A stretch of 33,408 nt of DNA, from positions 1-33,408 of the forward strand of contig NZBM01000005.1 in NCBI GenBank assembly GCA_002687905.1, in the 5' to 3' direction. Each line of letters opens with the position of its first letter. Position 1 is the stretch's first letter. This document shows positions 1 to 33,408 of this stretch, in pieces. Position numbers and translations under genes: made by a program. Source of the stretch: a bacterium. Lineage in GTDB: Bacteria; Patescibacteriota; Minisyncoccia; Phycocordibacterales; JABMNX01. The notes below the pieces were generated by a model, which was given only the letters and a program-made list of their open reading frames with translations, was not told where the DNA came from and searched no databases.

Positions 1-149
1 CCCCAAAGGAAGTAGATAACGGCCAACGTTATTACTATAGGAATGACTAAGTCAAGAATTGACTTAACTTGACCAAGAATATTCTGAAATGTCTGAGCAT
101 GAGCAAACATCGGAGTAAGGAGCATCGCTGGTATTAATAATTTTTTCAT
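1..149 (-). CDS. Partial small TrbC/VirB2-like pilin-type membrane protein (N-terminus MKKLLIPAMLLTPMFAHAQTFQNILGQVKSILDLVIPIVITLAVIYFLWG...)
   Basis: Open minus-strand frame from ATG at 149 running off the window; signal peptide plus hydrophobic segment, like the three following ORFs. Confidence 0.7.
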   Translation of the reverse strand, partial: MKKLLIPAMLLTPMFAHAQTFQNILGQVKSILDLVIPIVITLAVIYFLW

Positions 150-236
150 TATGTATTTTATGAATTAGTTAAACGACCTATGCCACTTATAGTAAGTAAT
201 AACAAGTATATCAAGCAATCTGAGCACTGTGGATAG

Positions 237-584
237 CTATCTAAAGAACGTATTGGTGAGAATATTGAGTATCCCGTAAATGGAGACCATGACAAAGATA
301 ATAATTATTCCCCAAACCATTATTTTTCTAGCTGTTTTTTTGGTCTCTTCACTATCTTGATTGAAGCCATATTGTGTAATCCCCCAAATAAAGCCAATTA
401 CCGCAAGAGACACCAATATAGGAATTGCAATATTTACAAGGTCAACAATTATAAGGACGAGGCTTCTGAAGGTCTGCGGTGAACCACTAAATCGCTGCTG
501 GTTTCCAAAAATCTCAAAAGCTTCTGCATTTCTAGCTACAAGTAGTGCCAAAGAAGCAAGTAATAATTGTATCTTCTTAAACAT
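237..584 (-). CDS. Small two-TM pilin-like (TrbC/VirB2-type) membrane protein
   Basis: 115 aa; signal peptide, two hydrophobic helices, architecture shared with neighbours. Confidence 0.7.
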   Translation of the reverse strand: MFKKIQLLLASLALLVARNAEAFEIFGNQQRFSGSPQTFRSLVLIIVDLVNIAIPILVSLAVIGFIWGITQYGFNQDSEETKKTARKIMVWGIIIIFVMVSIYGILNILTNTFFR

Positions 585-586
585 AT

Positions 587-1000
587 CTACCCTCGCAAGA
601 AATTAACGGTGTTTCCAATAACATCAGATAGGACGCGAGCGGCTAAGAATATTCCGACACCAACTATTGTCCAGAGAAATGTTAATTTTGCTTTCGTTAT
701 TTTTTCAGTATTACCTTGTGCAGTTACAAAAAGAAAGCCAGCGTAGATTATAAAGAGAGCTGCTATAGGAAGTCCTATTACTATAACCGCGTCTAGTATA
801 AGTCCGATTAAACCACTGAATGTATCAGTGCCGCCAAGTGGATTTGTTAAAGTGCCTCCAAAACTTCCACCGCCGGTTCCTCTGGCCCCACCAGGGCCGC
901 CTGTGCCTCTTGCTTGAGCAAAAAGTAATTGTGGCACAATAAGAAAAAAGAAAGACCCAGTAAAAATTAAATCTTTTACTATTTTCTTAAGAGATTTCAT
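587..1000 (-). CDS. Small two-TM pilin-like membrane protein with Gly-rich N-terminal region
   Basis: 137 aa; signal peptide, GGPGGARGTGGGSFGG segment, two TM helices. Confidence 0.7.
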   Translation of the reverse strand: MKSLKKIVKDLIFTGSFFFLIVPQLLFAQARGTGGPGGARGTGGGSFGGTLTNPLGGTDTFSGLIGLILDAVIVIGLPIAALFIIYAGFLFVTAQGNTEKITKAKLTFLWTIVGVGIFLAARVLSDVIGNTVNFLRG

Positions 1001-1003
1001 AAA

Positions 1004-1336
1004 TTACTGACTTTCAATAAATACAGGTAGCTCAAAAGCTCCCTGAAGAAAACTCATAAACCACCAGATTACGGCAAGGAAAAAGAGTGCCGTAACCGCC
1101 CATGTCATTGCGTCTCTTCCCTGCTCCTGCTTGCCGCTGTCGTGATACCAGCGAACATACATATAAAACCCATACGCAAAATAAAGAAGAGAAGCTCCTC
1201 CTATTATAGGCAGTATTAAAATTATAACTTGTACCACAACATTAGAAAATGAAGTAGTTAAATCCTGTGCATTTGAAATTAGCGGAAAAAATAGCGCGTG
1301 GGTAGTTAGAAGAAATTTAGCTTGTAGTTTTAACAT
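1004..1336 (-). CDS. Small two-TM pilin-like membrane protein
   Basis: 110 aa; signal peptide and two TM helices; tightly spaced with neighbours. Confidence 0.65.
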   Translation of the reverse strand: MLKLQAKFLLTTHALFFPLISNAQDLTTSFSNVVVQVIILILPIIGGASLLYFAYGFYMYVRWYHDSGKQEQGRDAMTWAVTALFFLAVIWWFMSFLQGAFELPVFIESQ

Positions 1337-1338
1337 AG

Positions 1339-2643
1339 CTATCTAAGCAAGCTCTCCATAGTGGAATCCGCGTTGCCTACCGCCTCGCCAACACGAAGTC
1401 TTCCGCTAGTGGTTAACTCAATCATATCTTTAAACATTGAATTTGTTCTCTCTATATTAGGGTCAAGCCAGGCTCGCGCAATAAGAGCTGCGTCAAAAAA
1501 TACTTTCTTAAACAAATCCTCGCTAGGCGGCGCCACCAGAAGATCTCTTCTTGCTGGCGTAAGACCTAAAATATCTGTAAATACTTCGTTCCCAAAAGTG
1601 CTCGAGAGAGATATTGCTATTCTTGCTGCTCCATTTATATTTTCAGAGTTTTTTGGAATTGCGAGCCCCACCACATTTCCAAATGTCACGGTGCCTCCGT
1701 CTCTTGATTGAGGAACTGGCGCAACATCAAAGTTTAGATTCGGATTGCGAAGCCTAATATCCCTAAGCTCGCTTGCAAAGCCTATATACATTGCAAGACT
1801 CCCCGACAAAAACTCTTCCTTTGCACTTCTAAATCCCCTGTTCCACGAATAAACCGGTTTTATAGGATTTGCAAAATCCGTGTATAGCCTTAGAGCAGAT
1901 TCCGCCGGAGAGATACCATTTTGAAATCTAATATTAAGCTGTGAGAACAATTCCCCTGCTTCATTTGACGCAACTACTCCTCCGCCGGCCTGCATAATAA
2001 GCATTGATAGGATTTCTTTTGCATTATCTATATTCTGGTATTCACCAAGCGCAATTGCGCTCTGGGACACATTTCCTGTGTCGTCCCTTACATTTAGCCT
2101 GTCCGTAGCAAGAACTAGCACCTCGTCCCAAAATCTTGGTGGAGAAGAGACACCTTCATTTGAAAAAATACTTCTATTCCAATAAAGAACAAGTGGATCG
2201 GCTGAGGTTGGGAGCGCTATCACTCCTTCAGGATCAACAAAGAGCTCAGAAGCCTCCACATACATATCCCTAAAAGCACGGCGCGAAACTATATCAAAAG
2301 GTATCGGAATTATTTTGTCTCTGTGCCTAAGAATTAAGGGATGCTCAAGGAAAAATAAATCTGGACCTCTGCCTGAAGCTAGAGCTTCAACTAGTTCATC
2401 TGTAAAAGTAGCTTCGTTTTTCTCCACATAACTTACCCCGTCAAAATCATCAGTATTTTCATTAAATACCTGCGATATTCTTTGAAATGCTCCCTGATCA
2501 TATGTCCCCCATATCTCAACCCTTCCTACTTCTTCTTGGCCTCCACCACCACGTCCTCCGCCAAGAGCAAAAAATGTTACCGCCACAACAGCAGAGAGTA
2601 TAAATACTATCAATATGACAACTTGGAATACTGTTATTTTCAT
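1339..2643 (-). CDS. Extracellular solute-binding protein (ABC sugar-type SBP family)
   Basis: 434 aa; N-terminal TM anchor then SBP-like sequence (VEIWGTYDQGAFQRISQVFNENTDDFDGVSYVE..., GPDLFFLEHP, SLAMYIGFASELRDIR). Confidence 0.75.
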   Translation of the reverse strand: MKITVFQVVILIVFILSAVVAVTFFALGGGRGGGGQEEVGRVEIWGTYDQGAFQRISQVFNENTDDFDGVSYVEKNEATFTDELVEALASGRGPDLFFLEHPLILRHRDKIIPIPFDIVSRRAFRDMYVEASELFVDPEGVIALPTSADPLVLYWNRSIFSNEGVSSPPRFWDEVLVLATDRLNVRDDTGNVSQSAIALGEYQNIDNAKEILSMLIMQAGGGVVASNEAGELFSQLNIRFQNGISPAESALRLYTDFANPIKPVYSWNRGFRSAKEEFLSGSLAMYIGFASELRDIRLRNPNLNFDVAPVPQSRDGGTVTFGNVVGLAIPKNSENINGAARIAISLSSTFGNEVFTDILGLTPARRDLLVAPPSEDLFKKVFFDAALIARAWLDPNIERTNSMFKDMIELTTSGRLRVGEAVGNADSTMESLLR

Positions 2644-3194
2644 TGTTTTTTAAATATAAATCCGTAATGGTGAGCCCCTGCGTCGAAATCATCATCCACA
2701 GAAAACTCTGCGCTTTCAAAAAGATTTTTTGCACTCTCTTTTGTTACTACGCATACTGGATGCGGGCCAATACCTCCAAAGGCCTCACTCCAGTCTATCA
2801 AAAGGAGTTTGCCTCCTTTTTTTAATACTCTTTTAATTTCACCCACTGTATTTTCTTTTTTCTCGAGTTGGAAAAGAGTATTTGAGAGTATAACTGCATC
2901 AAGGAGCTCGTCTTTAAGATTAACTCCGTTGACTTCATCTATATCAGCCCAAAGAGTGTCTACGTGCTCATACTTATTTTCAATTGCCTGATTTTTTATC
3001 TTTGAAAGAAGATCCTGCTGAACATCAACAGCATAAACCGCACCACGACTACCGACTTTATCAGCTACAGCCATAGTGTAGACTCCCGTGCCAGCTCCAA
3101 AATCTGCAACCATCATTCCGTCCGTAAGTCCTAGTTTAGCAATGTTTTTTGCGGGATCAGTAAAGCGCATATACGATAAAGTATACATTACCAA
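2640..3194 (-). CDS. Class I SAM-dependent methyltransferase
   Basis: 184 aa; VADFGAGTGVYTMAVA SAM-binding motif I, LLIDWSEAFGGIGPHP. Confidence 0.85.
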   Translation of the reverse strand: MVMYTLSYMRFTDPAKNIAKLGLTDGMMVADFGAGTGVYTMAVADKVGSRGAVYAVDVQQDLLSKIKNQAIENKYEHVDTLWADIDEVNGVNLKDELLDAVILSNTLFQLEKKENTVGEIKRVLKKGGKLLLIDWSEAFGGIGPHPVCVVTKESAKNLFESAEFSVDDDFDAGAHHYGFIFKKQ

Positions 3195-3220
3195 AGGGGT
3201 AAATTTTTCCTACAAGTGGA

Positions 3221-5674
3221 TTATAGAGAGACCAAAGAAGCAATACTGTCTCCAGAGCGGAGCTTCATCACCCGCACTCCCTGAGTTTGTCTTCCAAGAG
3301 TAGGAATTTCTTTAAGATCAACTCTGATGACTTGACCTTTCTTAGACATTGCTACCATCTCTCCTTCTCCACCATCAACTACCGTCGCAGCGATAAGCTC
3401 TCCTGTCTTAGATGTTACATTAGCTGTTTTTATTCCAGAACCACCTCTTCCTTGGGTCTTATATTCTTTCAGTTTCGTTTTCTTTCCGTAGCCAACGATC
3501 GACATCACAAGAAGCTCTGGGTCAGAATACCCTTTCCTTACAACATCAGCTGAGATTACAAAATCTCCTTTAACTAGCTTAATTCCTCTTACTCCGGCTG
3601 CGCTTCTACCCATCTTTCGCACATCACTTCCCTTAAAGCGTATTGATTGACCCTTTGAAGTAACAATAGATACATCATCACCCTTCTCAACAAATTTCGC
3701 AGAGATCAGCTCATCACCGGCGGATAGTTTAATAGCAATAAGCCCACTTCTTCGTACGTCATGGAAATTCTTTGCTTCAACTCTTTTTACAACTCCAGTC
3801 TTTGTGACCATAAGAAGAGAAAGGTCATTTTCCTTAACTTCTTTTGGCATAGGTAAAACTGAGGTTACTTTTTCGTCTTGCGTAAGAGACAGGAAGTTCA
3901 TAACTGATTTTCCTCGCGTAGCACGTTTCCCTTCAGGCACTTCATACATTTTTATCTGATACGCTTTTCCTTTATCGGTAAAGAAAAGAAGGTCGCTGTG
4001 GGTTCCAGTGGTGAGAAATGTTGTTACAAAATCCTCCTCTTTAGTATTGAGATCTATTACTCCAACTCCACCTCTTTTCTGTTTTTTGTACTCATCAGGG
4101 TTGGTGCGTTTTATATATCCCCCTTTTGTAAGAACAAGCACGCTTTCCTCGTCAGCTACAAGGTCTTCCATTGAAAGTGATTTAACTGGTTGAGCAACTA
4201 TTTTTGTACGTCTTTCGTCTCCGTATTTTGTTATAACCTCTTGAAGTTCATTCTTCACAACTTCAAGTATCTTTTTCTTACTTGCGAGAAGTGTTTTGAG
4301 ATCTTTAATTAATTTCTGTACTTCTTTAAGCTCATCTTCAACTTTCTTTCTCTCAAGACCGGCAAGTTTCTGAAGCCGCATCTCAAGGATCGCTGTAGCC
4401 TGTTTATCAGAGAATTTAAAAGTCTTCATCAAGGCGGCGTGCGCAGCAGGGGCGTCTTTTGCCGCTTTTATTGTCTTTATTATTTTATCAATATGATCAA
4501 GAGCCTTTTTAAGACCAAGTAGAATGTGTTCTCTTGCTTCTGCTTTATTCAAGTCAAATGTAGCTCGCCTCGTAACAACCTCATCACGATGTTTTATAAA
4601 CTCCTCTAGAATTGCCTTTAGTGAGAGCGTTTGTGGAACTCCATCAACAAGAGCCACTATGTTGTAGTGGAAAGTATCTTCAAGTTGTGTGTGCTTGTAT
4701 AGATAATTAAGTACATTTTGAGGATGACCGGAAGACTTGAGCTCAATTACTATACGGATGTCGTCCGTTGATTCATCTCGTATATCTTTAATTCCCTCAA
4801 CTTTCTTATCGCGAACTAAATCAGCAATTTTAACCAGTAGATCCGATTTGTTAACTCGGTAAGGAATAGAGCTTATAACAATTTGAAAATTCCCTTTCTT
4901 GTCTTCAACTATGTCTGAGACACCCCGCACTACTACACCTCCTTTTCCTCCTGCGTAGGCATGCTGTATATCTTTTTTATTAAAAGCAACGCAGCCAGTA
5001 GGAAAGTCGGGGCCTTTAACAAACTTCATAAGGTCGTCCGTTGTGGCGCTTGGATTGTCAATCAAATGAATCGTTGCTTCACACACTTCTCCAACGTTGT
5101 GCGGCGGAATATTTGTAGCCATTCCAACTGCGATACCCAGCGTTCCATTTACAAGAAGATTTGGGTATGCCGCAGGAAATACCACCGGCTCTTTTCTTGT
5201 TGCATCATAGTTTGCTCTAAAATCAACAGTGTCTTTCTCTAAATCACGAAGGAGCTCGCCCGAGAGACGTGACATCTTAGCTTCGGTGTATCGCATAGCA
5301 GCAGGTGGGTCTCCATCAATAGAACCAAAATTTCCCTGCCCTATAACAAGCGGGTATATATAAGTAAAGCTTTGCGCCATCTTTGCAAGAGCATCGTATA
5401 CCGCAGTGTCACCATGTGGGTGATACTTCCCAAGCACATCTCCAACCACTGCAGCAGATTTACGGAAACGCGCGGTGGCAGAAAGTCCCATCTGCTGCAT
5501 AGTAAACAGAATCCTTCTATGAACCGGTTTTAGCCCATCACGCACATCAGGAAGAGCTCGAGAAGTGATGACTGACATCGCATAATCTAAATAAGCCTCC
5601 TTCATCTCGGAGCTTATACTCTGGGGTACGATACCCACTATTTTCTCGCTTTTTTCCTTGTCCTTTTTGGCCAT
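3221..5674 (-). CDS. gyrA: DNA gyrase subunit A
   Basis: 817 aa; [10 protein letters not shown]-like N-terminus, [48 protein letters not shown] beta-pinwheel repeats. Confidence 0.97.
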
Positions 5675-5726
5675 TTAAGCCTTAATTCTAGCACATTTTA
5701 GCTTATTTGCCACTCAAATCTGGCTA

Positions 5727-6026
5727 TCAATTTGAGGTGTTTTGCTCTATGAAAACCTCCCCGTCTTCAAGTATTATCTCTTCAGTGTCACTCTGGAGCT
5801 CCTCGAGATTTTCTTGAAATATTCCTATTCCTTCTTGGAGTTGATCAACAAAAGAAGCGGTGTCGTCAGATATTTCCGTAGATGTCTCTATGTTGTCGAG
5901 TCGATTGGTAAAATAAACAATCCAAACAGCAAATATTATCACTGTTAAAATTCCGGCTGTTCCAAGAGCTATTGACTGTTTTTCTTCCTCTGGTTTTTTT
6001 CTTAAGTTATTAAGAAAATCGTCCAT
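5727..6026 (-). CDS. Small single-TM hypothetical protein
   Basis: 99 aa; one TM helix, acidic C-terminal half. Confidence 0.6.
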   Translation of the reverse strand: MDDFLNNLRKKPEEEKQSIALGTAGILTVIIFAVWIVYFTNRLDNIETSTEISDDTASFVDQLQEGIGIFQENLEELQSDTEEIILEDGEVFIEQNTSN

Positions 6027-6029
6027 ACA

Positions 6030-6662
6030 CTAACTACTTAACACAATCACCTCGCCTTCACGAGTATCCGCGTCACTCTTTTTTATAGTCAACTTCTCTA
6101 ATGGCTTTACTCCTTCAGCTCCTCCCTCCTTAAGAAAAGTATCAAGAGAGCCTTTTTTCCCAATTCCATCAAAGTGCATAGGAATAATAATATTTGGCTG
6201 GAGAGAAACAGAAATGTCATGAGCCTGTGAAGAGTCAAGGACGCCTTCTCCTCCAATCGGCACAAAGAGTACATTAATATTTTCTATTCCTTCTAAAGTC
6301 TTGCTATCCATTCCTTTTGCACCAAGCGCGCCAAGAAAGCATAGATTCATTCCTTCAAGGGTAATAAGATAAATTGTGTTTGGGCGATTCTCGCCGTTGT
6401 AGTTTGAATATGAGCCAAAACCTCTTATAGCGATATTCCCTACTTCATATTCTCCCGGGCCACTTATTACGAAAGGCTCTTTATCGCCGTGAGTAACTTG
6501 CTCAACACCGTTGAAATCTTTGTCATTGAGACTGATAAGCGCAATGTCGGAACCAAATCGTGCCGGCTTCAGTTTGGAGTCTTTTGATATTGGATTTATT
6601 GCTATCGTCGTAGTTGAGTATCCAACCTTAAAACATTCTCCTTTGTGATGTGTGATAACCAT
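6030..6662 (-). CDS. MBL-fold metallohydrolase-like protein
   Basis: 210 aa; MVITHHKGECFKVGYSTTTIAINPISK, LGALGAKGMD, IIPMHFDG. Confidence 0.75.
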   Translation of the reverse strand: MVITHHKGECFKVGYSTTTIAINPISKDSKLKPARFGSDIALISLNDKDFNGVEQVTHGDKEPFVISGPGEYEVGNIAIRGFGSYSNYNGENRPNTIYLITLEGMNLCFLGALGAKGMDSKTLEGIENINVLFVPIGGEGVLDSSQAHDISVSLQPNIIIPMHFDGIGKKGSLDTFLKEGGAEGVKPLEKLTIKKSDADTREGEVIVLSS

Positions 6663-6756
6663 GCGGAAAGTATATCAGATTGGCAGCTTCTATTGACAAA
6701 GCAGTAAAAAAGAAATTAAATTGCTCAACTGTTCTATGCCACCAAAAAGGAGGTGC

Positions 6757-6828
6757 AAAAGGCCAGTCTGTTGCTCTTAAATCCAATCCAATCGTAGCGT
6801 CGTTGGAGCAACAGGCTGGCCGCCTTTT
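6757..6828. repeat. Inverted repeat (16-bp arms, one mismatch) in a divergent intergenic region
   Basis: ggccagtctgttgctc (6761-6776) versus gagcaacaggctggcc (6806-6821); A-rich and T-rich flanks. Confidence 0.7.
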
Positions 6829-6955
6829 ATTTTTATAGCAAGTATGCAATAATGCCCGAGGCCTATTCGGACCTTATTTATTAAAAACAGCGGAGCTAAC
6901 CCTATTTCGCGAATACACTAGCGATGATGAAATAGTACTCTAGTTGTATTAATTT

Positions 6956-8083
6956 ATGGCTGAAAATAAAGACTTAGAAGTAGCAGAAGACGCAACAAAG
7001 AAAGGCAAGAAAGAAACATTTATGGGCTCACTTTTCCACCAGAGCCCAACACCACCATCAATAGGTGACTTGGTAGAAGGACCGGTCATCGCGGTTGATC
7101 GTGCGCGTGTATACATTGACCTTCCCCCTTTTGGCACCGGAATTATTTACGGAAAGGAGTTTATGAGCGCAAGAGATATTTTGCGCAAAGTAAATATTGG
7201 CGACACAATCGCGGCAAAAGTAATTGACCCTGAAAACAAAGACGGATATGTGGAAGTATCTCTTAAGGAGGCTCGTCAAGCACTTATCTGGGCTGAAGCC
7301 GAAGAGACTATAGCAGAAAAGAAAACTTTTGAACTTGTTGTAAAAGAAGCAAACAAAGGTGGGCTAATTATTGAGTGGCAAGGAATTCAAGGGTTCTTAC
7401 CGGCATCTCAGCTTGCAGGAGATCATTACCCGCGCGTTGAAGACGGAGATAAAGACCGAATACTTGAGGAACTTAAACAGTTGATAAATGAAAAACTTGT
7501 TGTAACTATTATTACCGCTGATCCAAAAGAGAATAAACTGATCTTCTCTGAGAAAAGTGGTGACCAAAAAGAAAGAGGCAAAATAATAGCCAATTACAAC
7601 ATAGGAGATGAAGTGGAGGGAGAAGTAACTGGAGCAGTAGAATTTGGGATCTTCGTTAAACTTGAGGAAGGTCTTGAAGGACTTGTACATATCTCAGAAA
7701 TTGATTGGGCTCTAGTTGAAGACCCTAGGACCATATATAAAGTTGGGGCCAAGGTTAAGGTAAAAGTTATTGAAATAAAAGATGGAAAGATCTCTCTTTC
7801 AATTAAGGCTCTTAAAGCAAACCCTTGGAAATCCGCGTCAGAGAAATATAAGAAAGACAGCTCTGTTAAAGGAGTAGTTATCAAATACAACAAACACGGC
7901 GCTCTTGCTTCAATTGAGGAAGGTGTCGCGGGACTTGTACACATCTCTGAGTTTGAGAGCGAAGAAGAGCTTAGAGAATCTCTTGAGCTCGGCAAGACTT
8001 ACGACTTCAATATCACACTGTTTGACCCAGTGGAGCAAAAAATGACTCTGTCATACAAGAACGGAGACAAAAAAGAGGATTAA
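6956..8083 (+). CDS. rpsA: 30S ribosomal protein S1 (four S1 repeats)
   Basis: 375 aa; repeated S1 motifs (EGLEGLVHISEIDWALVEDPRTIYKVGAKVKVKVIEI). Confidence 0.93.
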   Translation: MAENKDLEVAEDATKKGKKETFMGSLFHQSPTPPSIGDLVEGPVIAVDRARVYIDLPPFGTGIIYGKEFMSARDILRKVNIGDTIAAKVIDPENKDGYVEVSLKEARQALIWAEAEETIAEKKTFELVVKEANKGGLIIEWQGIQGFLPASQLAGDHYPRVEDGDKDRILEELKQLINEKLVVTIITADPKENKLIFSEKSGDQKERGKIIANYNIGDEVEGEVTGAVEFGIFVKLEEGLEGLVHISEIDWALVEDPRTIYKVGAKVKVKVIEIKDGKISLSIKALKANPWKSASEKYKKDSSVKGVVIKYNKHGALASIEEGVAGLVHISEFESEEELRESLELGKTYDFNITLFDPVEQKMTLSYKNGDKKED

Positions 8084-8099
8084 AATCCTCTTTTTTTTT
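8068..8099. terminator. Bidirectional Rho-independent terminator between convergent rpsA and pth
   Basis: aaaaaagaggattaaaatcctctttttttttg. Confidence 0.9.
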
Positions 8100-8107
8100 G
8101 GAGTCGC

Positions 8108-8698
8108 TTAATTGTAATGATTCATAGCGTACTCTCGCCCCTTCTTTATAAGTGCGTTTATCATTTTATCTGCCTCCCTTGAGAGCTCTTTAACTTTTTT
8201 CATTTCTCCACCAGAGAATCTTCCCAAGACAAACTTGGTAACATTGGCGTCCCCTTTTGGTTTTTTTAAATTTCCGAAAAAAGACTTTGGACTTATCCCA
8301 ACCCTTATTCTCGCAAAATCTTTATTATTAAAAACATTGATTACTGACTCAAGGCCCTTATGTCCTCCTGAACTTTTGCCAAAAGACATCTTTATGTCCC
8401 CTATTCCTAAGTCTAGATCGTCATAAATCACAATAAGTGAGTCCGAACACTTTTCACTTGAAATAAAAGTAGAAATAGATTTTCCAGATTCATTCATAAA
8501 GGTCTCTGGAAGAACTAATGTTACAAAATTTCCTTCAATTTCACCTTTTGAAACCATTGCGCGAGCTACACCGTCTTTTCTCCACTCTGAAAAATCATTG
8601 GCCCCTCTTATATGTTCAAGAACGATGCGTCCTGCATTGTGTCTTGTATTTTTATACTTATCTCCGGGGTTTCCGAGACCTGCAATTACGTAATCCAT
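8108..8698 (-). CDS. pth: Peptidyl-tRNA hydrolase
   Basis: 196 aa; MDYVIAGLGNPGDKYKNTRHNAG, PETFMNESGKS, YDDLDLGIGDIKMSFGKSSGGHKGLESVI. Confidence 0.95.
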   Translation of the reverse strand: MDYVIAGLGNPGDKYKNTRHNAGRIVLEHIRGANDFSEWRKDGVARAMVSKGEIEGNFVTLVLPETFMNESGKSISTFISSEKCSDSLIVIYDDLDLGIGDIKMSFGKSSGGHKGLESVINVFNNKDFARIRVGISPKSFFGNLKKPKGDANVTKFVLGRFSGGEMKKVKELSREADKMINALIKKGREYAMNHYN

Positions 8699-8780
8699 AG
8701 CAATATGTTACTTCCTAAAAGGCAAAACATAAAGAAATATGTTGTGTCAATGAATATCGGCGTAGTAGAATGTCTCCAAT

Positions 8781-9338
8781 ATGGAAGAGCACAACAAGAA
8801 TAACGAAAATTTCTTCGTTGAAGTTGTGAAATTCACTGTCATCGCAATTCTTATAGTCGCTCCAATAAGAATATTCATTGCGCAACCCTTTATTGTAAGT
8901 GGTGCATCAATGAGTCCTACCTTTGAAAATGGCCAATACCTCATAGTTGATCAATTGAGCTATCGACTGGATAAACCAGAGAGAGGAGATGTGATAATTT
9001 TTAGATTTCCGCTTGAGCCGTCAAAGTTTTTTATAAAAAGAATTGCAGGACTCCCAGGCGAGACACTTGAATTAAAAAACGGAGAATTATTTATTGAGAC
9101 AAGCAAAGGGAAAATAATAAAAATAAGTGAGTCGTATATTGAGGACGTAAATTCTCTAAATGATAACCTCAAAGCCGAGCTTAGTGATGATGAGTACTTT
9201 GTATTAGGAGACAATAGAAAAGCTAGTTCGGACTCACGTGTTTGGGGAGCGCTTCCAAGCGACCACATAGTTGGTCGCGCTTTTATAAGATTGTTCCCAG
9301 TAACAGAAGTTGGGATTCTACCTGGAGAAATTAAATAG
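8781..9338 (+). CDS. lepB: Signal peptidase I
   Basis: 185 aa; FIVSGASMSPTFENGQYLIVDQLSYR, RGDVIIFRFP, KRIAGLPGE, YFVLGDNRKASSDSR. Confidence 0.95.
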   Translation: MEEHNKNNENFFVEVVKFTVIAILIVAPIRIFIAQPFIVSGASMSPTFENGQYLIVDQLSYRLDKPERGDVIIFRFPLEPSKFFIKRIAGLPGETLELKNGELFIETSKGKIIKISESYIEDVNSLNDNLKAELSDDEYFVLGDNRKASSDSRVWGALPSDHIVGRAFIRLFPVTEVGILPGEIK

Positions 9339-10509
9339 AAAAATGATTACTTTAAATAGCCTAGTGAAAAATTCTGATGACTTTCTGAAAAGTGCAGTGG
9401 AGATTGCAAATTACTACGGCTTCCTGCCAATTGAATCGGTATTAAATGGGTATGGAAAGACGAGAAAATCTTCAAAGTTAAAGTCCGTAACACAACATAT
9501 TGATTATTCGGGAGACGAGAAAGAATTTGCAGGAGTTATGCGCTCGTACATTGAGCATGGATTCTCTAAACTTGTTCAACCAACTCTCTTTTACAATAAT
9601 AAAAGTAATAAAAACGAAATTTCGTTCTCACTTCAGGTAATAGGCACCAAGAAAAGCGTTGCAGAAGCAATACTTTTAAAAACTGCGTTAGCAATTTTAG
9701 ATGAGCTTGGAATAGGAAATACATGTGTTCATATAAATAGTATTGGTGACAAAGACTCTATAGCTAGGTACTCAAAGGAGTTAACGAACTATTTGAGAAA
9801 ACGTATTGAAGATTTGCCCGAACAAACCAGACAGTTAATGAAAAAGGATGTTCTTTTTGCTTACCGTGACCTAACTTCACGAGAGCACGAGCTTTGCCAA
9901 GGAGCTCCAAACACCATGCAATTTCTAACTGAAGCAAGTCGCACTCACCTAAGAGAAGTCCTTGAGTATCTTGAAAGCGCAAACATAAGATATGAAATTG
10001 ATACCAGTCTGGTTGGCGTAAGTGATTGTCATGCCAAAACCTTATTTGAGATTAAAAATATGCCAGACGAAGAGAGTAAAGAGATCGAAGTATTTGCAAG
10101 AGGTGGAAGGTTTGACGAACTTTCAAGAAGAGCATTTAGATATGACATACCAGCCGCGGGGGTCACAATAACTTGTGAGAGAAAAGGGCGATTAAACAAA
10201 TCCTACGAACCAAAGAAACCTAGAAGGCCGAAAGTGTGCTTCATACAACTTGGCTTTGGTGCAAAACTAAAAAGCTTACTTGTTATAGAGGCGCTTAGAA
10301 AATCCAAAGTTCCAATTTATCAAACCTTAGGCTATGAAAGACTTAATGACCAATTAGTACTAGCAGAGGAAATGCAGATACCATATGCCGTAATAATGGG
10401 ACAAAAAGAAGCTATTGATGAGGCTGTGATAGTTAGAAACCTTGATACTAGATCTCAAAGCACCATATCTATTTCAGACCTACCCTCCTATCTAAAGACA
10501 ATTAAATAG
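9310..10509 (+). CDS. Histidyl-tRNA synthetase-like protein (class II aaRS fold) with degenerate catalytic motifs; start may be internal (M at 9343)
   Basis: 399 aa; motif-3-like GGRFDELSRRAFRYDIPAAGVTITCER, C-terminal HGTP anticodon-like domain; RGLDYY position reads GVSDCH. Confidence 0.75.
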   Translation: MGFYLEKLNRKMITLNSLVKNSDDFLKSAVEIANYYGFLPIESVLNGYGKTRKSSKLKSVTQHIDYSGDEKEFAGVMRSYIEHGFSKLVQPTLFYNNKSNKNEISFSLQVIGTKKSVAEAILLKTALAILDELGIGNTCVHINSIGDKDSIARYSKELTNYLRKRIEDLPEQTRQLMKKDVLFAYRDLTSREHELCQGAPNTMQFLTEASRTHLREVLEYLESANIRYEIDTSLVGVSDCHAKTLFEIKNMPDEESKEIEVFARGGRFDELSRRAFRYDIPAAGVTITCERKGRLNKSYEPKKPRRPKVCFIQLGFGAKLKSLLVIEALRKSKVPIYQTLGYERLNDQLVLAEEMQIPYAVIMGQKEAIDEAVIVRNLDTRSQSTISISDLPSYLKTIK

Positions 10510-10550
10510 TTTTGTTGCATAGTTTTTGCTTATATGGTAATTTTTCTTTC

Positions 10551-10793
10551 ATGATAAATGTAGAGGTTGTTAAAAACGGAACAGAAAATTCAACTAGCCT
10601 TATCCGTCGCTTCACTAAGCGAATGCAAGGATCGGGAATTTTGCCGCGTATGAGAAAAAACCGCTTCTACACCAGGCCTGCTTCTCAATTTCTTAAACAA
10701 AAAAGAGCTGTAAGAAAAATCGAAAGAAGGGAGAAATATGAGGAAATGGTAAAACAAGGAAAAGTTGTAGAGCGCACACACAGAAGGAGGTAA
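10551..10793 (+). CDS. rpsU: 30S ribosomal protein S21 (start trimmed from ORF 10512)
   Basis: MINVEVVKNGTENSTSLIRRFTKRMQGSGILPRMRKNRFYTRPASQFLKQKRAVRK. Confidence 0.88.
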   Translation: MINVEVVKNGTENSTSLIRRFTKRMQGSGILPRMRKNRFYTRPASQFLKQKRAVRKIERREKYEEMVKQGKVVERTHRRR

Positions 10794-11173
10794 TGTCACT
10801 ATCAATAACAAAGCGCACAAAAAAGCCTTTGCCGAGGCTCTCTTTTGAATCTATGAAGAACAAGGTTTTAGGGAAAAAGTACAACCTAAGCCTTGTCTTT
10901 TCGGGAGATACTTTGATGAAAAGACTGAATAAAAAGTACCGAAAAAAGGATTATGCCCCAAATGTGCTTTCTTTCCCAATTGATAAAGAGGAAGGAGAAA
11001 TTTTTATAAGCACAAGCGTTGCCGAAAGAGAATCTAAAAAATTTGCTATGAGCTATAAAAGCTTTATAGGATATTTATTTATCCACGGTATGCTTCATTT
11101 GAAAGGTCACAGACACGGTAGTAAAATGAATAGGATGGAGCGGGAGTTGTTAAAAAGCTTTAGACTTTCGTAA
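10793..11173 (+). CDS. ybeY: Endoribonuclease YbeY (rRNA maturation factor)
   Basis: 126 aa; VLSFP and metal-binding HGMLHLKGHRHG. Confidence 0.9.
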   Translation: MSLSITKRTKKPLPRLSFESMKNKVLGKKYNLSLVFSGDTLMKRLNKKYRKKDYAPNVLSFPIDKEEGEIFISTSVAERESKKFAMSYKSFIGYLFIHGMLHLKGHRHGSKMNRMERELLKSFRLS

Positions 11174-11229
11174 GTTCTCTTATATATATCTGCTCCACAT
11201 AAAGCCTGAAATCGGCTGCTTCTTTTCTT

Positions 11230-12396
11230 ATGTCAAGAAATATAATAACAGGAATAGATATTGGTACCTTTCAAGTTAAGGCTCTTATAACTGAACACAT
11301 TAAAGGTAAAGACCGTCATTTTCCGCGCATCATAGGAAGTGGCCAAGCTGAATCAAAAGGACTTCGTCACGGCTACATTATTAATACCGAAGATGCAAAA
11401 AGAAGTATCCGCCAAGCCCTCTCTCAAGCTGAAAAGGAAGCCGGAGTGCAAGCCAAGACTGCATATATATCAATTGGTGGAGTAGGACTTGACGAGGTGC
11501 ACTCAACCGGAGAAGTGGTGATATCGCGCGCCGACCTTGAGGTGGTTGATCTTGATATTAAAAAAGCAATTGATGACAGCACAGAAAAAGCAGAAAATAA
11601 AATACTGAATAGAAAGATACTTCATGAGATTCCGCTACAATATAAAATTGATGGCGAAAAAGTACTTGGACGTCCGGTAGGAATGCATGGCGGAAAACTA
11701 GAAACGGATGTTCTTTTTATAACAGCGCTTGAACAACACCTAAACGATTTAATTCAATCCGTTGAAGACGCGGGAGTTGAAGTAATAGATGTCATGGCGA
11801 CACCAATTGCTGCGAGTCTTGTCTCTTTAACAAAGGCTCAAAAAAAGGCTGGGTGTATTCTTGCAAACATTGGTTCTGAAACTGTCTCTATAGTGGTCTT
11901 TGAAGACAGCGTGCCAGTTTCTCTTAAGGTATTCCCTATTGGCTCAACTGATATCACAAACGATATTGCTCTAGGATTAAAAGTCTCACTTGAAGAAGCC
12001 GAGCAGATTAAGAAAGGCGCAATTACGAATACAAGTTTTACAAAAAAGAAACTTGACGACATTATTGCGGCACGTCTTTCTGATATTTTTGAGCTGATAG
12101 AAAAACACCTAAAGGATATTAATAAAAACGGACTCCTTCCTGCCGGAATTATTATCACTGGCGGTGGCTCCGGCATAACCACTATAGAGGATTTGGCTAA
12201 AGCTACTCTTAAACTTCCCTCTCGAGTTGCAACACTAAAAGTTGCTGAACATGCAAAGGTGCGCGACGCATCTTGGGCAGTCGCTTATGGACTTACTATA
12301 TGGGGGCTTACCGGAGATGAAGAGCCTGTGGGGCTACAATTTGCAAAAAGAACTGGAGGAAATCTGGCAAACTGGCTTAAGCAATTCCTGCCTTAA
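11230..12396 (+). CDS. ftsA: Cell division protein FtsA
   Basis: 388 aa; ITGIDIGTFQVKALI, ISIGGVGLDEVHSTGEVVISR, ITGGGSGITTIEDLAK; directly upstream of ftsZ. Confidence 0.95.
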   Translation: MSRNIITGIDIGTFQVKALITEHIKGKDRHFPRIIGSGQAESKGLRHGYIINTEDAKRSIRQALSQAEKEAGVQAKTAYISIGGVGLDEVHSTGEVVISRADLEVVDLDIKKAIDDSTEKAENKILNRKILHEIPLQYKIDGEKVLGRPVGMHGGKLETDVLFITALEQHLNDLIQSVEDAGVEVIDVMATPIAASLVSLTKAQKKAGCILANIGSETVSIVVFEDSVPVSLKVFPIGSTDITNDIALGLKVSLEEAEQIKKGAITNTSFTKKKLDDIIAARLSDIFELIEKHLKDINKNGLLPAGIIITGGGSGITTIEDLAKATLKLPSRVATLKVAEHAKVRDASWAVAYGLTIWGLTGDEEPVGLQFAKRTGGNLANWLKQFLP

Positions 12397-12454
12397 AATA
12401 AGGCTTAAATAGTGATACAGAAGCCAAAAATTTCAACGGCTTCACAATTAAAAT

Positions 12455-12483
12455 TCCCCTGCTATGATGGGGACACTTTTTTA
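12455..12483 (+). terminator. Putative terminator after ftsA
   Basis: tcccc...gggga stem followed by T-run (cacttttttacc). Confidence 0.6.
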
Positions 12484-12500
12484 CCTGAGAAATTTATTAT

Positions 12501-13712
12501 ATGAGACAAGTTCAACCAGACGTGGAGGCATTTGCAAGAATCAGAGTCGTTGGAGTCGGTGGCTCTGGGGGAAATGCCATAAACCACATGATTGACTCCA
12601 AAGTTAAAGGAGTTGATTTTATTGCTATTAATACTGACGCACAAGATCTTCACCACTCAAGCGCTAAGAAAAAGATTCACGTTGGTAAAAACCTAACTCG
12701 CGGCCTTGGTACTGGAATGAATCCAGAACTTGGTAAGCGTGCGGCAGAAGAAACTAAAGAAGAACTGCAAGAAGCTCTCAAAGGTTCAGATATGGTCTTT
12801 GTAGCTTGCGGAATGGGTGGAGGAACAGGAACTGGCGCAGCTCCTGTGGTAGCAAAGACTGCAAAAGACGCTGGCTCACTTACTGTAGCTGTTGTAACGA
12901 AACCGTTTTCGTTTGAAGGACAGCAAAGGATGCGGCTTGCTGAACAAGGTCTTGAGGAACTTAAGCGAGAAGTTGATGCGCTTATTGTAATACCTAATGA
13001 CCGCTTGCTTGCTGTAGTTCAGCGAGAAACTTCTGTAGCAAACGCTTTTGCGATGTGTGATGACATACTAAAGCAAGCTGTTGAAGGTATTTCAGACCTT
13101 ATTACAACTCCTGGAATCATTAACGTTGACTTTGCAGACATCCGCTCAGTTATGGACTCTGCAGGCTCAGCCCTTATGGGAATAGGTCTTGCTACAGGCG
13201 AGAAGCGAGCCGAAGAAGCGGCACATGCTGCCATTAGTTCTCCTCTCCTTGAGATCTCAATTACAGGAGCAAAAGGAGTTCTGTTTGCAGTCGCTGGAGG
13301 TGACGATCTATCAATGCTTGAGATTCAGGACGCAGCAAAGGCAATTACTGAATCTATTGACCCGAATGCAAAGGTTATCTTTGGAGCTGTTAAAGACACC
13401 AAGCTTAAGAAAAATGAGGTTAAGGTTACTGTTATTGCTACAGGCTTTCCAGAAGGAGCTGCAAGTCAGAAAAGCTCAACGCTATTCCAGCTAAATAAAA
13501 AAGAAGAAGATAAGGAATCAAAGGACGTAGTAGAGAAAAAGCCTGCTGGTAGAAAGATCTACAATACTCTGTCTGCCGCTACTCCGGTTATTACGCCAAA
13601 GATAGAGGAAAAGAAAAAAGAAGATGAAGATAAAGACAAGAAAGACGACGATGGCGGCGATGACGATTGGGGCGCGGTTCCCGCATTCTTGAGAAGATCG
13701 AAACTTAAGTAG
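12501..13712 (+). CDS. ftsZ: Cell division protein FtsZ
   Basis: 403 aa; GVGGSGGNAINHM, GMGGGTGTGAAPVVA tubulin signature, C-terminal VPAFLRRSKLK. Confidence 0.98.
   Translation: MRQVQPDVEAFARIRVVGVGGSGGNAINHMIDSKVKGVDFIAINTDAQDLHHSSAKKKIHVGKNLTRGLGTGMNPELGKRAAEETKEELQEALKGSDMVFVACGMGGGTGTGAAPVVAKTAKDAGSLTVAVVTKPFSFEGQQRMRLAEQGLEELKREVDALIVIPNDRLLAVVQRETSVANAFAMCDDILKQAVEGISDLITTPGIINVDFADIRSVMDSAGSALMGIGLATGEKRAEEAAHAAISSPLLEISITGAKGVLFAVAGGDDLSMLEIQDAAKAITESIDPNAKVIFGAVKDTKLKKNEVKVTVIATGFPEGAASQKSSTLFQLNKKEEDKESKDVVEKKPAGRKIYNTLSAATPVITPKIEEKKKEDEDKDKKDDDGGDDDWGAVPAFLRRSKLK
13675..13711 (+). repeat. 37-bp direct repeat, copy 1 (3' end of ftsZ)
   Basis: cggttcccgcattcttgagaagatcgaaacttaagta, identical to 13886-13922. 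Confidence 0.97.
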
Positions 13713-13760
13713 TTTTGAATATTTAACGAACCGCGTCCCAATGGGGCACAAAGCGTTAAG

Positions 13761-13785
13761 GAAAAACACCCCTGCGGGTGTTTTT
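13761..13785 (+). terminator. Terminator after ftsZ
   Basis: gaaaaacacccctgcgggtgtttttc. Confidence 0.85.
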
Positions 13786-13813
13786 CTAGCTTTGTGAGGC
13801 GGAGTCATGTCGT

Positions 13814-13885
13814 GAATACTTGGAACGACAGACGAGCCCGGGCAGGAGGCACCTTCCCGCTGTGGCGGGATTGGTGACCTGACGC
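13814..13885 (+). other. Structured element copy A: target-complementary segment (13814-13826) plus core GACAGACGAGCCCGGGCAGGAGGCACC...GGUGACCUGACGCC
   Basis: Shares GGGCAGGAGGCAC...GTGACCTGACGCC with copies B and C. Confidence 0.75.
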
Positions 13886-13922
13886 CGGTTCCCGCATTCT
13901 TGAGAAGATCGAAACTTAAGTA
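13886..13922 (+). repeat. 37-bp direct repeat, copy 2 (displaced ftsZ 3' end)
   Basis: Identical to 13675-13711. Confidence 0.97.
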
Positions 13923-13970
13923 ATGAAAAAATCCTACAGAGATGCGGGATTTTTTGATACAATACCCCCT

Positions 13971-14894
13971 ATGAATGATCTAGTAATAATAGGCGGTGGT
14001 CCTGCAGGGGTTGCAGCGGGAGTCTACGCTGCCAGAAAGCAGTTAAAAACTGTTCTAATTACCAAAGAATGGGGCGGGCAAAGCAGCGTCTCAACTGATA
14101 TCCAAAACTGGATTGGGACTATTTTAATCTCTGGTGAAGACTTGGCAAAAGCGCTCAAGGCTCACCTTGAAGCATATAAAGATGGATATGTTGAAGTGAT
14201 TGATGGAACTCTTGCAAATAAGGTAGAGAAAAAAGATGGAGGCTTTCTAGTGGAAACTGATGATGGAAAGAGTTTTGAGTCTAAGACAGTCTTAATTTGC
14301 GCAGGAGCTGATAGGAGAAAATTAGAAGTTCCTGGGGCAAAAGAATTTGACCAGAAAGGCCTTACCTACTGCGCAAGCTGCGATGGCCCTCTTTTTTCAG
14401 GACAAGATATGGTCGTAATTGGCGGAGGAAATGCCGGTTTTGAAACTGCTGCTCAGCTCTTAGCTTATGCTAAAAGTGTTACTCTACTTCACCGCGGCCC
14501 TCAATTCAAAGCGGATCCAGTAACAGTTGAAAAAGTGCTCAAAAATCCAAAAATGACCGCTATTTTAAACGCAGAAACAGTTGAGGTAAAAGGAGATAAA
14601 TTTGTAAACGGCCTTGTTTATAAAGACAAAGAAAGTGGAGAAAATAGAGAGCTTGCCGTAACGGGAGTATTTGTTGAGATTGGTCTTGTGCCAAACACCT
14701 CTTTCGTAGAAGGTCTTCTTGAAATGGACAAAATTAAAAGAATAAAAGTAGATGGTAAAAATCAACAAACTTCAGTTCCCGGCATATGGGCAGCTGGAGA
14801 TTGTACGGATGAGCTATATCATCAAAACAATATCGCCGCAGGAGACGCGGTAAAAGCACTAGAGGATATCTACAATCATCTACACGCCAGATAA
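13971..14894 (+). CDS. trxB: Thioredoxin reductase (start trimmed from ORF 13923)
   Basis: VIIGGGPAGVAAGVYAARK, CASCDGPLFSG redox motif, VVIGGGNAGFETA, GIWAAGDCTDE; TACAAT 7 nt upstream of this ATG. Confidence 0.93.
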   Translation: MNDLVIIGGGPAGVAAGVYAARKQLKTVLITKEWGGQSSVSTDIQNWIGTILISGEDLAKALKAHLEAYKDGYVEVIDGTLANKVEKKDGGFLVETDDGKSFESKTVLICAGADRRKLEVPGAKEFDQKGLTYCASCDGPLFSGQDMVVIGGGNAGFETAAQLLAYAKSVTLLHRGPQFKADPVTVEKVLKNPKMTAILNAETVEVKGDKFVNGLVYKDKESGENRELAVTGVFVEIGLVPNTSFVEGLLEMDKIKRIKVDGKNQQTSVPGIWAAGDCTDELYHQNNIAAGDAVKALEDIYNHLHAR

Positions 14895-14952
14895 ATATGC
14901 CAGAAAAATTACCTAGTCTTGAGACCATGAGAGATCCTTGGGAGATCTCACC

Positions 14953-15159
14953 ATGCGAGTCGTGGTTCCAAACGAAAGAAAGGACACAGCCCGAGATGCT
15001 TTTGGTCGCTTCTCAAGAAAAACACCAACTGAGCAAAGGATTGACGGATCGGGGATGACCATCCTCATGTGCGAGGTTGAGCAGAGCAAACAGGTTGGGT
15101 TCATGGCCAAAGCCGACAAGCTTGGCTTCAGTGCAACAAACAGAGATAAGCCAAGCTGA
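14953..15159 (+). CDS. Small hypothetical protein in a GC-richer islet
   Basis: MRVVVPNERKDTARDAFGRFSRKTPTEQ...; followed closely by a strong terminator hairpin. Confidence 0.45.
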   Translation: MRVVVPNERKDTARDAFGRFSRKTPTEQRIDGSGMTILMCEVEQSKQVGFMAKADKLGFSATNRDKPS

Positions 15160-15173
15160 CATGAAAACGATTG

Positions 15174-15202
15174 GGGCGGCGCACAGCGCCGTCTTTTGTT
15201 TT
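15174..15202 (+). terminator. Rho-independent terminator
   Basis: ggcggcgcacagcgccgtcttttgtttt. Confidence 0.8.
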
Positions 15203-15203
15203 G

Positions 15204-15275
15204 TGACCCCACGGGGAATTGAACCCCGATTTGCAGAATGAAAACCTGCTGTCCTAACCATTAGACGATGGGGCC
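15204..15275 (-). tRNA. tRNA-Glu (UUC)
   Basis: Minus strand ggccccatcgtctaatggttaggacagcaggttttcattctgcaaatcggggttcaattccccgtggggtca; anticodon loop TTTTCAT. Confidence 0.95.
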
Positions 15276-15420
15276 GAGAAATAGCATATGCTATTCAACG
15301 GCAATTTATTTTACTGCCCGGCAGGTTTTCAGAAAACCTGCCTATTCCCTCATCTCCATTCGGAAATTCGCTCGCTTTGCTCGCGACCGGATGGAAACTC
15401 CCGTTTCCATTCCATACCCA

Positions 15421-15436
15421 TTAGACGATGGGACCT
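15421..15436 (-). pseudogene. Partial tRNA-Glu 5' fragment upstream of the complete tRNA-Glu
   Basis: Minus strand CCCATCGTCTAATGG (15 nt identical to the tRNA-Glu 5' half). Confidence 0.7.
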
Positions 15437-15443
15437 GTTTTAG

Positions 15444-15485
15444 GCCATATTTTGCGACTCACTCGAGTGAGTCGCAAAATATGGC
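15444..15485. repeat. Perfect 42-bp palindrome
   Basis: gccatattttgcgactcactcgagtgagtcgcaaaatatggc. Confidence 0.97.
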
Positions 15486-15491
15486 TCAAAT

Positions 15492-15530
15492 ACTACAATA
15501 TTTTTGCTCCATTGGCAAAAATATTGTAGT
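15492..15530. repeat. Perfect 16-bp stem, 7-nt loop hairpin
   Basis: actacaatatttttgc-tccattg-gcaaaaatattgtagt. Confidence 0.95.
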
Positions 15531-15542
15531 CTTCAAGCATTT

Positions 15543-15626
15543 GGAGGAGTGCCCGGAATTGGTAACGGACCGCTCTCGAAAAGCGACGGGTGCAAGCCCT
15601 TGTGGGTTCGAGTCCCACCTCCTCCG
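15543..15626 (+). tRNA. tRNA-Ser (CGA)
   Basis: ggaggag...ctcctcc acceptor stem, anticodon loop CTCGAAA, long variable arm, T-arm gtgggttcgagtcccac. Confidence 0.92.
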
Positions 15627-15681
15627 CAATGATTCGCAAGGATAGCGTCAGCTATAGGAGCGAATTATCAATGCATGAAGT

Positions 15682-15804
15682 GAGGTGGGATTCGAAAGAC
15701 GGACCCAGCACCTAACGCGTTAGGTGCTGGGGAGTCCGGGCAGGAGCCACTTATCAAAAACCTTACGATATATCGTAAGGTTTTTGGTTTAGTGACCTGA
15801 CGCC
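15682..15804 (+). other. Structured element copy B: target-complementary segment (15682-15696) plus core (15697-15804)
   Basis: gaggtgggattcgaa complementary to tRNA-Ser 15607-15621; core almost identical to copy C; followed by displaced cgagtccc. Confidence 0.85.
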
Positions 15805-16011
15805 GAGTCCCCCGACCACCTGCCCGGCCAGTGGACAGACCTCCGTTGGTACTTTCGAGCCGGCAAGGCACTGATTTGCCTTCGGTTCGGCCAGAACGGC
15901 TCTCGCGTAGAGCTCCCAGTCCGCCTTGCAACTAGGGTACACCACCTCGATCCCTGCGATCGCTCTGCTCGAGACCAAGAGAATGGCCAACAAAATGCCA
16001 AGAGTTCTCAT
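15763..16011 (-). CDS. Small secreted hypothetical protein; C-terminus runs into element B
   Basis: 82 aa; signal peptide MRTLGILLAILLVSSRAIAG; good upstream promoter; last ~12 codons lie in the repeat element. Confidence 0.6.
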   Translation of the reverse strand: MRTLGILLAILLVSSRAIAGIEVVYPSCKADWELYARAVLAEPKANQCLAGSKVPTEVCPLAGQVVGGLGVRSLNQKPYDIS

Positions 16012-16046
16012 AGCTCAAACCTTTCTGTTTGAATTCAACTGCTGAA

Positions 16047-16074
16047 AGTATAACATTAATATAGTAAAAGTCAA
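16047..16074 (-). promoter_or_regulatory. Sigma70-like promoter for the 82-aa secreted protein
   Basis: Minus strand TTGACT - 16 nt - TATACT. Confidence 0.65.
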
Positions 16075-16103
16075 GTAAAAGCTTTAAAAATGGCTCTATT
16101 CTG

Positions 16104-16109
16104 CTACAA
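16104..16109 (+). promoter_or_regulatory. -10 element (TACAAT) upstream of the GIY-YIG/tRNA-Val unit
   Basis: ctgctacaatctcccctatt just before the first GGGCGGTTAGC. Confidence 0.45.
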
Positions 16110-16131
16110 TCTCCCCTATTGGGCGGTTAGC

Positions 16132-16429
16132 CCCTCACCCAGAAATGGATTTGAGCTATGTATTACGTGTATCTTTTAAAAAGTAAGAAAGACGAGAGTT
16201 TGTATATTGGATATACTAACGATCTCAAAAGGCGTTTTGAAGAACATAACAACGGGGAAAACAAATCCACTAAATTCAAAACTCCTTTTGAGCTCGTATA
16301 CTATGAATCGTATAGAGCTCGGTCAGACGCTAAGATACGTGAGCAGGCGTTGAAAAAACACGCACAAGCATACACGACTCTTAAGCAAAGAATAGCCAAT
16401 AGTCTGACCTAACCCATTTCTGGGTAGAG
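16132..16429 (+). mobile_element. Candidate ~298-bp mini-element: GIY-YIG ORF bounded by 12-bp inverted repeats, between 11-bp direct repeats of the tRNA-Val 5' end
   Basis: IRs acccagaaatgg (16137-16148) / ccatttctgggt (16414-16425); DRs gggcggttagc (16121-16131 and 16430-16440). Confidence 0.7.
16158..16412 (+). CDS. GIY-YIG nuclease domain protein (UPF0213-like)
   Basis: 84 aa; YYVYLLKSKKDESLYIGYTNDLKRRFEEHNNG. Confidence 0.92.
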   Translation: MYYVYLLKSKKDESLYIGYTNDLKRRFEEHNNGENKSTKFKTPFELVYYESYRARSDAKIREQALKKHAQAYTTLKQRIANSLT

Positions 16430-16503
16430 GGGCGGTTAGCTCAGTTGGTTAGAGCGCATCATTGACGTTGATGAGGTCACAGATTCGAATTCTGTATCGC
16501 CCA
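16430..16503 (+). tRNA. tRNA-Val (GAC)
   Basis: gggcggttagctcagttggttagagcgcatcattgacgttgatgaggtcacagattcgaattctgtatcgccca; loop TTGACGT. Confidence 0.95.
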
Positions 16504-16504
16504 C

Positions 16505-17671
16505 ATGAAAATATTAGCTATAGAAACATCGTGCGATGAGACAGCAGTCAGTCTGATAGAAACAGATGGCACTAATTTTAGTGTTCTTGGTGATTCTCTG
16601 TTTTCCCAAGTAGAGATGCATAAAGAATACGGAGGAGTTTACCCAAATGTGGCAAAGCGCGAGCATGCAAGAAACTTGACCCCTCTTCTTCTAAAAACGC
16701 TTAAGGAAGCAAATTTGTTTAATGAGTCAGAGGAAAACCAACTATCTAAAGAATTAGTTGATGAACTAAAGGAGACCTTATCTCGTGAGCCAGAATTATT
16801 TATTCACCTAGTAAGTTTCCTATCAAAGACTGAAAAGCCAGAGATTGATGTAATAGCCGTTACAAGTGGCCCCGGACTTGAACCGGCACTTTGGGTTGGT
16901 ATTAATTTCTCAAAAGCTCTATCTAGAGTATGGGAACTACCTCTTGTTCCTGTTAATCATATGGAAGGACATATCATCTCTTCTCTTCTTACACAGCAAA
17001 ATGAGAAATCATACGATATATCGTATGATTTGTTTCCTTCAATTGCTCTTCTTATTTCAGGCGGACACACTGAACTTGTATTAGTGGGTAGTATTGGAGA
17101 CCACGTAGTAATTGGAGAGACAAGAGATGACGCAGTTGGTGAAGCCTTTGATAAAGTCGCACGCATGATGGACCTCGGCTACCCTGGAGGACCTGAAATA
17201 TCAAAGCTTGCCGAAAGTGCACGAGAAGAAAATCTAGAACAAAAGTATCAGCTTCCCCGCCCTATGATCCACGGTGAAAATTTTGATTTTTCGTTTTCCG
17301 GACTCAAGACTGCAGTGCTCTACCTCCTAAAAGAAATAGGCAAGCCAACTGATGAAGATAAAAAGATAATTGCACGAGAGTTTGAAGACGCCGCTACCGA
17401 AGTGCTTATTTCAAAAACAAGAAAGGCTGTGGAAGAGCACGGAGCCCAGTCTGTAATAGTGGGAGGAGGTGTCTCTGCAAATAAAAATATAAGAAAAGAA
17501 TTTGATAAATTAGAAGATATAAAAATCTATATTCCCGATACCAAGCTCTCAACCGACAATGCAATTATGATTGCCGCTGCTGCATATTTTAAGCTCAAAT
17601 CAGGCGCTGCCTTACCGGATCCAGATGAGATAGTCGCTGATGGAAATCTGGCTCTTTATCCCTTAAATTAA
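16505..17671 (+). CDS. tsaD: tRNA N6-threonylcarbamoyladenosine synthase subunit TsaD
   Basis: 388 aa; MKILAIETSCDETAVSLIE, HMEGHI, LISGGHTELVLV, GGGVSANKNIR. Confidence 0.95.
   Translation: MKILAIETSCDETAVSLIETDGTNFSVLGDSLFSQVEMHKEYGGVYPNVAKREHARNLTPLLLKTLKEANLFNESEENQLSKELVDELKETLSREPELFIHLVSFLSKTEKPEIDVIAVTSGPGLEPALWVGINFSKALSRVWELPLVPVNHMEGHIISSLLTQQNEKSYDISYDLFPSIALLISGGHTELVLVGSIGDHVVIGETRDDAVGEAFDKVARMMDLGYPGGPEISKLAESAREENLEQKYQLPRPMIHGENFDFSFSGLKTAVLYLLKEIGKPTDEDKKIIAREFEDAATEVLISKTRKAVEEHGAQSVIVGGGVSANKNIRKEFDKLEDIKIYIPDTKLSTDNAIMIAAAAYFKLKSGAALPDPDEIVADGNLALYPLN
17006..17031. repeat. Perfect 26-bp palindrome inside tsaD (encodes KSYDISYDL)
   Basis: aaatcatacgatatatcgtatgattt. Confidence 0.95.
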
Positions 17672-17697
17672 GGCGTTTTTGTGCTAATATAGCGCCT

Positions 17698-19881
17698 ATG
17701 GACGAGAAGTTTCTTAAACCATACGACCCAAAGGAAACGGAAGATAAGATTTACAAAAAGTGGGAAGATAGCGGTTTTTTTAATCCAGATAATTGCGTAA
17801 AAGCTGGTATTTGCGATGAAGATGCCGAGCCTTTTTCAATAGTACTTCCCCCACCAAATGTGACCGGTACTCTTCATATGGGACACGCCGCCATGCTTGC
17901 GGTTGAAGATATAATTGTCAGGTTTAATCGTATGCGGGGCAAAAAGACTCTCTGGCTTCCCGGAACTGATTCCGCAGCTATTGCCACACAGTCAAAAGTT
18001 GAGGGTGAGATTTATAAGAAAGAGAAAAAGACCAGATATGATCTTGGTCGAGAAGAACTTTTAAAAAGAGTAAAGGCCTTCACTGATGAGAGTGAGTCAA
18101 CAATCTTAAATCAACTTAAAAAGATGGGGTCTTCGCTTGATTGGTCAAGATATGCCTACACGCTAGATGAAAAAAGATACCACGCAGTTATGACTGCTTT
18201 TGTAAATATGTATGAAGCGGGATTAATTTACCGTGGAGCTCGCATTGTTAACTGGGATCCAGAACTTCAGACTACAGTATCTGATGACGAAGTTGTAAGA
18301 AAAGAAACTCAAGGAAAATTCTACTACCTAAAGTACGGCCCATTTACTATAGGAACTGCGCGACCGGAGACAAAATTTGGAGACAAATACGTCGTGATGC
18401 ACCCTGACGACAAACGCTACAGTGAGTACAAGCACGGAGAAGAGTTGGGGCTTGAGTGGATAAACGGCCCTATTGTGGCAACTGTCATAAAAGACGATGC
18501 GACTGACATGGAATTTGGAACCGGAGTGATGACTATTACCCCGTGGCACGATCTTACTGACTTTGAAATAGCCGAGAGGCACAACCTAGATAAAGAGCAG
18601 ATAATTGACGAGAAAGGAAAGCTTCTTAAAATTGCTGGAGAATTTGAAGGAATGCACATCAAAAAAGCGCGCGCCTTGATAGTGGAGAAACTCGATAAAA
18701 AAGGTCTCGTTGAGAAAATAGATGAAAACCATGAACATAGCCTTGCAACTAACAGTCGAGGAGGAGGTGTTATTGAGCCACAGATAAAGGAGCAGTGGTT
18801 TGTTGATGTAGACAAAGAATTTAAGATTGAAAACTCAAAAATAGCCGGCATAGACTCCGGAAGCTCTATAAACCTTAAAAACCTGATGAAAACAGTGGTT
18901 GAAAGCGGTCAAATTGAAATACTCCCGGAGCATTTCAAAAAGACTTATTATCACTGGATCGATAATCTACGTCCGTGGTGTATCAGCAGGCAAATTTGGT
19001 TTGGACACCGTATTCCAGTTTGGTATAAAGACGACGAGGTATATGTTGGAACTGAAGCGCCTTCAGAAGAAGGTTGGCAACAAGACGAAGACACGCTTGA
19101 TACATGGTTTTCATCCGGACTCTGGACATTCTCAACCCTTGGCTGGCCAGAGAAAACAGAAGACTTAGAAATATATCATCCAACTAACGTGCTTGAGACG
19201 GGGTATGACATTCTATTTTTCTGGGTTGCAAGAATGATTTTGATGGGCGGATTTCATCTGGGAGACATTCCATTTAAAACAGTCTACCTTCACGGATTAG
19301 TGCGAGATGAGAAAGGAAGAAAAATGAGCAAATCAATCGGAAACATTATTGACCCTCTTGATATGGTTGAGAAATATGGGGGGGACGCCACTCGCCTATC
19401 TCTTATCATAGGAGCGGCTCCTGGAAATGATCTAAAGCTTTCTGAAAATAAAATTAAGGGACACAAACACTTTGCAAATAAGATATGGAATATCTCAAGG
19501 TTTGTACTTTCAAATATTGATGGAGCTGATTTATCCGAAAAGCCAAAACTAAGTGATAAAGACGAAGAGATACTGCACGAGCTTAATAACACCGTTAAGG
19601 GTGTCACGGACAATATTGAAAAGTACAGACTAGACCTTGCTGCTGATGAGGCTTATCAATACATATGGCACGGCTTCGCTGATGTTATAATTGAAGAGTC
19701 AAAAGAAATATTAAGTGGAGATGATAAGGAGGCTAAACTGGCAAGACAGTGGGTCCTTAAGGAAATACTTATAACTAGCCTAAAACTTCTACATCCTTTT
19801 ATGCCGTACGTTACTGAAGAAATTTGGTCTTCATTTGAAGAAAAAGATTTACTTATGGTTTCTCCTTGGCCAACAAACTAA
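17698..19881 (+). CDS. valS: Valyl-tRNA synthetase (short form)
   Basis: 727 aa; PPPNVTGTLHMGHA, WLPGTDSAAIATQ, DALDTWFSSGLW-like DEDTLDTWFSSGLW, KMSKSIGN. Confidence 0.96.
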   Translation: MDEKFLKPYDPKETEDKIYKKWEDSGFFNPDNCVKAGICDEDAEPFSIVLPPPNVTGTLHMGHAAMLAVEDIIVRFNRMRGKKTLWLPGTDSAAIATQSKVEGEIYKKEKKTRYDLGREELLKRVKAFTDESESTILNQLKKMGSSLDWSRYAYTLDEKRYHAVMTAFVNMYEAGLIYRGARIVNWDPELQTTVSDDEVVRKETQGKFYYLKYGPFTIGTARPETKFGDKYVVMHPDDKRYSEYKHGEELGLEWINGPIVATVIKDDATDMEFGTGVMTITPWHDLTDFEIAERHNLDKEQIIDEKGKLLKIAGEFEGMHIKKARALIVEKLDKKGLVEKIDENHEHSLATNSRGGGVIEPQIKEQWFVDVDKEFKIENSKIAGIDSGSSINLKNLMKTVVESGQIEILPEHFKKTYYHWIDNLRPWCISRQIWFGHRIPVWYKDDEVYVGTEAPSEEGWQQDEDTLDTWFSSGLWTFSTLGWPEKTEDLEIYHPTNVLETGYDILFFWVARMILMGGFHLGDIPFKTVYLHGLVRDEKGRKMSKSIGNIIDPLDMVEKYGGDATRLSLIIGAAPGNDLKLSENKIKGHKHFANKIWNISRFVLSNIDGADLSEKPKLSDKDEEILHELNNTVKGVTDNIEKYRLDLAADEAYQYIWHGFADVIIEESKEILSGDDKEAKLARQWVLKEILITSLKLLHPFMPYVTEEIWSSFEEKDLLMVSPWPTN

Positions 19882-20589
19882 ATGATATCAGCACAAACAC
19901 TGTTCTTTGCCCTACTTGGCGGCGTATTACCCGCTCTTTTATGGCTTTGGTTTTGGCTTAAAGAAGACAGGCGTCCGGAGCCAAGAAGTCTAATATTACT
20001 CACTTTTATAGTCGGAATGGTAGTGGTGCCTCTTGTAATACCTCCACAGAAGTTTTTTCTCACATATTTTAGTGGAACAATTCTAATTGTAATATGGGCT
20101 GCTATTGAAGAGTTGTTTAAATACTTTGGAGCACATCTTGCTGTTTTGAGACGCAGAGCTATGAATGAGCCGATAGACGCAATGATTTATATGATTACTA
20201 TTGCCCTTGGTTTTGCGGCGATTGAGAACACTCTTTTCCTTTTAAACCCTTTATCAGATGGGGCGATAATTGAAGGAATTCTAACGGGAAATCTACGCTT
20301 CTTTGGCGCAACTCTTCTTCATGTTCTCGCATCAGCCACAATTGGTGCTGCTATTGCTCTTTCTTTTTACAAGGCGCCGCATATAAAAAGACGCTTTCTT
20401 TGGATTGGTATTGTCCTAGCGATTGCTTTGCATGCGGTTTTCAACTTATTTATAATTAACAGCAAAGGAGAAAGTATTCTTTTTGTCTTTCTTGGTGTAT
20501 GGCTTGGAGCAATACTGTTGATACTCTTCTTTGAGAAAATTAAAAGAATTAGAAAACCAAATTTTCGCTTCATAAGGCAAAGAAAATAA
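19882..20589 (+). CDS. PrsW family intramembrane metalloprotease
   Basis: 235 aa; multi-TM, AAIEELFKYFGAHLA, AAIENTLFL, LLHVLASATIGAAIA. Confidence 0.88.
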   Translation: MISAQTLFFALLGGVLPALLWLWFWLKEDRRPEPRSLILLTFIVGMVVVPLVIPPQKFFLTYFSGTILIVIWAAIEELFKYFGAHLAVLRRRAMNEPIDAMIYMITIALGFAAIENTLFLLNPLSDGAIIEGILTGNLRFFGATLLHVLASATIGAAIALSFYKAPHIKRRFLWIGIVLAIALHAVFNLFIINSKGESILFVFLGVWLGAILLILFFEKIKRIRKPNFRFIRQRK

Positions 20590-20590
20590 T

Positions 20591-21106
20591 ATGGCAGGAT
20601 CAAAAAGATCATTTTTTGAAAGACTAACGGGCACAGTGGCTCTTGATGATTACGAAGACTCTTTTGAGGAGGAGACAGTACCAACCAGACCATCAGCTCC
20701 CGCTGCAGCTCTAAAATCTGTTCAGGTTGAAGAGGAGGCTCCAAAACAAGCTGCAGAGCTAGAAGTTGAAGGAGACGAAGGACAACTGTCGGTTGATGTG
20801 TATCAAACCTCAGAGAACATATTGATTAGAGCTGTTGTTGCCGGAGTAAGACCAGACCATCTAGATGTATCAATAACGAGAGATATGATAACCATTCGCG
20901 GGAAGCGCGAAGAGCATAAGGAAGTAAATGAAGATGATTATTTCTACCGCGAGCTTTACTGGGGCTCTTTTTCAAGAACAATACTTCTACCACAAGAGGT
21001 TGAAGTAGAAGGAGCCGAGGCAAAGGAAAAGCACGGAGTGCTCACTATAAAACTTCCTAAGATTGATAAGGATAGGCAAACTAAACTGAAGGTTAAGTCT
21101 AACTAG
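20591..21106 (+). CDS. Hsp20/alpha-crystallin family small heat-shock protein
   Basis: 171 aa; LSVDVYQTSENILIRAVVAGVRPDHLDVSI, GSFSRTILLPQEVEVEGAEAKEKHGVLTIKLPK. Confidence 0.93.
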   Translation: MAGSKRSFFERLTGTVALDDYEDSFEEETVPTRPSAPAAALKSVQVEEEAPKQAAELEVEGDEGQLSVDVYQTSENILIRAVVAGVRPDHLDVSITRDMITIRGKREEHKEVNEDDYFYRELYWGSFSRTILLPQEVEVEGAEAKEKHGVLTIKLPKIDKDRQTKLKVKSN

Positions 21107-21133
21107 AAAAAAACACCTAGCTGGGTGTTTTTT
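21107..21133 (+). terminator. Terminator after hsp20
   Basis: aaaaaacacctagctgggtgttttttgc. Confidence 0.9.
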
Positions 21134-21163
21134 GCTTTTTCTCTGTGCTAAAGTCCTCATATT

Positions 21164-21180
21164 GTCCCTGTAGTTCAATG
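21164..21180 (+). pseudogene. Partial tRNA-Arg 5' fragment upstream of the complete tRNA
   Basis: tgtccctgtagttcaatg resembles cttcccgtagttcaatgg; tagttcaatg plus flanking matches. Confidence 0.6.
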
Positions 21181-21182
21181 CC

Positions 21183-21281
21183 TTCTGTACATAGGTCTTC
21201 CCGTAGTTCAATGGATAGAACAGACCCCTCCTAAGGGTCAGATGTAGGTTCGATTCCTACCGGGAAGACCTATGTACAGAA
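21183..21281. repeat. 21-bp perfect inverted repeat bracketing tRNA-Arg
   Basis: ttctgtacataggtcttcccg (21183-21203) / cgggaagacctatgtacagaa (21261-21281). Confidence 0.95.
21195..21270 (+). tRNA. tRNA-Arg (CCU) with the acceptor stem extended into a 21-bp inverted repeat
   Basis: gtcttcccgtagttcaatggatagaacagacccctcctaagggtcagatgtaggttcgattcctaccgggaagacc; loop CTCCTAA. Confidence 0.93.
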
Positions 21282-21322
21282 ACAGAACGTTAAAACATTC
21301 TCCCAGAATGTTTTAATCGCTC

Positions 21323-21348
21323 GGGTCAGATGTAGGTTCGATTCCTAC
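21323..21348 (+). pseudogene. Partial tRNA-Arg 3' fragment downstream of the complete tRNA
   Basis: gggtcagatgtaggttcgattcctac, 26 nt identical to 21235-21260. Confidence 0.9.
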
Positions 21349-21351
21349 GTG

Positions 21352-22238
21352 GTACAGTATTCTTGAATTAGTCCGAACGCATTTTTCCGAAAAAATCCCC
21401 CCGCGAAAATCCGAAAATGCGGCGGAGCCGCACCGCTCAAAACCGCAAAAGAACCCGGAGAAAAACACCGGCTCGAACCATATTTTAATTTTGGGGGAAG
21501 AAAATTTTTTAATCATAAAACTTATGAGTAGAGAAAATCCTTTTTCAAAACCTCCCGAGGAAAAAGAACCCGTAAAAGGGGAAGGTTTTAGTATGCGAGA
21601 AGGAAATCCTTTTAGTAAGCCTGTTGGCCCAGGTTTAGAGTTTAGGCCAGGAGAGACCAATGAAACTGCATTAGCAAGACAAGAGAAAGAAGAAGCAGTA
21701 AGAGAGAAGTTACGACAAGAGTACCAAGAAAAAGAAGCAAATATGACGCCCGAAGAAAAAGCGCAACGAGCAGAAGAATGGGCACAGCAAGACCGTAAAT
21801 GGATGGCAGAATGGTTTGAAGATGGCATAAAGAGAAATGGTGAGTATTCAGAAGCTTTGCAAATTAAACAGAACGGAAGTCTTGACCGAGAAAAAAGAGT
21901 TGATGGTTTGTTGCCATTTATTGTAAGTGCCCACGATTTAAAGAGTCCTGAAGATTTATACAAATTGATATATAAAATTTCCCAGGAACACCCCGATTTA
22001 GATGTATTATTTGAAACTGATGCAAATGGGAAATGGATTAAGTATCGTGTTACTAAAAAAGTTGAAGCTAAGAAGTAATGTTTTTTCATAATTTTTGTAT
22101 TTGCTTTTAAATTTCTTTTTTGATCGCCGCCAAAGAAAAACTTGAAATTGTCATCGGCGCGGCTCCGCCGCATTTTCGGATTTTCGCGGGAGGATTTTTT
22201 CGGAAAAATGCGTTCGGACTAATTCAAGAATACTGTAC
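21352..22238. mobile_element. 887-bp element with 84-bp terminal inverted repeats, one cargo ORF and no transposase
   Basis: TIRs 21352-21435 and 22155-22238 match at 82/84 positions by eye. Confidence 0.88.
21524..22078 (+). CDS. Hypothetical charged cargo protein (start trimmed from ORF 21491)
   Basis: MSRENPFSKPPEEKEP...; NPFSKP motif twice; only sizeable sense ORF between the TIRs. Confidence 0.65.
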   Translation: MSRENPFSKPPEEKEPVKGEGFSMREGNPFSKPVGPGLEFRPGETNETALARQEKEEAVREKLRQEYQEKEANMTPEEKAQRAEEWAQQDRKWMAEWFEDGIKRNGEYSEALQIKQNGSLDREKRVDGLLPFIVSAHDLKSPEDLYKLIYKISQEHPDLDVLFETDANGKWIKYRVTKKVEAKK

Positions 22239-22252
22239 AGATTAGGATTTGA

Positions 22253-22258
22253 TATAAT
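22253..22258 (+). promoter_or_regulatory. -10 element TATAAT, 6 nt before ATG 22265
   Basis: ggatttgatataatctccttATG. Confidence 0.6.
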
Positions 22259-22264
22259 CTCCTT

Positions 22265-22582
22265 ATGGATGAGAGAGAAATGCACCGAAAGATTCTTGAG
22301 TTGACCGAAGATAATAACAGGTTGTTGCGCAAGATGAGGCGAGGTGCTATTTGGGGTGGAATTTTTAAGTTAATCTGGCTTGCGATTTTGATTGGTGTTC
22401 CTGTGTATCTTTATGTTACATTTCTTCAGCCCATCCTTGGAGATGTAATAAATACTATCGAGACAGTACAGGACACAGGAGAGCAAATTCAGGGATTAGG
22501 GTCTGGTTTAGGTGACCAGCTGAGGTCTTTCTTTGACCAGTTGAAAGGAGCGCAAGATGGGGTAGAATTCCCTACAATATAA
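22265..22582 (+). CDS. Small single-TM hypothetical protein
   Basis: 105 aa; coiled-coil-like N-terminus, one TM helix. Confidence 0.7.
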   Translation: MDEREMHRKILELTEDNNRLLRKMRRGAIWGGIFKLIWLAILIGVPVYLYVTFLQPILGDVINTIETVQDTGEQIQGLGSGLGDQLRSFFDQLKGAQDGVEFPTI

Positions 22583-22655
22583 GCTCAGGTAGCTCAGTTG
22601 GTAGAGCACTTGTCTGAAGAACAAGGGGTCGCCGGTTCGAGACCGGCCCTGAGCA
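22583..22655 (+). tRNA. tRNA-Phe (GAA)
   Basis: gctcaggtagctcagttggtagagcacttgtctgaagaacaaggggtcgccggttcgagaccggccctgagca; loop CTGAAGA. Confidence 0.96.
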
Positions 22656-22694
22656 CAAGATGAATTCGGGCATGAGTTGCCCGTATTTCATTTT

Positions 22695-22817
22695 GAGGCT
22701 GGTCTCGAAAGACGGACTCAGCACCTAATGCGTTAGGTGCTGGGGAGTCCAGGCAGGAGGCACTTACCAAAAACCTTACGATATATCGTAAGGTTTTTGG
22801 TTTAGTGAGCTGTCGCC
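22695..22817 (+). other. Structured element copy C: target-complementary segment (22695-22709) plus core (22710-22817)
   Basis: gaggctggtctcgaa complementary to tRNA-Phe 22636-22650; core nearly identical to copy B; followed by displaced cgagaccgcccccaagcacaa. Confidence 0.85.
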
Positions 22818-22842
22818 GAGACCGCCCCCAAGCACAAATTAA

Positions 22843-22888
22843 AATCAAAAAACAGCTCCATTTAATATCCTAGAGCTGTTTTTTGATT
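22843..22888. terminator. Bidirectional terminator, 16-bp perfect stem
   Basis: aatcaaaaaacagctc...gagctgttttttgatt. Confidence 0.85.
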
Positions 22889-22893
22889 GAATC

Positions 22894-23136
22894 TTAAGCC
22901 TCTACACCAACGGCTTTTGCCAGCTTATTCTTGTCAAAACCAATCATCATCTCATCCCCTACAAAGATAACGGGCACGCTCATTTGTCCGCTTTTCTCCA
23001 TCATCTCTTGTCTTTTTTCCATATCCTCACCAACGTTATAATCGGTGTATTCAATACCTTTCTCTTTTAGAAAATCCTTTGTCAGCTGGCAAAAGTGACA
23101 AGTTGGAGTGCTATAAATTACTACTTTTTTATCCAT
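22894..23136 (-). CDS. Glutaredoxin family protein
   Basis: 80 aa; VVIYSTPTCHFCQLTKDFLKEKGIEY, MSVPVIFVGDEMMIGFDKNKL. Confidence 0.93.
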   Translation of the reverse strand: MDKKVVIYSTPTCHFCQLTKDFLKEKGIEYTDYNVGEDMEKRQEMMEKSGQMSVPVIFVGDEMMIGFDKNKLAKAVGVEA

Positions 23137-23179
23137 AAATCTACAAACTAACTCTTAAATTAGACAATTATATCACACG

Positions 23180-23563
23180 CTAATCCCAAAAAATTAATAC
23201 TTCTATAAGATTATCAAGTACTCCTTTCTCTTCTATAAATGTCTCTTTTTCGCTAGCAGGCGCATTAACAATGACTATAACCTCCTCGCCTTCTCTAGCT
23301 ACCTCAAATTTACCTCTAAGCTCCTCCTCAAGCCCTCTTTCAGAGCTTAGTCTATCAATTTCAGACTCAAGTGCTTCTCCGCGCTCATTAAGATCATCAA
23401 GATACAATGCTCTTTGGTTTAGCCTATCCCCTGTCTCTTTCTCTTTTTTATAGACCCCAAATACACTATTTCCTAAAAAAACCACAACAACAAAAAGCGC
23501 AATGAGTGTGGGTATTGAGTATGCATATTGCTTTAGTTTCCTTCTCTCATGAAAATCAAACAT
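23180..23563 (-). CDS. Septum formation initiator-like protein (DivIC/FtsB type), start trimmed
   Basis: TM helix followed by coiled coil (KEKETGDRLNQRALYLDDLNERGEALESEIDRLSSERGLEEELRGKFEVAREGE). Confidence 0.75.
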   Translation of the reverse strand: MFDFHERRKLKQYAYSIPTLIALFVVVVFLGNSVFGVYKKEKETGDRLNQRALYLDDLNERGEALESEIDRLSSERGLEEELRGKFEVAREGEEVIVIVNAPASEKETFIEEKGVLDNLIEVLIFWD

Positions 23564-23589
23564 GTGTGTTAGAGTATACCTTACAAAAT

Positions 23590-23724
23590 ATGCTTTTCGA
23601 TAAACGCACAAAAAAGGCGATAAAATACATCTGGATTGCCCTGGGAATTCTAATAATAATAAGTATGATTCTTCTTTTCGCGCCGGGCTTAATCCCCGGA
23701 TTTGGACATACTCAAGTATTTTAG
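23590..23724 (+). CDS. Small single-TM hypothetical protein (start trimmed)
   Basis: MLFDKRTKKAIKYIWIALGILIIISMILLFAPGLIPGFGHTQVF. Confidence 0.6.
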   Translation: MLFDKRTKKAIKYIWIALGILIIISMILLFAPGLIPGFGHTQVF

Positions 23725-25490
23725 TTTCCTCTCATCATCTTTAGAAATACATCTTGAGGAATATTTGCTTTTGCTCTTTTTTGCATCTTCTTCTTGCCTT
23801 TTTTCTGCTTCTCCCAAAGCTTTCTTTTTCTTGTTACATCCCCTCCGTAAAGATGCCCTGTAACATCTTTTTTAAGAGCTGAAAGTTTCTTTGCTGAGAG
23901 TATCCTTCCAAGCGCACGTGCTTGAATTTTTGTTACAAAAAGTTGCTTCGGAAGAAGTTTGTATAGTCTGTCTACAACATCTTCTGCTTCTTCTTGAATT
24001 CTTCTTCTTGAGATAATTCGTGAAAATGCAGGAATCACTTCCTCTGCCACTAGAACGTCCAGCCGAACCACATCAGATTCACGCATATCAGCTAGTTCAT
24101 ATGAAATTGAAGCAAACCCAGATGAAATACCTTTGAGCTTGTCAAAGAAGTGCCTCATTAACTCTCTAAGGGGCATTTCTACATGAATTAAAGTCCTCTC
24201 GTCTTTAAGGTTTTCAGATTCCCCAACTAATCCTTCGTGCTCATGAAGAATTTGCATAATGGGTCCTATATATTCGCTTGGTGTAATAATCTCAATTCGT
24301 GCCCATTTCTCATATATCTTTGCTGCCTCGCCATCGTCTGGAAATTTTGAAGGTGTATATACGGTCTCTTTTTTTCCATTTTTATACTCTGCTTCATAAA
24401 TCGTAGTGGGAGTTGTTACAACTAAATCAAGATTGAATTCCCTTCTTAGTCTCTCGGTCACAATCTCTAAATGAAGCATTCCCAAAAAACCACATCTAAA
24501 TCCCCTGCCCATAACTCCTGATGTCTCTTCCTCATAAGTAAGAGAAGAATCAGATAGATGAAGTCTGTCTAGTGACTGCCTTAGAAGAACGAAGTCATCT
24601 TGGCTCTCCGGATAAACTGATGCCCATATAACGGGAGACGGCGTTAAGTAGCCAGAAAGTGCCTCTGCGCCACTTTTATCCTTAACCACTGTATCTCCAA
24701 CTGAAGCTACACCGGGCTCTTTTATTCCGGTTACAATGTAGCCTATTTCCCCAGCCTTAAGAGAATCAGTCTTTGTTGCGTCAGGTTTAAAAACTCCCAC
24801 TTCAAGTGAGTTAAAGGATTTCCCAGCTGCACTAAAAGATAATTTCTCATTGTTTTTTATCTCCCCATTAAAAACACGAACAAAAACAATAACGCCTCTG
24901 TGGTCAGAATATTGAAAATCAAAAACCAAAGCTTGTAGGTCGTCTTTATTTGATTTAGGAGGCGGAATTTCTTTGATTACTTTTTTTAAGACCTCATCTA
25001 TTCCTTCTCCTGTCTTGCCTGACGTAGTAATAATCTCATCCTCCTCAATCCCAAGAAGGACCGCTACCTCCTCTCTGATCTGCTCAACTCTTGCTAATTT
25101 TGAATCAATCTTACTTAAAACCGGTATTATTACCAATCCTAAATCCTCTGCCATTCTTAGAACAGAAAGTGTCTGAGCCTGAACGCCTTGAGTACTGTCA
25201 ACCAAAAGAATTACCCCTTCAACGGCTGTAAGAGCGCGTGATACTTCATAATAGAAATCAATATGACCCGGAGTATCTATTAAGTTTAAAGTGTACCCTT
25301 CGTGCTCCATTCGCACAGGCTGCATCTTGATTGTAATCCCGCGCTCTCTTTCAAGCTCCATTACATCAAGGACTTGCTCCTTCATTACTCTTTTAGGAAC
25401 AGTGCCTGTAACCTCTAACATTCTGTCTGCCAGAGTTGATTTTCCATGGTCAATATGCGCAATGATGCTGAAATTCCTTATTTTATCCAT
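23721..25490 (-). CDS. lepA: Elongation factor 4 (LepA), start trimmed to MDKIRNFSIIAHIDHGKSTL
   Basis: IAHIDHGKSTLADRMLE, DTPGHIDFYYEVSRAL, GFRCGFLGMLHLEI, GRILSAKKLSALKKDVTGHLYGGDVTRKRKLWEKQKKGKK. Confidence 0.97.
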   Translation of the reverse strand: MDKIRNFSIIAHIDHGKSTLADRMLEVTGTVPKRVMKEQVLDVMELERERGITIKMQPVRMEHEGYTLNLIDTPGHIDFYYEVSRALTAVEGVILLVDSTQGVQAQTLSVLRMAEDLGLVIIPVLSKIDSKLARVEQIREEVAVLLGIEEDEIITTSGKTGEGIDEVLKKVIKEIPPPKSNKDDLQALVFDFQYSDHRGVIVFVRVFNGEIKNNEKLSFSAAGKSFNSLEVGVFKPDATKTDSLKAGEIGYIVTGIKEPGVASVGDTVVKDKSGAEALSGYLTPSPVIWASVYPESQDDFVLLRQSLDRLHLSDSSLTYEEETSGVMGRGFRCGFLGMLHLEIVTERLRREFNLDLVVTTPTTIYEAEYKNGKKETVYTPSKFPDDGEAAKIYEKWARIEIITPSEYIGPIMQILHEHEGLVGESENLKDERTLIHVEMPLRELMRHFFDKLKGISSGFASISYELADMRESDVVRLDVLVAEEVIPAFSRIISRRRIQEEAEDVVDRLYKLLPKQLFVTKIQARALGRILSAKKLSALKKDVTGHLYGGDVTRKRKLWEKQKKGKKKMQKRAKANIPQDVFLKMMRGN

Positions 25491-25503
25491 ATGTAGACGG
25501 GGT

Positions 25504-27180
25504 CTATGAAAGGTCGCTCTGATCAGCCGAAACAGTGTTTGCCCTCCAGAACTTCTTTCTAATTGAAACCCAAACTTCTTCAATTTCCTTGTTTTTAAGA
25601 AGTTTAAGTGAAGAAACAAGTACGATTAATCCTAGAACACCTGAAATTAGACCCTGCAAAAATATACCCCAGAAAGTATTTAGGTCAAATACATCATCAA
25701 GTAAGTTAAGAGACATGTGAACGGCAACTCCCATAAGTAGTGATGAACTTAGAACCTGGAAAAACATTACACCTACGTGCCGCGACAGCCCTTCAAACAT
25801 TCTCCCAAATATTATCCAAAGAAATGCAATGTTTATAAAAGAAGCAATCGCATATCCGAGAGGCAACATCAGCACCACGGTGCCACTAATGCCCTCAACC
25901 CGAAGCAGTGATTCTACTGATTCTTGAAATGCCATATTTGACTGAAATATCTGGACTAGAATATATGCAAGCCCGATTGCTAGCACTGCGGTTAAAAAAT
26001 TAACAATGAGAGGAACTCTTGTCTTTCCAGCAGCATAAAAGCCTCTGATGAATAGAAGCGATAGACTTTGAGCAGAGAGTGCGATGATAAACAAAGCAAA
26101 CGACGCAGCAGTTAAACGCGTATCACTCCAATCAAATGCACCGGAGCCAAAAGCGACTCGAACGATTTGAGCTCGAAGAACAATAAAAAGCACTAAAGCT
26201 GGTGTTGCCCAGAACAAGATGTGCCTAGTTGCAACTAGAATATGGTCAAAGAATTCTCCTTTATCTCCATTTGAAAATAATCTCGCAAGAGTAGGAAACG
26301 CTGCGACCGAATAGCTTGCTCCAATTATCGCAAGGGGCACTTCGTGAAGATGGAGCGATAGATTAAAAACAGTAACAGAACCTTCCGCCATTAAAGCAGC
26401 GAATGCTATCAGCACAAAAAAAGATATGTTGTGAGAAGAGAGAGCTATTGTTCTTGGTAATGACAGTCTTATAACATCCCATAATTCAGAGAAATTAATT
26501 ATAAGTGTAATTTTCGATAGAAATTTAGATTTGTATATAAATGGCATCTGAATAGATAGGTGCATTAAAGCCCCCAAAACAACACCAAAACCAAGCCCTA
26601 AGATACCGAACGGCTCATACAAGAATAGCGCCCCTATTACAGTACCAATGTTGTATAAAACAGGACCAAGCGCGTAAAGCATAAACCTTCCATAAACTTG
26701 AGTAACGCTCGCAAAAATATTTGATAGGCCCAAAAGTATTGGCTGAAGAAGTAAGATCTGTGATAGAAGTATAAAGTCTCCACCATATTCAGACCCCACA
26801 AGAGATGGAAAAGCTATGGGGAGTATCTTCGGCATAATGAAGTAAAAAGCAATTCCGATTACAGATATTGCAATTGTAAAAGCAGAAAATACCGAGCCTA
26901 TAAAACGTCTGTTTTCTTCTTCAGAATTTTCCTTTGTAAGAAAAGGAATAAGGGCATACACAGACACCAAAGACGCAATTCCTACGAATAATAAATCTGG
27001 AATTCTAAAAGATGCGTAATAAACATCAAGTATAGTGCCGGCTCCAAAAAGATGCGCTAACACCCTGTCTCTTACAAGGCCGAGAAGTGCCGATAAAAGT
27101 GCAAACACACCAAGAAGATACGCGGCCTCATGGAGTCCGCGTATCTCTTGGTGAAGCAAGTTAATAATGCGCCTCACCAT
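25504..27180 (-). CDS. murJ: Lipid II flippase MurJ (MviN family)
   Basis: 558 aa; multi-TM, LLGLVRDRVLAHLFGAGTILDVYYASFRIPDLLF. Confidence 0.92.
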   Translation of the reverse strand: MVRRIINLLHQEIRGLHEAAYLLGVFALLSALLGLVRDRVLAHLFGAGTILDVYYASFRIPDLLFVGIASLVSVYALIPFLTKENSEEENRRFIGSVFSAFTIAISVIGIAFYFIMPKILPIAFPSLVGSEYGGDFILLSQILLLQPILLGLSNIFASVTQVYGRFMLYALGPVLYNIGTVIGALFLYEPFGILGLGFGVVLGALMHLSIQMPFIYKSKFLSKITLIINFSELWDVIRLSLPRTIALSSHNISFFVLIAFAALMAEGSVTVFNLSLHLHEVPLAIIGASYSVAAFPTLARLFSNGDKGEFFDHILVATRHILFWATPALVLFIVLRAQIVRVAFGSGAFDWSDTRLTAASFALFIIALSAQSLSLLFIRGFYAAGKTRVPLIVNFLTAVLAIGLAYILVQIFQSNMAFQESVESLLRVEGISGTVVLMLPLGYAIASFINIAFLWIIFGRMFEGLSRHVGVMFFQVLSSSLLMGVAVHMSLNLLDDVFDLNTFWGIFLQGLISGVLGLIVLVSSLKLLKNKEIEEVWVSIRKKFWRANTVSADQSDLS

Positions 27181-27183
27181 TTT

Positions 27184-29511
27184 CTATTCCTCTATTGGTG
27201 GAGTTTCTCTGTTCTCTGGAGCTGGTAATGGAGGCACTAGGTCAAATAGTGCTGGTTCCTCTGCCTCAAGATTTTTTATAATTGCTTTTATCTCCTCGTT
27301 TTCTGGGTTAAGCTCTTCAATTAACTTAAACTGCTCGAGTGCCTCGCTTTTTCTTCCAAGCCTGTCATATGAAAGTCCTAAGAAGTAACGCGCGTTTGAA
27401 TAAACATTGTTTAGTTCAACTGCTCTTTCAAGTGATTCTATGGCGCCTGTGAAGTTAGATACGTTGTACCTTAGTAATCCTAATTGAAAGAAAATGGTGG
27501 TATCCCCAGGAGATAGGAATGAAAGAGCTTCTACAGATTCAATTGCCCCAGGAATGTTTCCGTCATTTACCTCAAGTTGTGATAGAAGGAATATTGCCTC
27601 AGTGTAGTTATTCTTTAGTTGCAATGACTCTGCAATAAAGCCTCTGGCTTCTTCATTATTTCCTCTTAGAACCTCAAGACGAGCCAAAAGAAGCCTTTGT
27701 TCTGGTCCTTGTGGGTTAAGGTCTCTTGCTCTTTCATATGAACCTTTTGCATTTTCATATGCCCCCTCAACATTTAATGGCACGAGAGCTTCGTAGACCT
27801 GCCCTAGCGCTGTCCAGTTTTGGTAATTTACAGGATCAGCTTGAGTTGCTGATATACCGTGCCCCACAACTTCAGTTAGTGCATTCTGGAACCTACCTAG
27901 AACTTCTTGGTTCTCAAGTCCTTCATTTGCAATTGCTTGTAGCTCAAGAAGCCCCACATTAACTGCCGCCCTTTCCGCCCTATCTGAACCATTAAGCGCT
28001 ATTGCTCTTTCTATATTTTTCTTAGCCTTCTCTATATTTCCTTCAACATTTGCTGACACGGCGCTTTTTTGTATATAAATAACGCTCGCATACTTAATAG
28101 AAGTTGAATAAAGAAGAGCTCCTGATCCAAGAAGGAATACCACTAACACAAGAATAGCTACAAAACCAAGTCTTGGTTTTGTACTAAATAGAAAGGTTCT
28201 TTTTCCAATTAGCCTTGCGTGCTGTTGAACTGCCACAAACACTCCTGTAAACAGGAATGCGTAAGCAATTAAGACCATATTGGGAACATAAACTATAGTA
28301 ATAACCCAAAGGTACGATGCAATCACCACAGAAGAAATCATGAAGTATTTAACGAGATCGTCGCTGTGACGCATTATTGCCGCCGCACTTCCAGACAGTG
28401 CAAATATTCCTAAAAATATTATCCAAGAAAGAAGACCGAGTATGCCTGTAGTAATTACCGAAGTAGGGATTGATCCAACGCCGGCGTTAAAATCTACGTT
28501 CCAAAATATTGTTGTGTTCACTGCCGACGATTTACTCTTAAGCCACTCACCAACAAACTGATTGGGTCCTGCTCCGAGAAGAGCATTCTCGCTAAAAGTG
28601 GATTTTGCTATTTCAAATGTCGTTCCCCAAGAAGGACGAGCTTCAATCTGTCCTATTCCAAGACTTGTAGAAAGAGCTCCAGTTATACCAGAACCCGCAA
28701 AAACAAAAATTGCAGATACTACTAGTACCGCAAGTGAGGGAGCTTTTAGATTTTTTATTTTAGGTGCTCCTGAACCTTCCCCTCTTACCCTGTCTGCAAA
28801 AAAGTTTAGCGTGGCAATTGCAAGAGAGAATAGACCCAAAACCACCCACACTGTAGAGAAATTGATTAATATTAGGAAAAACAGAGAAATAACCAATAAA
28901 GCCCAAAAGCCGATTCTCATCTTTAAAGCCATTTTTAGCTGTTCAAGACTGATTGTGAGAAGTAGAGCGGAGAGGCCAAAGAATACTGAAAGGTCGTTCC
29001 ATTTGCCAACTAAGTTTGATGTAGGGGCTGTAAGAATTCCAAAAGAAAGAAAATCAGAACCAAAGACAACTCTAAGACCTTGATAAATTACCAGAACCCC
29101 AAAGACCGCGAGAACACTCCAGTACAAATTTACAAAATGCCTTTCTGTCTGAAGAGAAACAGCGGTAAGCACCATAAGTAGGTAGAAAACAAGCATAAAG
29201 AGAAAAGTATCCACTTCTATACCAGTTCCAAAAAGAGATTGAGATACGTTCTCGCTAAAAAGTGATGACAAAAAATAAACAAAAGGAATCAAAGCCCCAC
29301 CGAGAAGTATAAGACTTTTTGGTATTGTTATACTCCCCACCTTAAGTTGAGTTACTATCCAAATCGCAAAAGAGACTAATACTATAGCTACAAGAATCAG
29401 AGATTTTGTAAACTGAAAGGGTGCAGAAAGAATCGGAATAAAGATTACGGGTAATAAAAACGCTGTGGCTAAAACTAAAGACTGTTGCAACCAACTTAAT
29501 GATTTCATCAT
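27184..29511 (-). CDS. O-antigen ligase-like polytopic protein with C-terminal TPR repeats
   Basis: 775 aa; N-terminal multi-TM region, LLGAGPNQFVGEWLK, C-terminal TPR units (FTGAIESLERAVELNNVYSNARYFLGLSYDRLGRKSEALEQFKLIEELNP). Confidence 0.82.
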   Translation of the reverse strand: MMKSLSWLQQSLVLATAFLLPVIFIPILSAPFQFTKSLILVAIVLVSFAIWIVTQLKVGSITIPKSLILLGGALIPFVYFLSSLFSENVSQSLFGTGIEVDTFLFMLVFYLLMVLTAVSLQTERHFVNLYWSVLAVFGVLVIYQGLRVVFGSDFLSFGILTAPTSNLVGKWNDLSVFFGLSALLLTISLEQLKMALKMRIGFWALLVISLFFLILINFSTVWVVLGLFSLAIATLNFFADRVRGEGSGAPKIKNLKAPSLAVLVVSAIFVFAGSGITGALSTSLGIGQIEARPSWGTTFEIAKSTFSENALLGAGPNQFVGEWLKSKSSAVNTTIFWNVDFNAGVGSIPTSVITTGILGLLSWIIFLGIFALSGSAAAIMRHSDDLVKYFMISSVVIASYLWVITIVYVPNMVLIAYAFLFTGVFVAVQQHARLIGKRTFLFSTKPRLGFVAILVLVVFLLGSGALLYSTSIKYASVIYIQKSAVSANVEGNIEKAKKNIERAIALNGSDRAERAAVNVGLLELQAIANEGLENQEVLGRFQNALTEVVGHGISATQADPVNYQNWTALGQVYEALVPLNVEGAYENAKGSYERARDLNPQGPEQRLLLARLEVLRGNNEEARGFIAESLQLKNNYTEAIFLLSQLEVNDGNIPGAIESVEALSFLSPGDTTIFFQLGLLRYNVSNFTGAIESLERAVELNNVYSNARYFLGLSYDRLGRKSEALEQFKLIEELNPENEEIKAIIKNLEAEEPALFDLVPPLPAPENRETPPIEE

Positions 29512-29575
29512 GAGATACTAAATTATCTAATAGTGTAGATACTATTATATATCAGCTTAATATCCTATACAAAAT

Positions 29576-29601
29576 GATAAAGACCTGCTTTCACAGGTCT
29601 T
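29576..29601 (-). terminator. Terminator-like hairpin downstream of rnpB
   Basis: aaagacctgctttcacaggtcttt. Confidence 0.6.
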
Positions 29602-29612
29602 TATCGCGTCTT

Positions 29613-29959
29613 TTTACTTCGTCTATAAGCCGGATTCTGTACCATAGAACTTGACAAAGGTCTATGACGATAATCATTTATCTGGGACGACTGTTACCAG
29701 TCGCCTCTTGCAGCACTCCCAATTTAAAATTGGGCTCGGCCTTGCACTGAGGTAAGGATTTAGCCGTTTCACTCCATACGTTTCCGCATGACTCACCCTA
29801 CTATAATGTAGGATGTCGTTGTCTTTCGACTTCGACGTCTCTGCTCGCACCTCTAGGATCTCTCCCGACGGGCGTTACCCGCTACCATTCTCTAATTAAA
29901 ATTAGCAGTGTCCGGACTTTCCTCCCCCTAATCTAGAGGGTAACTATCCAACAAAGTAC
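29613..29959 (-). ncRNA. rnpB: RNase P RNA, bacterial type
   Basis: Minus strand gaggaaagtccggacactgc (P4 5' side), gaaacggctaaatccttacctcagtgcaaggccgagc, ...agaatccggcttatagacgaagtaa; P1 pairing between 29950-29958 and the 3' end. Confidence 0.93.
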
Positions 29960-30043
29960 TCAAAGTAATATACCACAAAATAGACAAAAAGCAAATCAAC
30001 CCAACCGGGTGAGTTGATTTTTGAGCCTTAAAACAAAGGTTTT

Positions 30044-32428
30044 TTACTCTAGCTCACACGCCCCTCCAGCACAAGCAACCTCTTTTTTCATCTCCGTCTC
30101 GTCTGCTATTTCGTAAGTAACTAGCTTTGAATAGTCCACGTTCTCAAACTTTTCTATAAGCTCTTCATATTTTTCCTTACTTATCTCCTCATAAGGCGCA
30201 AGTCTGTAGACATGATTGCTTCTTGGAAGAAATGACAGCCCTCCAATGATTTCCCAATTTTCATATACCCAATGCGCAACCGAAATCCATTCGTTGTCTC
30301 CAACTGAGATAGTAACTGATGGATTATGTTCTGTATAATTTTCTTTTACGTCTTTCCAATGTTCAAGTTGATCAAGGGCTGATAAATCATTTTTAAATAT
30401 TGCATTCCTTGGAGCTTTAACAGGAAACTCAAGAACAAAAGTATTGGCGTTCTCTTCCGTCTGCCCTACCTCTGGATGACAAGGTACACCCTGGTCACGC
30501 AACATCTTAAAGAGTGCATCCGTCGCTGTTATTCTTATTCTTCTTATGTAATAAGGAGCATGTCTTGGATGCATTCCCGAGGCACAGTCTACAGTTTGCG
30601 ATACTGTTCCAGAAGGTTTTACACAAGTGATTGCACTTGATTCACTTATTCCGAGTTTCTTTGCATACTTTTTATTGGTTTTTATTGCTTCAGCTTTTAG
30701 CTTCTTCATAGTCTCGGCTTCTCTCACTTGCTTGCTATCCCATTGCCCAGTCAAAGATACTCCTAGCAGTCTTTCTGCTTCGCAGTTTTCTTTCCATTCT
30801 TTTGAAAGATAGTTGAAGTTTGTAAGCGATGATTGATATGTTCCAAGCATTGTAGCTAGCCTAACTTTTCTTGAAAGAGACTCCTCCGTATCATTTGCTC
30901 TACATATAACTTCTGATAAATTACAAAATTGTTTTGATTGAAGTATTATCTCCCCACAAGGATTTGTTCCTGGGTGTCCAATTTCTCCTTCCCCAGAAAT
31001 CTTCCCATACTTTTTCTTTAAGAACTCAACTCGTCTTTTAGGAAGAGTTGGAACAAGTCCTCCTCTGTTAAATATTCCCCTTTCTCCAGAGCCGGAGTGC
31101 ATAAGAGCGACCCATTCATCCATAAACTCTTGATTGCTCGGCTTTGTCTCATACACTGCAGAGTTGTTTGAAATACTTCTTTGAGGATGTGAAAAATAGA
31201 ACTGTCCTTTCTTTGCGTCCCTCATTAACTCATCGTCTAAATCAGAAAGTGAAATCATGGCACTTCGCCTCACACCGCCAGAAACAACGCATTCTCCGAT
31301 TTTACAGATTATGTCGTGAGCATCAATATTCCTTATTCGCCTTCCCTGTCTTGAGATAACACTTTCTTTGGTAAAGCCAAGAAGAGAGCGGAGAGGGTCA
31401 GGGCCCGAGCTTTTTCCCCCCATAGTTTTTAGCCTTGCTCCAGCTGGACGAAGTTTTGAGAAATCAAAATCAATATCATTTCCCTCGTACCAAGTTCTAA
31501 GCCCAAGAGTAAGAGCGTCACACCAACCTTCTTTTGAATCTATTATTGTGTGAGTTGCGAGCTTTTTACTAGTTTGTTTCTTTATTAAAGGTAATTGCTG
31601 CACATTGTAGCTCTCTACAGAAAAGCCAACTCCGCAGCCAGACATAGATAGATACATAATCTCTGCAAAATCCTCAATCTTACTTGGAGCGACAAATGTA
31701 CAATTGTAGGCGCAAGCATTGCATCTGCGCGCAGGGCCTCCTGCAAACTGCATCATTCTCATTGAAGGCATCACTTCTTGTTTAAGTATTGCCTCTCTTA
31801 ATTCCTCATATTCGTTATTGTTTAACTTCTTGCCAAGATTCTCTTTCATAAAAGAAATATAACGATCCACTGTTTCAATCCAAGTCTCTCTTCTGTTTTC
31901 AGTCTCAAGCCATTTTGCATATGAACGAAGGTAAACAAAATAACCAAGCGTATTGTCACCAAAATACTTCTGACTCTTCTTAGTAAGTTCCTTTAAGTGC
32001 TCGGGGATTGTAATACCAACATCACGAAGTTTTGCTCTTTCTGCACGATAAAGAATGTAGGACTTTGCAGTAGCTACATAATCTGAAAGTATTAATTGTC
32101 TTTCCACTTCGTCCTGGCACCCCTCAACTGTAGGTAAGAAATTCCTGTATTTTCTTGTAATACGAACCATATCCGCAACAACACGGTGTGCTACCATAGC
32201 CGCTTCTTCCTTTGAGCCTTCATTTGTTGCACTCATCGCTTTCTCTATAGCTTCAGCAATCTTTGGAAACTCAAATTTTACAATTCTTCCGTCGCGTTTC
32301 TGTATTTGAGGCACAAAAGCCCTGTATTCACTGGGGTCTACAACGTCTCTTTTTGGTGTAACGACCTTTGTATTCATAATTTTATCAAGCTCAGCTTGAG
32401 CCTTAGCTTTTTTATTTGCCTTCAACAT
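30044..32428 (-). CDS. nrdJ: Class II (adenosylcobalamin-dependent) ribonucleoside-triphosphate reductase
   Basis: 794 aa; N-terminal ATP-cone-like region, NPCGEIILQSKQFCNLSEV, CVKPSGTVSQTVDCASGMHPRHAPYYIRRIRI, C-terminal CAGGACELE. Confidence 0.9.
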   Translation of the reverse strand: MLKANKKAKAQAELDKIMNTKVVTPKRDVVDPSEYRAFVPQIQKRDGRIVKFEFPKIAEAIEKAMSATNEGSKEEAAMVAHRVVADMVRITRKYRNFLPTVEGCQDEVERQLILSDYVATAKSYILYRAERAKLRDVGITIPEHLKELTKKSQKYFGDNTLGYFVYLRSYAKWLETENRRETWIETVDRYISFMKENLGKKLNNNEYEELREAILKQEVMPSMRMMQFAGGPARRCNACAYNCTFVAPSKIEDFAEIMYLSMSGCGVGFSVESYNVQQLPLIKKQTSKKLATHTIIDSKEGWCDALTLGLRTWYEGNDIDFDFSKLRPAGARLKTMGGKSSGPDPLRSLLGFTKESVISRQGRRIRNIDAHDIICKIGECVVSGGVRRSAMISLSDLDDELMRDAKKGQFYFSHPQRSISNNSAVYETKPSNQEFMDEWVALMHSGSGERGIFNRGGLVPTLPKRRVEFLKKKYGKISGEGEIGHPGTNPCGEIILQSKQFCNLSEVICRANDTEESLSRKVRLATMLGTYQSSLTNFNYLSKEWKENCEAERLLGVSLTGQWDSKQVREAETMKKLKAEAIKTNKKYAKKLGISESSAITCVKPSGTVSQTVDCASGMHPRHAPYYIRRIRITATDALFKMLRDQGVPCHPEVGQTEENANTFVLEFPVKAPRNAIFKNDLSALDQLEHWKDVKENYTEHNPSVTISVGDNEWISVAHWVYENWEIIGGLSFLPRSNHVYRLAPYEEISKEKYEELIEKFENVDYSKLVTYEIADETEMKKEVACAGGACELE

Positions 32429-32541
32429 AACTTCGAGCAGCTAAAAGTTGTTAGTAAAGATGTTCATCTATTTTACCTAACCAAGCGTCGCTAAGAAGCT
32501 GTGGAAAACCCAACATGAGATGAAAAATTATTAGTGTAAAC

Positions 32542-32680
32542 CCCCACACCTATTTTGGCATTGTTTTTCCAGTCTTAAGCCGCTTAATTTAAGCCGCAAA
32601 AGAGACAGGGTGTTATTTGAGTTAAGATAACAAATCCAAACACGACCCACCTCCAGCTTAATGCCAAAATAGGTGTGGGG
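32542..32680. mobile_element. 139-bp MITE-like element with 21-bp TIRs and 6-bp target-site duplication GTAAAC
   Basis: ccccacacctattttggcatt (32542-32562) / aatgccaaaataggtgtgggg (32660-32680); GTAAAC at 32536-32541 and 32681-32686. Confidence 0.8.
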
Positions 32681-32727
32681 GTAAACCACTCGGAGAATTT
32701 TCTCCCAAGAATACTTACCCCTACAAG

Positions 32728-33198
32728 CTATAGAGTGGAGATTGAGGCTTTATCTCCAATTTTAATATTATAGACTTCGGAAAGTGTGGCATTTATCTCA
32801 AGAACATACCTTGCTGGAGATTTGGGACGGAAAATCTCAGGGTAGGATTCAGGCCTAGCATCTCTTTTTATATCAACTACCACTAGATTTTCGTCAAGCC
32901 ATATTATATCTATTGGAAACTTCATATTCCTCATCCATATTGCATGTGCATCGTTTGTAGCAAATGGAAATAGCATTCCTCTTCCAAATTCCATAGAATC
33001 TCTTGTTGAAAGCCCTGCTTTTCTTGATTCTGGAGAACGTGCTACTTCAATCTTAAACTGCGTTCCATTTATATATATTGTAGGAAGATATGCATCATCC
33101 GTCTGATATGGTAAAAATCCCTGATTGTCGCTAAAAAGCAGTATGAAACCGCCAACAAATACAACCAAAAATAAAAATGTTATAACTAGTTTGTCCAT
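32728..33198 (-). CDS. DUF192 family protein, membrane-anchored
   Basis: 156 aa; RSPESRKAGLSTRDSMEFGRGMLFPF, HAIWMRNMKFPIDIIWLDENLVVVDI. Confidence 0.92.
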   Translation of the reverse strand: MDKLVITFLFLVVFVGGFILLFSDNQGFLPYQTDDAYLPTIYINGTQFKIEVARSPESRKAGLSTRDSMEFGRGMLFPFATNDAHAIWMRNMKFPIDIIWLDENLVVVDIKRDARPESYPEIFRPKSPARYVLEINATLSEVYNIKIGDKASISTL

Positions 33199-33207
33199 TT
33201 TCTTTCG

Positions 33208-33408
33208 TTAACCCCATGTGTTAACAATTAAAGAGATTGCCTCAATAGAGACTAATTGGTAGCCAGAAGTTATTATAAGAATCTTCCACGGCTTCCCTTC
33301 CCAGAGTACCGCACCAAGTATTTTCATTTTTTGAGTTCGCATACCACACGCTGTTTCAAGCCGTAGCCGGAAACACTCTGGCGTATATGGAAACTGGATC
33401 CGGTAGCG
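33208..33408 (-). CDS. Partial hypothetical protein (C-terminal 66 aa, runs off the window)
   Basis: Minus-strand frame open from 33408 to TAA at 33208 (RYRIQFPYTPECFRLRLETACGMRTQKMKILGAVLWEGKPWKILIITSGYQLVSIEAISLIVNTWG*). Confidence 0.5.
   Translation of the reverse strand, partial: RYRIQFPYTPECFRLRLETACGMRTQKMKILGAVLWEGKPWKILIITSGYQLVSIEAISLIVNTWG

What the first reader, a model, noticed from the sequence alone, without database searches (positions are those of the whole stretch)
15682..15811. Target-complementary segment that changes with the insertion site
Immediately 5' of each core is a segment complementary to that copy's own host gene. Copy B gaggtgggattcgaa pairs with tRNA-Ser ttcgagtcccacctc (14/15 plus one G-U). 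Copy C gaggctggtctcgaa pairs with tRNA-Phe ttcgagaccggccct (12/15, with a 9-nt contiguous run). Copy A gaatacttggaac pairs imperfectly with ftsZ ggttcccgcattc (one bulge). The displaced 3' duplicate also pairs with this segment, so each element has a basal stem whose sequence differs between copies but stays complementary. This is guide/target-like or EBS/IBS-like logic, or it could come from foldback or template-switch insertion.
Basis: partly seen in the sequence, partly recalled or inferred. Interest (0 to 1): 0.88.

Follow-up and report, generated by a model that had tools for sequence, protein, structure and literature searches.

The report
Tail-restoring folded elements with target-complementary arms
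Parcubacteria carry a family of tiny gene-less mobile elements that sit in the last bases of tRNA and housekeeping genes, rebuild the gene end they interrupt, and hold a stretch complementary to exactly that target, which hints at base-pair-directed insertion not described in any source I could search.

Summary
The three window copies belong to a family found in 120 of 297 genomes of one Parcubacteria order, with 13 matches in this genome. Each unit is: gene tail H, usually a hairpin, segment c, a folded core of about 110 nt, then the displaced original tail H'. The core pairs covary strongly (16 of 18 with two-sided changes). Segment c is the reverse complement of the target from position -3 across the insertion point. 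It beats shuffled pairings for tRNAs and also tracks codon differences at rplE, clpP and ftsZ, so T-arm self-complementarity does not explain it. The duplication ends at the gene end, not at a fixed length, and empty ftsZ sites exist, so these are tail-restoring integrative elements. Both ends carry a 3-nt 'guide' beside a hairpin foot, as in IS200/IS605 single-strand transposition, but no recombinase is linked to the family, so the enzyme and single-strand mechanism are inferred.

The parts
15543..15627 (+). copy B host gene tRNA-Ser(cga); insertion point between 15609 (TTC) and 15610
   Evidence: ARAGORN; boundary from alignment with H' and with other copies
15610..15627 (+). copy B: H, the gene tail inferred to be carried by the element, start of the unit 15610-15804
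15628..15681 (+). copy B: hairpin-bearing spacer L (sequence not conserved between copies)
15682..15696 (+). copy B: c, complementary to the target from -3 to +12
15697..15804 (+). copy B: folded core (hairpins 1 and 2), right end of the element
   Evidence: R1 96.8 bits; covariation; fold z-score -6.8
15805..15822 (+). copy B: H', displaced and partly decayed original tRNA-Ser tail
13676..13711 (+). copy A: H, 36-nt ftsZ tail now in the gene; unit 13676-13886
   Evidence: exact duplicate at 13887-13922; empty sites in relatives
13747..13796 (+). copy A: extra hairpin CACAAAGC...GCTTTGTG between arm and core
   Evidence: R1 74.8 bits
13887..13922 (+). copy A: H', original ftsZ tail followed by the native downstream sequence
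22639..22656 (+). copy C: H, tail of tRNA-Phe; unit 22639-22817
22695..22709 (+). copy C: c, complementary to the tRNA-Phe T-loop region
22710..22817 (+). copy C: folded core
   Evidence: R1 84.9 bits; fold z-score -8.5
22818..22836 (+). copy C: H', displaced original tRNA-Phe tail

Best explanation
A family of non-autonomous integrative elements (unit about 180-210 nt in the window copies, no ORF in most) that insert into the ends of tRNA, tmRNA and conserved protein genes. The element carries a working copy of the gene tail (H), so the gene is restored and the old tail (H') is displaced downstream. The element folds: H and the inverted arm c form one hairpin, and the core forms hairpins 1 and 2. 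The last 3 nt of c, at the 5' foot of hairpin 1, pair with the 3 host bases just left of the cut. The last 3 nt of the element pair with 3 nt near the 5' foot of hairpin 2. I propose that these two short pairings, helped by the long c:target pairing, place the two cleavage points on one strand, much as the guide sequences of IS200/IS605 elements do, and that the enzyme is supplied in trans. Shown: anatomy, covariation, target tracking, tail replacement, insertion polymorphism. Inferred: action as single-stranded DNA, guide function of c, enzyme in trans.
For: Core covariation: 16 of 18 pairs with two-sided changes, 97.3% of cells paired, score 0.587 against 0.196 shuffled. c complementary to -3..-1, which H' lacks, in 88/86/82% of tRNA copies; with target triplets other than TTC, 21 of 30 match all three bases, shuffled mean 1.7, maximum 8 of 5000. 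Gapped alignments start exactly at -3 in 42 of 60. rplE in three genera: CTTC/CTGC/TTGC in the gene, GAAG/GCAG/GCAA in c. The duplication ends at the gene end: median +1 nt past tRNA ends, at the stop region for ftsZ (36 nt) and clpP (22 nt). H and H' differ as independent versions of one tail: rplE LPLQKPTE* and LPLQKEEEVK*, with the empty relative G576 ending LPLQKEEKETA*. Empty ftsZ sites with conserved synteny in G003-G005 and others. Right-end triplet pairs with near hairpin-2 foot in 98.3% of cells, all three pairs covarying. G.U share of core pairs 2.0% against 5.9% in 120 tRNAs of the same loci, which leans to DNA. Published IS200/IS605 rule: tetranucleotide guide 5' to each hairpin foot pairs with left flank and with the right terminus (PMC6006769).
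Against: No enzyme is linked to the family. Y1 transposase (PF01797) co-occurs only weakly (odds ratio 2.09, p=0.0036, not corrected for relatedness); 34 core-bearing genomes have none at E<=0.001, and no core lies near 32 Y1 loci. No excised circle or mobility was observed. Single-strand action rests on low G.U content only. The long c:target pairing has no counterpart in IS200/IS605.
Confidence: 0.45

Rival explanations
1. Integron-like recombination: a tyrosine recombinase, possibly the single host Xer, acts on the folded strand. [quoted passage not shown]
For: Nearly every genome has a tyrosine recombinase, often exactly one Xer-like. c and H' are inverted repeats around a folded core, as in attC (PMC3053210). 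Units can stand in tandem.
Against: No GTTRRRY/RYYYAAC boxes at the boundary; none of 297 genomes matches the integron integrase model at E<=1e-60, though the control set was silent too. G110 (one contig) has 4 cores and no PF00589 match. Targets share no sequence that a protein could read.
Confidence: 0.2
2. The complementarity of c is mainly a by-product: H-hairpin-c is a quasi-palindrome that is made and kept matched by foldback or template-switch synthesis, so c follows H without being a guide.
For: Some copies are near-perfect palindromes through the terminator (L133). c follows H, not H', where they differ (fusA, ftsZ of G001). Complementarity can run to -10 at ftsZ.
Against: Does not explain why c meets the core exactly 3 nt past the cut in most copies, the covarying core, or insertion at the same gene points in different genera. 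It explains upkeep better than movement.
Confidence: 0.2
3. An RNA-level mobile element: the transcript folds, c acts as an internal guide like P1/P10 or EBS, and the element moves by reverse splicing or an RNA-guided enzyme.
For: c would splint the left exon end and the right exon start, as an internal guide does. No resident recombinase explains the distribution.
Against: About half of tRNA copies have a terminator-like hairpin plus T run between the gene and c (36 of 74). Low G.U share. No reliable Rfam match. No ORF in the small copies, and no reverse transcriptase was seen.
Confidence: 0.1
4. Attachment-site remnants of islands with a large serine recombinase.
For: Two large insertions at the same tRNAs carry such a recombinase (L191, 12 kb; L192, 6 kb).
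Against: Their shared ends are CCCTGCA and TCCACA at the tRNA 3' terminus, so they look nested between H and L. Co-occurrence with the core is nil (odds ratio 0.93, p=0.79). 30 other recombinase loci have no core within about 1.5 kb.
Confidence: 0.05

Closest known systems
IS200/IS605 (Y1 HUH) elements and their non-autonomous or REP relatives
   Same: Hairpins near the ends; a short guide at the 5' foot of each hairpin pairs with the left flank and with the right terminus (PMC6006769); gene-less copies dependent on an enzyme in trans.
   Different: No fixed target tetranucleotide, a guide arm extended to 8-29 nt that changes with the site, a carried gene tail, both hairpins at one end, no Y1 gene in or near any copy, whole element confined to gene ends.
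Integron attC sites and cassettes
   Same: Folded inverted-repeat site whose base pairs across the boundary; units can stand in tandem.
   Different: No GTTRRRY boxes, no integron integrase found, base stem specific to each target, extra hairpin making a three-way junction.
Integrative elements that restore tRNA or gene 3' ends (tyrosine or serine integrases)
   Same: Insertion in T-loop or gene tail, restored gene, displaced original tail.
   Different: A few hundred bases, no integrase, and an inverted copy of the tail with a conserved folded core.
Group I P1/P10 and group II EBS/IBS guide pairing; IS110 bridge RNA
   Same: Target chosen by base pairing to a segment of the element that spans the insertion point.
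   Different: No intron core, no intron or IS110 protein in the element, tail duplication, signs of DNA-level folding.

Membership tests
IS200/IS605 elements | guide at hairpin foot pairs with left flank, and a second guide pairs with the right terminus | tested here: met
   3-nt version at both ends
IS200/IS605 elements | fixed target tetranucleotide | tested here: not met
   TTC, TGC, TCC, GTT, CGT, CTT, GGC, GAC, CAT and others
IS200/IS605 elements | Y1 transposase in the element, or in an autonomous relative with the same ends | tested here: not met
   weak co-occurrence only; no R1 match at 32 Y1 loci
IS200/IS605 elements | single-stranded circular intermediate | not testable with these tools
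   needs excision assay
Integron cassette/attC | GTTRRRY core site at the boundary | tested here: not met
   boundaries are GCC|GATTCC and the like
Integron cassette/attC | integron integrase in the genome | tested here: inconclusive
   0 of 297 at E<=1e-60, control genomes silent too; the own-genome recombinase is Xer-like
Gene-3'-end integrative elements | element restores the gene tail and displaces the original one | tested here: met
Gene-3'-end integrative elements | encodes its integrase | tested here: not met
   small copies have no ORF for one; two serine recombinases are in nested islands
Group I/II introns | catalytic intron core | tested here: not met
   no Rfam match at gathering threshold in the window; none in five relatives at E<=5
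IS110/IS1111 | IS110 transposase next to the bridge RNA | not tested
   small copies hold no ORF of that size; genome-wide presence was not searched

The most novel reading that the evidence does not exclude
A distinct class of mobile DNA whose target is set by an arm of 8-29 nt in the element that base-pairs with the target across the insertion point, while the element also carries the replaced gene tail: guide-directed, tail-restoring integration of folded single-stranded DNA.
Probability: 0.35. Interest if true: 0.93.

Novelty: new variant of a known kind. Interest (0 to 1): 0.8.

Why it matters
If c directs insertion, this is a natural system in which a change of a short complementary arm, together with the carried tail, moves an element to a new gene end: target choice by base pairing without any gene in the element. 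The tight 3-nt rule at both ends and the covarying core give concrete predictions. It also explains duplicated tRNA and gene tails at many Parcubacteria loci, and shows C-terminal tails of essential proteins (L5, EF-G, FtsZ, ClpP) being swapped by mobile DNA.

Tried and rejected
Large serine recombinase as mobiliser: looked right at L191 and L192, but the islands are nested and do not co-occur with the core. GIY-YIG nuclease as partner: one such ORF lies near copy B, but almost no other core locus has one. TnpB omega RNA: one weak Rfam hit, sot2652, in one of five loci only; no constant motif flanks the target. Fixed-length target duplication: rejected because the duplication ends with the gene. 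Phage origin: four pattern scans of viral contigs, no match. A 'GGTTCTAACRTC' motif near several copies was first taken for a second recombination site; by translation it is the end of serine-recombinase genes. Literature searches found no description of the family; only open-licence papers are held. Core mis-anchoring: most exceptions to the 3-nt rule look like chance anchors, but I did not remove them.

Full report
WHAT WAS CLAIMED. For copies B (tRNA-Ser) and C (tRNA-Phe) the segments and counts are right. For copy A (ftsZ) the chosen segment is the loop of the first core hairpin; the true arm is 13725-13742, 14 of 15 plus one G.T against 13666-13680.

THE FAMILY. The core motif occurs many times in this 591-kb genome, mostly just after tRNA genes. 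An alignment of 19 cores folds into two hairpins with compensatory change in 12 of 18 pairs. A covariance model (R1) finds it in 120 of 297 genomes of the order, in 81 of 165 genera, 13 matches in this genome, but in only one genome outside the order in a phylum-wide sample of 290. Public records with an exact core match that carry a lineage name are Parcubacteria/Patescibacteria. On 122 matches, 97.3% of cells pair, 16 of 18 pairs show two-sided change, and the covariation score is 0.587 against 0.196 shuffled and at most 0.088 for slid versions. The alignment was fitted to the model, so these counts lean towards the structure; the first 19-sequence alignment was not.

ANATOMY. Reading along the gene: gene up to the insertion point; H (gene tail); spacer L, usually with a hairpin; c; core; H' (second copy of the tail). 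Of the matches, 88 have a tRNA within 330 nt upstream, most with the insertion in the T-loop after TTC. A second set is inserted at the tRNA 3' end, for example CAC|AAACGC and GGC|ACAATGG. Other hosts are tmRNA, ftsZ, clpP, rplE (confirmed as L5), fusA and a comM-like gene (the last three gene names except L5 rest on reading the translated tails).

COMPLEMENTARITY. c against H': 7.63 of 10, shuffled 5.61 +- 0.11. Restricted to one T-loop class and to H' positions 5-12: 5.35 of 8, shuffled 4.12 +- 0.14. c against the target in the gene, gapped: 24.95, shuffled 13.85 +- 0.45; 42 of 60 alignments begin exactly 3 nt left of the insertion point; up to 29 nt match; the own c is the best of 60 for 33 targets. 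The 3 left bases are not in the element, and H' lacks them: they match c in 88, 86 and 82% of copies, against 1 and 9% for the two outer positions before H'. Where the target triplet is not TTC, 21 of 30 copies match all three bases, shuffled mean 1.7, maximum 8 in 5000. Protein genes settle the T-arm worry: at rplE the codons CTTC, CTGC and TTGC of three genera face GAAG, GCAG and GCAA in c; at clpP of two genera GTCGATG faces CATCGAC and CATCGACG faces CGTCGATG; at ftsZ of G002 and G001, GTGC and GCGC face GCAC and GCGC.

INTEGRATION, NOT FIXED TARGET-SITE DUPLICATION. The duplicated stretch starts at the insertion point and ends with the gene: median 1 nt past tRNA ends, 36 nt at ftsZ, 22 nt at clpP. 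H and H' can be different versions of the same tail: in G001 both encode VPAFLRRSKLK* with many synonymous differences; in G165 L5 now ends LPLQKPTE* while H' encodes LPLQKEEEVK*, like the empty relative G576 with LPLQKEEKETA*. ftsZ has the element in G000, G001 and G002 and an empty site with the same downstream gene in others. So H came with the element and H' is the original. At fusA and at ftsZ of G001, c matches H and not the diverged H', so c travels with H or is kept matched to it.

SEARCH FOR AN ENZYME. Large serine recombinases lie in two big insertions, but those share only the tRNA 3' terminus at their ends and appear nested in an older element; across 297 genomes they do not co-occur with the core (85/35/128/49, p=0.79). 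Most core-bearing genomes have one tyrosine recombinase, Xer-like here. Y1 transposases co-occur weakly (86/34/97/80, p=0.0036, uncorrected), with no core near 32 Y1 loci. No viral contig matched. The mobiliser is unknown.

HOW IT MOST LIKELY WORKS. The last 3 nt of c, one base from the foot of hairpin 1, pair with the 3 host bases left of the cut; the last 3 nt of the element pair with 3 nt on the 5' side of hairpin 2, 98.3% of cells and all three pairs covarying. This is the geometry described for IS200/IS605: a guide 5' to each hairpin foot pairs with the left flank and with the right terminus (PMC6006769). Only 2.0% of core pairs are G.U against 5.9% in tRNAs of the same loci, which leans to folded DNA. 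I therefore favour single-strand strand exchange by an enzyme in trans, with c as target-pairing arm. Defining features of IS200/IS605 that were tested and not met (fixed tetranucleotide, linked Y1 gene) mean that I do not file it there. The strongest rival for the complementarity itself is upkeep by foldback synthesis of a quasi-palindrome.

LIMITS. Boundaries in decayed copies are approximate. Shuffle tests do not remove relatedness between copies. The co-occurrence tests ignore phylogeny. Other tRNAs in these genomes have similar tail duplicates with cores that R1 does not detect or scores weakly, so the family is probably wider than counted.

Noticed in passing
window 16121-16440: A small GIY-YIG ORF (about 16158-16412) is flanked by direct repeats GGGCGGTTAGC (16121-16131 and 16430-16440, the tRNA-Val 5' end) and inverted CCCAGAAATGG/CCATTTCTGGG: possibly a separate element inserted at a tRNA 5' end.
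   Followed up: partly
window 15203-15440: Part of tRNA-Glu (CCATTAGACGATGGG) is repeated about 160 nt away, perhaps another tRNA-end insertion.
   Followed up: no
L191:7810-19792 and L192:13660-19815: Serine-recombinase islands of about 12 and 6 kb inserted at the 3' terminus of tRNA-Trp and tRNA-Ala, inside older elements of this family; L199, L191 and others keep only the end of such recombinase genes.
   Followed up: partly
L232, L240, L242, L245, L250: Further tRNA tails duplicated 140-300 nt downstream with cores that R1 misses or scores weakly, so more core types exist.
   Followed up: no
L058:4920-5385 and core hairpin 2 of copies B and C: The palindrome TACGATATATCGTA flanks an ORF that looks like a small HTH regulator and also forms the tip of core hairpin 2 in this genome; it may be a protein-binding site.
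   Followed up: no
G000 contig ends C1, C6: Some contigs end inside element copies, so assembly breaks at this repeat and copy number may be underestimated.
   Followed up: no
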